In this document: positions 1 to 56,058 of the stretch, piece after piece
Numbering within the stretch: the stretch's first letter is position 1
Layout: every line of letters starts with the position of its first letter
From: an uncultured Saprospirales bacterium
GTDB lineage: Bacteria; Bacteroidota; Bacteroidia; Chitinophagales; Saprospiraceae
NCBI GenBank assembly: GCA_937899855.1
Contig: CALCCH010000667.1
Span: 1 to 56,058 of the forward strand
Direction of reading: 5' to 3'
Length of the DNA: 56,058 bases
Made by a program: the position numbers and the translations under genes
The notes under the pieces: model-generated
Databases searched by the model: none
What the model was told of the DNA's origin: nothing
Seen by the model: the letters and a program-made list of their open reading frames with translations, nothing else

Positions 1-14
1 TCTTCCTTCTATGC

Positions 15-551
15 TTACTCGACGCTCTTTCGATTTTTCTTCTGTGGCGCTATCTTCTGGGTTTGGGTTTGGATTTTGCTGACGTTGGTCTCGGTGTAGA
101 TGTAGCAATCGGCCCGGATATCGCCGATGCGATCGGCCCGCATTTTGATCTGTTCCTCGCTCTCCTCACCAGAGACGTAGAGGATCTTGACGCTGATCCC
201 CAGGGCAATTTGCAGCATGAGGGTAGATTTGCCGATGCCGGGCTGGCCGCCGATGAGGACGATGGAGCCGGGTACAATACCACCACCCAGTACGCGGTTG
301 AGCTCGCCATCGGGAGTGAGCAGACGCTGGGTATTGCCCGCCACAATTTCGGGCAGTGCAATGGGTTGGGCATCGATGGGTCCCTTCCCCGCTGCTTTCC
401 ACACCTTTTTCTTTTGTTCTTGCTGCGTGTCCTTGGCCACTACCTCTTCTTGGTAAGTATTCCAGGATCCACACGAATTGCACTTGCCCATCCACTTGGG
501 GGAGATGGCGCCACAATTCGTACAGACAAAGATTTTTTTAACTTTCGCCAC
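15..551 (-). CDS. radA: DNA repair protein RadA, N-terminal part only (truncated or edge-broken)
   Basis: RadA is a RecA-like ATPase that helps process recombination intermediates. The N-terminal C4 zinc finger is complete (Cys10, Cys13, Cys24, Cys27), followed by the Walker A motif GGQPGIGKST at about residues 101-110 and the YVSGEES segment. The protein then diverges: after about residue 167 (KIAP) the expected Walker B segment is absent, and a lysine-rich tail of about ten residues runs into a stop. Full-length RadA has about 450 residues; only 178 are present. The start is GTG at 551, because no ATG lies nearby and the zinc finger begins right after it. Only 14 bases remain beyond the stop, so a frameshift, a real truncation or a contig-end artefact cannot be separated. 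Family assignment is very sure; integrity is not. Confidence 0.85.
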   Translation of the reverse strand: MAKVKKIFVCTNCGAISPKWMGKCNSCGSWNTYQEEVVAKDTQQEQKKKVWKAAGKGPIDAQPIALPEIVAGNTQRLLTPDGELNRVLGGGIVPGSIVLIGGQPGIGKSTLMLQIALGISVKILYVSGEESEEQIKMRADRIGDIRADCYIYTETNVSKIQTQTQKIAPQKKNRKSVE

Positions 552-1132
552 GATTTTTTTTTGTGCCCACGAAGATAAATAGTCTGGAGGCCTTTTTTAA
601 CAATTCGCCCAAAAATGAGCCTACGCAAAGGTCGAATATCAGCGCAATGTCAAAGTTGGCCCCTCAACTCCCCTTTTTTGGCAATTATTGTTTTTTCCCA
701 AAACCAATCCCCGACGGACTACGTTGCTTATCTTATTTCTCACACAGCTAGAAAATACAACGAGTGGATTGCTGCGAATTGCAATCTGTTTGTTTCCAAC
801 GTATTAATTTGATCTACAAATAATAGCCAGGAGAATCCGCTGAAAATGGCGCAGGGACACATTTTTTGATTTTTTTTCAAAATTTGTGACCTGGCAAAAT
901 CAATTGCGTCATAAGGATGAAACTTGACGAGTAATGATAAAGTGGAAGCAGAGAAAGCGAGCGGTCGAGTTTTGATGCACCACCAAGAGGTGGGACATCT
1001 TACGGCTCCTTAAGTGTTGAGCCCCCTGGTTTGTAGATTGTTTTCATTTGGTTTTTTGGGGTTATACAGGGTGCTACGCAAGCAATTGCGTCAGTGCCCT
1101 GTTTTTTTATTCCCTTTTTTTACCTTCCCCAC
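552..1132. other. Intergenic region with a plus-strand terminator-like hairpin and no convincing gene
   Basis: This 581-base gap separates radA from the DksA-like gene, both on the minus strand. Short open frames here have no initiation context and no recognisable product. A TATCTTCG-like element on the minus strand around 567-574 could drive radA. The main visible structure is the hairpin with a T-run at 1066-1109, which points along the plus strand. Confidence 0.5.
1066..1109 (+). terminator. Strong rho-independent terminator-like hairpin (plus orientation)
   Basis: The left arm starts ACAGGG and ends ACGCAA, the loop is GCAA, and the right arm runs from TTGCGT to CCCTGT. With G-U pairs the stem is about 16 base pairs with one bulged C. 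It is followed directly by seven T residues on the plus strand. The flanking gene on the right is on the minus strand and would leave no U-run, so the transcript being ended is not one of the annotated genes. Confidence 0.7.
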
Positions 1133-1468
1133 TCAACGGTCGGCGCAGCGTACGCAGCGCGTACTCTCCGGGAGGTACATCAGCCGGGCGGCGGGAATGT
1201 TTTGGCCACAACGACTACAACTACCAAAGTCCGGATGATCGATGCGTTGCAAGGCGACCTTCAAGCTCCCGTATTTGCGTTTGGTCGAACGCAGCGTCGC
1301 TTCGGCCACGCTGCGGTTGTGAATGGCATCCATCCGGCTGACTCGACCGATGGCATTTTCCGGTCCGATCGGACGCGTCAACTCCTCCAATTCTTCAATT
1401 TTCCGCGCCGTAAGTACAATCGCCTCCTCAATTTTTTTCTTCAACTGTTCCTTTTCTTTGCCATCCAT
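1133..1468 (-). CDS. TraR/DksA-family zinc-finger protein
   Basis: A 111-residue protein of the DksA/TraR type. These proteins insert a coiled coil into the RNA polymerase secondary channel and adjust transcription, often with ppGpp. The N-terminal half is charged and helical. The C-terminus carries a four-cysteine zinc finger of the form CSRCGQ-(about 17 residues)-CVRC. The open frame extends back to 1540, but a TACTTTTG promoter element at 1506-1513 lies inside that extension, so the ATG at 1468 (MDGKEKEQ) is the better start. It stands alone, with a plus-strand hairpin just past its stop. It is shorter than E. coli DksA (151 residues), so a DksA-like or YbiI-like role is equally possible. 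Confidence 0.85.
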   Translation of the reverse strand: MDGKEKEQLKKKIEEAIVLTARKIEELEELTRPIGPENAIGRVSRMDAIHNRSVAEATLRSTKRKYGSLKVALQRIDHPDFGSCSRCGQNIPAARLMYLPESTRCVRCADR

Positions 1469-1505
1469 AATTTGACATTCTTTTGAGGGATTAGTAAATT
1501 GAATA

Positions 1506-1513
1506 CAAAAGTA
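1506..1513 (-). promoter_or_regulatory. -7 promoter element TACTTTTG
   Basis: Read on the minus strand the sequence is TACTTTTG, a full match to the Bacteroidota -7 consensus TAnnTTTG. It lies 38 bases upstream of the ATG chosen for the DksA-like gene. No clean -33 TTTG at ideal spacing is seen. Confidence 0.5.
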
Positions 1514-1670
1514 AAATATAGGAGATTTTTTCCGTTTCAACGATTGATCCCCTTTTTTGCGATAAAAGCCTCCTCACAAAACGATTTCTTTTCTATTTCC
1601 AACGCTCGGCCCCGTATCTTTTGGCAGGATACCCGGTTATAATAATAGCAACCCTCTGAAAAATGGCATT

Positions 1671-2594
1671 TTGAACCAATTCAAGTGGACTTTTATCGCG
1701 GACAACGGACGGCAACATCAAGTTACCTTGATGCACGGTGCGCGTACGGGTCACCTACTGGTTTATTGCAATACCAACATCCTACTCATTGACTTCAAAG
1801 TGCTCAAAACCTCTACCTATTCTTTCTTTCTCGAAGAAGAGCTTTGCGAACTGATCGTCGAACGCGAAGCGGACAACTTCCGCTACGGCTTCAAAATCAA
1901 CCGGGAGGCGGATACGCCCCTCAATCAAAGGCGAAAGGATCAAAGCAAGAAACACCTCTGGCAGAGTTTGCTCTTTATGGGGAGTATGCTACTCCTGATC
2001 TCCCTGATCATCGTTGGGCTCACCCAGTACCAACGCAACAAAAGCGAACGCGACTTGCTCGATAGCCTAGCGCGCAGCGGTCAAGAGACCACCGCCAGAA
2101 TCCTCATGGCCCCCGCATCCCAAGCCGACCCCGTCGCCGAACTGGATGTTTCCTACTTTTACTTCGTCAATGGCCGGGCCTACTCCATTCCGCAGTCCCG
2201 GGACGTCCTAACGGAAAACCCCAGTACCCAGCGCCTGGAATTGGCCACCGGACTGCCCCTCGAAATCGGCGACGAGTTTTTGCTGCGCTACCTACCGGGC
2301 GATCCTACCTTTAGCAAAATCGACTACGAACGCCCCAATCCCGAAACCCTGCAAAAATACCTCGATCGGGTCAGCACCACCTACCGCGCCGAGTTTCCCG
2401 AGGATTCGCCGGAGCGCTGTCGCTGTCTGGCCGAAGTCGCCTACGAAATAAAAGGCCTTGCTGGCCTGGCCGACTTCTACCACGCCGGCACCCCCGTCGA
2501 AGCCAACGTCCAACACAACCGACATTCGTTTCTTCGACTGATTCGTGACCTCCCCTTTCAGCAAAAAGCGGCACAAAAATGCGGCTCACTGTAG
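1671..2594 (+). CDS. Membrane protein with a DUF3592-like extracytoplasmic region
   Basis: A 307-residue protein of unknown function. Residues 1-90 look soluble, residues about 99-118 form one clear transmembrane helix, and residues about 135-220 (TARIL, VSYFYFVNGRAYS, GDEFLLRYLPGDP) resemble the DUF3592 fold, a small beta domain usually found after a membrane segment. No catalytic motif is visible. The start used is TTG at 1671, since no in-frame ATG precedes it. An ATG at 1663 reads only ATG GCA TTT TGA, and one additional T in the T4 run would join it to this frame as MAFLNQFKW. A TATCTTTTG element at 1615-1623 is a plausible promoter. Start is uncertain; the coding region itself is convincing. 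Confidence 0.75.
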   Translation: MNQFKWTFIADNGRQHQVTLMHGARTGHLLVYCNTNILLIDFKVLKTSTYSFFLEEELCELIVEREADNFRYGFKINREADTPLNQRRKDQSKKHLWQSLLFMGSMLLLISLIIVGLTQYQRNKSERDLLDSLARSGQETTARILMAPASQADPVAELDVSYFYFVNGRAYSIPQSRDVLTENPSTQRLELATGLPLEIGDEFLLRYLPGDPTFSKIDYERPNPETLQKYLDRVSTTYRAEFPEDSPERCRCLAEVAYEIKGLAGLADFYHAGTPVEANVQHNRHSFLRLIRDLPFQQKAAQKCGSL

Positions 2595-2789
2595 CAAAAT
2601 CGTCGCTAAAAGCACCAAGCGCCACCTCCCCGCGTGTCGTCTAATTAGAGCGCCCAGAAGTATTTTACCTCCAAATCTGTGACATCGCTTTCACCTCCCA
2701 CGGGAGCTCGACCTTCCGCCCCTCCCCCATCGCCACCGGAGCGGCACAATTATTTTGGCGGGGCAAAAGGAAATCGCCCATTATTTCGT

Positions 2790-2797
2790 TACTTTTG
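2790..2797 (+). promoter_or_regulatory. -7 promoter element TACTTTTG (scpB)
   Basis: A full match to TAnnTTTG, 41 bases before the GTG start of scpB. It fits a short leader and supports the GTG at 2839 as the start. Confidence 0.55.
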
Positions 2798-2838
2798 TGA
2801 GCTACTTTTCAAACCAACTATAAAATATCATTTCGACG

Positions 2839-3804
2839 GTGGAGTACCTGGCCCAACACATCGAGAGCCTCATTTTTACGAGCGAGCAGCCCATCGCCTT
2901 CCGGGAGATCAAGGCAGCACTGGAGGAGGCCTTTGAAACGACCTTGCCCGAGGAGGACCTGCGTACCACGCTGGATCAACTCGTGGAACGCTACCAGCAG
3001 GAAAGTTCCGCTTTTGAGATCGTGATGATCGCGGGTGGCTACCAGTTTTTGACCAAGGGGGCCTACCACAATACCGTGGGTACCTACCTCAAGCAAAGGG
3101 TCAAAAAACGCCTTTCGCGGGCGGCGCTCGAAACCCTATCCATCGTGGCCTACAAGCAGCCGGTAACCAAGGGAGATATCGAAGGCATTCGCGGCGTCAA
3201 CTGTGATTACGCCATGCAGAAGCTGTTGGAGAAGGAGTTGGTGACCATTACCGGACGGAGTGATGCCCCGGGGCGGCCCTTGATATACGGGACGAGCCAG
3301 AAATTTATGGACTATTTCGGCCTACACGACCTCGGTGAATTGCCCAGGATCAAAGAATTTCGCGAACCGGACAACACCATCGGCGAAGCGGCCCCCATCG
3401 AGGAGGAAGTACATTCCGAACACCAGGGGCAAGGCCCCCAAAACGACGATGCCATCGCCGTTGCCATCGCCATTGCCGATTTGATTGTCCCCATCCCCCC
3501 GCACGACGAAGCCTCCGATACCGATCCGGAGGGTGCCTCTACCGATCCCGCCAGTGGTCAGGCCGATGATGGCACCCGCCACAGCGAAGCCCCGAAAGAA
3601 CCGGGTGAGGCGGAGACCACTAGCATCACCGAATTCGTTACCGAAACCAGTGGTGAGTTTACCGGCGCAGCGGACCCCACGCCGGCGGATTCGACAGTAG
3701 AACCAAGGGTAGAATCAACAGCTGAATCGACAGCTCCACCCGACAACCATCCAACGGCCAACGATGTTGTAAATGAGAATCCCACTCCGATCAAGGAGGA
3801 CTAA
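2839..3804 (+). CDS. scpB: Segregation and condensation protein B (ScpB)
   Basis: ScpB is the kite subunit that joins SMC and the kleisin ScpA in the bacterial condensin complex. The N-terminal ~175 residues show the family's paired winged-helix layout: LIFTSEQPIAFREI near the start, then ALETLSIVAYKQPVTKGDIEGIRGV and GRSDAPGRPLIYGTS, both family signatures. The start is GTG at 2839, 42 bases past a TACTTTTG element. The protein has 321 residues against about 180-200 for typical ScpB. The excess is a C-terminal tail of about 130 residues rich in Glu, Asp, Pro, Ala, Ser and Thr, probably disordered. The DUF2480 gene follows after 12 bases, so the two are likely co-transcribed. Confidence 0.93.
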   Translation: MEYLAQHIESLIFTSEQPIAFREIKAALEEAFETTLPEEDLRTTLDQLVERYQQESSAFEIVMIAGGYQFLTKGAYHNTVGTYLKQRVKKRLSRAALETLSIVAYKQPVTKGDIEGIRGVNCDYAMQKLLEKELVTITGRSDAPGRPLIYGTSQKFMDYFGLHDLGELPRIKEFREPDNTIGEAAPIEEEVHSEHQGQGPQNDDAIAVAIAIADLIVPIPPHDEASDTDPEGASTDPASGQADDGTRHSEAPKEPGEAETTSITEFVTETSGEFTGAADPTPADSTVEPRVESTAESTAPPDNHPTANDVVNENPTPIKED

Positions 3805-3816
3805 AGCCTTAGTAAT

Positions 3817-4350
3817 ATGAGTTCAGATCAGCCCCTCGTCAATCGCGTTGCCAATAGCGGCCTCATTACCCTCAATTTAGAAGAATTTTTCCCAGCGGAA
3901 GAGGTGATGGCCTTTGATCTAAAGGATTACCTGTTTATGGAGCTCATCCTCAAGGAAAAGGATTTTCGCCAAGCCCTCAAGGCCCACGACTGGACCCAGT
4001 ACGAAGGTAAGAACCTCGCCGTATTCTGCTCCACGGACGCCATCATTCCCGTGTGGGCCTACATGCTGGTGGCGGCTTACGCCAGCCCGCACGTCGTCCA
4101 GATCTTCCAGGGTACTCCCGAGACCTTTTACCAGGTCGCCTTCCAAATGGCCCTCACCCAGATCAACGGAGCGGATTACGAGCAAAAGCGGGTCGTCATC
4201 AAGGGGTGTAGCAACAAGCCCGTCCCCCCCTCGGCCTACGTAGAACTGACCCGCCGACTGCGCCCCTACGCCCAGAGCAGCATGTACGGTGAGCCCTGCT
4301 CGACCGTCCCCATTTTCAAACGCCCCCGGGTACTGCGCCGCAAATCGTAG
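3817..4350 (+). CDS. DUF2480 family protein
   Basis: A 177-residue soluble protein recognised as the Bacteroidota-restricted DUF2480 family by its start (LVNRVANSGLITLNLEEFFP) and the later DLKDYLFMELILKEKDFRQAL and STDAIIPVWAYMLV segments. Function is unknown. Two cysteines (KGCSNK and GEPCST) lie in the C-terminal third. It begins 12 bases after scpB with an ATG, so it should be in the same transcript. The window itself gives no further clue to its job. Family call is confident, role is not known. Confidence 0.85.
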   Translation: MSSDQPLVNRVANSGLITLNLEEFFPAEEVMAFDLKDYLFMELILKEKDFRQALKAHDWTQYEGKNLAVFCSTDAIIPVWAYMLVAAYASPHVVQIFQGTPETFYQVAFQMALTQINGADYEQKRVVIKGCSNKPVPPSAYVELTRRLRPYAQSSMYGEPCSTVPIFKRPRVLRRKS

Positions 4351-4447
4351 GCAAGCCTTCCATTCATTAAAACGAATCGCCATGGGTGGCACGATCTTTT
4401 CTGCCACTTCACCGGGCAACAAACGTTGCCGGTTCCAATATTCTTTT

Positions 4448-4455
4448 TACTTTAG
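4448..4455 (+). promoter_or_regulatory. -7-like element TACTTTAG (transglycosylase)
   Basis: TACTTTAG differs from TAnnTTTG at one position and lies 20 bases before the ATG at 4476. It lies inside the longer open frame, which argues against upstream starts. Confidence 0.4.
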
Positions 4456-4475
4456 GGCCCCACAAAATTTATCCC

Positions 4476-5408
4476 ATGCAGTCACCCATTTCTTGGTACA
4501 CACTCGCCCTCGCCGCCTTTAATACCTTAGTCCTTTTCAGTGCCAACCAAAGTAGTCAAAAAACCCTTACGGCGGAGGCGTCCGAGACCGGAGCGATGGA
4601 CCTCCCCCAGCAAATCCGAGCGGTCCCCCTGGCGGATCGCGCCTTCGACTTTGCGGGGGAATCCCTGCCCATGGATAATTTTGACGTCCGCGAACGCCTG
4701 GACCGCGAGTTGCTCCGCAATTCCTACTACCACTCCAACACCATCCTTCTCCTCAAACGCGCCAAGCGCTACTTTCCCACCATCGAAAAAATTCTGGCGG
4801 AGGAGGAGGTCCCGGAAGACCTTAAGTACCTCTGCGTCATCGAAAGCGACCTGAGCAATGCCGTATCCCCGGCGGGCGCCAAGGGTTTTTGGCAGTTTAT
4901 GAAGGGAACGGCGGGCGATTACGGCCTGGAGGTCAACAGCGAGGTGGACGAGCGTTTTCACCTCGAAAAAGCGACGCGGGCGGCCTGCCGCTACCTCAAA
5001 AAATACCGGGAAAAATTTGGGAGCTGGACCCTAGCCGCCGCGGCTTACAACACGGGCGGCAACCGGCTAAGTAAGGAAATCCAAGTGCAACGGGGCCAGT
5101 CCTACTACGACCTCAACCTCAATGCCGAAACGGCCCGCTACGTCTTTCGCATCGTAGCGATGAAGACCATCCTGACCAATCCCCAGGCCTTCGGCTTCGA
5201 TATCGAAGAGGCGACCAAGTACGCTCCCTTCCCCGACTATCACACCATCGAGGTCAAGGAAAGCGTAGCCAACTGGGGCGACTTCGCCACCAAATACGGG
5301 ACGACCTACCGCATGCTCAAAGTGTACAATCCCTGGCTCCGTACTGCTTCGCTCAGCAACCGGACCAAGAAGACCTACGAAATACGGGTGCCCAAACGGG
5401 AAGACTAA
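4476..5408 (+). CDS. Membrane-bound lytic murein transglycosylase (MltD-like)
   Basis: Lytic transglycosylases cleave the MurNAc-GlcNAc bond of peptidoglycan with formation of 1,6-anhydroMurNAc. The SLT domain is clear: CVIESDLSNAVSPAGAKGFWQFM holds the catalytic Glu (residue ~123 from this start), followed by the AAAAYNTGGNRL motif. The last ~50 residues (YHTIEVKESVANWGDFATKYG...LKVYNPWL) look like a LysM-type glycan-binding unit, as in MltD. The ATG at 4476 is chosen because it gives an N-terminal hydrophobic signal (SPISWYTLALAAFNTLVLFS) and follows a promoter-like element; the GTG at 4386 would bury it. It should act in the periplasm. A hairpin follows the stop. Confidence 0.9.
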   Translation: MQSPISWYTLALAAFNTLVLFSANQSSQKTLTAEASETGAMDLPQQIRAVPLADRAFDFAGESLPMDNFDVRERLDRELLRNSYYHSNTILLLKRAKRYFPTIEKILAEEEVPEDLKYLCVIESDLSNAVSPAGAKGFWQFMKGTAGDYGLEVNSEVDERFHLEKATRAACRYLKKYREKFGSWTLAAAAYNTGGNRLSKEIQVQRGQSYYDLNLNAETARYVFRIVAMKTILTNPQAFGFDIEEATKYAPFPDYHTIEVKESVANWGDFATKYGTTYRMLKVYNPWLRTASLSNRTKKTYEIRVPKRED

Positions 5409-5412
5409 AAGC

Positions 5413-5449
5413 AAGGGGCCCGCTGTCGCAATGACAGTGGGCCCCTTGT
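5413..5449. terminator. Bidirectional hairpin between convergent genes
   Basis: Two 16-base arms (5413-5428 and 5434-5449) starting CAAGGGGCCC pair fully with one G-U and a five-base loop. It sits between the stops of the transglycosylase and the dsbD-like gene, which converge here. T-runs are absent, so efficiency is uncertain. Confidence 0.65.
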
Positions 5450-5472
5450 GGAACGCCGGGCGTTCGCGCTCC

Positions 5473-8220
5473 TTATTCGGTCAACTCCCCCAGGGGCTTG
5501 ATCGATTCCCCCTGCGAACTGATTTTCTCAAACGTCTCCAAACCACATTCCAAGAACTTGGCGTAATCATCGGCGCCCTCCCGGTAGCCGCGCGGCTTGG
5601 CCAGTACCTTTTCGTCGGGTGTAACCATGACGTAGAGGGGTTGCGAGTTTTGCTGGAAATTGACGATTTGGAAATCCGCCCACATATTGCCCACCGAACG
5701 CAGGCGCTTATTGGAATTGAGCGATACAATCGTTTCGTCCAGTGATTTGCGATCGTCGACGTAGAGCGAGATCAGGACAAAATCCTGGTAGATGTGGTAC
5801 CACACCTTATCTTTGATCCAGATGTGCTCCTCCGTCTTGCGACAGTTGACGCAGCCGTGGCCGGTAAAGTCGAGGAGCACCGGTTGCTGGTTTTCCCTTG
5901 CGTAGGCCATGCCCTCGTAGTAGTCCTTGAAGCAGTCCAGATTATTGGCGCACTTGGTGAAGGAGGGATAGCGGGACTTGATGTCCTGGTCGGCTTTGCT
6001 CTTGGTGAGGAAGTAGTTGTACTGGGCCGGTGGGGCCAAGCCACTCATCAGGGCCAGCGAATCGTAGGATTGGGTCTTAGAATTGTAGCGGAAGCCCGTA
6101 CCGAGGTAGAGGGTGAGGCCCAGGGCCAGCAGGGCAAAGCCCAGGCGGGTGGGGCTGAGTTTTTTCGAGGGGCTATCGTGGGGGAAACGGATAAAACCGA
6201 AGAGGTAGAGCGACATGCCCGCAAAGACCAGAATCCATAGGCCCAGGAAGAGCTCGTAGCCCAAAATGCCCCAGTGCATGGTCATGTCGGCCACGGACAG
6301 GAATTTGAGGGCCAGGGCCAGTTCGAGAAAACCGAGTACCACCTTTACCGAGTTCATCCAGCTGCCCGACTTGGGGAGCGAGTTGAGTACGGCGGGGAAA
6401 GCGGCAAACAGGCCAAAGGGCAAGGCCAGGGCGCTGGAAAATCCGAGCATGACTACAAAGGGGCCCATCGCGTTGGTGGCCGACTGGACCAGCGCCGTTC
6501 CGATGATGGGTCCGGTGCAGGAGAAAGAAACCAGGGCCAGGGTGAAGGCCATAAAGAAGGTACCGATTAATCCGCCCTTGTCCGCCATGCGGTCCGAACT
6601 GTTGGTCCAGGAACTGGGCAGGGTGATTTCGTAATAGCCAAAGAAGGAAAAGGCAAAGGCCAAAAAGATCAGGAAAAAGAGTACGTTGGGCAACCAGTGG
6701 GTCGACAGCAGGTTCAGCGCATCCGGTCCGAAGATTCCCGTGATGAGCAGGCCAATACTGACGTAGATGACAATAATCGAGATACCGTAGGTCAACCCGT
6801 TACGGATGCCCTCCCAACGCGTTTTGCTGGACTTGGTGAAAAAACTCACCGTCAGGGGAATCATGGGGAAAACGCAGGGAGTCAGTAGGGCGAAAAAGCC
6901 CCCCGCAAAACCCATCAAAAAGATCCAGAGTAAGGAACCCGAGGCTTTTTCCTCCTCCCCACAGTTGCCCAGTGGCTCTACGTAGGTCGCCTGGAGCACC
7001 GGACGCGCCTGGTCGATCACTCCTTCCTCGACGAGGGGTACGACCCCACCACCCGCAAAAAAAGCATCGCGCTGGTCCTCCTCTCCGACAAAAGCCTTTA
7101 GCGTCTCGGGCGAAAAGGTAAAGAAACGCAGGGCCGGAGGCAGACACATACCGTTGGTACAAGTCATAAATTCCAGGTCTCCCACAACCGGCTGGCTGGG
7201 GTCCGCGACCTTCAAGCGCTGGGTAAAGATGGCCTCCTTCTTAAACTTGATCAGGTCCATCTCAAAGTTCTTATCGTACTCCTTGATGCGCACCGGACCG
7301 GATTCGCTGGTCTCTCCCAGCAGTTCGACCTGTCCGCCCTCCGTGTTGAAGGCGAAGGACGTGGGGATGGGACCATCCTCCCCATCGAGTTTTTGAGAGT
7401 AGAGGTACCACTCGTCGGCCGCCGTGGCTCGCAGGGTCAGTTCGAAGGTCCCGTCTTCCAATTTGGTGGCTTTGATCGACCACTTGACGGGATCGAGGAT
7501 GCCACTGTTTCGATCGCCATTGGGGGTGCCGCTCTCGGTAAAACCGGTACCCGTCACGGCCATATCGGTAGTAGCCGCCGTAGCGGGCGTTTCCGGGTTG
7601 GAGGCCTCCGGCGTGGTGGCGGGTTGCTTGGCGGGAGCCTCCGTAGGCTTTGCCACCTCAGCGGTCTTCGTGGGCGTCTTCGCAGGAGCCTCGGGGGTCG
7701 ATTTGGCGGCCGGTGGTGCCGGGGTGGGCGTGACACTACCCGTGCCCCCCGTCGTTTTGGCTACGAGGGAAAAAGCAAAATCGACATCCGCCGGGGGCAA
7801 ACATTTGGTGGCGTCGCAGGTCATAAAGTTGACGTAGCCCGTGAGCTTTTTTGCCCCATCGATGACCTTTACACGTTGGACAAATTGGACCGACTTGGTG
7901 AACTTGATGACGTTCATGTCGAAGAGTTTGTCGTAGCCCGCCTTGCGGTATTTCGACTTTTCTTCATTTTTCCCGACCAATTCGTAGTGATCGCCCGCAT
8001 CGTAGTTGAAGCTGGTTTTTACCGGACCGTCCTCGCTTTCCAGGTACTGGGAATAAATCGACCAGCCCTCGTCAATTTTGGCGGTGAAGATCAAATCGAA
8101 GGTCTCGCCATCGATTTGTTGCTGGTCAAAAGTCCATTTTACGGGATCGTAAATCTGAGCGGAGGCGCTCGTAAAATAACCGCTCAGCACGGCACACAGG
8201 ATAAATGTAAATAGACGCAT
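5473..8220 (-). CDS. dsbD: DsbD-like thiol:disulfide interchange protein with two N-terminal domains
   Basis: DsbD moves reducing power from cytoplasmic thioredoxin to periplasmic proteins. In this 915-residue protein a signal peptide (~1-22) is followed by one DsbD N-terminal-type domain (IYDPVKWTF...CDATKCLPP, ~23-150), a Pro/Ala/Thr-rich linker (~155-235), and a second related copy (ILDPVKWSI...CTNGMCLPP, ~241-370). Next comes the multi-pass core with its conserved TPCVFPMIP (near residue 448) and SFSCTGPIIG cysteines. The C-terminal thioredoxin-like domain has the CVNC site near residue 790. All three expected redox modules are therefore present. Normal DsbD has one N-terminal domain and about 570-700 residues. 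It is monocistronic, with a TACTTTAG element upstream. Confidence 0.92.
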   Translation of the reverse strand: MRLFTFILCAVLSGYFTSASAQIYDPVKWTFDQQQIDGETFDLIFTAKIDEGWSIYSQYLESEDGPVKTSFNYDAGDHYELVGKNEEKSKYRKAGYDKLFDMNVIKFTKSVQFVQRVKVIDGAKKLTGYVNFMTCDATKCLPPADVDFAFSLVAKTTGGTGSVTPTPAPPAAKSTPEAPAKTPTKTAEVAKPTEAPAKQPATTPEASNPETPATAATTDMAVTGTGFTESGTPNGDRNSGILDPVKWSIKATKLEDGTFELTLRATAADEWYLYSQKLDGEDGPIPTSFAFNTEGGQVELLGETSESGPVRIKEYDKNFEMDLIKFKKEAIFTQRLKVADPSQPVVGDLEFMTCTNGMCLPPALRFFTFSPETLKAFVGEEDQRDAFFAGGGVVPLVEEGVIDQARPVLQATYVEPLGNCGEEEKASGSLLWIFLMGFAGGFFALLTPCVFPMIPLTVSFFTKSSKTRWEGIRNGLTYGISIIVIYVSIGLLITGIFGPDALNLLSTHWLPNVLFFLIFLAFAFSFFGYYEITLPSSWTNSSDRMADKGGLIGTFFMAFTLALVSFSCTGPIIGTALVQSATNAMGPFVVMLGFSSALALPFGLFAAFPAVLNSLPKSGSWMNSVKVVLGFLELALALKFLSVADMTMHWGILGYELFLGLWILVFAGMSLYLFGFIRFPHDSPSKKLSPTRLGFALLALGLTLYLGTGFRYNSKTQSYDSLALMSGLAPPAQYNYFLTKSKADQDIKSRYPSFTKCANNLDCFKDYYEGMAYARENQQPVLLDFTGHGCVNCRKTEEHIWIKDKVWYHIYQDFVLISLYVDDRKSLDETIVSLNSNKRLRSVGNMWADFQIVNFQQNSQPLYVMVTPDEKVLAKPRGYREGADDYAKFLECGLETFEKISSQGESIKPLGELTE

Positions 8221-8266
8221 GAGATCTTGCTGGTTTTACTGACTTTGTAGTCCTTGTTTGGCGCTA

Positions 8267-8274
8267 CTAAAGTA
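8267..8274 (-). promoter_or_regulatory. -7-like element TACTTTAG (dsbD)
   Basis: One mismatch to TAnnTTTG, 46 bases upstream of the dsbD ATG at 8220. The same variant is seen before the transglycosylase gene. Confidence 0.4.
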
Positions 8275-8307
8275 AAAATTATTCCAATTACCACAGAGTT
8301 ACACGCA

Positions 8308-8342
8308 ATTGGCAGTAAGCGTTTTTTTCACTTACTGCCAAT
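8308..8342. other. Perfect inverted repeat, 12 bp arms, 11-base loop
   Basis: Arms ATTGGCAGTAAG (8308-8319) and CTTACTGCCAAT (8331-8342) flank a T-rich loop. No T-run follows on either strand, so a classical terminator is unlikely. It may end purQ transcripts, or be an operator in front of dsbD. Confidence 0.5.
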
Positions 8343-8560
8343 CGAGGGTAGGTATGGTCCAATACCGTGGTGTAAATTACCTAGAAATCACCTGCCCCGA
8401 CAGCGTGTTAAGATACTTTAAATATTCTTTAACAGCCGCTAAAGGAAATGTTAAGTACGCCGGCACCCTACAATTTCGAAGCTAATGTCTTCGGGTGGCG
8501 AAGCGAGGGGCAACCAGAACCGGTCAGCAACTTCCCCGGACCAGCGGAGCCCGTCGGGCC

Positions 8561-9274
8561 TTACTGGGTCGCGGAGGCCATCCGATTTTGCAACAGGGAA
8601 TCGAACAAGAGGCGCCCGTCCACATTGCCCAGCCGCTCCTCCGAGGCGCGCTCGGGGTGGGGCATCATTCCAAATACGTTGCGCTGGGCGTTGCAGATGC
8701 CCGCGATGTTCCAGGCCGTACCGTTGGGATTGGCGGCCGCGTCGACGGTACCATCCGCCTGGCAGTACTGGAAGAGGACCTGATCGTTGTCACGCAGTTG
8801 CTGGAGGGTGGCCTCATCGGCGTGGTAGCGACCTTCGGCATGGGCGATGGGGATTTTGAGCACCCGCCCGGGGCTGATTCCCGCCGTGATGGGCGACTGG
8901 TTGGTGACGGTTTTGAGGAAGGTATTTTTACAGGTAAATCTTTGGTGGCTGTTGCGCAGCAGGGCTCCCGGCAGCAGCTCTGCTTCGCAGAGGATCTGAA
9001 AGCCATTGCAGATGCCGAAGACGTAGCCCCCGCGGTGGGCAAAGTCGATGACGGCCTTCATCAGGGGGGAGAAACGCGCGATGGCGCCCGCCCGGAGGTA
9101 GTCGCCGTAGGAAAAACCACCGGGCAGCACGATACAGTCGTCGGTGGTAAAGCCCTCCAGACTTTCTTGCTTGTGCCAGAGCTCCACGACTTCGCGTTGG
9201 AGTACCGTACCGAGGACGTGGATCATATCGTCGTCACAATTGGAACCGGGGAAAACGACTACACCAAATTTCAT
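8561..9274 (-). CDS. purQ: Phosphoribosylformylglycinamidine synthase, glutaminase subunit PurQ
   Basis: PurQ supplies ammonia from glutamine to PurL in step four of de novo purine synthesis, converting FGAR to FGAM. The 237 residues match family length. The class I glutaminase triad is visible: nucleophile Cys89 in FGICNGFQ and the His/Glu pair in MMPHPERA near the C-terminus. The start [15 protein letters not shown] is diagnostic for PurQ. The ATG at 9274 is followed at once by this motif. The upstream membrane-protein gene on the same strand ends 53 bases away. No purL or purS lies in the window. A transfer-type context is not suggested. Confidence 0.95.
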
Positions 9275-9327
9275 ATCTGCGTGGTTTTATCAACGAAAGG
9301 CCAAAATTACCAAATTCTGCGCACAAA

Positions 9328-10317
9328 CTATCCGCCGACCAACCACCAATTTTGGTAATGGACTAGGAGGAGGCCCACCAGCAGCAGTAGGTGGAAGACT
9401 TCGGCGAGCGAACGGCTCAGTCCGAGGAAGTTGAAGGACAGGAAGATGGCCAGGGAGGGTACGAGTAGGAGCAGGTGGTCCAGCCCCGCGGCGGCTTGTA
9501 GAAACAGGGCCAACAGGGCAAAGAGCAAGCCCCAGTAGAAGATTCCGATGTTTTTTTGGACCTGGATGTTCTTCTTAATCAGGAAGCGGTTGAAGCTCAG
9601 GAGAGCCAGGAGGATCAGAAAGGTAAAAAAGCCCAGCTGGAGGTAGTCCGGCCAGGAGAGTGCCCCCCGGAGCTCCCACCAGGAGAGGCCTTCCAGCAGG
9701 AGGTTTTGCCAGAGGAGGGAGGCGCGGTCGGTGGCAAAATAGTAGACGAAGGCCAGGAAAAAGGGACTGACAAAACCGCTGGCCAGCACGAGTTGTTCGC
9801 GAAAGCGGAAGGCCCGCAGACTCCGTAGCCCGACGACGGCCAAGAGGATGTAAATCAGCAGCGAAGGATAAAACAGACTGGCCAGGCCCAACCACAGACC
9901 GACGTTGTAGATGTTGCCGGAGGCGGCGTACTTTTTGTAGGTCTCCAGCATTTCGTAGAGGGCGAGCAGGTAAAAGGTGGTGGCGACCAGGACGGGTGAA
10001 AGCAGGAGGAAGGGAGTATAGCTACTGGCCAGCAGGACGTAGAACATCCCCGGCAATAGGGACAGTTCGTTGGCCATCCGGTGCCGAGCCAGGATGATGT
10101 TGATGAGTAGGGCTTGAAAGCAAACGATGAGTAAGGCGAGCAGCGCCGACTGCGTCCCCCCCAGGTCGAGGCCACCGAAGAGGCTTTCAATCACTACACT
10201 CCCCCCCTGGTGGACCGGCGCCAGGCCTCCCCAGAAGGCGGCCCCCCGGACGATAAAAGCGTAGAAGACCAAAAAAATATTGGCGACAAATTGATTGGTG
10301 CGGAATAGAGCGAGCAC
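9328..10317 (-). CDS. Multi-pass membrane protein, DUF6427-like
   Basis: A 329-residue, very hydrophobic protein rich in Leu, Phe and Trp, with about nine predicted membrane helices and almost no long soluble loop. The N-terminus LALFRTNQFVANIFLVFYAF resembles the DUF6427 family of Bacteroidota, whose function is unknown. No transport or enzymatic motif can be read. The start at 10317 is the first Met of the frame. purQ follows 53 bases downstream on the same strand, so co-transcription is possible but purine metabolism gives no obvious link. The family label is tentative; membrane location is sure. Confidence 0.75.
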   Translation of the reverse strand: MLALFRTNQFVANIFLVFYAFIVRGAAFWGGLAPVHQGGSVVIESLFGGLDLGGTQSALLALLIVCFQALLINIILARHRMANELSLLPGMFYVLLASSYTPFLLLSPVLVATTFYLLALYEMLETYKKYAASGNIYNVGLWLGLASLFYPSLLIYILLAVVGLRSLRAFRFREQLVLASGFVSPFFLAFVYYFATDRASLLWQNLLLEGLSWWELRGALSWPDYLQLGFFTFLILLALLSFNRFLIKKNIQVQKNIGIFYWGLLFALLALFLQAAAGLDHLLLLVPSLAIFLSFNFLGLSRSLAEVFHLLLLVGLLLVHYQNWWLVGG

Positions 10318-10695
10318 GTTTCACTGGGTTGGTTGGCGGAAAATTCAAATGTACGTAAGCCCGTATTAAAACAAGAATTCGGATGGGAAAATTATCTGGG
10401 GGAGGAATTTTCGAAAGCTGAATCGAGGATGAGCCTGCTACGCTAAGCAGCTCTCGATCAATTGGTTAGGAAAAACATGATTTTCTTGAATATTAGAATT
10501 GTTACTTATATTTGGTTTGAATAAATCCCCCGGAATACCAAACTTAGGGTATTCTGTTCATTTCCCTAACGTATTTTGGTTTTTCGTATCAACGATCGAA
10601 TAACTACCTTTTGTGCTTTCCCCAGGCTCCGCAAAAGGTCCGAGACTACACAATCGAGTATTTATTTATTGTTAAACAATCTAAACAAAAACCGC
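10318..10695. other. Intergenic/leader region upstream of the 118-residue gene
   Basis: The 378 bases contain a full-match -7 element TATATTTG at 10507-10514 on the plus strand, with a TTG about 18 bases before it. They also hold a 7-bp hairpin GAATACC/GGTATTC near 10532-10553. This implies a leader of roughly 175 bases for the gene starting at 10696. A second, weaker element (TACCTTTTG) lies near 10605. The leader is A+T-rich compared with neighbouring genes. Confidence 0.5.
10507..10514 (+). promoter_or_regulatory. -7 promoter element TATATTTG
   Basis: Full consensus match in an A+T-rich stretch, spaced 18 bases after a TTG that can serve as the -33 element. It would make a long leader for the gene at 10696. 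Confidence 0.45.
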
Positions 10696-11052
10696 ATGAC
10701 AAACAGTATTTCTCTCTGCACCGACATGAGTGGATTATTATTCACGACCGATTCCGGTACGACTTGTATCCCCCTCAGTGGACCTGGGGCCATTGTATCG
10801 CTCGATGATGACAACCAACTTCAGGCGGTGCAGGCGGGCCAAGAACTGACGGGCAGTGGATTTATCGAGCCCCTAGCCGACGCCCAGTGGACCATGAGCT
10901 ACAATGAAGAGACCAAGATTTCTTTTATCATTGGTGTAACGGACATGGACGTCAACCTCAACGGCAAATTCCACAACTTCCTGATGACTACCCAAAAGGT
11001 AAACATCCGTAATGATGGCACCAATCTTACGGTAATCTCGGCTCCTGCCTAA
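10696..11052 (+). CDS. Orphan 118-residue hypothetical protein
   Basis: No family is recognised. The protein is small, acidic to neutral and rich in Thr, Ser, Asn and Asp, with no signal peptide, no membrane helix and two cysteines (SLCTD and TTCIP) in the first 25 residues. Alternating hydrophobic and polar residues suggest a beta-rich fold. The ATG at 10696 is preferred over the upstream in-frame ATG at 10576, because residues before it look non-coding (LLLNNLNKNR) and lie in the leader. A 12-bp perfect terminator hairpin follows. It is convergent with the helical-repeat gene at 11155. Real expression is suggested by the well-formed promoter and terminator. Confidence 0.65.
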   Translation: MTNSISLCTDMSGLLFTTDSGTTCIPLSGPGAIVSLDDDNQLQAVQAGQELTGSGFIEPLADAQWTMSYNEETKISFIIGVTDMDVNLNGKFHNFLMTTQKVNIRNDGTNLTVISAPA

Positions 11053-11084
11053 GGCAATGACTTAATCGAACCGGAGCTGTAAAC

Positions 11085-11134
11085 TACGGCGATCCGAGGC
11101 CATTGTGCCTAGCTCACGGATCGCCGTATTTATT
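11085..11134. terminator. Rho-independent terminator between convergent genes
   Basis: Perfect 12-bp arms TACGGCGATCCG (11085-11096) and CGGATCGCCGTA (11117-11128) are followed by TTTATT on the plus strand. It ends the 118-residue gene and may serve the convergent gene too. Confidence 0.8.
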
Positions 11135-11154
11135 GGATCACGAACCACCTCCGC

Positions 11155-12663
11155 CTACCCCCTTCGTGCCAGCACGTCTCGATATACTTCAAGAATCGAA
11201 CGCTTACCCAATTTACTTTTCACCCATATTTGCAGCTCTTCGATCCCAGTATACGGATGTTGCCGCTCTCGATTCATCCGATCGATGTACGCATCAAATT
11301 CCTGAAATAGGGGTTCCTGCTCCAGGAGCGGCGTGGCCATAAGTTTTCTCAAGAATGCGAGTGCCTTAAACTCAAAGCCCGTTTTGCGTTTCAGGGTTTT
11401 GTCAAAGTATCGATTGGCGCCCCGCAGTTCTGCCTCAGCACGATCGATGTTTCCCAGTTCAAAGTTAACGATCACGCAGAGCAAACGCATCAACTGTTGA
11501 ATATTCTCGCGTAGCGGATAGCGTTTCTCTCTCAGGATATCTTCGATGTGGGACAAACACGCTTCCCATTCTTCCATCAAAAAATAATATACGGTAATAT
11601 TGGCCTGGAAAGACAATGCGGAGTAGTTGGCGAGTTTGTACTGTTTGATCCCCGCCTTGATCTCGGGAATCAAATCGCGAATTGGAAGCACCTTTCCCGT
11701 ATTCAGGTAATACATCAATTTATTGGAGGCGGCCTTGAGAAAAGCCGCCCGCTTGTCGTGATACTTCTTGGGCTTGAGTTCGTCTAGGTTTTTCAAAATA
11801 TCGGGAATCAAATCAAAGCGTTTGAGGTAGAAACAAGCCGTCGCATAATTGGCCAAGGCATTGATGTACAGCGAGAACCTTTGATTTTTCACCACCTCTC
11901 TTTCCTCCCACCAATCCAAAATTTGGCGTAGGAAAAACTCCATTTTACCATAATCTCCTGACAATAGATTGAGGTAGGCGCCCGCCGAGTAAAAATAGCG
12001 TTTTCCCTCCGCGGAGGTATCCACCTGAGCCAGGCGGTCAAATTCTTCCCCAAACTCCCGCTGCAGTTCGGCCTTGCTGGCCTCATCCTTGAGCTCGTAC
12101 TGCTGCATCAATTTGGCCCAGATGCGATCGTTGAGATCGATACAATCCAATTCGTAGGCCAGTTTGAGTAAAATTTCGTCCTTCTCCACGATCAGCTCCT
12201 CCAGTTCGTTGCGGTACTTACGCGTCCGATTCTCCCGGAGGATCAAGCGACTCATATTGTTGATCTCCAACTGCGCCGGCAGGTAGTCGATCTGCTTGAC
12301 CAGGCGCTGCGCAATTTTGAGCCGTCGTTGGCTCTGATCGTACAAGCCCCGTTCGTAGAGGTAGTTGGCATCCAGGAGGAGATCGGAAATTTGGGCGCGA
12401 ATCGAGTCCTCGCTGTTGTAGTTGCGCAGCGAGCGCAGGATGGCTTCGTAGAGGTATTTGCGCTCGGCAGCCAAGTGTTTGACGAAGGCCTTCTTGCGCA
12501 GGGCGTCTTCATCGTAAGTCCTCATCTTGTTGAGGGTGTCAAACAGCTTGAGATAATTGGCATCGGTGTCGCCCCCAATCAGGGCGTTTCTTTTAAAATA
12601 ACGCTTTTCCGAGCTCGACATGGAGTGGATCAGTTGGAAAAGCGGATCATTCCCCTTACTCAT
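11155..12663 (-). CDS. All-helical repeat protein, paralog 1 (~500 residues)
   Basis: A 502-residue, predicted fully alpha-helical protein of unknown function. The first 100 residues (LIHSMSSSEKRYFKRNA, NYLKLFDTLNKMRTYDEDAL, KYLYEAILRSLRNYNS) align by eye with the divergent neighbour at 13123 and more weakly with the gene at 38031. The rest shows TPR-like helix pairs (for example LYERGLYDQSQRRLKIAQRLV and YYFLMEEWEACLSHIEDILREKRYP). There is no signal peptide, HTH motif, ATP site or membrane segment, so a cytoplasmic scaffold or regulator is likely. The start at 12663 gives the conserved N-terminus. It converges with the 118-residue gene and is divergent from paralog 2. Confidence 0.8.
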   Translation of the reverse strand: MSKGNDPLFQLIHSMSSSEKRYFKRNALIGGDTDANYLKLFDTLNKMRTYDEDALRKKAFVKHLAAERKYLYEAILRSLRNYNSEDSIRAQISDLLLDANYLYERGLYDQSQRRLKIAQRLVKQIDYLPAQLEINNMSRLILRENRTRKYRNELEELIVEKDEILLKLAYELDCIDLNDRIWAKLMQQYELKDEASKAELQREFGEEFDRLAQVDTSAEGKRYFYSAGAYLNLLSGDYGKMEFFLRQILDWWEEREVVKNQRFSLYINALANYATACFYLKRFDLIPDILKNLDELKPKKYHDKRAAFLKAASNKLMYYLNTGKVLPIRDLIPEIKAGIKQYKLANYSALSFQANITVYYFLMEEWEACLSHIEDILREKRYPLRENIQQLMRLLCVIVNFELGNIDRAEAELRGANRYFDKTLKRKTGFEFKALAFLRKLMATPLLEQEPLFQEFDAYIDRMNRERQHPYTGIEELQIWVKSKLGKRSILEVYRDVLARRG

Positions 12664-13122
12664 GATGATATTTTTCGAATGCGGCTATTGCGTGCTAATT
12701 GTTAATGATCTTTTTCAGCTATTTTTCCCGCCTCAGAAACCCTATTGGGCGCCCCCTTTCTCGCACCGCAAAATCGGCCTTGAATCTTCGATTCATAAAA
12801 AACCCAATTTGTTTTACTAGAGACTGACTATCAAATACTTGGAGATTAAAAAAAATTTCATTTGGAACTCTTCACAAGTCTTTAAACTAGGATGACTGGA
12901 GCTATTCTATGGGGCTTAGAAGCATTATTTAGGTCGCCTTAGTGGTTTTACTTAGCCTGGGGGCCCAGCTATATTTGAACCATCAATACGCCAGTAGTTA
13001 ATGGTAAATATAACAAAATCTGGATAGGGAACTAAACAACTAAGAGATGCTCACAAAACCCAATTGACCCCCAAGCGACCCCAAGACCAAGTTATTGTGA
13101 ACTTAGAGAATGTTACGGGCCA
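12664..13122. other. Divergent regulatory region between helical paralogs 1 and 2
   Basis: This 459-base, A+T-rich gap lies between the two divergent paralogs. On the plus strand TATATTTG at 12970-12977 matches the -7 consensus and implies a leader of about 140 bases for the 13123 gene. Open frames in the gap are eight codons or shorter, or lack coding character. No clear minus-strand promoter was found. Confidence 0.5.
12970..12977 (+). promoter_or_regulatory. -7 promoter element TATATTTG (paralog 2)
   Basis: Full match to TAnnTTTG upstream of the gene at 13123, leaving a leader of about 140 bases. Confidence 0.45.
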
Positions 13123-14625
13123 ATGAAAAACACAGAGGACATCCACCAATTGATTCGCGCCTTGAGCAAGGCCGAAAAACGACATTTCAAAATGTCGGCA
13201 GCCAGGTATTCAAAAAGCCAGAATAACTACCTCCTACTCTTCGATGCCATCGATCAGCAGGAAAGCTACGACGAATCGAGATTGAAGCAAAAATTCAGCC
13301 GGTACGCCTTTGGTAAAAGCATCCACAAGACCAAGTACTTGCTATACGAGTTGATCCTGCGTTCGCTGCGCCCCCTGAGCAATAGCAAGAGCGTTCGAGA
13401 TCAATTGGAAGGTAAAATGCAATCCGTAGATTTCTTATTCTCCAAAGGATTGTACGAACAAGCAGAGATTCTGCTGCGGAAGGTCAAAAAGTTGGCCCTC
13501 CACTATCAGCTGCTCCCCCTTCAGCTGCGGGTTTTGGATTGGGAAAAACGCCTGATCCACCACAGCCGGGAGGCCACTACCCTGACCAGAGTGGAGCAGT
13601 TGTTGGACGAATACGACCGTATTTCGAGTCAAGTTAGGATAGAAATGCGTTATCGGGGAATGGCCGAGCGCTGTTTTCAACTGGAAAAGCTGCTCCCCCC
13701 CGGGCAATACACCCTGGCCCTCGGTCAGGTGCTGGATAGCCAGCCCATCGAGGACCACCGCAACGCGCCGAGCTTTTTGGCACAGTTGTACCGACGCGAG
13801 CTGCTGGCCCGCCGGGCCTTCGATGCGGGCCAACTGCGGGTAGCAATCCGACATCAGCAAGCCATTTACCAAAATTGGCAAAATGCTTCCTGGCTAACCG
13901 AAGTTTTTCCCCAGGAGTTTCAACGCACCCTCCAGTCCTACTTGCGCTATCGCCTGGATGCCCTGGAGGGCAGCAGCCACAAATTTGTCGAGGTCCTGGA
14001 CTTTTGGCGCGAGTACATGCCCCACCGCACCAGCGAAGAGGCCGAAAAATTGGATTTGCACCTGGTCGTCTTTGACTTTATCCACAACCTCAACCGCGGC
14101 AACCTGCAGATCTGCGCAACCCGATTGTTGGTTATCCGCGATACGATCGAACGCTACGAAGCCTTGCTCGATTTGTCGACCAAGATCCAGTTGTACTACC
14201 ACATCGGTATCTACTACTTCTTCGTCCGCGAATTTGACGAGGCCCTCGAATGGGTGCTGCGTACCCAGGAAAAAGCCAACCGACAGCTGCATCCACGTAG
14301 CCAGCGCTTCTGCGAGTTGATCGAATTGATGACGCGCTACGAGCTGGGGGAATACGAATACCTGGCTTCGGCGGTCCGCAAGATGTACCGCAACCTCCGG
14401 CAAAAGCCCCAGCCCATCCGCATCGAATCCCTGATTCTACGGTCGGTACGGCAACTGCTCAATGTTTCGGATAGCTCCCAAGTCAAACCTATTTTTGAAC
14501 GTTTATACGACTCACTACAACAAATTGAAGATCCCACTTACCAGCGCAACAGCCTCCAAACCAACGTGCTCTACCGCTGGATCAACGAATACTTACCCCA
14601 AAAAAGCAACGAACATTTCTATTGA
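13123..14625 (+). CDS. All-helical repeat protein, paralog 2 (~500 residues)
   Basis: A 500-residue helical protein clearly related to the divergent gene at 11155: IHQLIRALSKAEKRHFKMSA against LIHSMSSSEKRYFKRNA, NNYLLLFDAIDQQESYDESRL against the matching segment, and KYLLYELILRSLRPLSNS. The same FSKGLYEQAEILLRKVKKLALHYQLLPLQLR block marks the start of TPR-like repeats. No secretion signal, enzyme motif or DNA-binding motif is visible. The ATG at 13123 (MKNTEDIHQ) sits in a good context after a long leader. A terminator follows. Function unknown; the pairing of two divergent paralogs suggests local duplication. Confidence 0.8.
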   Translation: MKNTEDIHQLIRALSKAEKRHFKMSAARYSKSQNNYLLLFDAIDQQESYDESRLKQKFSRYAFGKSIHKTKYLLYELILRSLRPLSNSKSVRDQLEGKMQSVDFLFSKGLYEQAEILLRKVKKLALHYQLLPLQLRVLDWEKRLIHHSREATTLTRVEQLLDEYDRISSQVRIEMRYRGMAERCFQLEKLLPPGQYTLALGQVLDSQPIEDHRNAPSFLAQLYRRELLARRAFDAGQLRVAIRHQQAIYQNWQNASWLTEVFPQEFQRTLQSYLRYRLDALEGSSHKFVEVLDFWREYMPHRTSEEAEKLDLHLVVFDFIHNLNRGNLQICATRLLVIRDTIERYEALLDLSTKIQLYYHIGIYYFFVREFDEALEWVLRTQEKANRQLHPRSQRFCELIELMTRYELGEYEYLASAVRKMYRNLRQKPQPIRIESLILRSVRQLLNVSDSSQVKPIFERLYDSLQQIEDPTYQRNSLQTNVLYRWINEYLPQKSNEHFY

Positions 14626-14705
14626 TAAGCTCTCTCCTTAATTCAGCAATATAGTATACCCCAAAAAGTCTCTCTTTATTAATTATTGCTCTCTCTAAGT
14701 CTGAG

Positions 14706-14741
14706 GCCTGGCTGCTCCCAACAGCCGGGCTACTCTTTTTT
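14706..14741 (+). terminator. Rho-independent terminator after paralog 2
   Basis: Arms GCCTGGCTG (14706-14714) and CAGCCGGGC (14722-14730) pair with one T-G, then comes TACTCTTTTTTAA. Orientation fits the gene ending at 14625. Confidence 0.7.
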
Positions 14742-14903
14742 AATCCCGCTCTTCCCAACCTACGATTCCGAGCCTCCGCAACAACAATTATTTTCTTGGC
14801 GTGTTTCTCTATTACTTGCTCCGTCGTTGGGGGATTGAGGCACGACGAAGGGGGGAAATTTTCCACATCTTTGTATCTTGTGGCATAAAATAAAGCAGGT
14901 GTT

Positions 14904-15878
14904 ATGATCAAATCCCTGGCTTCAATCAAGGCTCCCATCGAGTCCGAACTGAAGATCTTCGAGCAGCGATTCCGCGAATCCATGCGTAGCAAAGTCCCGC
15001 TTCTGGATAAGATCACCTATTACATCGTACAGCGCAAAGGCAAACAGATTCGCCCCATGTTCGTCTTTTTCTGCGCCAAGGTCTGTAAAGATACCACCGA
15101 TTCCACCTACACCGCCGCCTCCTTCATCGAACTGCTCCACACCGCCTCCCTCGTCCACGACGACGTCGTCGATGATGCTTTTGAACGCCGGGGCGTTTTT
15201 ACCGTCAATGCCCTGTGGAAAAACAAGATCGCCGTACTGGTCGGTGACTATTTCCTCTCCCAGGGGCTATTGCTAAGTATCGAAAAACAGGAATTCCGGC
15301 TGCTGGAGATCATCTCGCGGGCGGTCAAGGCCCTTTCGGAAGGGGAGCTCTTACAAATTGAAAAAGCTCGGCGGCTCGACATCGACGAACAGGTGTACTA
15401 CGACATCATCCGCAAAAAAACGGCCTCGCTCATTGCGGCGGCCTGTAGTGCCGGGGCCGCCTCGGTGACCGACGATGAAGCAGTCATCGAAAAAATGCGC
15501 CTCTTTGGAGAAAACATCGGGGTGGCCTTCCAGATACGCGACGACCTCTTCGACTTCGGTACCGATGATGTGGGCAAACCGCTGGGAATTGACATCAAAG
15601 AAAAGAAACTGACCCTCCCCCTCATCTACGCCCTCAACCACGCCCAACGCAGCGACCGCCTCCGAATCATCAACAACGTCAAGCGGCACAGCAATAAGCC
15701 CGAGAAAGTCAAAGAAGTCATCGAATTCGTCCGCGCCAGCGGGGGGCTCGAATACGCCCGACAGGTCATGCTCGACTACCGCCAGGCGGCCTTCGATTTG
15801 CTCGAATCCTTTCCCCACAACGAAGCCCGGGTAGCCCTCCGGGACCTGGTCATCTTCGTCACCGAACGCAAGAAATAA
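14904..15878 (+). CDS. Polyprenyl (octaprenyl-type) diphosphate synthase
   Basis: Trans-prenyltransferase that extends FPP or GPP with isopentenyl diphosphate, giving the side chain of menaquinone or a longer isoprenoid. Both aspartate-rich motifs are present: DDVVDD at residues 86-91 and DDLFD at 213-217. KGKQIRPMFVFF near residue 45 binds the diphosphate. The 324 residues match IspB-type long-chain synthases; residues preceding the first motif (LLHTASLVH) are small, which agrees with a long product. The ATG at 14904 gives the family N-terminus. An element resembling CATCTTTG lies near 14866. It converges with murA, with two bases between the stops. Confidence 0.92.
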   Translation: MIKSLASIKAPIESELKIFEQRFRESMRSKVPLLDKITYYIVQRKGKQIRPMFVFFCAKVCKDTTDSTYTAASFIELLHTASLVHDDVVDDAFERRGVFTVNALWKNKIAVLVGDYFLSQGLLLSIEKQEFRLLEIISRAVKALSEGELLQIEKARRLDIDEQVYYDIIRKKTASLIAAACSAGAASVTDDEAVIEKMRLFGENIGVAFQIRDDLFDFGTDDVGKPLGIDIKEKKLTLPLIYALNHAQRSDRLRIINNVKRHSNKPEKVKEVIEFVRASGGLEYARQVMLDYRQAAFDLLESFPHNEARVALRDLVIFVTERKK

Positions 15879-15880
15879 GC

Positions 15881-17185
15881 TTACAAACGTCGGATGTCGG
15901 CCCCCAGGGCCCTGAGGCGGGTATCGATTGCTTGGTACCCCCGATCGATTTGGTGGATGTTGTGAATGGTGCTCTTCCCCTTGGCCGACAGGGCCGCAAT
16001 GAGCAGGGCAACCCCAGCCCGAATATCGGGCGAACTCATCGATATCCCCCGCAATTGCGAACGCCGATTGAGCCCGATGACCGTCGCCCGGTGGGGATCA
16101 CAGAGGATGACTTGCGCCCCCATGTCGATCAATTTGTCCACGAAAAATAGGCGACTTTCGAACATTTTCTGGTGAATGAGGACACTGCCCTTGGCTTGGG
16201 TGGCCATGACCAGGATGACACTCATCAAATCGGGCGTAAAACCGGGCCAGGGAGCGTCGTAAATCGTGAGGATGGAGCCGTCGATAAAGGTTTGAATCTC
16301 GTATTCCTCCTGGGCCGGCACGTAGAGGTCGTCTTCGCGTACTTCCACCCGTACGCCCATCTTTTCAAACACACCGAGGATATTGCCCAACTCCGATACG
16401 CGTACGTCCTTGATCGTGAGCTCGGATTGGGTCATGGCGGCCAGGCCAATAAAGCTACCGATCTCGATCATATCGGGCAAGAGGCGGTGCTCGGTTCCTT
16501 CCAAACGGTCGACGCCTTCGATGGTGAGCAGATTGGAGCCCACACCGGAAATTTTGGCTCCCATGCGGTTGAGCATCCGACAGAGCTGCTGAACGTAGGG
16601 CTCGCAGGCCGCATTGTAAATTTGGGTGGTTCCCTCCGCCAGTACGGCAGCCATGATGACGTTGGCCGTTCCCGTCACCGAGATTTCATCCATCAGCAGG
16701 TAGGTTCCCCGCAATTGGGGCGCCTGGATGGAAAAACTACTCGCGTCGGCATCAAAGTGAAAAGCACCTCCCAATTTTTGTAAACCTAAAAAATGGGTAT
16801 CCAAACGGCGGCGCCCGATCTTATCGCCTCCCGGCTTGGGCAGGTAGGCCTTGCCAAAACGCGCCAGCAACGGCCCAATCAGCATCACCGATCCGCGAAT
16901 GCGTTGGGCATTTTGCTGGAACTCGGCCGAACTAAAAAAGTCCAGGTCGATGGCGTCGGCCCGAAAGCGGTAGGTACCGGGGGCCAGCCGGTCGATCTTG
17001 ACCCCTAAGCCCCGCAGCAGTTCGATCAGGCGGTTGACGTCGAGGATATCGGGAACGTTGGAAATCGTGACGGGACGGTCGGTCAGGAGGGTGGCACTGA
17101 GTACCTGGAGTGCTTCGTTTTTAGCACCCTGTGGACTGATGGCGCCGCTCAGGGGCTGGCCACCGATCACTTCAAAAGCATCCAT
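15881..17185 (-). CDS. murA: UDP-N-acetylglucosamine 1-carboxyvinyltransferase (MurA) with Cys-to-Asp active-site loop
   Basis: MurA transfers enolpyruvate from PEP to UDP-GlcNAc, the first committed step of peptidoglycan synthesis. The 434-residue protein has the substrate-binding Lys22-Asn23 (GAKNEAL), the IRGSVMLIGPLLARFG segment and the family C-terminus. In the catalytic loop the motif is PGGDKIGRRRLD: Asp121 (codon 16823-16825) stands where E. coli has Cys115. Enzymes with Asp here remain active and are intrinsically resistant to fosfomycin, as known for mycobacteria and chlamydiae. The gene starts 18 bases past the DUF4290 stop and is the last gene of a leftward cluster that also has glmS, so amino-sugar supply and its use are linked. 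Confidence 0.96.
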   Translation of the reverse strand: MDAFEVIGGQPLSGAISPQGAKNEALQVLSATLLTDRPVTISNVPDILDVNRLIELLRGLGVKIDRLAPGTYRFRADAIDLDFFSSAEFQQNAQRIRGSVMLIGPLLARFGKAYLPKPGGDKIGRRRLDTHFLGLQKLGGAFHFDADASSFSIQAPQLRGTYLLMDEISVTGTANVIMAAVLAEGTTQIYNAACEPYVQQLCRMLNRMGAKISGVGSNLLTIEGVDRLEGTEHRLLPDMIEIGSFIGLAAMTQSELTIKDVRVSELGNILGVFEKMGVRVEVREDDLYVPAQEEYEIQTFIDGSILTIYDAPWPGFTPDLMSVILVMATQAKGSVLIHQKMFESRLFFVDKLIDMGAQVILCDPHRATVIGLNRRSQLRGISMSSPDIRAGVALLIAALSAKGKSTIHNIHQIDRGYQAIDTRLRALGADIRRL

Positions 17186-17202
17186 AAACGGGGGGACTTA
17201 GC

Positions 17203-17856
17203 TTATTTTCTACGGTTATTATTTTTCCGGAAGCGGTGGTTATTTTTCCGCTCAATGGGTGCATTGGCCGGGGGCGAACTCACCCGCTTGTTGCGACGAC
17301 GCTGCGGATTGGTCAGGTTATCGAGGGAAGAATCGTCCTTGATCGACAGGCGGTGGCCGGAGAGGAGTTCGAGGTCCTCCTTGATCAGGTCGTCGCTCAC
17401 GTAGTGCTCCTTGAGCCAGGTCTTGTAGGCCAGCTTCATGTAAGAGCCAATCACGTTGATAAAGCCTTGCTGCACGGGACCGGATTCTATCTCCACTGCC
17501 TTTTCGATCATCCTCTGAACGTTGTAGCCGTAGTGCCGGAAGCGGGTATCGTAGTGGGGGTAGCCCACGCGATCGGGCTTCTTCCGCGCGTCTTCAAAAC
17601 GGGGAATATCCCCCACGAGCGGTTGGACGTCGATTTTGAAATCCGAGATGTAGAAGAGGTGCCGCCACAATTTGAGTCGGTAGTCCTCGACGTTTTTATT
17701 CTGCGGATTCATTTGGTACATCAGATCGACGATGCGTTCGGCAAAAGCCTGCCGGTAGGCGGGATCCTCGATGGCAACACAATGCTGAATCAGCAATTGT
17801 ACGTTGCGGCCGTACTCCGGCATGATGAGGATTTCCTTCTGCGAATTGTACTCCAT
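17203..17856 (-). CDS. DUF4290 family protein
   Basis: A 217-residue protein of the Bacteroidota DUF4290 family, recognised by MEYNSQKEILIMPEYGRNVQ, LWRHLFYISDF and the FRHYGYNVQRMIEKAVEIESG segment. Its role is unknown, but a position between glmS and murA is typical and suggests an envelope-linked task. The C-terminal ~40 residues are very basic, with repeated Arg, Lys and Asn (RRRNKR, NNHRFRKNNNRRK), which could bind nucleic acid or an acidic surface. The frame could begin at GTG 17865, but ATG 17856 gives the usual family start. It begins 24 bases after the glmS stop. Confidence 0.85.
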   Translation of the reverse strand: MEYNSQKEILIMPEYGRNVQLLIQHCVAIEDPAYRQAFAERIVDLMYQMNPQNKNVEDYRLKLWRHLFYISDFKIDVQPLVGDIPRFEDARKKPDRVGYPHYDTRFRHYGYNVQRMIEKAVEIESGPVQQGFINVIGSYMKLAYKTWLKEHYVSDDLIKEDLELLSGHRLSIKDDSSLDNLTNPQRRRNKRVSSPPANAPIERKNNHRFRKNNNRRK

Positions 17857-17879
17857 TTTATGCACGATTTGTATCGATT

Positions 17880-19718
17880 TTATTCTACGGTCACGGACTT
17901 GGCGAGATTGCGCGGTTGGTCGACGTTGCAGCCCCGCATCAAGGCGATGTGATACGATAGCAGTTGTAAAGGAATAACGGATAGCAAGGGCGTCAATGGT
18001 TCATCTGTATCGGGGATGGCAATGCTGTAATCCGCCAGGGAACTAATGATTTTGTCACCTTCCGTGACAATGGCAATGACGATGCCTTTTCGCGCCTTGA
18101 CTTCCTGAATGTTGCTCACTACTTTTTCGTAAGCGCTCTTATTTGTGGCGATCACCACTACGGGCATATTTTCATCAATCAGGGCAATCGGGCCGTGCTT
18201 CATTTCGGCCGCAGGATAGCCCTCAGCGTGAATATAAGATATTTCTTTGAGTTTTAGGGCCCCTTCGAGGGCAATCGGGAAATTATAACCCCGTCCCAGG
18301 TACAGCGCGTTGTTGGCATCCTTGATCTCGCTGGCAATGTAGCGAATCTGCGTGTCGGACTCCAGGACCTTGGCCACCTTCCCGGGGATGCGTTCGAGCT
18401 CCTCCAACAATTGGAAGTAGTAGGACTTGGGAATCGTGCCGCGTTGGTAACCCAGGCTGATGGCCATCATGGTGAGCAGGGTCACCTGTCCGGTAAAGGC
18501 TTTGGTGGAAGCCACCCCGATTTCTGGGCCCGCGTGGATGTAGGATCCCGCGTCGGTCAGGCGGGCAATCGAGGAACCGACATTGTTGACAATTCCGTAG
18601 ATCAGCGCTCCCTTCTCCTTGGCTAGTTCGAGCGCCGCCATGGTATCGGCGGTCTCTCCCGATTGGGACAGGGCTACCACCACGTCTTCCCGATCGATGA
18701 TGGGGTTGCGGTAGCGCAGCTCGGAGGCGTATTCCACTTCAACGGGAATTCGGGCCAGCTCTTCGAAGAGGTACTCCCCGATCAGCGCGGCGTGCCAGGA
18801 GGTTCCACAGGCGGCCATGATAAAGCGCTTCGACTGTGCGATGCGCTCCTGGACCTGATCCACGCCCCCCAGCTTGATCCAGCCCTCGGCCGCATTGATC
18901 CGGCCCCGCATACAGTCCGCGATGGTATTGGGTTGCTCGTAGATCTCTTTGAGCATAAAATGTTCGTAATCGCCCTTTCCCAGACTTTCGATCTTCAGGT
19001 CCAACTGCTGGATGTAGGGCATCTTGATTTCGTTGCCGATGTCTTTGATTTGCAATTCACCATCCCGCGTCACCACGGCGATTTCCTCGTCGTTGAGGTA
19101 CACCACCTTTTGGGTGTGCTCTACGATGGGCGTGGCGTCGGAGGCCAGGAAAAACTCCCCGTCCCCAATTCCGATCACCAGGGGGCTGGCCTTGCGGGCC
19201 GCCACCAGCTTACCGGGGTCCCGCTCATCCATCACTACGATGGCGTAGGCTCCGATGACCTTGGTCAGCGCTACGCGGACGGCCTCTTCCAGGGGCAGGT
19301 TGCTGCGTGTCTGTAGTTCTTCGATCAGGTGGACCAGTACTTCGGTATCGGTTTCGCTTTGGAAAACGTGGCCTTCCTGGAGCAGTGCGGTTTTGAGGGC
19401 GGCGTAGTTCTCGATGATCCCGTTGTGAATCAGGGTCAGGCGGCCATTGCCCGATTGGTGAGGGTGGGCGTTGATATCGTCGGGTTTGCCGTGGGTCGCC
19501 CAGCGCGTGTGCGCGATCCCCATGGAGCCGCTCACGTTTTTACCCTTGACGAAATTGACGAGGTCCTGAACTTTTCCCTTGCGCTTAAACTCGCGCAATT
19601 TGCCGTTGAGCAGGGACAGACCGGAGCTGTCGTAGCCGCGATATTCCAACCGCTTGAGGCCATATATCAAAATGGGATAGGCTTCCCTTTGGACAACGTA
19701 GGCAACGATACAACACAA
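17880..19718 (-). CDS. glmS: Glutamine-fructose-6-phosphate aminotransferase (GlmS), altered N-terminus
   Basis: GlmS makes glucosamine-6-phosphate from fructose-6-phosphate and glutamine, feeding UDP-GlcNAc. The 612-residue protein has the Ntn glutaminase domain (EYRGYDSSG, HTRWATHG, HNGIIENY) and two SIS domains (ACGTSWHAAL, SQSGETADT), and the conserved end NLAKSVTVE. The start must be TTG at 19718, which places nucleophile Cys2 next. However, the near-invariant Cys-Gly-Ile becomes Cys-Cys-Ile, and the following Tyr-Val-Gly becomes Tyr-Val-Val. Both are Gly codons with a single G-to-T change. Whether this is real or a sequence error is open. It starts 21 bases after the DUF4270 stop, within the leftward cluster. 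Confidence 0.93.
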   Translation of the reverse strand: MCCIVAYVVQREAYPILIYGLKRLEYRGYDSSGLSLLNGKLREFKRKGKVQDLVNFVKGKNVSGSMGIAHTRWATHGKPDDINAHPHQSGNGRLTLIHNGIIENYAALKTALLQEGHVFQSETDTEVLVHLIEELQTRSNLPLEEAVRVALTKVIGAYAIVVMDERDPGKLVAARKASPLVIGIGDGEFFLASDATPIVEHTQKVVYLNDEEIAVVTRDGELQIKDIGNEIKMPYIQQLDLKIESLGKGDYEHFMLKEIYEQPNTIADCMRGRINAAEGWIKLGGVDQVQERIAQSKRFIMAACGTSWHAALIGEYLFEELARIPVEVEYASELRYRNPIIDREDVVVALSQSGETADTMAALELAKEKGALIYGIVNNVGSSIARLTDAGSYIHAGPEIGVASTKAFTGQVTLLTMMAISLGYQRGTIPKSYYFQLLEELERIPGKVAKVLESDTQIRYIASEIKDANNALYLGRGYNFPIALEGALKLKEISYIHAEGYPAAEMKHGPIALIDENMPVVVIATNKSAYEKVVSNIQEVKARKGIVIAIVTEGDKIISSLADYSIAIPDTDEPLTPLLSVIPLQLLSYHIALMRGCNVDQPRNLAKSVTVE

Positions 19719-19739
19719 AGGAATATTTTATAAGGTTAC

Positions 19740-21086
19740 TTAGTTTTCAATATTGGTATAGGTCAAATTTAACTTTGCGGGAAAACGGGAATGTCCCGGC
19801 CCGAATAACACCAAGCGATTGGAGCGTTCCTGTTTGAAAGCCGAACGCAGGATCAATTTCGGACTGGTGGCTCGACCATCCGCCAGTAGGGTATTGAGGT
19901 AGGCCGCGATGTTCATGTTGTACTTGATCATCATTTGGCCATCCACTTCCTCCTCCACCGGTGCGCCCCCGAAAGCCAGGGCATTGAGCAGCACGTCATC
20001 GATCACGAGTAGTTCTCCATCCTCGTTTTCCGCCGCCACGATCAGCTGGAGATCCGCGGGATACACCAGCTCGTTGTCGGTCGGCAGAACCGCCGCAAAA
20101 AATTCCAACTCCGCCTTGTTCACCACGATATTTCCCAGCTCCCCAAAATGCGGAATATCCAGTTCTACGTTGGGGCCAGCCATCGACTGGATAAAGACCA
20201 GGCTATCACCTAGGCTGGGGTCATCAAAAAATTCCTCGACGATTCCCGTGGAAAAGTCGTGTTCCAGAAAAACGTGGCGGGGAATGGTGACTCCGGAGAT
20301 GGTAAAATCGTAGACCGACGGCACGGTATCGGGCTCGGCGGTAAAGTTGCGATAAAACAATCTCAGGCGGGTGAAATCGGCATTCATATCAAAATAGAGT
20401 ATCCCCTCGGGTGGGGTACTATTGGCAATACTAATGTGTAAGCCCCGTAATTGTTCGATAAACGCCCCTTCCTCGTACCAAGTTGTGTCGAACATATCCA
20501 TCCCCAGCTGGTCGTCCAGGCGAATTTCGACAAAGCGGGTACCGGCTTTTTCTCCTTGTACGTTGAGGACAAAGGAATCGACCTGTTCCAAATCGACCTC
20601 GTCGACCTTGCTGCCCAGTACGGTGGCGTCCAGATCGAAGGTTTGATCGGAAAAATACTCCGCTTCGCTGTCTAGTTCCTCCACACTTCTACGGACTTCG
20701 AACTCATAGGGTTCATTAAATCGGCCGTAAGTCCCCAGGGTATCGATGGCCAGGGAGAGGACCAGCGAGTCGAGGCGGGGGTTTTCGAAGAGGGGGGGAT
20801 CGAGCGAACCTTCTCGGAACTGGGCGTAGATTTCGGCGCGGACCGTACCCAGGAGGGGGTCTTGGAAGAAACCGCAGGGAAAACTATTGAAGGGGTTGTC
20901 GAGGTTGAAGGTTTGGATGCTGTCCTCGCGGATGGTTTGGGCCCGGAGGGTGAGGGTGTCGGTAAAGCGCAGATCGGCTTCATCCTGGTTGAGCAGTTCG
21001 GAACCTACTAGGGTGGGTTTGGTGCAAGAACTACTCCAAAATACCACTGGAAGAGCAAGCACCAGGGCAAAAAGGATTTTTTTCAT
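19740..21086 (-). CDS. DUF4270 family lipoprotein
   Basis: A 448-residue exported protein typical of Bacteroidota. A signal peptide ends in a lipobox-like SSSC (Cys near residue 21), so it is probably anchored in the outer membrane. The body has alternating beta-type segments and the DUF4270 hallmarks: VGSELLNQDEADLRFTDTLTL and, at the end, RLVLFGPGHSRFPAKLNLTYT. Function is unknown. It is the second gene of the cluster that runs through glmS and murA, and 277 bases separate it from the starch-synthase-like gene upstream. The ATG at 21086 gives a textbook signal peptide. Family call is confident. Confidence 0.87.
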   Translation of the reverse strand: MKKILFALVLALPVVFWSSSCTKPTLVGSELLNQDEADLRFTDTLTLRAQTIREDSIQTFNLDNPFNSFPCGFFQDPLLGTVRAEIYAQFREGSLDPPLFENPRLDSLVLSLAIDTLGTYGRFNEPYEFEVRRSVEELDSEAEYFSDQTFDLDATVLGSKVDEVDLEQVDSFVLNVQGEKAGTRFVEIRLDDQLGMDMFDTTWYEEGAFIEQLRGLHISIANSTPPEGILYFDMNADFTRLRLFYRNFTAEPDTVPSVYDFTISGVTIPRHVFLEHDFSTGIVEEFFDDPSLGDSLVFIQSMAGPNVELDIPHFGELGNIVVNKAELEFFAAVLPTDNELVYPADLQLIVAAENEDGELLVIDDVLLNALAFGGAPVEEEVDGQMMIKYNMNIAAYLNTLLADGRATSPKLILRSAFKQERSNRLVLFGPGHSRFPAKLNLTYTNIEN

Positions 21087-21363
21087 TCTACTCTAACGGT
21101 TAGCAACGGCCCGCCGATACCGCACCGGATTCGGCGGAGGCCGCTCCATCCGGGGCTTTATCGTTCTGAAGCCGTCTGAATTTTTAAACTTGAATCACGA
21201 AGAAAACAAGGCAGGCAATTAACTGGGCCCGAGTCGATTTCCGTGGCAATCCCCAGGGTAGGGGCTGCGGTAGCCCGTGCTACCGAGTACACAGCGCGAG
21301 GCGAAGTACCTTGCCTTCGCCCCAGCGGTCCCTGGTCCCCTAAGGTATCGCAACGGGGTTCGC

Positions 21364-22191
21364 TCAGCCAGAAACCTCTTCCTGTTCCAACAAAGTTTGG
21401 TAGAACTCGAGGTAGGCAGCGAGGTATTGATCTTCGCTCTTGAAGTCGAGGATGGGCTTCTTCAAGCCTTCCAACAACTGAGGAACGGAACCATTGAGAT
21501 TTTCGCTGCCCTTGATGAGGGCATCGGCGAAGGTGGTGGCCCCTTTGTGGAGGTCGACCGCCTGGTTGCCATCGAGGTAAGCCACCAGATCCTCGGGTTC
21601 GAGGTTGTTGATGGAGGCTTTGTTCATGAAGGCGTCGGAAAAGCTCAGGTTCGTTTCCGAGTTGTACAGTGAATACACCAATTTGGCATTTTGGAAGAGC
21701 GGCTCTTTGCGGTAGGCCGTTTTGAGGTACATGGGTACCAAGCTGGTCATCCAGCCGTGGCAGTGGACGATGTCGGGAGCCCAGCCAAACTTTTTCACCG
21801 TTTCGATGACCCCCTTGCAGAAGAAGATCATGCGATCCTCGTTGTCCTCAAAGGATTTGCCCTCGTCGTCGGTAAAGACGGACTTGCGCTTGAAAAAGTC
21901 TTCGTTGTCCAGGAAATAAACCTGCATTCGGGCACCGGGTAGGGAAGCCACTTTAATGATCAATGGAAAATCATCATCGTCCACGATGATGTTCATTCCC
22001 GAAAGCCGGACGACCTCGTGGAGGCGGTGTCTGCGTTCGTTAATGGTTCCGTAGCGAGGCATCAGAACTCTGATTTCGAAGCCTTTCTCCTGAATATATT
22101 GGGGGAGCTTTCTTGCTATTTCCGAAATTTCCGAGAGCGCCGTGTAAGGCTGCATTTCCTGAGTAACGATCAGGACTTTCTTCTTATCCAT
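21364..22191 (-). CDS. Starch/glycogen synthase N-terminal-like (GT5-type) protein
   Basis: A 275-residue protein that matches only the N-terminal Rossmann half of GT5 glycogen synthases: VLIVTQEMQPYTALSEISEIARKLP, VLMPRYG, VYFLDNEDFF and PDIVHCHGWMTSLVP. True glycogen synthases have about 470 residues and a Lys-X-Gly-Gly motif for ADP-glucose at the position here occupied by TALSEIS. The C-terminal nucleotide-binding half is absent. It is therefore unlikely to make glycogen and may be a sensor or a reduced transferase. The same short form next to panC and DUF4270 is common in this phylum. A TATTTTTG element lies 61 bases upstream on the same strand, divergent from panC. Confidence 0.82.
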   Translation of the reverse strand: MDKKKVLIVTQEMQPYTALSEISEIARKLPQYIQEKGFEIRVLMPRYGTINERRHRLHEVVRLSGMNIIVDDDDFPLIIKVASLPGARMQVYFLDNEDFFKRKSVFTDDEGKSFEDNEDRMIFFCKGVIETVKKFGWAPDIVHCHGWMTSLVPMYLKTAYRKEPLFQNAKLVYSLYNSETNLSFSDAFMNKASINNLEPEDLVAYLDGNQAVDLHKGATTFADALIKGSENLNGSVPQLLEGLKKPILDFKSEDQYLAAYLEFYQTLLEQEEVSG

Positions 22192-22251
22192 ATACGCCTA
22201 AATAAAGTTGTGAAAAATTCAATTGCTTGAAGCCTTCAATGAACTAGAGTG

Positions 22252-22259
22252 CAAAAATA
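22252..22259 (-). promoter_or_regulatory. -7 promoter element TATTTTTG
   Basis: Full match to TAnnTTTG on the minus strand, 61 bases before the ATG of the starch-synthase-like gene. It forms a divergent pair with the panC promoter. Confidence 0.5.
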
Positions 22260-22327
22260 GTAATTTTCTGGGACTTTATTGTAGTACCTTCGCTGCTTTT
22301 AGCGCTAGCGATCTAATCGAAAAGACC

Positions 22328-22335
22328 TATATTTG
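22328..22335 (+). promoter_or_regulatory. -7 promoter element TATATTTG (panC)
   Basis: Full consensus match overlapping the TTG at 22333 that would be the longest start of the panC frame. It therefore excludes that start in favour of ATG 22378. Confidence 0.6.
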
Positions 22336-22377
22336 CCCGATTTTGATCCATACCCTCCACTGAGTCAACCCGGAATT

Positions 22378-23241
22378 ATGCTCCTTTTCAAAAAAGTCGC
22401 GGATTTACAAGACTACCTTCAAAGCGTACGGAAGAAAGGCCAAAGCATCGGTTTTGTACCCACCATGGGTGCCCTGCACGAGGGTCATTTGTCGCTATTC
22501 CGACGGGCCAAAAGCCAGCACGGGTGCGTCGTCGGTAGCATTTTTGTCAATCCCACTCAATTTAACGACGCCCGGGACCTCGAAAAGTACCCCCGAACGA
22601 CCGAGCAGGACATTCTAATGCTAAACGGTGTAAAGTGCGATGTATTGTTTATGCCCCCCGCAAATGAGGTCTATCCACCGGGGCTCGACACCACACTTCG
22701 GTTCGATTGGGGCGGGCTCGACCGCATCCTGGAAGGCGAATTCCGCCCCGGCCACTTCGAAGGCATGGCCCAGGTCGTCAAACGCCTGCTGGACATCGTA
22801 AGGCCCAACGCCCTGTACCTGGGTCAGAAAGACCTCCAGCAGTTCATCATCGTCCGGCGAATGATCGGACAACTTGGCCTGGATATTGATCTGGTGAGGT
22901 GTCCTATTGTACGAGAAACGGACGGACTGGCGATGAGCTCGCGCAATCGTCGCCTACCTGCCGCACACCGAGCGGCAGCGCCCAAAATCTACGACGTACT
23001 GCGGGCCTGCCACCGCCAAATGGACCGCCACTGCCCCGAAGAACTAGAGGCCTGGGCCCTCGCCGAACTCCAACAACCGGACTTTCGTCCCGAGTACTTC
23101 CGCATCGTCGATGGCTACCGGCTCCAACCGATCAAAAGCTTTGCGGACAGCGACTTTGTGGTGAGCTGTACCGCCGTTTGGTTGGGAGATATTCGCTTGA
23201 TCGACAACCTCATTCTGCGGGAAAAAGTCAAGGCCCACTGA
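22378..23241 (+). CDS. panC: Pantothenate synthetase (PanC)
   Basis: PanC condenses pantoate and beta-alanine with ATP in pantothenate (vitamin B5) synthesis. The nucleotidyl-transferase signatures are present: FVPTMGALHEGHLSLF (HIGH-type), FVNPTQFND, LYLGQKDLQQ and the MSSRNRRL motif. The ATG at 22378 gives 287 residues, the usual length; the frame runs back to a TTG at 22333, but a promoter element covers that codon. panD, which makes the beta-alanine substrate, follows after 36 bases, so the two form one operon. The divergent starch-synthase-like gene shares the upstream region. Confidence 0.95.
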   Translation: MLLFKKVADLQDYLQSVRKKGQSIGFVPTMGALHEGHLSLFRRAKSQHGCVVGSIFVNPTQFNDARDLEKYPRTTEQDILMLNGVKCDVLFMPPANEVYPPGLDTTLRFDWGGLDRILEGEFRPGHFEGMAQVVKRLLDIVRPNALYLGQKDLQQFIIVRRMIGQLGLDIDLVRCPIVRETDGLAMSSRNRRLPAAHRAAAPKIYDVLRACHRQMDRHCPEELEAWALAELQQPDFRPEYFRIVDGYRLQPIKSFADSDFVVSCTAVWLGDIRLIDNLILREKVKAH

Positions 23242-23277
23242 ATCAAATCCTGAACACTACGAAAACGCTCACAAACT

Positions 23278-23625
23278 ATGCTGGTACAGCGCTTTAAATC
23301 CAAAATCCACCGGGCTACCGTTACCCAAGCCGACCTCAACTACGTCGGCAGCATCACCATCGACGAGGACTTGATGGATGCCGCCCAGCTCTTCGATGGC
23401 GAACGCGTACAGATCGTCAACAACAACAACGGCGAGCGTTTTGAGACCTACGTCATCACCGGTGAGCGAGGCTCGGGCATCATTTGTTTGAACGGCGCCG
23501 CCGCCCGGCGTGTCGCGGTGGGTGACGTCGTCATCATCATCGCCTACGCCTGGATGGAAGAAGCCGCCGCCCGCCAGTTCCAACCCGCCATCGTCTTTCC
23601 CGACCCGCACAACCGGCTCTCTTAG
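23278..23625 (+). CDS. panD: Aspartate 1-decarboxylase (PanD)
   Basis: PanD makes beta-alanine from aspartate using a pyruvoyl group formed by self-cleavage. The cleavage site Gly-Ser is visible in NYVGSITID, and [19 protein letters not shown] is the family core. The 115 residues match the usual length of about 116-126. It follows panC by 36 bases and works in the same pathway. Its TAG stop codon is made from the TA target duplication and first G of the MITE-like element described at 23623-23711, so the last residues of the protein may have been set by that insertion. Confidence 0.95.
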
Positions 23626-23711
23626 GAGCCATCCCAAAAATATCCTTCGGGCTACGGCAGGGTCATTTACGCCCCTACTTCGCCGACAAAAACATTTTGA
23701 GATGGCTCCTA
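23623..23711. mobile_element. MITE-like inverted-repeat element with TA flanks
   Basis: Two 19-base arms, 23621-23639 and 23695-23713, are inverted copies with a single mismatch. The left arm starts CTTAGGAGCC and the right ends GGCTCCTAAG. If TA is the target duplication, the element is 85 bp with termini GGAGCC...GGCTCC. The interior is itself partly self-complementary. It carries no gene. Size, inverted ends and TA flanks fit a Tc1/mariner- or IS630-type MITE; a long hairpin terminator for panD is the alternative. No second copy occurs in this window. Confidence 0.5.
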
Positions 23712-23720
23712 AGCATTTAC

Positions 23721-23728
23721 TATCTTTG
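23721..23728 (+). promoter_or_regulatory. -7 promoter element TATCTTTG
   Basis: Full consensus match just downstream of the MITE-like element and 18 bases before the TTG start at 23746, consistent with a very short leader. Confidence 0.55.
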
Positions 23729-23745
23729 CCCGCAAAATCGAGAAA

Positions 23746-24846
23746 TTGAAGACCGCACTTACGAACCTCATCAAGTTTCTGGCCTTTGCGGGGGTGGGCG
23801 TCACCATCCTGTACCTGGTTTACCAGCAGCAGGAAGCCAACTACCTCGCCAAATGTGCCGCGGATGGCACCGCCGAAGCGGACTGTAGCCTAATGGACAA
23901 GTTGATTGCCGACTTTCGGGGCCTCAACTACTGGTGGATTCTGATGGTGATGGTGACCTTTTCCCTGAGCAACCTCAGCCGCGCCATCCGCTGGGGGATG
24001 CTGCTCCAACCCCTGAGTCACCGCCCCCGCTTGGTGAATACCTACGCCACGGTCATCATCGGCTACCTGGCCAATATGTTTTTGCCCCGGATCGGGGAAG
24101 TGGTGCGGGGCGCCACCCTGTCGCGCTATGAAAAGATTCCGGTGGAAAAGGTGATGGGAACCATCGTCCTCGACCGCTTGATGGACGTGCTCTTCCTCCT
24201 CCTGTTTGTGGGGCTGGCCTTCGTCCTCGAATTTGACGTCCTCCGGGGCTTTTTGGAGGAAAACCTCCCCGAAGACTTTAGCTGGTACCGCTTTTTCCAA
24301 AGCCCCCTCTTTCTCGGGCTCTTCGCGGTGGGCCTGCTAGGGTTGGGTCTGCTCTACGCCTTTCGCCAACGGGTACAACAGAGCGCTTTCTACCGCAAGA
24401 TCACGGATTTACTACGGGGCTTTGCCGAAGGCCTGCGAACCATCCGCCAATTGGAAAAACCCGGTTTGATTTTGCTACACAGCGCCAACGTCTGGCTGAT
24501 GTACTACCTGATGAACTACCTTTGTTTTTTCGCCTTCGCCCCCACCGCCCACCTATCGCCAGGCGCGGGGCAGATGGTCTTAATCATCGGAGCCTATGGC
24601 ATCGTCCTCACCTCCCCAGGGGGGAAGGGTTCCTACCACAGGCTGGCCATCCAGGACCTGGCCCTCTACGGCATCGACTCCGACGACGCTTTTTCCTTTG
24701 CCAATATCGCCTACGTCACCATCCAGATCGTCTACAATTTCCTGATCGGAGTGCTCTGCTTTTTACTCATCGGCTGGCTGAACCGTCGCTACGTCCCACC
24801 GGTTACTCCCCAAAACGATTCCAATGAAGCCCTGGCTACAAATTGA
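23746..24846 (+). CDS. Lysylphosphatidylglycerol synthase transmembrane-region (UPF0104/YbhN-like) protein
   Basis: A 366-residue integral membrane protein with about eight helices that matches the flippase-type half of MprF without the aminoacyl-transferase half. Family signatures are LSRAIRWGMLL, YLANMFLPRIGEVVRG and GTIVLDRLMDVLFLLLF, followed by SPGGKGSYH late in the chain. Such stand-alone proteins are thought to move lipids or glycolipids across the membrane; the substrate is unknown here. The start is TTG at 23746, 18 bases past a TATCTTTG element, and no closer ATG exists. The heptose adenylyltransferase gene overlaps its end by 23 bases, so the two are translated together, possibly for envelope glycan assembly. 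Confidence 0.85.
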   Translation: MKTALTNLIKFLAFAGVGVTILYLVYQQQEANYLAKCAADGTAEADCSLMDKLIADFRGLNYWWILMVMVTFSLSNLSRAIRWGMLLQPLSHRPRLVNTYATVIIGYLANMFLPRIGEVVRGATLSRYEKIPVEKVMGTIVLDRLMDVLFLLLFVGLAFVLEFDVLRGFLEENLPEDFSWYRFFQSPLFLGLFAVGLLGLGLLYAFRQRVQQSAFYRKITDLLRGFAEGLRTIRQLEKPGLILLHSANVWLMYYLMNYLCFFAFAPTAHLSPGAGQMVLIIGAYGIVLTSPGGKGSYHRLAIQDLALYGIDSDDAFSFANIAYVTIQIVYNFLIGVLCFLLIGWLNRRYVPPVTPQNDSNEALATN

Positions 24847-25321
24847 AGCAAAGATAATGGACTGGCCGCAAGCAGTGGCCCAACGCGCGGTGTGGCGCCG
24901 GGCGGGCGAACGACTCGTGTTTACCAATGGTTGTTTTGACCTGCTCCACTATGGGCACCTGTACTACCTGGCCGAGGCCCGCGCCCAGGGCGACCGCCTG
25001 CTGGTCGGGCTCAACAGCTCCGCCTCGGTCGGTCGCCTCAAAGGCACCCACCGCCCGATCAAGGACGAGCAAAGTCGCCTCCACTTGCTGGCGGGGCTGG
25101 CCTGTGTAGATGCGGTAGTGGTCTTTGACCAGGACACCCCGCGGGAGTTGATTGCGCACCTGCGCCCCGACGTTTTGGTGAAGGGAGGCGACTGGGCGGT
25201 GGAGCAAATTGTGGGGCACGAGATTGTCTTGGCGGAAGGGGGAACGGTCAAAAGCCTGGCCTTTATTCCGGGCTATTCCACCACCCAATTGGAAAGCAAG
25301 ATCAAAAACGCCGGGCGCTGA
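24824..25321 (+). CDS. rfaE2: D-glycero-beta-D-manno-heptose 1-phosphate adenylyltransferase-like (RfaE2/HldE C-terminal)
   Basis: A 165-residue nucleotidyltransferase that activates heptose-1-phosphate to ADP-heptose for LPS inner core. The motifs are clear: FTNGCFDLLHYGHLYYL (the HxGH ATP site), VGLNSSASVGRLKG, RPDVLVKGGDW and the final FIPGYSTTQL. In E. coli this domain is fused to a kinase (HldE); here it stands alone, as in many Bacteroidota. It overlaps the membrane protein upstream by 23 bases. FAD synthase or glycerol-phosphate cytidylyltransferase are less likely given the VKGGDW motif. Confidence 0.88.
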   Translation: MKPWLQIEAKIMDWPQAVAQRAVWRRAGERLVFTNGCFDLLHYGHLYYLAEARAQGDRLLVGLNSSASVGRLKGTHRPIKDEQSRLHLLAGLACVDAVVVFDQDTPRELIAHLRPDVLVKGGDWAVEQIVGHEIVLAEGGTVKSLAFIPGYSTTQLESKIKNAGR

Positions 25322-25430
25322 GGGCGAATTCGCCTTGTTTTTTGCATCTTATCCCCTATCTTTTCGTTTAGAACCAATAACGAAGGCCCCGCCGTCGTTT
25401 TCCGTCACCCAGCATCAGGAACTCAAGCAC

Positions 25431-26486
25431 ATGCAAGTCCAACAAGTTATTCAGCACCTCGAAACGATTGCTCCCCCCAGTTATCAGGAGTCGTACGACA
25501 ACGCCGGCCTGCTGGTCGGCGATCCGCAGCAGGAAGTTACGGGGGTGTTGACCTGTTTGGATTCGACGGAGGCCGTACTCGACGAGGCCCAGCGCCGGGG
25601 TTGCAACTTGGTGGTGGCGCATCACCCCATCGTTTTTCGGGGTTTGAAGCGCTTGACGGGAAAGAATTACGTCGAGCGGGTCGTGATGCAGGCCATTCGG
25701 CAGGGCATTGCCATTTACGCCATCCACACCAACCTGGACAATGTTTACCACCGGGGCGTCAACGGGCGCATTGCCGAGCAATTGGGTTTGATCAACACCC
25801 GGATTCTGGCGCCCAAGGGCGTGATGAAGAAGCTGGTGACCTACGTGGCGGCCGATCATTCGGATACGTTGCGGCGGGAATTGGTCAAGGTGGGGGCGGG
25901 CCAGTTGCCGGGGCAGCGGGGCGATCGGAGCCACGCGGGTTTGGGCGTTGCCTATCAGCGGGGCCAGGGTCGGGCGGAGGTGCGACTGGAATTTCACTAC
26001 GCCGCCCCACAGGAGGGACGGATTTTACGGACCCTGCGCCAGTACCATCCCGAGTCGCCGGTGCCATACGAAGTACACGGCATTGACAACCGCCACCCGG
26101 AAGTGGGATCGGGTTTGATCGGGGAGTTGGCGGAGCCGGCTTACGAAAAGCCCTTCCTACAATTTGTCAAAAAGGCGATGAAAGTCGGGGTGATTCGGCA
26201 CACGCGGCTGCGGAGTCGTAAGATCGGAACGGTGGCCTTGTGTGGGGGAGCGGGCGGCTTCGTATTGGGGCGGGCCAAAGCGGCTGGAGCCGGCTTCTTT
26301 ATCACGGCCGATTACAAGTACCACGAATTTTTTGATGCCGACGGAGAAATCCTCATTGCCGACATTGGTCACTACGAGAGTGAACAATATACCGTCGAAT
26401 TACTTTCCTCTATAATTAGTACAAAATTTCGTACCTTTGCGGTTTATTCGACTGAGGTAAATACCAATCCGGTCAAATACACCTAA
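25431..26486 (+). CDS. Nif3-like dinuclear metal center protein
   Basis: A 351-residue member of the Nif3/DUF34 family, which binds two metal ions and may act as a GTP cyclohydrolase I type 2-like hydrolase; the true role is unsettled. Metal ligands are visible in VVAHHPIVF, AIHTNLDNV and, at the other end, ADIGHYESEQYT. An insert of about 100 residues in the middle (KKLVTYVAADHSDTLRREL...YHPESPVPYEV) is the CutA/PII-like domain common in longer family members. The frame extends back to 25209, but ATG 25431 gives the family start and lies past the end of rfaE2. The next gene's promoter lies inside its 3' end. Confidence 0.9.
   Translation: MQVQQVIQHLETIAPPSYQESYDNAGLLVGDPQQEVTGVLTCLDSTEAVLDEAQRRGCNLVVAHHPIVFRGLKRLTGKNYVERVVMQAIRQGIAIYAIHTNLDNVYHRGVNGRIAEQLGLINTRILAPKGVMKKLVTYVAADHSDTLRRELVKVGAGQLPGQRGDRSHAGLGVAYQRGQGRAEVRLEFHYAAPQEGRILRTLRQYHPESPVPYEVHGIDNRHPEVGSGLIGELAEPAYEKPFLQFVKKAMKVGVIRHTRLRSRKIGTVALCGGAGGFVLGRAKAAGAGFFITADYKYHEFFDADGEILIADIGHYESEQYTVELLSSIISTKFRTFAVYSTEVNTNPVKYT
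26432..26439 (+). promoter_or_regulatory. -7 promoter element TACCTTTG inside the end of the nif3-like gene
   Basis: Full consensus match, 66 bases before the ATG of the zinc-ribbon gene at 26505, giving that gene its own promoter. Confidence 0.55.
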
Positions 26487-26504
26487 GAAAATTCAATTTA
26501 ACTT

Positions 26505-27263
26505 ATGGCCAAAGAAACCACCATTGCCGAGAAGCTCAAGCAACTCTACGACCTGCAAATGATTGATACTGAGATCGATGGGATCGCCATCCTGAAGGGA
26601 GAGCTTCCGATGGAAGTGCGAGATTTGGAGGATGAAATCGCGGGTTTACAGACCAGAATTGACCGTTTGGCGCAGAATGTTGCCGACATGGAAGACAATG
26701 TGAACCGGCACCGCGCCAATATTGCGGAGGCGGAAGCGCTGATCGAACGTTACGAAAAGCAGATGGACAACGTCAAAAACAACCGCGAGTACGATGCGTT
26801 GTCGAAGGAATTGGAGTTGCAGAAGTTGGAAATCCAGCTGTCGGAAAAGAAAATTCGCGAGATGCAGTCGCAGGTGATGGCCAAGCAGGAGACCCTCAAG
26901 GCGGCCGAAGAGCGGATGGAATCGAAGCGGGAAGACCTGGAGGCCAAGAAGGTGGAACTGGAGCAAATTATCGAAAAGACGAATAAGGACGAAGAAAAGT
27001 TGATCAAAAAGCGGGAAAAGGCGGAAAAGAAGATCGAAAACCGCCTGTTGCGTTCTTACGAAAAAATTCGCAGCAGCTACCGCAACGGACTGGCCGTCGT
27101 TTCGATTAGCCGGGATTCTTGTGGGGGCTGTTTTAACAAAATCCCTCCCCAGGTTCAGGTCGAGATCGGGCTGTGTAAGAAGATCATCGCCTGTGAACAC
27201 TGTGGCCGAGTACTGGTAGACGAAGTGGCGATGAACAGCCCCGCCGAAACGTCCAAGGCCTAA
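26505..27263 (+). CDS. Coiled-coil C4 zinc-ribbon protein (CdsZ-like)
   Basis: A 252-residue protein with a very long antiparallel coiled coil (about residues 10-190, rich in Glu, Lys, Gln and Ala) and a C-terminal C4 zinc ribbon: SCGGCFNKIPPQ and, after about 20 residues, CEHCGRVLV. This layout is that of the zf-RING_7/CT398-type family, seen next to nif3-like genes in many phyla. The molecular role is not settled; links to secretion or RNA have been proposed. The ATG at 26505 (MAKETTIAEKLKQLY) is the family start. It has its own TACCTTTG promoter and ends at a hairpin. Confidence 0.88.
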   Translation: MAKETTIAEKLKQLYDLQMIDTEIDGIAILKGELPMEVRDLEDEIAGLQTRIDRLAQNVADMEDNVNRHRANIAEAEALIERYEKQMDNVKNNREYDALSKELELQKLEIQLSEKKIREMQSQVMAKQETLKAAEERMESKREDLEAKKVELEQIIEKTNKDEEKLIKKREKAEKKIENRLLRSYEKIRSSYRNGLAVVSISRDSCGGCFNKIPPQVQVEIGLCKKIIACEHCGRVLVDEVAMNSPAETSKA

Positions 27264-27290
27264 TCGCCCCCCGTACCACATCATCCTCAT

Positions 27291-27326
27291 CCAACCGCCC
27301 CGGAGTGCTACTCCCGGGGCGGTTGG
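27291..27326 (+). terminator. Strong G+C-rich hairpin after the zinc-ribbon gene
   Basis: Arms starting CCAACCGCCCCGG and ending CCGGGGCGGTTGG pair over 15 bases with one bulge and a five-base loop. Only a short T-run follows. Confidence 0.65.
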
Positions 27327-27352
27327 CGTTTGCGAATGGAAAAACCCAATCC

Positions 27353-28858
27353 GTGAAGCGCTCCTCCTGGCTCTTTCCCCTGCTCCTCGGCGTACTCCTG
27401 CTGCCACGCTCCAGCCCGCTAGTGGCCCAGGGCCACTTTGAATTTAGCCCCCTGGCTCGCCAAGCTTACGAGGAAGTCACCTCCCTCCGCTTTGCAGCCG
27501 CCCGCCAGAGCCTGCGCGAACTCGAACGCCGCGAACCCCAGAACCTCATCTACCACCTGGTAGACAATTATCTCGACTTTTTTACCCTCTTTATCGACGA
27601 GGACCAAAACGCTTTTCGCCGCCTGGAGCAAAACAAGGCCCAGCGCCTCCAAGCCATCCGTCGGGGCGATTCCTTTTCTCCCTACTACCGCTACTGTCAG
27701 GCCGAGATCAAGCTGCAATGGGCCCTGGTACGCCTCAAGTTTGAGGAATATTTTACCGCCTTCAACGAAGTCAAATCCGCCTACCGCCTCCTACAAAAAA
27801 ACACCGCCGACTACCCCTCCTTTGTCGCCAATCAAAAGAGCCTGGGCATCCTCCACGCCATGATTGGTACGGTACCGGACAACTACAAGTGGGGCGTCAA
27901 GCTACTCAGCGGAATGGACGGAACGATCGAACAGGGGCGGCAAGAAATCGAAGCCGTACTGGATTTTGCCCAGCGGGAAGATTTTGTCTTTGCGGAAGAG
28001 ACCGTGGTGATGTACGCTTTTTTGCTCCTCCACCTCAACAACCAGAGCGAAGCCGCCTGGTCGACCATCCACGGGCAGCAGCTCGACCACGAGCGCAACC
28101 CCTTGGCCACCTTCGTACTGGCCAATATCGCCATGCGTACGGGCCGCAACGACGAGGCCATCACCCTACTCGAAAAGCGCCCCCAAGGCCCGGAATACCA
28201 CCCCTTCCCCTATCTGGATTACCTGCTGGGCCTGGCCAAGCTCTACCGCCTCGACGAGGATGCCGACCGCTATCTGGAGGCTTACCTCGCCGCCTTCCAC
28301 GGCCGCAATTACATCAAGGAGGCTTACCAAAAACGGGCCTGGCACCACCTGCTCCGGGGCGACGAGGCGGCTTACCGCCGCGATATGGAGCGCTGCCAAA
28401 CCGAGGGCTTTGCCCTGGTGGAAGGCGATAAGACCGCCCAGCGCGAAGCGGAGCAGGGCTTGCTGCCCCACCCCACCCTGCTGCGGGCCCGGCTCTTGTT
28501 TGACGGCGGCTATTACGAACGGGCGGCGGTGCTGCTGGAGGAAACGCCCCTGGAAGCGACGGCGGAGGAACGTTTCCGGCTGGAGCACAGCTATCGTCTG
28601 GGCCGCATCCGCCACCGGCAGGGGCGGTTGGAGGCCGCGCTGGATCACTACGGCCGGACGATCGAGGCGGGGCGGGAGGCGCCGCAGTATTTTGCCTGCA
28701 ATGCGGCCCTGCAGGTGGGTCGGTTGTACGAGGGGCGGGCGGAGTACGCGCGGGCGCGGGAGTATTACCGGATTTGTTTGGACTTGCGGCCGGCGGAGTA
28801 CCGCAGTGGCTTGCACCAGCAGGCGAAGGCGGGTTTGAACCGGCTGCGGGGGCGTTGA
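27353..28858 (+). CDS. Exported tetratricopeptide-repeat protein
   Basis: A 501-residue protein with a signal peptide (KRSSWLFPLLLGVLLLP..VAQ) and helical TPR-type repeats throughout, clearest at the C-terminus (YRLGRIRHRQGRLEAALDHY, LQVGRLYEGRAEYARAREYY). The middle block GILHAMIGTVPDNYKWGVKLL then SGMDGTIEQG resembles the eukaryotic TTC39/Iml2 (DUF3808) pattern, a weak and unproven likeness. The start chosen is GTG at 27353; the longer frame from 27305 begins inside the preceding terminator. The strand remains very G+C-rich to the end. It should act in the periplasm, perhaps as a scaffold. Function unknown. Confidence 0.78.
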   Translation: MKRSSWLFPLLLGVLLLPRSSPLVAQGHFEFSPLARQAYEEVTSLRFAAARQSLRELERREPQNLIYHLVDNYLDFFTLFIDEDQNAFRRLEQNKAQRLQAIRRGDSFSPYYRYCQAEIKLQWALVRLKFEEYFTAFNEVKSAYRLLQKNTADYPSFVANQKSLGILHAMIGTVPDNYKWGVKLLSGMDGTIEQGRQEIEAVLDFAQREDFVFAEETVVMYAFLLLHLNNQSEAAWSTIHGQQLDHERNPLATFVLANIAMRTGRNDEAITLLEKRPQGPEYHPFPYLDYLLGLAKLYRLDEDADRYLEAYLAAFHGRNYIKEAYQKRAWHHLLRGDEAAYRRDMERCQTEGFALVEGDKTAQREAEQGLLPHPTLLRARLLFDGGYYERAAVLLEETPLEATAEERFRLEHSYRLGRIRHRQGRLEAALDHYGRTIEAGREAPQYFACNAALQVGRLYEGRAEYARAREYYRICLDLRPAEYRSGLHQQAKAGLNRLRGR

Positions 28859-28927
28859 CGGGGGCAAGGAGGGAGAAAATCTTTGTTTTTTTGCGGAAGG
28901 GGGGTTTTCAAAATGGGGGGAAAAGCG

Positions 28928-28935
28928 TATATTTG
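28928..28935 (+). promoter_or_regulatory. -7 promoter element TATATTTG (tRNA)
   Basis: Full consensus match 34 bases before the 5' end of the tRNA, as expected for a tRNA promoter in this phylum. Confidence 0.6.
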
Positions 28936-28969
28936 CCGTCCCTTTCGGGGGCGTTGTGCAAACGACGAT

Positions 28970-29043
28970 GGCGAGGTAGCTCAGCTGGTTAGAGCGCAGG
29001 ATTCATAATCCTGAGGTCGAGAGTTCAAGTCTCTCTCTCGCTA
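28970..29043 (+). tRNA. tRNA-Met (anticodon CAT)
   Basis: A complete 74-base cloverleaf: acceptor GGCGAGG with TCTCGCT (two G-U pairs), D arm GCTC/GAGC, anticodon arm CAGGA-TTCATAA-TCCTG with anticodon CAT, and T arm GAGAG-TTCAAGT-CTCTC. The discriminator is A; CCA is not encoded. The first pair G-U excludes the unpaired start typical of initiator tRNA, and three G-C pairs before the anticodon loop are absent. It is most likely elongator Met; the same anticodon is used by tRNA-Ile2 with lysidine, which cannot be ruled out by eye. Confidence 0.92.
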
Positions 29044-29054
29044 CCCTGACAATC

Positions 29055-29090
29055 AAGGAGTTATGCTGAATTTAGCATAGCTCCTTTTTC
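29055..29090 (+). terminator. Rho-independent terminator after the tRNA
   Basis: Arms AAGGAGTTATGCT and AGCATAGCTCCTT (one T-G pair) with a six-base loop, followed by TTTCTTT. It ends the tRNA transcript. Confidence 0.85.
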
Positions 29091-29147
29091 TTTGGGTACC
29101 ACATAGCTACCTTTTTTAACAACAGCCGCCCATCAACCACCAACCCC

Positions 29148-31616
29148 TCACTCCTTCTCCCCCACGCCCCCACTCAGCAGACCAATAGCGGGAGCACAAG
29201 ATGGGACGTAGTTACCTTTAGTACAAAACACCTCCAAATCTTCATAGCCCCGACGAACGGCTTTCGCCTCCCAGTCGAAAGCAAAACTTCCAGTGCCATT
29301 TTTCAACTCCTTCACCCGAAAACCTTCGGCCGTTTTTTCGACAACCGCCAAGCCGTAGGTATCGGCCGATAGGGGCGTCAGGTTTACCGTCAAAGAAGAT
29401 TCGTTAATGATCAATTGAAAGTGTTCGGAGAAGTTGACGAAGACCTCCCCATTTATAATACTCGCCGTCCCCCGTTCGTAGGCACCCGCCTCCGGCCCCT
29501 CCAGGCTGGTGTAGACGATTTCCTTGCTGGGATCTTTGGGATGATCCGTAACGAAGTTTTTTAAATCCGCCTCGATCCGGCCTCGACCATTTTCATCGAC
29601 ATACATGTAAGCATCCGCCTCATTGGTCATTTGATTTCCACTGGCTCCGTACACTCCAATGTAGCCGTGATTGGGGAAGCCTTCGAGGCTAGTCATGAGA
29701 TTGTTGTACTGCAAGTTTGGACCATTAGCGAGGAAGTAGCCGCCCTCATCGGACAGCACCCCCATCTCGCTGGTCTTTCCCAGGGGTAAGCCACTGGAAT
29801 TGTAAACCGTGACCACCCCCGTGGAAGGGGCATTGTCATAGGAGGTCAGTACCACATTGGCCGATCCGTTTGCCCCAAAAGTACTGAGGGCACCATTGTC
29901 TACATTGGTTACGTTCTGCACCACCCGGTTTGAACCCTGCTTATTGGAAAGTCGGATCGCCCCTCCGTAGGGATCGTAATTGTCCATCGCCAACAAATTA
30001 CTGTTGGTAAAAGCATCGTTCAGGTACAACCCCGCCCCCGACCAATCGGCCCTTAGCGAGATCGCCGAATTTACTCTTCCGACGTCAAATACGTCGATTC
30101 CCCAGGGCGTTTGTATCACATTGTCCAGTGGAGAATAAATTCTGACGGAAGGATTCGCAGGGTCGCCCAAGTAAATATCGTCATCCGCAAAAAGATTATC
30201 CATCACCCGTACGGCTCCCTGCTGGTAGATGGCGGTGTCCAGACTTCGTGTCCATACCGAATTCCCCAGGCCACTCAAGTCAACGGACCTCGACAGGCCA
30301 CCTTCGATGATGTTCAGAATGGAATTGTTGAGGAACATTCCCTGAATCAATTCATTGCTTGGACTACTGTCCGCATCGTTGACGCCATCCTGTAGGATAC
30401 TCAAATCCAATTCGTTACCATTTTCAATGGACAGGAGCGTTCCGCTGAGAAATAAATTCTGGTCATCGCTCCCATTTGGAGTGATGAGGCTGGAGAGGTC
30501 CACGGCGTTGCCGTTCTCTATTCGTAAATTTGTACCAATCAAAGCAAGCGTTTGATCATCCGTATTATTCTGAATCACGCTAGCCAGGTCGATTCCTACC
30601 CCATTGCTAATGAAAATTTCCGTACCGGATAAACTCAAATTTTGTAGCTCGTTGGTGGGGTCGCTGTCCGCATCGTTCACCCCATCCCTCAGCCCGCTTA
30701 AATCAACCGTATTGCCATTCTCAATCGACAGGAGATCATTACTACCGAGGAACAATCTTTGATCATCTTTGGCCAAGGAATTAATGGCGCCACTGATGTC
30801 GACCGCGTTGGCGCTGGAAAGACGGAGGGTAGTCCCCGTAAGCGATAAGTTCTGGATTTCATTTTGAGGGTTGTTGTCCGCATCATCGACGCCATCTTGT
30901 ACCAGGCTAAGATCCACACTGTTGCCATCCAGGATGGTGAGGGTGGTACCGTTCAAACTCAGGGTCTGGTCGTCGGTGTCGACGCTACTCAGCAGATTCA
31001 CAAGATCGATGGTATTGCCATCGGAAATGCTTAATTGGGTACCCACTAGGCTCAGCCGTTGCAACTCATTGGTAGAGTCGTCGTCATTATTTAGAGGGAT
31101 GGCGGGTAGCTGTACCCGATTGGCACCAGAAATGATGAGCTCATTGGTCAGGTCGTCAAAGGCAATGGATTGAATCTCATTGCCAGGATCGGTATCCAAA
31201 TCATTGGCAGCAGAGCCCGCCTGTTCCGCGTAGAGTGCGTAGGGTACGGATACGAACTGACTGATTCCCATCAGGGAGAATACGCCATCCCCATCGGCAT
31301 CCATTTCAATCTGTAGAAAAAAATCATTTGCGCCCCATTCGATCATTTCAAAGTCACTAATATCCGCAACACCATTGCCGATGTAAAAGGAAAAGATACC
31401 CAGGTCGCTCGTTGTGGCTTGGTGCAACTCTCGATAAACTTCTTCCCCCTGTGGATTACCCTTGAGTACCGTGAGGCGAATAGCAATTTCTCGGTTCTTA
31501 ATGGGAGTATTGTCTACATCTCTTGCCGCTGCCTGATATTTTATATTTTGGGGAACCTGAGCCATTGAGAGGTTCGCCAACAGGAGTAGATTAAGAATTA
31601 TTACAAAAGTTTTCAT
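29148..31616 (-). CDS. Exported fibre-like protein with tandem DDQxLxLxGTxLxIxxGNxVDLS repeats
   Basis: An 822-residue protein with a signal peptide (MKTFVIILNLLLLANLSMAQ). A head domain (~22-130) has the KYQAAARD..IAIRLTVLKG pattern common in Bacteroidota surface fibres. About residues 165-430 form tandem ~35-45-residue repeats with a GNxVDLS core and Asp/Asn-rich turns (NDADSDPTNEL). A large beta-rich region follows. Near the C-terminus, YTSLEGPEAGAYERGTAS resembles the end domain of tail-fibre-like proteins. No type IX sorting domain is at the C-terminus. It is the last gene of a five-gene operon, 31 bases after the gene upstream. A trimeric, beta-helical surface fibre or adhesin is inferred; no enzymatic motif is seen. 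Confidence 0.8.
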   Translation of the reverse strand: MKTFVIILNLLLLANLSMAQVPQNIKYQAAARDVDNTPIKNREIAIRLTVLKGNPQGEEVYRELHQATTSDLGIFSFYIGNGVADISDFEMIEWGANDFFLQIEMDADGDGVFSLMGISQFVSVPYALYAEQAGSAANDLDTDPGNEIQSIAFDDLTNELIISGANRVQLPAIPLNNDDDSTNELQRLSLVGTQLSISDGNTIDLVNLLSSVDTDDQTLSLNGTTLTILDGNSVDLSLVQDGVDDADNNPQNEIQNLSLTGTTLRLSSANAVDISGAINSLAKDDQRLFLGSNDLLSIENGNTVDLSGLRDGVNDADSDPTNELQNLSLSGTEIFISNGVGIDLASVIQNNTDDQTLALIGTNLRIENGNAVDLSSLITPNGSDDQNLFLSGTLLSIENGNELDLSILQDGVNDADSSPSNELIQGMFLNNSILNIIEGGLSRSVDLSGLGNSVWTRSLDTAIYQQGAVRVMDNLFADDDIYLGDPANPSVRIYSPLDNVIQTPWGIDVFDVGRVNSAISLRADWSGAGLYLNDAFTNSNLLAMDNYDPYGGAIRLSNKQGSNRVVQNVTNVDNGALSTFGANGSANVVLTSYDNAPSTGVVTVYNSSGLPLGKTSEMGVLSDEGGYFLANGPNLQYNNLMTSLEGFPNHGYIGVYGASGNQMTNEADAYMYVDENGRGRIEADLKNFVTDHPKDPSKEIVYTSLEGPEAGAYERGTASIINGEVFVNFSEHFQLIINESSLTVNLTPLSADTYGLAVVEKTAEGFRVKELKNGTGSFAFDWEAKAVRRGYEDLEVFCTKGNYVPSCAPAIGLLSGGVGEKE
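30330..31120 (-). repeat. Coding tandem repeats of the fibre-like protein
   Basis: About seven imperfect repeat units, each built as (D/N)DQxLxLxGTxLxIxxGNxVDLS or the Asp-rich NDADxxPxNELQNLSLxGT variant. The two types alternate. Divergence between units is high, so recent expansion is unlikely. Confidence 0.7.
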
Positions 31617-31647
31617 TGTACAGTTGTTTGAACTTTAGTGAAGGAGG

Positions 31648-32226
31648 TCAAGGGACGACCACAAATTTTGAAAACCGGTAGTACCGCAAAGGCTTATCCG
31701 AAAGCGGGCCATTCTCAAATTCTTCGGCGTACAGACGCTGCCCGTCGACAATAAATGATAAAAAGTAGACTCCAGCCGCCTGGTTCGGCAAGGCCATCTC
31801 AATGCTCAACTCCTCGGTATGGAGATTGGGAAAAATGGTGGAGTGCTCCAATTGGCCAAGGGAGTTGTAAACTTCAATCGCTAAGCTGGCTCCGTTAGAA
31901 ACGCCGACGACCAGATTAAAATTTCCATTGTTGGGGTTGGGAAAAAGGTTAAACAATTGGAAGTTGTTGACGTAATTGAACTCCGCTAAGTCGCCTTGTT
32001 GGAAGCCCTGGGAGAGCTGGAGCTCATCTTGTTCTATCCACTCTACGATGGGTTCTCCAATGGAAAAATGCAAATTCCCTTCACTTTCATTTTTAAAATA
32101 GCCACCATCCGTACCGACGTAGGTACGCAACAAGTCCTGGGCCAGAGGCCGTTCGGGATAGAGGCAAATTAAGAGTATCCAGCCACAACAGTAAAATAGA
32201 TGTCTCAACTTTTTGGTAGCTTTCAT
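31648..32226 (-). CDS. Small exported protein with type IX secretion sorting-like domain
   Basis: A 192-residue protein. A signal peptide (about residues 1-29, LFYCCGWILLICLYPERPLAQ) precedes a short domain (GGYFKNESEGNLHFSIGEP). From about residue 92 a Por-type sorting domain follows: LFNLFPNPNNGNFNLVV, then IEVYNSLGQ and GVYFLSFIVDGQRLY. It should be exported through the type IX system. The sorting domain normally ends at the C-terminus; here some 20 further residues follow (PLRYYRFSKFVVVP), which is unusual. It lies 10 bases after the beta-barrel gene and 31 before the fibre-like gene. Cargo function unknown. Confidence 0.78.
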   Translation of the reverse strand: MKATKKLRHLFYCCGWILLICLYPERPLAQDLLRTYVGTDGGYFKNESEGNLHFSIGEPIVEWIEQDELQLSQGFQQGDLAEFNYVNNFQLFNLFPNPNNGNFNLVVGVSNGASLAIEVYNSLGQLEHSTIFPNLHTEELSIEMALPNQAAGVYFLSFIVDGQRLYAEEFENGPLSDKPLRYYRFSKFVVVP

Positions 32227-32236
32227 CGCAGTAGAT

Positions 32237-34618
32237 TTAAGGAATGCGGCGAGATCTTTTTAAATAAAAATGTTTGGTCGGTAGGTCAAACAGGGGGAGA
32301 TTGGCACCCACGTTTAAAAAATAGTCTTCGTACAAAAAGTCGTATCCCGCTTCGACCTGTAGGAATTTTTGAACATAAGCAAGCCCCAGGATCGGCTTTT
32401 GCGTATTGATCCGCTGCAAGTCAATGGCGTAGGTAGCGTCCGCATTTCGATTTAAAGCGTCGTTGTACTCCCCAGAGAAATTATTCCATACCTCCCCCTT
32501 GGCGTGGGATAAGCCAATCATCAGATACAAGGGAACGGGTTTGAGGTAGGTGTAAACGTAGCAGCCAAAGTTTATGGTAAACAAATTGGCCTGAGTAGAT
32601 TCGTACTGTAATGGTCGGTAAGCCACTCCATCGCGATCAAAGCGACGACTGATTTCGTCAACCTGCCATTGGGTGTAGTGGTATTCGGGCAAGGTCGATT
32701 TTGACCGTTGAATATTACCCAACCACGCGCCGACCAAGTAGTAAATCGAGAAACCAAAACTGGACAAATTGACGCTTCGCCCAGCCCGGTCAATGGGGTC
32801 ATACTGGGCCAGATTCCCCAAGGGCGTTTGGAATGGTCGGGAGACCAAGCTAAAGTTTAATCCAATGAACAGCGTACTGTCGTGGACCTCGCGTCTGATT
32901 TTTTTATTTTCTGCTTCGAGTTTTGAGTTGGTGTACTGGAGCGATAATTTTTCTCGTCTTAATCGTTTTACCTCCGTTCTACATTTCTTTAGGTCATCAA
33001 TTACCATTACCAGTCTAGCTCTACAGCTGGATAAGCTATCGGAGACGGAAGCACAGGGACTATGGTAACGGAAACGAAGGTGTTCCTTGGTGGATTTCCC
33101 ACTACTATTTTTGGCGATAATCCTGACATTTGTATTGGCACCATCAATCCGGGTATTGAGTTCAAACAGGCCGGTTGAAAGCAACTGAAGTTGGGGATCA
33201 AAGTCAAAGTCGATTTTTTTGCCATCCACCAACACTTCAATATCTTCTTGCCGCTCCACCTCGCGTACAATTGCGGTGATGTAGGTACTGGTATCGCTGA
33301 TTCTTTGCTTATCCGAAAAAATATCGGTCAGCGGATGAGTGATGGTAATACTTGGCTTTTCAAGTTGACCTAAAACCACCAGGGTAAAATCGTCGTAGTG
33401 TACGCCATGCTCGTTTGCGGCGACTACTACGAGGTGGTTCTCACCTTGCTGTAACGGAACCTCCGCTTGTAAAGAACCCCGAGAAAATTGCAAGCTTCTC
33501 CGGTCGTAGACCTTTCCGTTGGCGATGCAATACAGTTTGTGCTCATCCTCCGTCCGCAGCCCCGTAATCACTGCCGATAGCTGGAGCACCTTGAGGTTGC
33601 GAACCGTATCGCCAAGACGGTTTTGAAGGGAGACCTGGGGCAATTGAAAACTTTGTTGATTTTCATAGCTGATCGTAGCGGATTCCACCGCCTGGCCCGC
33701 ACTATTTTTAGCAAGGATGTTGATTACATTCCGACCGGGCAAAAGGGCCAACTTTTGCTTGAGCTGACCTCTTCTAAAATTGAATTTTTTCTGCACGACG
33801 CCATTCAGCAGTAGTTGAATCTCATCCTTTGCCTCTACTCCCGTGATGTTGGCACTGATGCTGAACACCTCTTCTTCCGTTGTACCCGCGCCACTTTGTG
33901 GAGCCAAGAACGAGATACTCGGAAGGGCGCGTGTGGGCTCCGAGGTGCTGGGCCGTTGGGATGGAACTTGGGATGGGGGTAAGGAAGGGCTTGTATAGGT
34001 AGCGTAGAGGCTGTCTAATGCCAGTGGCTCCTCGGTACACTTCATCTTGTCACCTTCAAACTCAATGGAAAGAAAACTTACTTTAAAAGCACCTCCTACG
34101 CGCCAGTAGCGGAGGTAAGCCAGTCTGTGGTGGAAGCCATCTTTACGTGGCTTACAGTACTTTTCATCAACTTCAAATTTACTTTTAAATTTAACGATGA
34201 CCTTTTTCTCCGCTTCCCAATACTCTGCCACACAGACATCTTTATAATCTACCGCCTCTGCGCTAGTGAAGTACCTAAAATTGAGAAATTCTCTAAAGCT
34301 ACGACTGGTAGATGCTATGTTTTTCCCGTTCTTTCTACAAGAAATATAAACCCGGGCGTTTGGCTCCACCAAAGCATCTTTGCCCAATTTTCTTTGATAA
34401 AGGGAATCAATTTGGCCTTTGATTCGATTTCCGTCCACCGAGGTGGTGGCTTCCGATCTTTGCTTTAACCGAAATGCTGCTTCCCGTTTTACATTGAAGT
34501 AGTGTTTGATCAAACGTTCCGAAGCGCGCCGTATTTGGTCGCGATCTCCATCGGTCAACTGAGCATCAGCCGAATAAGCCAGCAGGGCAAAAAGGAAAAT
34601 TAGGCTTGTACATTTCAT
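32237..34618 (-). CDS. Exported Ig-like / coiled-coil / beta-barrel protein
   Basis: A 793-residue protein in sections. There is a signal peptide (1-19), an alpha/beta region with cysteines (~20-215), and a Pro/Ser-rich linker (~218-240). Next are two or three Ig-like beta domains (ISFLAPQSGAGTTEEEVFSISANITGV and ITHPLTDIF). A short Cys-containing coiled coil (~540-580, LSSCRARLVMVIDDLKKC) and a C-terminal ~200-residue region follow. This last region has alternating aromatic strands (GLNFSLVSRPF, INFGCYVYTYLKPVPLYLMIGLSHAKGEVW, LNVGANLPLF) typical of an outer-membrane beta-barrel. No close family is known to me. It lies between the Kazal lipoprotein (12 bases) and the sorting-domain gene (10 bases), and could be the membrane anchor of the operon's products. 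Confidence 0.75.
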   Translation of the reverse strand: MKCTSLIFLFALLAYSADAQLTDGDRDQIRRASERLIKHYFNVKREAAFRLKQRSEATTSVDGNRIKGQIDSLYQRKLGKDALVEPNARVYISCRKNGKNIASTSRSFREFLNFRYFTSAEAVDYKDVCVAEYWEAEKKVIVKFKSKFEVDEKYCKPRKDGFHHRLAYLRYWRVGGAFKVSFLSIEFEGDKMKCTEEPLALDSLYATYTSPSLPPSQVPSQRPSTSEPTRALPSISFLAPQSGAGTTEEEVFSISANITGVEAKDEIQLLLNGVVQKKFNFRRGQLKQKLALLPGRNVINILAKNSAGQAVESATISYENQQSFQLPQVSLQNRLGDTVRNLKVLQLSAVITGLRTEDEHKLYCIANGKVYDRRSLQFSRGSLQAEVPLQQGENHLVVVAANEHGVHYDDFTLVVLGQLEKPSITITHPLTDIFSDKQRISDTSTYITAIVREVERQEDIEVLVDGKKIDFDFDPQLQLLSTGLFELNTRIDGANTNVRIIAKNSSGKSTKEHLRFRYHSPCASVSDSLSSCRARLVMVIDDLKKCRTEVKRLRREKLSLQYTNSKLEAENKKIRREVHDSTLFIGLNFSLVSRPFQTPLGNLAQYDPIDRAGRSVNLSSFGFSIYYLVGAWLGNIQRSKSTLPEYHYTQWQVDEISRRFDRDGVAYRPLQYESTQANLFTINFGCYVYTYLKPVPLYLMIGLSHAKGEVWNNFSGEYNDALNRNADATYAIDLQRINTQKPILGLAYVQKFLQVEAGYDFLYEDYFLNVGANLPLFDLPTKHFYLKRSRRIP

Positions 34619-34630
34619 GGCTAATCCGGC

Positions 34631-35947
34631 CTAGATGGCTTTTTTCTCTACCGAAATATTTGAAAGGCATACCCTCCACTCCAGATTCCCGGAGCCTGGA
34701 TTTTCCGATAAACGCGCAATGATCTCCACTCCTTTTCCGGTTTTATCGGCGTACAGGAGCTTACCCACCTTTTTGTCGACGTAACTATAGCGGTGGTAGT
34801 CCTGCTCAATCGAAGCCATTATGGACTCCATGGGCAAGTCTCCATCCATCATATCTTCGAAGGGTTGGTCCAGTTGGATGGAGCCGATTTTGATTCTAAC
34901 GGTTTGATTTTTATCTCCCAGGCCGTAAAGATAGTTCAGATAACTGTCGAGTGAAACGGTCCGAATCAGATCGCTGTTCTTGTTGTTGAGTTGGATACTC
35001 ACCCCTTCCCCATTGTTCAAAAATAAGCTTTTGGCTTCGGCCCTCACGTCGATGCCCTTTGAAATTTCATTGAGGTAATCGTAAAAAGTCTCAATAAAGC
35101 CTCTCGCTTCCGACTTGATTTTTTCCTCGTCCAAAACGGGAATTTCCAAATCGACCATTTTATCGCAGGGGCCAAGGCTGATGTTTAAGGCACCGGCGCA
35201 CTCGGCCTTACACCGATTCCGATAGAGTATACCGTCGCCACAGACCACTTCTTTTTCCTCAGAACAATCACAACCCGCAACATTTTGCTCGCCGCCTAAA
35301 AAGGAAAGTTCGTAAAGAATACTTATCCGCTCCACCTTACCACGGCAAACCCTTCCAGCAATGCTATCCTTTAGGGTTTCCACATCGTGAAAAATCTGAA
35401 ATTCACGGCTGAACATGGTCACGTAGTCATCTTGGCTATATTCCGAAAAAAAGAACAGCTGGTGGTTCCTTGAGATATTGCGATCGGTGAGAAAGAGCTC
35501 TACATCGGTACTTGAGTAGTCCACTCCATCCAAGCCAGTAAATTCCTCGTATAACTCAAAGTCAGTCTTGAGTTTACTGTCCATGTACGCCTTATTGACC
35601 GCAATTCCAGCCAGTTGTTCGGCAAGGTTTTTTTCTAAAATCAATTGCTCCGTTGGACTCGAAGCATCCGTACCCATGGCAATCAGTTTCGTCTCCTCAC
35701 CGGCAAAAAACCGAGTCACTGCACTCCCCGGACAATTAGTCAAGTCCTGCGGGTAACAAATCGAAACCAGACTATTCGGCAGTTGATTGGCATCAAAAAT
35801 ATTGGTATCGAAGTAAAAATCATAGTGTATTGCCACGTCGCCACTCTCTCCCTCATCGCCACCACAACTACCCAACAGCACGGCCAGAAACAGGAAAACC
35901 GAGCGGTAGGATACTGAATACCTAAAGAAGCTAATTTTCTTCATCAT
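34631..35947 (-). CDS. Lipoprotein with a Kazal-type domain
   Basis: A lipoprotein: the ATG pair at 35947/35944 starts a signal peptide that ends in LLGSC. The frame continues up to a GTG at 35980, but that would add a non-signal stretch. The first ~200 residues have no known family. About two thirds in, CDCSEEKEVVCGDGILYRNRC and KAECAGALNISLGPC form a Kazal-like, six-cysteine signature (C-x-C-x7-C-G-D-G-x-x-Y-x-N-x-C-x3-C-x9-C) of serine protease inhibitors. A C-terminal ~150 residues (FYDYLNEISKG, SIQLDQPFEDMM) follow. It lies second in the operon, 40 bases after the membrane gene. A protective or binding role on the surface is inferred. Confidence 0.72.
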   Translation of the reverse strand: MMKKISFFRYSVSYRSVFLFLAVLLGSCGGDEGESGDVAIHYDFYFDTNIFDANQLPNSLVSICYPQDLTNCPGSAVTRFFAGEETKLIAMGTDASSPTEQLILEKNLAEQLAGIAVNKAYMDSKLKTDFELYEEFTGLDGVDYSSTDVELFLTDRNISRNHQLFFFSEYSQDDYVTMFSREFQIFHDVETLKDSIAGRVCRGKVERISILYELSFLGGEQNVAGCDCSEEKEVVCGDGILYRNRCKAECAGALNISLGPCDKMVDLEIPVLDEEKIKSEARGFIETFYDYLNEISKGIDVRAEAKSLFLNNGEGVSIQLNNKNSDLIRTVSLDSYLNYLYGLGDKNQTVRIKIGSIQLDQPFEDMMDGDLPMESIMASIEQDYHRYSYVDKKVGKLLYADKTGKGVEIIARLSENPGSGNLEWRVCLSNISVEKKAI

Positions 35948-35986
35948 GATGTTTTTTAAATATTTAGCGCTAAATGCCACCCGAGC

Positions 35987-36913
35987 TTATTCCTTACCAT
36001 TGTCTTCTACTCCACCGCTAGACTTTACGCTGTGCTTGATCAGGTTTAAGTTGACCTGGTCAATTCCACTCCTTTGGGGAGATTCTTCAGTATCTTTCCT
36101 GGTGATCATGGCCTGAGCATTTCGCCGCAGGATTTCCATTTGATGATCGTGGCCAAATTTTGCGACCACCGACGCCGCCTCGGGAGTCTCTTGGACATCG
36201 ATGAGGCTTAGTAGGTCGTCGTCGGTGAGTATAACCCAGGTCCTGAATTGATTATTATTGTCCGCATTGGCCTCGGGTTTGATGGATTCAAGGTGGTGCA
36301 GACCGACATCTACGTGGAGTGTGGTCAGGGAAGCGACGGTCTTGAATTTAAAGGTCCGGTATTCATGGATGTAGTATTTGTTTTCCTTCTTCCTACGGAG
36401 CTTATTGAATTTGTTGTAATTGCTCCGAATAAAATGGTGCTTGACCAATACTTCGGAAAGGAAATAACCCGTGTGGAAGAAATGAACGTAGGCGACGTAT
36501 AAATAAGACAGGCAGATACCGACCGTGATGCCATCGATGGTCTGGGGTGGCAAATAGTAGTACAGCAATATCTTACCGATGGCCAAGGAGGAAAGCAATA
36601 GGGTAAAGACAAATTTGGTGATCCCCCAGATGACTTTTTTGCGGGGTCGTTTTTCATCTTCACTCCAATCATCGGGACTGGTGTCATTGTTTTCGAAATA
36701 GCGCTTTAAGTTTTGGTAGTATACCTTATCCCCCTCGTACCAGTGCAGCCCCACGGCGCACACCAGGTCCACGACAAAGGCACCGATTACCAGCCAAATA
36801 AATACGTCGGAGTAATTACTGGCTTGCCAAATGACGTACAAACCAAAAAATTCGGCAAGCAGCGCCGAGACGCAAAACAGGGCATCGGAGGAAAATTTTT
36901 CCGTCGTGAACAT
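35987..36913 (-). CDS. Four-helix membrane protein of unknown family, possibly 5'-truncated by an in-frame TGA
   Basis: From ATG 36913 the protein has 308 residues. Four hydrophobic stretches are visible (ALFCVSALLAEFFGLYVIW; WLVIGAFVVDLVCAVGL; FVFTLLLSSLAIGKILLYYY; GITVGICLSYLYVAYVHF), and the last ~150 residues are cytoplasmic-type and charged. No family is recognised. The same reading frame continues upstream through a single TGA (36953-36955) to an ATG at 37051, reading as a coherent 32-residue polar segment, which suggests that the ancestral protein was 354 residues long. It is the first gene of the envelope operon and is 39 bases before the Kazal lipoprotein. Start choice is uncertain. 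Confidence 0.65.
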   Translation of the reverse strand: MFTTEKFSSDALFCVSALLAEFFGLYVIWQASNYSDVFIWLVIGAFVVDLVCAVGLHWYEGDKVYYQNLKRYFENNDTSPDDWSEDEKRPRKKVIWGITKFVFTLLLSSLAIGKILLYYYLPPQTIDGITVGICLSYLYVAYVHFFHTGYFLSEVLVKHHFIRSNYNKFNKLRRKKENKYYIHEYRTFKFKTVASLTTLHVDVGLHHLESIKPEANADNNNQFRTWVILTDDDLLSLIDVQETPEAASVVAKFGHDHQMEILRRNAQAMITRKDTEESPQRSGIDQVNLNLIKHSVKSSGGVEDNGKE

Positions 36914-36952
36914 ACCCGGCAAAGAGACGGTCCCTTTGCCGTAGGCCTTCTT

Positions 36953-37051
36953 TCAGGTCAGCAACCATTTGATCTTGGTATCACTAGACGGCTCAAATAG
37001 GTTGTTATTATTTTTCTTACTAAACGGACTCGTTCTTTTTAAATCTGACAT
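36953..37051 (-). CDS. 32-codon upstream open frame, in frame with the membrane gene
   Basis: ATG at 37051 begins MSDLKRTSPFSKKNNNN and ends at TGA in 36955-36953. It has polar, lysine- and asparagine-rich composition and shares the frame of the following membrane gene. It is either the lost N-terminus of that gene or a short leader peptide. A 7-bp hairpin GGCAAAG/CTTTGCC begins 12 bases after the stop. Confidence 0.4.
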   Translation of the reverse strand: MSDLKRTSPFSKKNNNNLFEPSSDTKIKWLLT

Positions 37052-37410
37052 CGCTTACTATTTTGGTATTTAAGTAATACTGAATGAGTTAAACAAATCC
37101 CTTCTTCTCACTGAGGTTATAGGTTATTGTCAGTCTTCTCCTCATCGGCCCGTATCAAACGGTGGGTAACCCTTCTCGTTTGGAGGCGGACACGTTGGAA
37201 CATCCTGTACTTGCCCAAATCGTGCTCCAATCAATCGGAACGATCTGCTTGAGCGGCAAGTGATATTCTACAGGTATTCCAAACGGAAAGCATTTTCCCC
37301 TTGAATGATTGAGCAATCGGTTTTAAAATGTACCATTCAGACTGATTGGTTTCCCCAGTCAACAAACGTTGCTTTGACGGTAAATTTCGGTTGCGTGCCA
37401 AGCTGACAAA
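37052..37410. other. Gap with a nearly open minus-strand frame
   Basis: No normal gene is found in this 359-base gap. On the minus strand one frame is open for about 55 codons (containing PVEYHLPLKQIVPIDWST and SASKREGLPTV), then has one TGA and continues for 23 codons to the end near the 37051 ATG. It has no start codon in position. It may be a decayed gene or chance. The hairpin AAGCTGA-CAAA-TCAGCTT at 37400-37417 overlaps the stop of the HTH-like gene and may end it. Confidence 0.4.
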
Positions 37411-37752
37411 TCAGCTTCGGCTTAGTTTTCTCTTTGCTGATAAAACGCCACTTTTTTCAAATTCGTGATCGTTTTTTAAAATGGACCAGACGCTTCTGGT
37501 CGAGATGTTAAAACACTTGGAAAGAGCGGCTACCGCAGCCGTCTTATTTGCGTGAACCGGCAGACAAGTGGCAAATTCTTTGAGCACCGTGTAACGCTTT
37601 ACGGATGTTTTTGAGATCAACTCGTGGTCGATGAGATAAGTCACAAACCCTGCGTAACTCACCGGAATCCCGTAGGTTTCACAATAGGAATGATAACTCT
37701 CCACCAAGTGATCTTGAAACTTATCCATCAAGTACTTACGGGACTCTTCCAT
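37411..37752 (-). CDS. Small helix-turn-helix-like protein
   Basis: A 113-residue, mainly helical protein without a signal or membrane segment. The segment KTAAVAALSKCFNISTRSVWSILKN near residues 68-94 has the spacing of a helix-turn-helix (helix AAVAALSKCF, turn NIS, recognition helix TRSVWSILK). The N-terminal half (YLMDKFQDHLVESYHSYCETYG, VTYLIDHELIS) could dimerise. It lies just upstream of the envelope operon on the same strand, 360 bases away, and is divergent from the third helical paralog, so a regulatory role for either is reasonable. A hairpin overlaps the stop. No family is recognised. Confidence 0.6.
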   Translation of the reverse strand: MEESRKYLMDKFQDHLVESYHSYCETYGIPVSYAGFVTYLIDHELISKTSVKRYTVLKEFATCLPVHANKTAAVAALSKCFNISTRSVWSILKNDHEFEKSGVLSAKRKLSRS

Positions 37753-37897
37753 AATCGGGGGTTTTGGTTTTTCGCTTTTCGAAAAGTTTTTAAACCATAC
37801 CGCATTACGAGTATGACCTAAAAGTAAGGACGTTTCACGCTGTAATTATCTATATTTTTTCCATCACAAAAAATTACAAATTCCTACCGAATCCTTT

Positions 37898-37905
37898 TAT
37901 ATTTA
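37898..37905 (+). promoter_or_regulatory. -7-like element TATATTTA upstream of paralog 3
   Basis: One mismatch to TAnnTTTG in an A+T-rich stretch, about 125 bases before the ATG of the third helical gene. A long leader is also seen before paralog 2. Confidence 0.35.
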
Positions 37906-38030
37906 ACACTGCAAGTGTAAAGCACCCTTATTCATCACGATAATATAACAACCTATTAATCATCTAATTACTAGCTTTAACTGCATACACTTAGGTCAAT
38001 TTTTTTTCCTCGTATGATTCACCCCTGGAC

Positions 38031-39446
38031 ATGAAAAAAACTAAACTTATCACCCTCCTCCGGACGCTGGACGACAAAGAAATGAAGGATTTTGAATCTT
38101 ACCTGACCAACCTGTACCGCCGGCAGGCAAAAGCAATCACCGTATTTAAATTCATCAAAAGGCAGTGGAATCGGATCCTTGCGGGCGAGTTGACCAAAGA
38201 AGAGGCACTAAAGTATCAGAGCGTAAAGGCACTTGACATCAAGGCCAAGGGGTTCAGCAACGTTCTCTCGACCTTGTACCTTTTTCTGGAAGAATTTTTG
38301 ATCCTCAACAAGATCAAGTCCAATCCATCGGGAGATCGCGACTTTCAGATGATACATATCTTAAAAGAACGAAAATTGAACCACCTGTACCAACAGCGAA
38401 TTAAATCTTTAAATAAGACGCTAGACAAAAAAACAAATGAAAATACCTGGAACAGACTAAAGAAGTTTCAGCTAAATCACCTCCACTTTTTTTACACCGG
38501 AACCAGCAAGATGAAGCTGACCATCGATAGCCTGGACGCCGCCATGGATAATTTGGATCTCTTTTACGGCCTAACCAAACTTAAGTACCTGTGTGAAATT
38601 ATCAATCGAAGCAACATACTTCAGCAGAGCTATAATTTGGAGCGCATGGAGTCTGCCGTTGGATACTGTCGTTTGTTTAAAAAAGAGATCGGCCGGATAG
38701 CGGATATTTACTTACTGGCTTACGAACTCTTACGAGAGGGTTTGGAGGAGACTTTCGCAAAATTGCGAGACCTCTACAGAAAAAATATCGGTGCGCTGTC
38801 CAAAGAAGATCAATCCATCATTTTGGGTTATCTAATTAATTTTACCATTGCCAAGGTACAGGAAAAGCCCAAGTTGTACTACGGGCAAACGTTTGCCCTG
38901 TACAAGCTAGCTTTAGAACAAGATCTGATTGTTGAGGATGGTATTATTTCTTCTTCCTCTTTTATAAATATTGCAACGGTCTCTACTCAACTGGGAGAGT
39001 TTACCTGGTTCAACGAATTTGTTAGCACGTACCAAATTTATCTCCCCCAGCGTATTCGACCCGAAGTATTACAAATTTGCTTTGCCCAGGAGGCTTTTGA
39101 AAGGGGGCGGCACAAAATGGTACTCGATTATCTAAAGCAGGTGAAATTTGCTACGCGGATCGATTTCGCACTGCGTGTAAAAGCACTAACCTTAAGAGCC
39201 CAATGGGAGTTGTTGGGCAATGACGAAACGGTAAGAGCTACCCTCAATGCTTTTGAAATGTACCTGCGCCGGAATAAGGAAATCAATGAACACACCCTCA
39301 AGGCCTACCTCAATTTTATTCGGTTCGCCAAAAAGTTATTCCGCAAGAACACCAAAGACTGGGCACAATTGGTACGGGAGATCGAAAGGCAAAAAGTCAT
39401 CTACTTTAAATATTGGCTAGTCGAAAAGGCCAAGGCTTTAAGGTAG
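38031..39446 (+). CDS. All-helical protein, distant paralog 3 (471 residues)
   Basis: A 471-residue, fully helical, basic protein. Its N-terminus (LITLLRTLDDKEMKDFESYL, VFKFIKRQWNRIL, GFSNVLSTLYLFLEEFLILNKI) follows the same plan as the two paralogs at 11155 and 13123: a short leader helix, an Asp/Ser-x-x-Glu-Lys/Met turn, and a second helix pair. The remainder is TPR-like. No HTH, enzyme or export motif is seen. Codon use is more A+T-rich than in the first two. A hairpin terminator follows at 39464, and the KGG peptide gene converges on it. The relation to the other two is by eye and is weaker than between them. Confidence 0.75.
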   Translation: MKKTKLITLLRTLDDKEMKDFESYLTNLYRRQAKAITVFKFIKRQWNRILAGELTKEEALKYQSVKALDIKAKGFSNVLSTLYLFLEEFLILNKIKSNPSGDRDFQMIHILKERKLNHLYQQRIKSLNKTLDKKTNENTWNRLKKFQLNHLHFFYTGTSKMKLTIDSLDAAMDNLDLFYGLTKLKYLCEIINRSNILQQSYNLERMESAVGYCRLFKKEIGRIADIYLLAYELLREGLEETFAKLRDLYRKNIGALSKEDQSIILGYLINFTIAKVQEKPKLYYGQTFALYKLALEQDLIVEDGIISSSSFINIATVSTQLGEFTWFNEFVSTYQIYLPQRIRPEVLQICFAQEAFERGRHKMVLDYLKQVKFATRIDFALRVKALTLRAQWELLGNDETVRATLNAFEMYLRRNKEINEHTLKAYLNFIRFAKKLFRKNTKDWAQLVREIERQKVIYFKYWLVEKAKALR

Positions 39447-39463
39447 GGAAGCGAAACAAGTGG

Positions 39464-39497
39464 ACCCGAGTAGCGCTTTTTTGAGCGCTACTCGGGT
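39464..39497. terminator. Perfect 14-bp hairpin between paralog 3 and the KGG peptide gene
   Basis: Arms ACCCGAGTAGCGCT (39464-39477) and AGCGCTACTCGGGT (39484-39497) with a six-base T-rich loop. It lies between two convergent stops and can serve both strands. Confidence 0.7.
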
Positions 39498-39504
39498 TCG
39501 TTCC

Positions 39505-39627
39505 TTAGGTGAGAATCGCCTCGGTGATTAAAATATCACTCTGGCCACCCTTCATCAATCGAAGTTGGTCCAGTTTAACGGCGTGCTTCCCAAAAGCGTC
39601 AATCGTTTTGTTTTTTGAATTTTTCAT
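39505..39627 (-). CDS. Double-glycine (KGG) leader peptide, RiPP- or bacteriocin-like precursor
   Basis: A 40-codon open frame, below usual gene-finder limits. It starts MKNSKNKTIDAFGKHAV, continues KLDQLRLMKGG and ends QSDILITEAILT. The leader is basic and amphipathic and ends in Lys-Gly-Gly, the site cleaved by C39-peptidase ABC exporters; the 12-residue remainder has no cysteine. This is the layout of Bacteroidota natural-product and bacteriocin-type precursors. The ATG at 39627 follows an A-rich stretch typical of Bacteroidota starts. A TATATTTT element lies far upstream near 39810. No exporter, radical SAM enzyme or cyclodehydratase gene is within the window. Coding potential is good, identity is an inference. 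Confidence 0.6.
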   Translation of the reverse strand: MKNSKNKTIDAFGKHAVKLDQLRLMKGGQSDILITEAILT

Positions 39628-39906
39628 TTTAAGGTATTTTAGATTTGAAAATTCAGTCGGCTCGCTCGCTATTTCTCCTCCCCCAGCTCACCAAGGGCAA
39701 GGCAGTACCCGGAACCTATGGGATAACTCATAGATTTTCGGCTTCAATCGAAGTGATCCATCAATTTAGCTTTTCACTATCGGTGCTCCGTACATGATTT
39801 TGAAAGAGAAAATATAGCGGCGGTTTAAACCTGTATCTTAATCAGAAGATACTTCAAACCTTGCAGCGGTGAATCATTAGTTTCAATTATCTTTCGGTAC
39901 CTATTT

Positions 39907-40050
39907 ATGAGTACCGCTGCTGCTCCCACATTGGGGAAGTCCAAAAAATACCTTAAACGGACCAATGCCCCTCCACAAAAGAAATCCCGAGCCTTCAAAC
40001 AGAAGACTCGGGACCACCCCAACGGCTACTACACTAAGCCCGGGGCCTAA
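39907..40050 (+). CDS. Possible 47-residue basic small protein
   Basis: An ATG at 39907 opens MSTAAAPTLGKSKKYLKRTN and the frame ends HPNGYYTKPGA-stop at 40050. It is rich in Lys, Arg, Pro and Ala (about 14 basic residues) and its codons look like those of neighbouring genes. A TATCTTTC element, one mismatch from the -7 consensus, lies 11-18 bases upstream. Its stop overlaps that of the convergent lipoprotein gene by three bases. A longer frame on the other strand is less coding-like. It could be a nucleic-acid-binding peptide; it could also be chance. Confidence 0.4.
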   Translation: MSTAAAPTLGKSKKYLKRTNAPPQKKSRAFKQKTRDHPNGYYTKPGA

Positions 40051-40991
40051 AACCCCGGCCCGCAATAAAAGCGGGCGTTTCCATTAAGCGAATACACCGA
40101 AAAACCAAATTGCGAACCCGCCAGGTAATTGGTCCGAAAACCAACCTCCTCCAAAGTATAACAGTCGATCAGCCCCGACCCAAGGATCACCTGAGGCTCC
40201 GGCATTTCCGGCACGATTTGGTACTGGTACAAATCCCAAATCTCCCGCAGCGTATAATTGCCCAATACCAGATCTACCCACTCTTGATCGGTGAGGACCT
40301 CTTGTATGTCCTCAAAATCAAAAAACAAGAGGTCCGTAAAGGGAGGATCACAGGCGTAGCGAATTCGGGCCCAGGCGTCGTTGTTCGCCGCAAAGAGCAC
40401 ACTGCCCGACTTGCCGTAAACATTTTGCGCCCTGGTGATGTCCCCGGGAGGACAGTTGATGTATTCGAATCCCGGCTGGGGTTCGATGATACAAGCCTCC
40501 TCACAGTCACCGTTGTCGAGCATGTTCCAATAGTATCCCGTATAATTGGGCGTGGGGCTGGGAAACTCCGATGGCCCGATGATGCCGGCCGTCTCTCCCA
40601 TATACGCCGGAGAATTGTTGGCCGTGTGGAAAATGGTATACGCCCGCGCCATCGCACTACCGGGCGATTGTCCCGCATTGATGAGGGCCACCACCAGCTC
40701 CGATTCGGTGTAGCATTCGGTGGCCTGCTCGGGGAAGTAATAGGCGAGGATAAATACATCCGATCCCGGAGGATCGCAGGGAGCAAGCCCGCCCCGCGTC
40801 GCTCCCGGATGCACCACGGGGACATCGTAGCTGGTTCGTGCGTCGTAATCGACGAGGTTGACGTCAAGGGGATCGCTTTGCTCGTTGGCCGCCCGACCGC
40901 TAGCGATTTCGGGGGGGAAAGGCTCTTTTTCAAAACATCCCAGCAAGAGCAGGGACAACATTGCAAATAGAAAAATGGGAGATAACTTCAT
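40047..40991 (-). CDS. Lipoprotein of unknown function
   Basis: A 314-residue exported protein. The signal peptide (MKLSPIFLFAMLSLLLLGC) ends in a clear lipobox, with Cys19 acylated. The mature part has seven or more cysteines in pairs (GLAPCDPPGSD, ATECYTE, CEEACIIEPQPG, EYINCPPGD, RYACDPP), suggesting disulfides. Many aromatic residues and short beta segments point to a beta-rich fold; no family is recognised. It stands alone on its strand between the small basic ORF and the response-regulator gene. The ATG at 40991 is well supported by the signal peptide. Probably surface-exposed, role unknown. Confidence 0.75.
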   Translation of the reverse strand: MKLSPIFLFAMLSLLLLGCFEKEPFPPEIASGRAANEQSDPLDVNLVDYDARTSYDVPVVHPGATRGGLAPCDPPGSDVFILAYYFPEQATECYTESELVVALINAGQSPGSAMARAYTIFHTANNSPAYMGETAGIIGPSEFPSPTPNYTGYYWNMLDNGDCEEACIIEPQPGFEYINCPPGDITRAQNVYGKSGSVLFAANNDAWARIRYACDPPFTDLLFFDFEDIQEVLTDQEWVDLVLGNYTLREIWDLYQYQIVPEMPEPQVILGSGLIDCYTLEEVGFRTNYLAGSQFGFSVYSLNGNARFYCGPGF

Positions 40992-41269
40992 AATGGTAAG
41001 GCTTTAGAGTATGGAAATGAATCCTGAAAAAATTAAAGTCTACTTCGCTCGCCGGTCCGATCGCGTACGATGGACCCAATATTTTTCGTTGTGGCCTGAT
41101 AAACTTACGCCATCCCCCCCAAAAGGAGCACCGCAACTTATTATTCGGTGACATTGATCGATTTTTAGGTTATCTTCACCGATCGGTTGATGCCCCAAGC
41201 ACTCCCGCACGGACCACTCGGGGAAAACATCAAAGAGCGTAGAGTAAATGCAGCGACTAAAACACAAGC

Positions 41270-42022
41270 ATGAAAAACGCCATTATCATTGACGATGAAT
41301 TTGGAGCGAGAAATACCCTGAGCGGCCTGCTTCAACTGAATTGTCCAGAGATCAACCTCATGGGGGAGGCCGATTCGGTCCCTTCAGGAATCCATTTATT
41401 GGAAAAGGTAAAGCCGGACCTCCTATTCCTCGACATCCGCATCCACGACCAAACGGGATTCGACCTACTAGCACACTTTCCCCAACCGACATTCCAAATC
41501 ATCTTTACCACCGCCTACGACCAATTTGCCCTCCAAGCATTCCGCTACCACGCGGTCGCTTATCTGGTCAAGCCGATCCTTCCGAGCGAGCTGATCGCGG
41601 CGGTGGATCAGGTAAAAACCTCCGCCCACAGTCTGGAACATTCTCTCCAGGCCCTCCACCATTTCCTAAACGACCTCCAAGCCAAGCGTTTTGACCGCAT
41701 CACCCTGTCCACCAACGAAGGCTTGTGGGTCCTCTCCCTCGACGACATCATCCGACTGGAGTCCGATGGCAACTACACCATTTTCCATACCCTCCACCAG
41801 GATAAAATCCTGATTGCCAAAACGATCAAGGAATACGAGAAAATCCTCCCCGCCGATACCTTTATTCGCATCCACCGCTCCCACATCATCAACATCAATT
41901 GCATCAAGGCCATCCTAAAGGAGGAGGGCGGCTATTTACTGAGCACCGACAATGCCCGTTTGCCGATTGCGCGACGCAAAAGGGAACTGCTCCTGGAGTT
42001 TCTAAAGAAAAACAGCCTCTAA
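41270..42022 (+). CDS. LytTR-family response regulator
   Basis: A 250-residue response regulator. The receiver domain has acidic residues D8-D9, phosphoacceptor Asp55 in LLFLDIRIHD, Thr and Lys in TTAYDQFAL and YLVKPI. From about residue 145 a LytTR DNA-binding domain follows: LSLDDIIRLESDGNYTIFHT, then FIRIHRSHIININCIKAI. Its kinase should be the propeller-type sensor 30 bases downstream, so the pair forms a complete two-component system. In this phylum such LytR-type pairs often control surface or carbohydrate functions; the target here is not visible. The ATG at 41270 gives the canonical start MKNAIIIDDE. Confidence 0.93.
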   Translation: MKNAIIIDDEFGARNTLSGLLQLNCPEINLMGEADSVPSGIHLLEKVKPDLLFLDIRIHDQTGFDLLAHFPQPTFQIIFTTAYDQFALQAFRYHAVAYLVKPILPSELIAAVDQVKTSAHSLEHSLQALHHFLNDLQAKRFDRITLSTNEGLWVLSLDDIIRLESDGNYTIFHTLHQDKILIAKTIKEYEKILPADTFIRIHRSHIININCIKAILKEEGGYLLSTDNARLPIARRKRELLLEFLKKNSL

Positions 42023-42052
42023 CTTTAGGGACCAAAGTCCTGATCTCAAAAT

Positions 42053-45022
42053 ATGTACCTACTCCTCCTAGTCCTCTGTCTCCCGCTCGCCGCTTGGTCG
42101 CAGTCCGCCCAGCTGGCCACCGTCCATTTTTCGCCCAACCAAGGCTTGCCCAGTTCGGAGGTTTACGATTTGCTCCAAGATCAAAAGGGCTTCCTCTGGA
42201 TCGCTACCGATAATGGGGTGAGTAGGTTCAATGGTTATCAGTTCGATAACTTTGGCTTTGGGCAAGGCCTTTCCGAAAACGTGATCTTATCGCTAGTGGA
42301 AGATGCCACAGGAAACATTTGGATGGCCTCCATCTCCGGTAATCTTTATTACTACCAAGCGGATACCATCCGACCCTTCCCGCACAATGCGGTGATCCAA
42401 CGCCACAACGATGCCAATGGAGGAATCACCAACTTTCACGTCGACGCCCAGCAGACCGTCTACCTCTCCACCCAGTACCAAATCCTAAAAATCGACTCCA
42501 GTGGCCAAGCCCAGCGGCTCCATCGGGGCCTCGGCTACCACATCTATCCTATTGAGGATCAATTCATCTACAACGTCATCGCCCATTCCCGCTTCCAGGA
42601 TAACCCGCCCACGGATGAGGAGCGCGTCGACTTTTGGCTCCACCGGGAAGGACGGTGGCTGCAAAAAACATTTCCGCTACCGCCAAAAAAGATAAAGCGT
42701 TTTCGCCACGGAAGAATCATGTCGTCCCCCTCGGGAAAGCTGCTGTTTTCTCACAATGCGGACTTGTTTACCCTAAGCCCTACGCTCAAATTCACCCATA
42801 CCCAAAGCCCCGACGATATCATCGCCATGACCGTACTCCACGACGGCCGGGTACTCGCCGGCTTGGTCAACCGAGCGGAGGGGGGTGGCCTGCTCGTCTT
42901 CCCCGATGACGATCACCTCTCCCCCCGCGACGCCGAACGTTACCTGCCCCACTACTCCATCTCCGCCGTACTCGAGGATGAGGCCTACGGCCTGTGGTTC
43001 GCCAGCAACGAAAGCGGCATATTTTACTGCCCCAATCCCGAACTCCGCATCTACAATACCACCACCGGCCTGTCCAGCAATTACGTTCGGGCCATCAGCA
43101 CCAAGGATACGGCAGCAATATTTATCGGCACCGACGATGGCAAGGTGTACCAGCTCGACCTCCACACACAATCGCTAGACTTGGTCCTAGAGCTCGACGA
43201 AGAGATCCACGACCTGCAATACGATACCCTCCGGCAAACCCTTTGGGTGGGTAGCATCGCGGAGGCGCTACCCAACCAGTTCGCCCATCAAGGAACAAAG
43301 CCCTTTGACCTGCGACTGGTGCCGTCAAAAAAATTCCAGCTCTTTCCCTCGGGCAAGCTGCTGGGCACTCAGTTTGGTACCAACGGTACTTACCAGTACC
43401 AGGTGGCGGAAGACCAGGTCCTCACTACCGATTCAGTGCCTCCCTTTCCTTCGCAAAGGGCATTCTGCGTCTACGAGGATTTTCGGGGAAACGTCTGGGT
43501 CGGACGGTCGGGTGGCTTGTACCAATACCACCGGGATACACTACTCCGAATCGACCACGAACACCCAGCCTTTAGGCTGCGAATCGAGGATATGCTGCAA
43601 CTGGCGGACAGTACTTTTGTGCTCGGCACTAAGGGGGCTGGGATTTTATTGTGGAAGGGAGCGCAGATCGTCCAGATTGATAAAGACGATGGCCTGACTT
43701 CCAATATGGTGGAAAAAATTTACCTCGACGAGGCGCAAAACATCTGGGTCAGCACCCTCAATGGACTGAATCAACTCTTGCGCCAGCAGAATGGCCACTA
43801 CCAAATCAATCGCTACACCACCGCCAACGGCCTGCCCTCCAACGAGATCACGGACCTCACCTTCGCCGGAGAAGCCATCTGGATCGCCACGCCCCAAGGC
43901 TTGGCCTATCTTCCCCACTACCAAGCCATCTCGCCCGGTACCAATCGGCAGCCCATCATCCAAGCCGTCCTCGTCAACAATGAGAACTACCCCGGCAAAG
44001 CTGGCCACGCACTCCCCCACTGGAAGTCCAATATTGAATTTCGCTACTTCACCATCGACTACACCCAAAACGGCAACATCCATTACCGTTACCGACTCCG
44101 GCCCAGCGATGCGTGGAGTTATTCGCAGGACCTTGCGGTCAACTACGCCGCGCTGGCGCCCGGTGCTTACCAGTTTGAGTTACAGTCTGCCAATACCGCC
44201 GGCCGGTGGAGCCCCTCCACCCGCTACTCGTTTGCCATCAGTCCGCCCTTTTGGAAAACGGCTTGGTTTATCGGCCTGGCCATCCTGAGTCTGGGGCTCC
44301 TGCTCCTGGGCCTGTACCGCTACCAAGTGCGCCAGATAAAGATCAAGGCCAATTTTGAACGCGACCTACAAAACCTCCGACAAGCTGCCCTCCGGGCCCA
44401 GATGAACCCCCACTTTATTTTCAACTGCCTCAATTCCATCCAAGGCTTCATCATCGCCAATGACCGCCGTACCGCAACCGATTACTTGGCCCGCTTTGCC
44501 CGGCTCATCCGGAGTATTTTGAATACCAGCCAGGAAAAACTCATCCCCATCGAAGCGGAAGTCGCCCTGCTGAAGGATTACACTTTTTTGGAAAACCTCC
44601 GCATGGAGCAACCCTTTGAGTTCAACCTCTCGATCGATCCCAAGATCGATACCTTCGAGCTGCGCATCCCCCCGCTGTTGACCCAGCCCCTCATTGAAAA
44701 TGCCATCATCCACGGGCTGTCCACCTCCCCGCGCCGGGGGAAGATCGAAATCGCCTACCAGCTGGCAGAACGCTTTCTCCAAATCAGCGTACGGGACAAT
44801 GGCGTTGGCCTGGCCGATTCCCAAGCGGGTCAGCAATCGAGCCTCCACCAATCGATGGGAGTCGACCTCATCCGCAAGCGCTTGGAGCTCCAAAATCAGG
44901 GCTTCCTGTCCAAGCCCTTCATCGCGTTTGGATCGCTGCGGGGGCGGGCGGGATGGCAGTACGGCACGGAGGTGACCATCAAGGTCTACACCGGTGATCC
45001 GGGGACCCCGTCGGTTCGGTAG
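42053..45022 (+). CDS. Propeller-type sensor histidine kinase (LytS-like)
   Basis: A 989-residue membrane kinase. In order: signal peptide (1-17); two-component regulator propeller repeats over ~20-640 (for example GLPSSEVYDLLQDQKGFLWIATDNG and GLPSNEITDLTF); a Y_Y_Y domain at ~659-730; a membrane helix at ~735-757; and a His_kinase domain with phosphoacceptor His in QMNPHFIFNCLNSIQ (near residue 787) and an ATPase part with the N-box PLIENAIIHGL (~879) and DNGVGL. This is not the two-cytoplasmic-domain hybrid seen in glycan sensors, since no receiver follows. Its partner is the LytTR regulator 30 bases upstream. The signal sensed by the periplasmic propeller is unknown. Confidence 0.93.
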   Translation: MYLLLLVLCLPLAAWSQSAQLATVHFSPNQGLPSSEVYDLLQDQKGFLWIATDNGVSRFNGYQFDNFGFGQGLSENVILSLVEDATGNIWMASISGNLYYYQADTIRPFPHNAVIQRHNDANGGITNFHVDAQQTVYLSTQYQILKIDSSGQAQRLHRGLGYHIYPIEDQFIYNVIAHSRFQDNPPTDEERVDFWLHREGRWLQKTFPLPPKKIKRFRHGRIMSSPSGKLLFSHNADLFTLSPTLKFTHTQSPDDIIAMTVLHDGRVLAGLVNRAEGGGLLVFPDDDHLSPRDAERYLPHYSISAVLEDEAYGLWFASNESGIFYCPNPELRIYNTTTGLSSNYVRAISTKDTAAIFIGTDDGKVYQLDLHTQSLDLVLELDEEIHDLQYDTLRQTLWVGSIAEALPNQFAHQGTKPFDLRLVPSKKFQLFPSGKLLGTQFGTNGTYQYQVAEDQVLTTDSVPPFPSQRAFCVYEDFRGNVWVGRSGGLYQYHRDTLLRIDHEHPAFRLRIEDMLQLADSTFVLGTKGAGILLWKGAQIVQIDKDDGLTSNMVEKIYLDEAQNIWVSTLNGLNQLLRQQNGHYQINRYTTANGLPSNEITDLTFAGEAIWIATPQGLAYLPHYQAISPGTNRQPIIQAVLVNNENYPGKAGHALPHWKSNIEFRYFTIDYTQNGNIHYRYRLRPSDAWSYSQDLAVNYAALAPGAYQFELQSANTAGRWSPSTRYSFAISPPFWKTAWFIGLAILSLGLLLLGLYRYQVRQIKIKANFERDLQNLRQAALRAQMNPHFIFNCLNSIQGFIIANDRRTATDYLARFARLIRSILNTSQEKLIPIEAEVALLKDYTFLENLRMEQPFEFNLSIDPKIDTFELRIPPLLTQPLIENAIIHGLSTSPRRGKIEIAYQLAERFLQISVRDNGVGLADSQAGQQSSLHQSMGVDLIRKRLELQNQGFLSKPFIAFGSLRGRAGWQYGTEVTIKVYTGDPGTPSVR

Positions 45023-45045
45023 CAATTGCGGAGGGCCGCCCCCCG

Positions 45046-46038
45046 CTACGAAGCCGGCAGTAGCACCACATTGCCCCGCTTCCGCCCCGTATCCACGTAA
45101 CGGTGCGCCTCCACCCCCGCCCCCAAGGGCTAGCGCAGATCGCTCACCGCCCGCAGTTGTCCACTCTCGTACAAGCCTTTCAAATCGTGAAGCATGGCGC
45201 GCAGCTGAGGTTCGGGCAGCAGGCCCGTCGCCGCAAAGCGCGCCCTTTTAGCCCCCCACCAGCGCGTCCACAGCATCCGCAACAAGAGGGGTAGCCGCAG
45301 CACCGGCGATAAGTACTGCCCCTTGGGCCGCAGAGCTTCCTGACAGCGGGCAAAACTGGATTTTCCGATGGTATCAAAAATAACGTCGTAAGTCGATTGG
45401 GTCTTGGTAAAGTCTACCTCGGTATAGTCGATTACCGCATCCGCCCCCAGCGACTGGACCAGGGCCACGTTGCGCGTACTGCAGACGCCCGTCACCTCGG
45501 CGCCCAAGTGTTTGGCCAATTGCACTGCTGCGGTGCCCAAGCTGCCCGAAGCCCCATTGATCAGTACCTTTTGGCCGGGCCGTACTTGGGCCAGCTCCCG
45601 TAGGAAATTGAGGGAAGTCAGGGCGCCGTCACCGGCGGTGGCGGCCTCGGCAAAGGAGAGATTGGTGGGCTTTTCCACCACCACGCCATCTTCCGGTACG
45701 CAGACGTATTCCGCATTGGCGCTAAAGTGCAGGGTGGTCAGCCCGAATACGGCATCACCCACCCGAAACCGCCGAACGTCGCGGCCGGTAGCGCTTACCA
45801 CCCCGGCAAAGCAAGTCCCCGGAATCTCTTGCTTGGGGCGGCGCCAGCCCAAAAACAGCCGTGCAAAACTGGGTACCCCGCGGCGCATGAGGGTGTCGGC
45901 TGCCGTCACCGGCGTGGCTCGAATTTGGACCAAAATTTCGTCCGCTTGAGGTTGGGGTTGGGCAAATTCTCGGACTTGGAGTACTTGGGGGGAGCCGTAG
46001 CCCGTGATCGCGATGGCTTTCATTTTGAGGTCAGTCAT
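45046..46038 (-). pseudogene. NAD(P)-dependent zinc-free alcohol dehydrogenase/quinone oxidoreductase, interrupted by in-frame TAG
   Basis: A medium-chain dehydrogenase of the quinone oxidoreductase type: TPVTAADTLMRRG, GTCFAGVVSATGRDV, GQKVLINGASGSLGTAAVQLAK (cofactor-binding). Residues 1-302 are intact, but a TAG at 45130-45132 ends translation just before the conserved C-terminus. The frame past the TAG reads EAHRYVDTGRKRGNVVLLPAS, the normal end of these enzymes, and stops at 45046. Full length would be 330 residues with one internal stop. The truncated protein lacks its last helix and is probably impaired. A start at MKAIAIT (46023) is also possible. Convergent with the kinase gene. Confidence 0.85.
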
Positions 46039-46140
46039 TTCCTTTGTTTTTGAGGTGAGAAAAAACTTCTTAGCGAAGCATTTGCACTACAAAGGACGCC
46101 CTTTCGACGGGGCCAATCGTTCGGATTTTGAAATCCGAAC

Positions 46141-48483
46141 CTATTCCCCCACCACCGACCGCCAGTAGGCACGCGGGGTTTGTCCCATCTTCTTTTTGAA
46201 AAAAGTATTGAATACGGTTTTGGAGTTGAAACCGCTGTCGTAGGCCAGGCCAAGCAGGGTCAGGTGGCGATTGGCGGGGTCGGCCACCTTGGCCTTGAAG
46301 GCCTCCAGCCGGTACGCGTTGACGTAGGCCGAAAAATTTTGGTCCAATCCTCGGTTGAGCACTTGCGACAGCTGGTTGGGGGGCAGGTCCAGTTGCTGGG
46401 CCAGGTCGCGGAGTGTCAAATCAGGGCGCAGGTAGGGCTTTTCGGTGGTCATCAAACCTTCCAATCGCTGGCGGTAATGGGGCAAATCGGCCTCGGCCAC
46501 CAGGCTTTTTTTGTAGCCCCGCTTCGCGGGAAAAGCAGTCGTCCGTTCGCCCAGGACCCGCCGCATCAACTCCTGGAACCGGGAATGGGGACGCAGCGGA
46601 ATCAACAGCGGTTCGGCGTAGAGGTAAACCATCATCGGCAAACGCAGCGCAATCCCCTCCTCAATCAGCTCCAAGGCCGCCGCCACCTCCCCCAGCGCCG
46701 TCCGACACAGGATGAGCAGATGGACCGCCCGCTCCACCACGCCTCCCGCCCGAGCTGCTTCCAAACGCTCGATGCCCACCCGCGCCGACCGGTAGTCCTG
46801 TAGGGTAGCCTGCGCCAAAGTCGTGCCCCCCAATTTCATCAAGTCCTCCCCCTCCTCCGTCGGCAGGGCTTGAAAGTAGCGTAAGCCCTCCGCTCCTCGC
46901 CCCAGCAACAGCAGGGCCTGGCCGTAGTACAAGGTCGAAGCCATAAAGGCGGGATTCAAGTCCCGCGCCCGAGCGAAGCATTCCAGCGCCGCCTCGTAAC
47001 GTTCCTCCGTGTAGTAGATGTAGCCTTGCAAGTGGTGATTGATGGCGGAAAAAGGATCCAGTTGCAGGGCCGTATCAATATAGTTCCGGGCGGCCTCGGC
47101 CTTGCGCTCGGCCACCAGTACGGAGGCTACCGACTGGTAGTATTCCACCGTTGGCCGCAGCTCAAAAGAGCGATTCAAGTGTTGGTAAGTCCGTGTAAAA
47201 TCCCAGTCTTGGAGAAAGGCAATGTAGGATAGATGCAGTTGGCACTCGGGCAGGTCTTCCTCCAGCGCAATCGCGCGATCCAGAAAGCTTTTGCCCCGGG
47301 CGAAGGCCTCGCCGGCCGGCATCAGGCCAATGGTCCCGAAGAGCGCGTAGCCTAGGTGCATCGCCAAATGGGCCAGGGCAAAGTCTGGTTGCTGGCTCAA
47401 GATGTCCTCCAGTAGGGCCAGCCCCCGCTCCAGATCGGGTTTGGTCATCTTTAGGAGGTGGTAGCGGCTGCGCAGGTAGCGGCGGTAGGCCTCTACCGGC
47501 ACCGGTGGCGCCTCCACCAATTGTGCCCCCACTTCAAAATGCCCCAGGTGCTCCCGTAGCCGATCCGCGATCAGTAGGCTGATCTCGTCCTGAACGGCAA
47601 AAATATCCGCTACCGAACGGTCAAAGCGCTCCGACCAAAATTGGTAGTCCTCCTCCACATCCACCAGCTGCGCAGTGATCCGCAGCTTTGATCCCGCCAG
47701 GCGAATACTGCCTTCCAGAATGGTCGATACGTTGAGCTCCCGACCGATCTGGCGAATTGGGATGTTCTTGCCCTTAAAGAAAAAAGAAGAGGTGCGCGAG
47801 GTGACCTTCAGGCCCTCCACCCGCGATAGGGCGTTGATGATTTCCTCGGTCATGCCATCGCTAAAGTATTCGGTCGCCTCATCCGCACTGCGATTGACCA
47901 GGGGCAAAACCGCCAGCGAATGGCGGGCCCGTCGCTGCTTACCCCGCAGCTCCGCCCGGCGGGGAATTTTCAAACCTTCCCCCACCACCGCAAAGACCTC
48001 GACGGGGCGCTCGATGTTCTTCAGCTCAAAGCGCCCCAGCGACTGCGTCCCAATGCGGGGATGGTTGCGGAGCTCCACCGTCAGGCGATCGGACAGCAGG
48101 ATGGCTCCCGCCAGCCCCATCCCCTCGATCCGCGAAGCCAAATTGACCCCGTCCCCGTAGATCTCCGTTCCGTCAAAAACGATGTCCCCCAGGTGCAGAC
48201 CAATCCGCAGCGGGACCTTTTCCGTAGCCTCCCGCAATCCTCGCTGGATGGCGATGGCGCATTCCACCGCCGCGACGCCGCTTTCAAAAACGCTCAGCGT
48301 CCCATCTCCAAAGTACTGTAAAATCTCGCCCCGGTGCAGCTGGTGTTGCTCCTCAAAGACCCGCCGGTGCTGACGGCGAAGGGCAACGGCTTGGGCTTCA
48401 CTGCGCTGCATCAAGGCGGTGTAACCCACGATATCGGTAAACATGATGGCGGCGAGGCGGCGATGGGGAGTATCGGTGGTCAT
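46141..48483 (-). CDS. Class III nucleotide cyclase fused to TolB-like, TPR and AraC DNA-binding domains
   Basis: A 780-residue one-component regulator. Residues ~1-175 form a class III cyclase: metal Asp17 (FTDIVGYT), Asp60 (FGDGTLSVF), transition-state Asn114 and Arg118 (VNLASRIE). The purine-specifying pair is Gln56 and Glu107 instead of Lys/Asp of adenylyl or Glu/Cys of guanylyl cyclases. At ~190-320 a TolB/FlgO-like region follows (SLAVLPLVNRSADEATEYFSDGM). At ~330-640 are TPR-type repeats. The last ~100 residues hold an AraC helix-turn-helix (LTLRDLAQQLDLPPNQLSQVLN; LLGLAYDSGFNSKTVFNTFFK). ATG at 48483 is well placed. There is no membrane helix, so it is cytoplasmic; what it senses is unknown. 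Confidence 0.9.
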   Translation of the reverse strand: MTTDTPHRRLAAIMFTDIVGYTALMQRSEAQAVALRRQHRRVFEEQHQLHRGEILQYFGDGTLSVFESGVAAVECAIAIQRGLREATEKVPLRIGLHLGDIVFDGTEIYGDGVNLASRIEGMGLAGAILLSDRLTVELRNHPRIGTQSLGRFELKNIERPVEVFAVVGEGLKIPRRAELRGKQRRARHSLAVLPLVNRSADEATEYFSDGMTEEIINALSRVEGLKVTSRTSSFFFKGKNIPIRQIGRELNVSTILEGSIRLAGSKLRITAQLVDVEEDYQFWSERFDRSVADIFAVQDEISLLIADRLREHLGHFEVGAQLVEAPPVPVEAYRRYLRSRYHLLKMTKPDLERGLALLEDILSQQPDFALAHLAMHLGYALFGTIGLMPAGEAFARGKSFLDRAIALEEDLPECQLHLSYIAFLQDWDFTRTYQHLNRSFELRPTVEYYQSVASVLVAERKAEAARNYIDTALQLDPFSAINHHLQGYIYYTEERYEAALECFARARDLNPAFMASTLYYGQALLLLGRGAEGLRYFQALPTEEGEDLMKLGGTTLAQATLQDYRSARVGIERLEAARAGGVVERAVHLLILCRTALGEVAAALELIEEGIALRLPMMVYLYAEPLLIPLRPHSRFQELMRRVLGERTTAFPAKRGYKKSLVAEADLPHYRQRLEGLMTTEKPYLRPDLTLRDLAQQLDLPPNQLSQVLNRGLDQNFSAYVNAYRLEAFKAKVADPANRHLTLLGLAYDSGFNSKTVFNTFFKKKMGQTPRAYWRSVVGE

Positions 48484-48605
48484 AAGCGGCGGAAGCCCGG
48501 TGTTTGGTGCTTACCTAAACTTACAAATTTATCCCCAAACCCGAGGCGTCCCAGCCGAGTCTTTACCATTTGCCCGAGCCCACCAAAACTTTTTCACCGG
48601 ATGGT

Positions 48606-49646
48606 TTAACGCGGGAGGCGGTAGATGTAAAAGGGGGGACGCCCCTCGTCTTCACCACCGGTAAAGGCGGGGGTTTTGTGGAGCTGGTTGACGGTGATGT
48701 ACACCGCCCCGTCGGGGCCGAGGGCGACATTATCCGGCCAGTCGATTTTGGAGCTTCGGTAGAAGGGCTTGAGTTCTCCGGCGGCGGTGAGCAGGTCGAC
48801 GCCCTGGTGCTGGAGATTGGTAAAGTAGTGATTGCCCGCCGCATCGGTACAGGCCCCATCCGATACGGGCTTGGGCCCCGCCACCTTGATGGCCCGGGAA
48901 ATCGCGTAATCCGTAGCGCCTTCCCGAAATAGGGAGGCGGGGACTTGGTACCAGGTCGTACCGTTCATCGCGCCGTAGTAGAGGGTATTTTTATCACTAC
49001 TCAGGGTGATGGGGTTGATGGCGACGCGGGCGGGGCTACCGGCGAAGTAAACCAATTGGCCCTGGATGACCATGTCGACGTTTTCCGTCAGGACGCTCTC
49101 GTCGGCAAAACGACGCAGTTCCTTGGTGCGGGTATTGAGGGCCAGGATACCGGGATTGGCAATATCGGCGAGGTAGATCCAGCCGTTCTTTTCGTCTACC
49201 GCCAGGTCCTGGATAAAGCTGCTGGCGGGAGCGAGCTCGGCGGGAAAATCGTAGCGAAAAACTTCCTTGCGACTGGCGATGTCAAAGCCAAAGAGGCGGG
49301 TCGTACCGAGATTGAGTCCCATATCGATGATCCACAGGACGTTGTTGCCGTCGATTCGGATGCCCAGGGGGGTATCGAGTTTATCCGGGGAAGGAGTGGG
49401 GGTGCTGCGTTGGTATTCGGTATTGGGGAAGGCTTCGAATTGCTGGGGGCTGGTGATTTCTACCAACTGGATGCTGGGATTGCCCAGGGGGTGAATGGTG
49501 GAGAACACCCGTCCGTCGGCGCTGACCGCTACGTTACCGGGGCGGATGGCCAACTCGGCAACGACGCTGAGATCGGCGCCGTCCTGTGCCAGGGTGGAGA
49601 AAGCGCAAGTCGAAAGAAAGAGGAAAAAGAAGATTGTTTTTTTCAT
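48606..49646 (-). CDS. Exported royal-jelly/yellow-type beta-propeller protein
   Basis: A 346-residue protein with a signal peptide (MKKTIFFFLFLSTCAFSTLAQ) and the major royal jelly protein/yellow family signature: VLWIIDMGLN, FIQDLAVDEKNGWIYLADIANPG, DGACTDAAGNHYFTNLQHQGV and SKIDWPDNVALGPDG. The fold is a six-bladed propeller, related to SMP-30 lactonases. Bacterial members have no settled activity; in insects relatives act in dopachrome conversion. The protein should be periplasmic or secreted. It is divergent from the AraC gene, which may control it. Family call confident, reaction unknown. Confidence 0.86.
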   Translation of the reverse strand: MKKTIFFFLFLSTCAFSTLAQDGADLSVVAELAIRPGNVAVSADGRVFSTIHPLGNPSIQLVEITSPQQFEAFPNTEYQRSTPTPSPDKLDTPLGIRIDGNNVLWIIDMGLNLGTTRLFGFDIASRKEVFRYDFPAELAPASSFIQDLAVDEKNGWIYLADIANPGILALNTRTKELRRFADESVLTENVDMVIQGQLVYFAGSPARVAINPITLSSDKNTLYYGAMNGTTWYQVPASLFREGATDYAISRAIKVAGPKPVSDGACTDAAGNHYFTNLQHQGVDLLTAAGELKPFYRSSKIDWPDNVALGPDGAVYITVNQLHKTPAFTGGEDEGRPPFYIYRLPR

Positions 49647-49789
49647 GATCCTTTGGGAATAAGTGAATGGCGAATAATGCCGTAAAAATGGACTTTTGCC
49701 ATTCTGATTTTGGGGTATAAAAAAAGGCTAATTTGGTAAAATCCAAGGTTTGTATGCGGAGATACTGGCATGAGGGTCGACTTTTTGGC

Positions 49790-49797
49790 TACATTTG
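49790..49797 (+). promoter_or_regulatory. -7 promoter element TACATTTG (AraC gene)
   Basis: A full match to TAnnTTTG that lies inside the longest open frame of the AraC gene (ATG 49770). It supports ATG 49815 as the true start, with a leader of about 10 bases. Confidence 0.55.
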
Positions 49798-49814
49798 TTC
49801 AAAACGCGACCAAA

Positions 49815-50696
49815 ATGCAGGTTTTAGAGGCCTACCGACCCTTCGAAATACAAGAAATTGACCTGGCCACCTGGCGACAACGCCCGGTAAAAAATAACTT
49901 TTTTGAGCTGGTGCTCATCAAAACCGGATCGGGTACCCAGTGTATCAATTACAATGATTACCCCTACGAGGCGGGCAGTCTATTTTTACTGCCTCCCCTC
50001 CAGTGTCACTCCTTTCAGATCGACCAGCCCACTCGCTTCGTCTTTCTAAAATTTACCTCCGACTTCTTCCGAGCCGACGCCGGCCCCACCGTCAATCAAT
50101 CCGAATGGTTCCGAGAGGCCGCCTACATCTTATCCAACTACAACCAACTCCCCGGCGACATCATCCACAGCGACCTGGACCGCCAGCACTGCCGTACCCT
50201 CATCGAGCTCATCCTCGCCGAGCAACGCAACTACGGCCCCGGCTCCATCCCCCTGATCAAAAGCCTGATGACCAGCATTTTGGAAATCTTGCTCCGCAAC
50301 ATCAAGCGCGGGGCCTTCTACGAAGTCAAAGTAGGGGCCGATCAAGACGAACGCCTCACCAGACTCCTCAGCTACATCAACGAACACATCGGAGAACCCC
50401 AATTGCTGCGCGTCGAACGGCTGGCTAAAACCTTTCTCCTTTCGCCAACCTACCTCAGCGAGTTTTTTCGTAAAAAAGTCCAGATGTCTTTGCGAGAATA
50501 CATCATCAAGGCCCGCCTCAAATTGGTGGAAATCCGCCTGCTCCATTCCAACTACACCCTCACCGAAATTGCGGACGAACTGAGTTTTACCGACGTCAGT
50601 CACCTTTCCAAAACCTTTAAAAAATACGTGGGGCTATCGATCCGGGATTTTAAAAAACGGGGAGAGTACTGCCTGCTCAAACGCAGCACTTGTTGA
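49815..50696 (+). CDS. AraC-family transcriptional regulator
   Basis: A 293-residue regulator with an N-terminal cupin-like ligand domain (FFELVLIKTGSGTQCINYNDYPYEAGSLFLLPPLQCHSF) and a C-terminal AraC DNA-binding domain. Both HTH units are readable: LLRVERLAKTFLLSPTYLSEFFRKKV and YTLTEIADELSFTDVSHLSKTFKKYVGLS. The start is taken as ATG 49815 rather than 49770, because a TACATTTG promoter element lies between them. It is divergent from the royal-jelly-type gene, the usual position for a regulator and its target. The ligand is unknown. Confidence 0.9.
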   Translation: MQVLEAYRPFEIQEIDLATWRQRPVKNNFFELVLIKTGSGTQCINYNDYPYEAGSLFLLPPLQCHSFQIDQPTRFVFLKFTSDFFRADAGPTVNQSEWFREAAYILSNYNQLPGDIIHSDLDRQHCRTLIELILAEQRNYGPGSIPLIKSLMTSILEILLRNIKRGAFYEVKVGADQDERLTRLLSYINEHIGEPQLLRVERLAKTFLLSPTYLSEFFRKKVQMSLREYIIKARLKLVEIRLLHSNYTLTEIADELSFTDVSHLSKTFKKYVGLSIRDFKKRGEYCLLKRSTC

Positions 50697-50720
50697 GCAG
50701 CACCCCCAGTAGCGCACCAC

Positions 50721-51257
50721 TCAGCTCGAAGGAGACCGCCCCTTCCGGGCGCGCTTTTGCTTGAAGTAAGCCTTGTCGGCTACGTAGATCGTCTTTTTGA
50801 CCTCGCAGAATACTTGGTCCCCAGCTTGGTTGGTCAGCCGCGTAGTTTTGACGATTTCGATTTCCTTTTCTTCCGCCACCCGACGACGAATGTCGGCCAA
50901 TTCCTCCGGCGCGTAACAAAAGCTGGCGTAGAGGTTTTCTCGCGCCGGTCTTTTAAACGCAATTTCGGCACTCTTATCCCAAACGATGTAACGGTCGTCC
51001 AACAGATTGATCAACTGAACCATCGGGATGGGGTCGACGGCGGCGAACATGCTACCTCCAAAAATGGAGTTGACAAAATTGCGATTGCGATAGCTGATGG
51101 GGAGCACGATGTCGATGCGCAGCAAATCCTTCGAAGCGTGAATAATCCGGGCCGTCGTTCGCCGGTACATGGGGGACCAGTTGAAACCGTACTTGAAGAG
51201 GACATCCTTGCTAAAGTATCGGACGCCGTAGGCCGCAATTTTTTGATAGATCGACAT
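50721..51257 (-). CDS. DUF4442 family protein (hotdog thioesterase-like)
   Basis: A 178-residue protein of the DUF4442 family, a branch of the hotdog-fold thioesterases. Signatures are FNWSPMYRRTTARIIHAS, IVLPISYRNRNFVNSIFGGSMFAAVDPIPMVQL and the closing beta strands (FCEVKKTIYVADKAYFKQK). The residues near FGGSMF occupy the usual active-site helix. Activity and substrate (probably an acyl-CoA) are unknown. The start at 51257 gives the family N-terminus. It is convergent with the AraC gene and divergent from the sigma-factor gene. Confidence 0.85.
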   Translation of the reverse strand: MSIYQKIAAYGVRYFSKDVLFKYGFNWSPMYRRTTARIIHASKDLLRIDIVLPISYRNRNFVNSIFGGSMFAAVDPIPMVQLINLLDDRYIVWDKSAEIAFKRPARENLYASFCYAPEELADIRRRVAEEKEIEIVKTTRLTNQAGDQVFCEVKKTIYVADKAYFKQKRARKGRSPSS

Positions 51258-51428
51258 GGGGATACGGATTTAATGGGCGATTTTCCAGCACAAGGTAAGC
51301 TTTTTTCTAGCGGGGTGGGCGTCGTCCCTCGGTTTTTAGCACGCGCCCCCCGCTCCATGGGTACTTCCCAAAAAATTAGTCCCCTCCACCGAAGGATTCC
51401 CTCTTTTTTGACGTCTACAGAGAAGAAG

Positions 51429-52035
51429 ATGACAAAATGTAGAAAACATCGAGCCAACGATCGACATCAGCAAGGTACAAGGCGGCGACGAAGCCGAAAT
51501 CCGCCTACTGGCCCAGTCCATCAGTACGTGGACTTACAATGCCGTGCTGTACCTGCTACGGAATGTGGAAGATACCGAGGAGATCGTACAGGATACAATC
51601 ATCAAGGTGCTGGATGTTCTGATCGAAGGCTCCAAGCATCCGGCGGGACCCCGTCAGCCAGCGGCGCTCCGAGCTTGGGTCTACCAAATCGCCCTCAACA
51701 AGGCACGAGATCGTTTGCGCTACCGCCAGCAAAAGAAGCGACGGGCCCGAATCAGCCCCCTGGAAGAAACGCGCTACCACTCGGCGGAGGCGCACGACGC
51801 CTACACGGCGCATCCCGGCATCCAACTGGAAAGCAAGGAGGAATTGGCCTTTTTGTGGCGTTGTATCGATCAACTGCCCGACCAGCAAAAAGAGGCGCTG
51901 CTACTCGTAAAGATTGATAAAAATTCCCTCAAGGTAACCGCAGAATTAATGGCAACGACGCCCAAGGCAGTGGAGAGCTTACTCTCGCGGGCCAAGGCCA
52001 ATTTGAAAACCCTACTGCAAAAAAGTAAAAGATAA
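51429..52035 (+). CDS. ECF-family RNA polymerase sigma factor, apparent frameshift near the start
   Basis: From about 51445 the frame reads like an ECF sigma factor: QGGDEAEIRLLAQSI, LLRNVEDTEEIVQDTIIKVLD (region 2) and, at the C-terminus, PDQQKEALLLVKIDKNSL and TPKAVESLLSRAKANLKTLL (region 4). This frame has no ATG, GTG or TTG before GTG 51544, which would remove part of region 2. An ATG at 51429 is in a different frame, and one fewer A in the A4 run at 51434-51437 joins it, giving MTNVENIEPTIDIS. The protein would have about 200 residues. Two genes follow closely, the first 9 bases on, and probably encode its anti-sigma partner. Frame error or real decay is open. Confidence 0.75.
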
Positions 52036-52044
52036 TTACGGATT

Positions 52045-52338
52045 ATGGACGATCAGCATTCCACCGACAAGCTCCTAAAGGCACTGGAACAGTCGCAGCG
52101 GGTGGCACCCTCCGCCGCCTTTCTCCAACGGATGGAGGACCGGGCCCTGACCTACGCCGAACCACGGGTACGCTACCGCCCCCAAACCCTACTGTGGTGG
52201 GCCCTCGCCCTCGGGCTACTGCTGGCTTTCAATACCACGGTAGTCCACTATTTTTCCCAAACCGAGGTCGACCCTTCGGAAAGTAGCACCTTCCAAGAAT
52301 GGATGCCAGTAAAAACGATTTTGCATGAAGAAGATTAG
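52045..52338 (+). CDS. Small single-pass membrane protein, probable anti-sigma partner
   Basis: A 97-residue protein with a cytoplasmic-type N-terminal half (TDKLLKALEQSQRVAPSAAFLQRMEDRA) and one membrane helix (LLWWALALGLLLAFNTTVVHYF), then a short outer tail. It starts 9 bases after the sigma-factor gene and overlaps the next gene by 14 bases. Such small membrane proteins after ECF genes are often anti-sigma factors. It has no zinc-finger HxxxCxxC motif, so this is from position and topology only. Confidence 0.65.
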   Translation: MDDQHSTDKLLKALEQSQRVAPSAAFLQRMEDRALTYAEPRVRYRPQTLLWWALALGLLLAFNTTVVHYFSQTEVDPSESSTFQEWMPVKTILHEED

Positions 52339-52780
52339 AACCCTCCGCCTCATCATCGGACTCCTACTGGTGATAAACGTCGGTCTCCTCATCACGCTGA
52401 TCCTGGGGCATCCCCGCCCCACCCGGGGAGGTACCAGCCGGGAGGAAGCCGTCATCCAGCGGGCCTTTGACTTTGACGAGTCCCAGATGCGGGGCTTCCG
52501 CGACAGTCGGGATGCACACCTTCAAGGGCACCGCACGCTGTTGGAACAATTGGAACAACAGGGAATGGCCTTTTACCTCGGTACCGATTCGGGAGACAAA
52601 CGCCGCCAATTGGACGCCATCCTGTGGACGACCGAGCAGATCTACCAAGTCAACGATCAACACTTTTCCGACATCCGGAGCCTGTGCCGACCCGAGCAGG
52701 TGGGGCACTTGGAGGAGTTTGTACGCAGCGTCCTCCAAAAGACCGCCCGGAGAGGCCCGCAAAAATCGAAAAAAAGATAG
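52325..52780 (+). CDS. Periplasmic Spy/CpxP-like protein, membrane anchored
   Basis: A 151-residue protein with an N-terminal hydrophobic helix (LRLIIGLLLVINVGLLITLIL) and a helical, charged periplasmic part. The pattern SREEAVIQRAFDFDESQMRGFRDSRDAHLQGHRTLLEQL and LCRPEQVGHLEEFVRSVL resembles the heavy-metal-resistance/Spy-CpxP family, which protects the envelope or binds metals. It overlaps the probable anti-sigma gene by 14 bases, so the three genes form an envelope-stress type unit. Family is a likeness by eye. Confidence 0.65.
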   Translation: MKKIRTLRLIIGLLLVINVGLLITLILGHPRPTRGGTSREEAVIQRAFDFDESQMRGFRDSRDAHLQGHRTLLEQLEQQGMAFYLGTDSGDKRRQLDAILWTTEQIYQVNDQHFSDIRSLCRPEQVGHLEEFVRSVLQKTARRGPQKSKKR

Positions 52781-52924
52781 CTCGGTACCGAAGGATTACT
52801 TCCCAATCATCGTCTACTGGTTTGATTGCTCTTGGTTGGAGTTCATCACCGCCCAGCGGAAAGGCTGGTCACACGCTTGGACCTGACCCCCTCATCAAGC
52901 ACCTCTAAAATCGTATAAACAAAC

Positions 52925-53752
52925 ATGAAACAGCTTCCTTTTGTACTCACCATGGGCCTGATGCCCTTCCTTTTTGGCTTGTGCTCCTGCGGGGAGGACA
53001 ACAACGTCACGACCACCGATGAAGCAGTAACGAGTCTGCACTTGGCTTTTGCTGAATTTGACGAAGATAATGTCGCCATCACTCTCGAAGGCGATGAGGT
53101 CATCATCGAATCCAACGGCATGCCCAACCACATTTCTCCCTACTGGTCCAACACCACCGCCCGCAGCGCTACCGACCCGATGGGCAACGTACTCGTTACC
53201 CCCGCCGCTACCGAAAACCACCCCCTCTTCGTCGAACCCACCGAAACTTCGCACGCCGCCATGGCCCCCGGCAACATTGACGACTTCAACGGCAGTTATA
53301 CCCTCACCGTACCCAGCAGCCCCAGCCTCGCCAACAGCTCTTCCGCCACCGGCCTAGGTCCCATCGGGATCGCCGTGAGCGGAGCCATGATCTACAACGA
53401 CGAGGAAGGTCCCAACATCCCCCTCGACGACGCCGTCGTATCGCTCGACTTCAACGGGGCCCACACCGGACCCCAAAGCTACCATTACCACCTCGAACCC
53501 AAGTCCTTTTCGGACGACGACGCCAATCTGATCGGGATCATCTCCGACGGCTTTTTCCTCTACGGTCGCCGCTGCAACTCCACCGATGACTACCCCACCG
53601 ACCTGGACGCCTCCGGTGGCCACCGCCACGCGACCCAACACTCGGAGGACCGCGAAGAATACCATTACCACGTTCAGAATGATTTGTACCTCGGCCAGTA
53701 CTTCATCCTATTTCCTAATGATTTTCAGGGCACTCCCAATGATATTCGCTAA
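52925..53752 (+). CDS. YHYH-domain lipoprotein
   Basis: A 275-residue exported lipoprotein: the signal peptide ends in FGLCSC, with Cys lipidation likely. It carries the two motifs of the YHYH family, QSYHYHLEP near residue 181 and EEYHYHVQ near 245, plus a His-rich GGHRHATQH in between and GIISDGFFLYGRRCN. The histidines could bind copper or another metal. Function is not established. It opens a run of four same-strand genes: the MORN gene overlaps its end, then SCO and EF-hand genes follow. SCO next door supports a metal link. The ATG at 52925 is sure from the signal peptide. Confidence 0.85.
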   Translation: MKQLPFVLTMGLMPFLFGLCSCGEDNNVTTTDEAVTSLHLAFAEFDEDNVAITLEGDEVIIESNGMPNHISPYWSNTTARSATDPMGNVLVTPAATENHPLFVEPTETSHAAMAPGNIDDFNGSYTLTVPSSPSLANSSSATGLGPIGIAVSGAMIYNDEEGPNIPLDDAVVSLDFNGAHTGPQSYHYHLEPKSFSDDDANLIGIISDGFFLYGRRCNSTDDYPTDLDASGGHRHATQHSEDREEYHYHVQNDLYLGQYFILFPNDFQGTPNDIR

Positions 53753-54320
53753 GTCGCTACTGCCCCTGCTGGGCCTGGGCCTGCTCTTTGCCGCGGGCAC
53801 TGCCGATCGGTGGGGGGAGCGGGCCGACTGGCCCGAAGTCTTGCAATCCGAATTGGAGCGCGACCAACGGACGGGACGGCGGTACTACCGGGGGAAGCCC
53901 TTTAGCGGCCTGGCCCTGGATCACTATCCCGATGGTAGGGTGGCCGAACGTAGCCACTACCGGGCGGGCAAGCGCTCGGGGGCCTGCCGCAAGTATTTTC
54001 CCGATGGCCGCTTGAGCTACGCCGGTCAGTACCGGGCGGGACGCAAGATCGGCAGCAGCCACACCTGGTGGTCGAATGGGCGACTGCGTTCGGAGTACTA
54101 CTACCGGGATGGGGTGGGGCATGGCTTGCAGCGGGAATGGTACCAAAGCGGCGCAAAATTCAAACACCTCCGCCTCTATCGGGGCCGGGAACGAGGCTTG
54201 CAACAATCCTGGCGCGAAAACGGAAAAATCTATAATAATTATGAAGCCAAAAATGGGCGCATTTACGGACTCAAGCGATCAAAGCTCTGTTTCTCCCTCT
54301 CGGAAGAGCAAATTCAGTAA
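53739..54320 (+). CDS. Exported MORN-repeat-like protein
   Basis: A 193-residue protein from ATG 53739, with a signal peptide (MIFAKSLLPLLGLGLLFAAG). About six repeats of the MORN_2 type follow, each with a Tyr/Gly-rich core: YRGKPFSGLALDHYPDGRVAE, HYRAGKRSGACRKYFPDGRLS, QYRAGRKIGSSHTWWSNGRLR and so on to ENGKIYNNYEAKNGRIYG. Such repeats form a flat beta-sheet and are often in secreted or toxin-linked proteins. The start overlaps the YHYH gene by 14 bases, and the SCO gene overlaps its end by 80, so translation is coupled. Its role with SCO is unclear. Confidence 0.75.
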   Translation: MIFAKSLLPLLGLGLLFAAGTADRWGERADWPEVLQSELERDQRTGRRYYRGKPFSGLALDHYPDGRVAERSHYRAGKRSGACRKYFPDGRLSYAGQYRAGRKIGSSHTWWSNGRLRSEYYYRDGVGHGLQREWYQSGAKFKHLRLYRGRERGLQQSWRENGKIYNNYEAKNGRIYGLKRSKLCFSLSEEQIQ

Positions 54321-54969
54321 GGGTGTTTGCGCCTGCTTGGTCCTGCTACTGTGGGGAACGGCCTGTGGCCCGGTGGAGCCTTCGGCGGACGGACTCGCCG
54401 GTACGCTCCCCTACTACAACGAGGCTTCCTTTAGCCCGCACTGGCTCGCCGCCGATGCTCCCGAGCTGGATACCTTTCACCGCATCCCCACCTTTACACT
54501 CCTCAATCAAAGGGGAGATACCATTAGCACAGCGACCTTCCAGGACAAGGTCTACATCGTCGACTTTTTCTTTACCACCTGCCCCGGCATTTGCCCCCGG
54601 ATGACCAAGAATATGGGCACCCTACAGGCCATCTTTGCGGACCAGCCGCAAGTGCTTTTGCTCTCCCACTCGGTCACCCCGGAGATGGATTCCGTACCGG
54701 TTCTCCAGGCCTACGCCGAAAAGCACGGTGTCGTGGCCGACAAGTGGCACTTGGCTACGGGAGAACGGGCAGAAATTTATCGCCTGGGGCGTCAGGCCTA
54801 CTTCGTGGAGGAAAACTTGGGTCTCCAAAAAAGCGCGGATGATTTTCTCCACACCGAGAATTTTGTCCTCATCGACCAGCAACGGCACATTCGGGGCATT
54901 TACAACGGCCTCAATCAAAGTAGCCTGGCGCAGTTGACCAAAGATGTCTACGCCTTGCTGGCCGAATGA
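54241..54969 (+). CDS. SCO1/SenC-family copper chaperone
   Basis: A 242-residue SCO/SenC thioredoxin-fold protein. The copper-binding CPGIC motif is intact in FFFTTCPGICPRMTKNM, and a downstream His (FLHTENFVLIDQQ) can complete the site. The N-terminus has a lipoprotein-like signal (CACLVLLLWGTACGP). SCO proteins deliver copper to the CuA centre of cytochrome oxidase or act as thiol reductants. The ATG at 54241 lies 80 bases before the end of the MORN gene; ATG 54253 also possible. It is third of the YHYH/MORN/SCO/EF-hand group. Confidence 0.9.
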   Translation: MKPKMGAFTDSSDQSSVSPSRKSKFSKGVCACLVLLLWGTACGPVEPSADGLAGTLPYYNEASFSPHWLAADAPELDTFHRIPTFTLLNQRGDTISTATFQDKVYIVDFFFTTCPGICPRMTKNMGTLQAIFADQPQVLLLSHSVTPEMDSVPVLQAYAEKHGVVADKWHLATGERAEIYRLGRQAYFVEENLGLQKSADDFLHTENFVLIDQQRHIRGIYNGLNQSSLAQLTKDVYALLAE

Positions 54970-55026
54970 TTCCTCAAGCCAGGTCTTAGCCCTTTACCAA
55001 GGGCCCCAATCATAAAAAACTTGATC

Positions 55027-55362
55027 ATGAAATACACTTTGTTCTTACTCGGCTTTTGCTGCCTCGCTTGGTTCGCTTGTAACCGCTCAAAAAATACAAC
55101 GGAAAACCCCGCCCCCCCAACGGAGGCACGTAGCGACCGACAGGGACCACCGCCGGGAGGTCAAGGGCGTACGCCCAATATCGACGAACTGCTCCTTCGA
55201 ATGGATGCCAATGGCAACGGACAACTGGAAAAAGCCGAAGTCCGGGGCCCGTTGGCCGATAATTTTGACCAAGTGGATACCAATCAGGATGGGGTGCTTT
55301 CCCGGGAGGAACTGGAAAAAGCCCCACGTCCTCCCCGGGGTTCGCGGGGCAACGGAGGATAA
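55027..55362 (+). CDS. EF-hand lipoprotein
   Basis: A small lipoprotein of 111 residues from ATG 55027; a signal peptide ends in LAWFAC. A Pro/Gly-rich linker leads to two EF-hand loops, DANGNGQLEKAE and DTNQDGVLSREE, which bind calcium. The end is Pro/Arg/Gly-rich. It follows the SCO gene by about 57 bases with the same strand, so it may belong to the same transcript. TTG at 55021 is an alternative start two codons earlier. EF-hand lipoproteins beside SCO-type genes occur in other bacteria; a Ca or Cu related role is inferred. Confidence 0.8.
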   Translation: MKYTLFLLGFCCLAWFACNRSKNTTENPAPPTEARSDRQGPPPGGQGRTPNIDELLLRMDANGNGQLEKAEVRGPLADNFDQVDTNQDGVLSREELEKAPRPPRGSRGNGG

Positions 55363-55365
55363 GCT

Positions 55366-55845
55366 TTAACGCTTTTGGGGTCGGTATTGCGTACGGATCA
55401 GTTCCTGTGCTTTGGCTACTTGTAGATCGATGTTTTTAATATCCTTGATGCTGTGGATGACGTGGCGTTTTTTGCCCATCGACAGGCTTTCGTACTGCTC
55501 CCGGAGTTCGGGATCCTGATCCAAGAGGACGGTCAGCACCTCTGGTACGGCCACCCCCAGGGGATCGGGATCGATGTGGATGGCGAAGCGTAGGTCGTCG
55601 CCGAGGGCTTTGCCCACCTTCTTGAGGTTTTGGCGATTGAGGATGATAAAAAAGTTGCCATCACCGAGGTGGTTAAGTCCGCAGCGGAAGGACAGTTCCC
55701 CTTCCAATTCGCAGATCAGTCGGGTCTTGCGTTGCTGGGGAAATTGGTCGACCGTTTCGGCCGTCAGGACCACGTAAAAGTAGCTGCCCCGCAGCTTGGG
55801 CAGTTGGCGAATGACTTGTTCATCACGGTAGTGAGGTTCCGACAT
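55366..55845 (-). CDS. YdeI/OmdA-like DUF1905 protein
   Basis: A 159-residue protein combining a DUF1905 beta-barrel (~15-95: GSYFYVVLTAETVDQFPQ, CELEGELSFRCGLNHLGDGNFFIILNRQNLKKVGKALGDDLRFAI) and a C-terminal helical OmdA-type segment (~120-159: LREQYESLSMGKKRHVIHSIKDI). The family is called bacteriocin-protection or OmpD-associated; its function is not settled. The start ATG at 55845 and length are as expected. It is convergent with the EF-hand gene (three bases apart) and is downstream of a partial gene at the window end. Confidence 0.82.
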   Translation of the reverse strand: MSEPHYRDEQVIRQLPKLRGSYFYVVLTAETVDQFPQQRKTRLICELEGELSFRCGLNHLGDGNFFIILNRQNLKKVGKALGDDLRFAIHIDPDPLGVAVPEVLTVLLDQDPELREQYESLSMGKKRHVIHSIKDIKNIDLQVAKAQELIRTQYRPQKR

Positions 55846-55967
55846 GGAAGAAGGTTTGGCTTGGTGGATTTGGCAATGGCTCGTCGAGCTACGTACAGGT
55901 TAACAGCCCGCGACGACAATCGTTTACCCAATCCCCCAAGCCTCCCATTTTTTCTCCGACCTACTGC

Positions 55968-56058
55968 CTACTGGCAACAAGCCGGGCAGTAGCCCCGGTG
56001 GATCGACCGCAGTTCGTCCGCGTTCGAGGCATCCATCTCGAAGGCGCGCCAGGCGGGC
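55968..56058 (-). CDS. 3' end of a gene running off the window (minus strand)
   Basis: The last 91 bases read on the minus strand as an open frame (WRAFEMDASNADELRSIHRG, then YCPACCQ) ending at TAG 55970-55968. Codon use (GCC, GAC, TGC) is like that of other genes here, and no stop occurs up to the edge. The product is not identified; the end carries a CxxCC motif. Only about 30 residues are visible. Confidence 0.55.
   Translation of the reverse strand, partial: PAWRAFEMDASNADELRSIHRGYCPACCQ

Follow-up and report, generated by a model that had tools for sequence, protein, structure and literature searches.

We present here a 40-codon gene for a peptide with a double-glycine (KGG) leader, which is real and conserved and which, together with a convergent gene for a 471-residue protein of a family designated C1, forms a conserved, family-wide cassette in Saprospiraceae. 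The cassette was found in 56,058 nt of DNA from an uncultured Saprospirales bacterium (contig CALCCH010000667.1; here, the window). It is best read as a Rap-Phr-like peptide-receptor module in which export is of the C39 type rather than the Sec type, and we consider it somewhat probable that the locus is a peptide-signal/receptor cassette working like Rap-Phr or NprR-NprX. Peptide quorum sensing via intracellular TPR receptors has been described in Gram-positive bacteria, and communication in Bacteroidota is largely open; if true, the model adds peptide signaling in a Gram-negative group for which none is described. The cassette would make Bacteroidota peptide signaling directly testable, with likely signals readable from genomes, in a family abundant in wastewater and marine environments, and it would offer a candidate function for a large, uncharacterized paralogous family (30 C1 matches in the window's own genome). 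No description of this peptide-TPR pair was found in the open-access literature.

Peptide gene and conservation

The peptide gene (39505-39627, minus strand) starts with ATG and encodes MKNSKNKTIDAFGKHAVKLDQLRLMKGGQSDILITEAILT, which divides at the leader/core boundary into MKNSKNKTIDAFGKHAVKLDQLRLMKGG and QSDILITEAILT. A preliminary description of the window had proposed this KGG open reading frame (ORF) from the DNA letters, and the proposal holds: a 40-codon ORF is unremarkable by itself, and this one stands above chance because it is conserved, with its convergent position kept. When 298 family genomes were searched in tblastn fashion, a check that the preliminary description had called for, homologous peptides turned up in G106 (same genus, 47% identity) and G016 (another family member, 32% identity); these are peptides of 40 and 42 residues, each convergent with a homolog of the 471-residue protein, and the convergent site is likewise occupied in other genera. 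A survey of 398 Saprospiraceae genomes, queried with the peptide sequence alone (profile A3, E value of 1e-3 or better), found relatives in 38 genomes from 21 genera. Beyond Saprospiraceae, a class-wide search gave a single weak match, and single-protein scans of the peptide against Pfam and NCBIfam gave nothing above the cutoff. In close peptide pairs, nonsynonymous differences per site (pN) fell well below synonymous ones (pS), at 0.20 versus 0.75, 0.04 versus 0.27, and 0.25 versus 0.83. This pattern, which bears on the substitution-rate question raised in advance, indicates that the frame is translated and under selection.

Leader, core, and export

The leader (39544-39627, minus strand; residues 1 to 28, ending in LRLMKGG) is basic and amphipathic, and no hydrophobic, Sec-type signal segment was seen on reading the peptide. 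Across the family, counting from the GG (present in 42/42), position -12 is hydrophobic in 42/42 sequences, -4 is I, L, or V in 42/42, and -3 is K or R in 42/42, while -8 is Q in 29/42 and -7 is L or Q in 35/42. The double-glycine consensus recognized by C39 peptidases has hydrophobic residues at -12, -7, and -4 and a polar residue, usually E, at -8; the predicted family leader fits that pattern with Q in its place. The genome of origin encodes two C39 proteins, one a complete C39-ABC transporter followed by an HlyD-family gene and the other running off its contig, along with at least 20 KGG peptide ORFs, so that the genome-wide search for transporters and further KGG ORFs suggested beforehand was fruitful on both counts. 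A C39 peptidase is present in all 38 peptide-positive genomes, compared with 252/398 family genomes overall (hypergeometric P values of 9e-9 counting genomes and 1e-3 counting genera, which ignore relatedness and genome size). Confounded as it is by these two factors, the co-occurrence is support rather than proof. The intact C39-ABC/HlyD pair (contig C631; L068, 5574-13932) lies directly downstream of a gldKLMN-like cluster, recognized by eye as type 9 secretion/gliding machinery.

When 43 cores were aligned from the C terminus, they proved to have a common ungapped nonamer, I-[IV]-[IT]-[ED]-[DE]-[IV]-[IVL]-x-G. Its relative entropy is 9.8 bits, whereas 2,000 within-core shuffles averaged 2.4 and never exceeded 3.3. 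Position -5 is Asp or Glu in 41/43 cores. The window nonamer, ILITEAILT (39508-39534, minus strand), which we propose as the signal segment, matches except at the last position. Core length ranges from 9 to 26 residues; some cores consist of the nonamer only, and any residues separating KGG from the nonamer form a variable linker rich in Gly and Asp. Conservation in the predicted product thus lies at its C terminus, whatever the core length. The cores are strongly acidic and composed mostly of D, I, G, and E, with Lys/Arg below 1% of residues, almost no Cys, and few Ser/Thr. The variable core expected of a bacteriocin arsenal was not borne out, the nonamer being common to 43 cores. The view that a classical lanthipeptide is less likely agrees with this composition and with the lack of any sign of a modification enzyme nearby. 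As for the wider assignment to C39-processed peptides, either bacteriocin-like or signaling, the KGG leader and the C39 genes agree with it, and of its two options signaling fits better.

Convergent gene and its product

The C1 gene (38031-39446, plus strand) encodes the 471-residue protein and ends 58 nt from the 3' end of the peptide gene. Of 56 stretches fetched around peptide matches, 37 carry a C1 gene convergent with and directly 3' of the peptide gene; two of the seven seeds (C500 and C232), which had been found via C1, were left out of the 37, and the pairing is not built into the result because the survey used the peptide sequence only. With the seed loci, 43 convergent pairs are known, having gaps of -11 to 387 nt, mostly 20 to 70 nt, with some gene ends overlapping. 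Between the two genes of the window lies a hairpin with a 14-bp stem (39464-39497), a probable shared terminator; the region 39440-39510 has a minimum free energy of -38.4 kcal/mol (z = -6.0). The shared bidirectional terminator of the preliminary description is accordingly plausible rather than proven, the T-rich tail being weak and on the minus strand only. Clear hairpins occur in about a third of the other peptide-C1 pairs.

Most peptide-linked C1 proteins are 439 to 538 residues long. Scanned singly against Pfam and NCBIfam, C1 had no match above the cutoff, but a profile of 24 C1 proteins matched consensus TPR proteins at an E value of 6.8e-6. The AlphaFold model (pLDDT, 82; pTM, 0.59) is all-helical, as had been predicted for this neighbor, which is nonetheless not mere context, being a recurrent partner with a TPR fold. 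Foldseek searches with the model gave weak E values (0.05); the best bacterial matches included NprR and the pLS20 Rap. In VIA-align comparisons with the PDB, the 10 best matches were all RRNPP receptors (Rap and NprR): residues 143 to 471 aligned with residues 7 to 344 of Rap (4gyo; Z = 15.8; 306 aligned residues), and residues 137 to 471 aligned with the TPR part, residues 67 to 397, of NprR (4gpk; Z = 14.9). The best match outside RRNPP scored a Z of 13.7, and a Z of 13.2 was obtained for LGN, likewise a TPR protein that binds peptides; Rap and NprR thus lead other TPR proteins by no more than about 2 Z units, and the TPR fold is a common one. Because this margin is small and helical repeats score high generally, we take residues 143 to 471 (38457-39443) as a predicted TPR superhelix similar in size and shape to those of RRNPP receptors, which is not a claim of homology; beyond the TPRs, no sequence similarity of C1 to RRNPP receptors was detected. 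N270 and N313 are among the conserved residues of C1.

Residues 1 to about 142 (38031-38456; pLDDT, 87) form a predicted helical domain in place of the HTH of NprR. It gave weak fold matches only (Z = 2.7 to 4.7), some of them to sigma region 4 and RpiR HTH domains. A SARP/OmpR-type winged HTH, considered for the N termini of C1 and of a second family, C2, on the basis of "FPGK"/"LWPND" motifs, found no support: there was no Pfam match, and the fold matches of the C1 N terminus were weak. No signal peptide is visible in C1, which is expected to be cytoplasmic.

C1 and C2 families

Three of the 30 C1 matches in the genome of origin are accompanied by a KGG peptide. KGG-linked C1 proteins fall mostly into one clade, with 6 label changes on the tree compared with a mean of 21.6 and a minimum of 15 after shuffling. 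The sampling itself favors such clustering somewhat, since the linked proteins represent many genomes whereas the unlinked ones come from a single genome and outgroups. A contig scan with C1, which reached 10 loci, showed no KGG peptide beside C1 relatives from outside Saprospiraceae. In a Mantel test, the correlation of C1 similarity with core similarity (r = 0.25) did not exceed that with leader similarity (r = 0.27). Peptide-less C1 genes of the genome of origin often lie divergent to secreted-protein genes (L023, L027, L028, L032, L035, L036, L038, L047, and others), an arrangement shared by C1 relatives at L054, L058, and L059 in other Bacteroidia, which suggests that C1 proteins regulate adjacent genes. 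A single in-frame TAG interrupts the matched region of 3 of the 30 C1 genes (L024, L039, and L043), one of which is the KGG-linked C500; these are probably pseudogenes or assembly errors.

In the C1 subclade of the window, a small protein of 113 residues, possibly with an HTH (37411-37752, minus strand), is encoded divergently from C1 and recurs in about nine loci as a conserved third component of the cassette. Proteins of 105 to 150 residues are encoded in this position in L064 (90-545), L066 (9065-9508), L067 (6670-6984), L130, L142, L143, L164, and L168.

C2 is a second helical family (about 470 to 500 residues, with a weak TPR signal) paired divergently with one or two KGG peptides. Six C2 pairs occur in the genome of origin (L086 to L090 and L235, on contigs C158, C670, C323, C550, C40, and C85, respectively), C276 (L237) looks like a seventh, and others come from further genomes of several genera (L186, L187, L189, L192, and L193). 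C1 and C2 did not match significantly when their profiles were compared (probability, 1.7%), and they are treated as separate; that two unrelated families are tied to like KGG peptides argues for a functional link between peptide and helical protein. With three convergent C1 pairs and six or seven divergent C2 pairs, the genome of origin holds about 10 candidate pairs.

Signaling model and alternatives

In the signaling model, a C39 ABC transporter would recognize the 40-residue precursor through its amphipathic leader, cleave it after KGG, and export the product; the signal would be the conserved acidic-hydrophobic C-terminal segment of about nine residues. The mature peptide would be taken up again by a cell and bound by the TPR superhelix of the convergent C1 protein, its proposed receptor/regulator, which may then change how active a partner protein or its own N-terminal domain is. 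The output would be the expression of neighboring genes, here perhaps that of the divergent 113-residue protein and elsewhere those of secreted proteins. The model draws support from the pairing, the clustering of linked C1 proteins in one clade, the TPR fold and its RRNPP ranking, the nonamer, the leader columns, the co-occurrence with C39, the intact C39-ABC/HlyD pair in the genome of origin, the low pN relative to pS, and the C2 pairs. Counted against it are the small share of C1 proteins linked to a peptide in the genome of origin (3/30), the lack of core-specific covariation with C1, and the thin Rap/NprR margin. The broader proposal, that Saprospiraceae possess an expanded RRNPP-like repertoire of peptide quorum sensing, separate from the RRNPP families of Gram-positive bacteria, in which C39 transporters export the signals and TPR receptors in the cytoplasm read them, we rate at slightly less than an even chance.

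RRNPP systems are known from Gram-positive Firmicutes and from mobile elements of these bacteria, and the five detection criteria for them include propeptide size (10 to 100 residues), receptor length (about 250 to 500 residues), a TPR domain, adjacency, and export by Sec, or by PptAB for SHP/PrgQ (PMC10075063). Here, the propeptide has 40 residues, the proposed receptor has 471 residues with a TPR domain predicted to bind peptides, and the genes are direct neighbors; because a KGG leader takes the place of Sec/PptAB export, we do not file the cassette as RRNPP, only as probably working like one. RRNPP receptors further have an N-terminal HTH or, in Rap, a three-helix bundle, for which the C1 N terminus offers weak fold matches, some of them to HTH domains. 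It resembles Rap-Phr, NprR-NprX, and PlcR-PapR in having a small propeptide beside a TPR receptor, a proposed C-terminal signal segment, multiple paralogous pairs per genome, and the best structural matches of C1, and it differs in its convergent genes, its export leader, the extra, unclassified N-terminal domain of C1, and the lack of detected sequence likeness of C1 beyond the TPRs. Many receptor-peptide pairs in one genome and a lineage-wide expansion also mark the Alo systems of Paenibacillus, which are Gram-positive, have RRNPP-like receptors, and use mature peptides that change transcription by experiment (PMC7425212). The leader pattern and the C39 enzyme in the genome recall the double-glycine C39 pheromones (e.g., of the streptococcal competence type) as well, with the difference that the paired gene here encodes a soluble TPR protein. 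Such pheromones usually have membrane histidine kinases as their sensors.

The same parts could be read in other ways. If C1 binds the 40-residue protein, or its C terminus, inside the producer and the GG is incidental, the peptide would be an unexported internal regulator. The presumed cytoplasmic location of C1, the absence of a linked transporter gene, and convergent, sometimes overlapping gene ends suggestive of local control all suit this reading; we nevertheless find it unlikely, as the double-glycine pattern is closely matched in 42/42 sequences and C39, which a purely internal role would not need, occurs in 38/38 peptide-positive genomes. KGG/C39 leaders are typical of bacteriocins, many paralogous copies exist in the genome, and helical immunity proteins adjoining bacteriocin genes are known, so the processed core might be a narrow-spectrum antimicrobial with C1 as the immunity protein of its producer. 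Cores this acidic and as short as nine residues, holding to one nonamer instead of diversifying, make that quite improbable, as does C1 itself: immunity proteins are usually small, unlike a 470-residue TPR protein, and most C1 paralogs lack a peptide, many being divergent from secreted-protein genes.

A third possibility, that the peptide is a RiPP precursor modified by enzymes encoded elsewhere, with C1 as a carrier or recognition protein, starts from TIGR04149 (GG_sam_targ_CFB), an rSAM-modified RiPP leader family, which 4 of 21 peptides match weakly (best E value, 3.9e-4) and which, like other Bacteroidota KGG leader peptides, has a short basic leader ending in KGG. The likeness stops there: the window peptide did not match the TIGR04149 profile, no CxxxCxxC (rSAM-type) protein occurs among 170 ORFs of at least 200 residues in pair loci, and no modification enzyme was noticed repeatedly beside the pairs. 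Together with an IIxEDII-type core poor in Cys, Ser, and Thr and a TPR partner gene, these points leave a RiPP precursor very improbable.

Other features of the loci

Upstream of the KGG peptide gene and on the same strand, at least six pair loci encode a protein of about 300 residues with an HTH-like start (L064, 2571-3458; L126, 2656-3564; L130, 2666-3565; L142, 2304-3221; L143, 4654-5562; L168, 3188-4093), of which four have a weak DUF5919 match. In the window, the ORF at 36953-37051 (MSDLKRTSPFSKK...) is similar to the beginning of a 365-residue gene in L067, the remainder of which may correspond to the ORF at 35987-36922; the window gene at 35987-37051 may therefore be frameshifted or interrupted. 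KGG peptide genes also occur apart from C1. One is conserved between genes for a UbiD-like decarboxylase and a secreted or membrane protein of about 500 residues (L063, L133, L136, L140, and L177). Others form tandem arrays of two or three with no adjacent C1 (L093, 6013-6497; L131; L159; L172), one of which adjoins a gene for an AraC-like membrane regulator and another of which has its peptide repeated three times almost unchanged.
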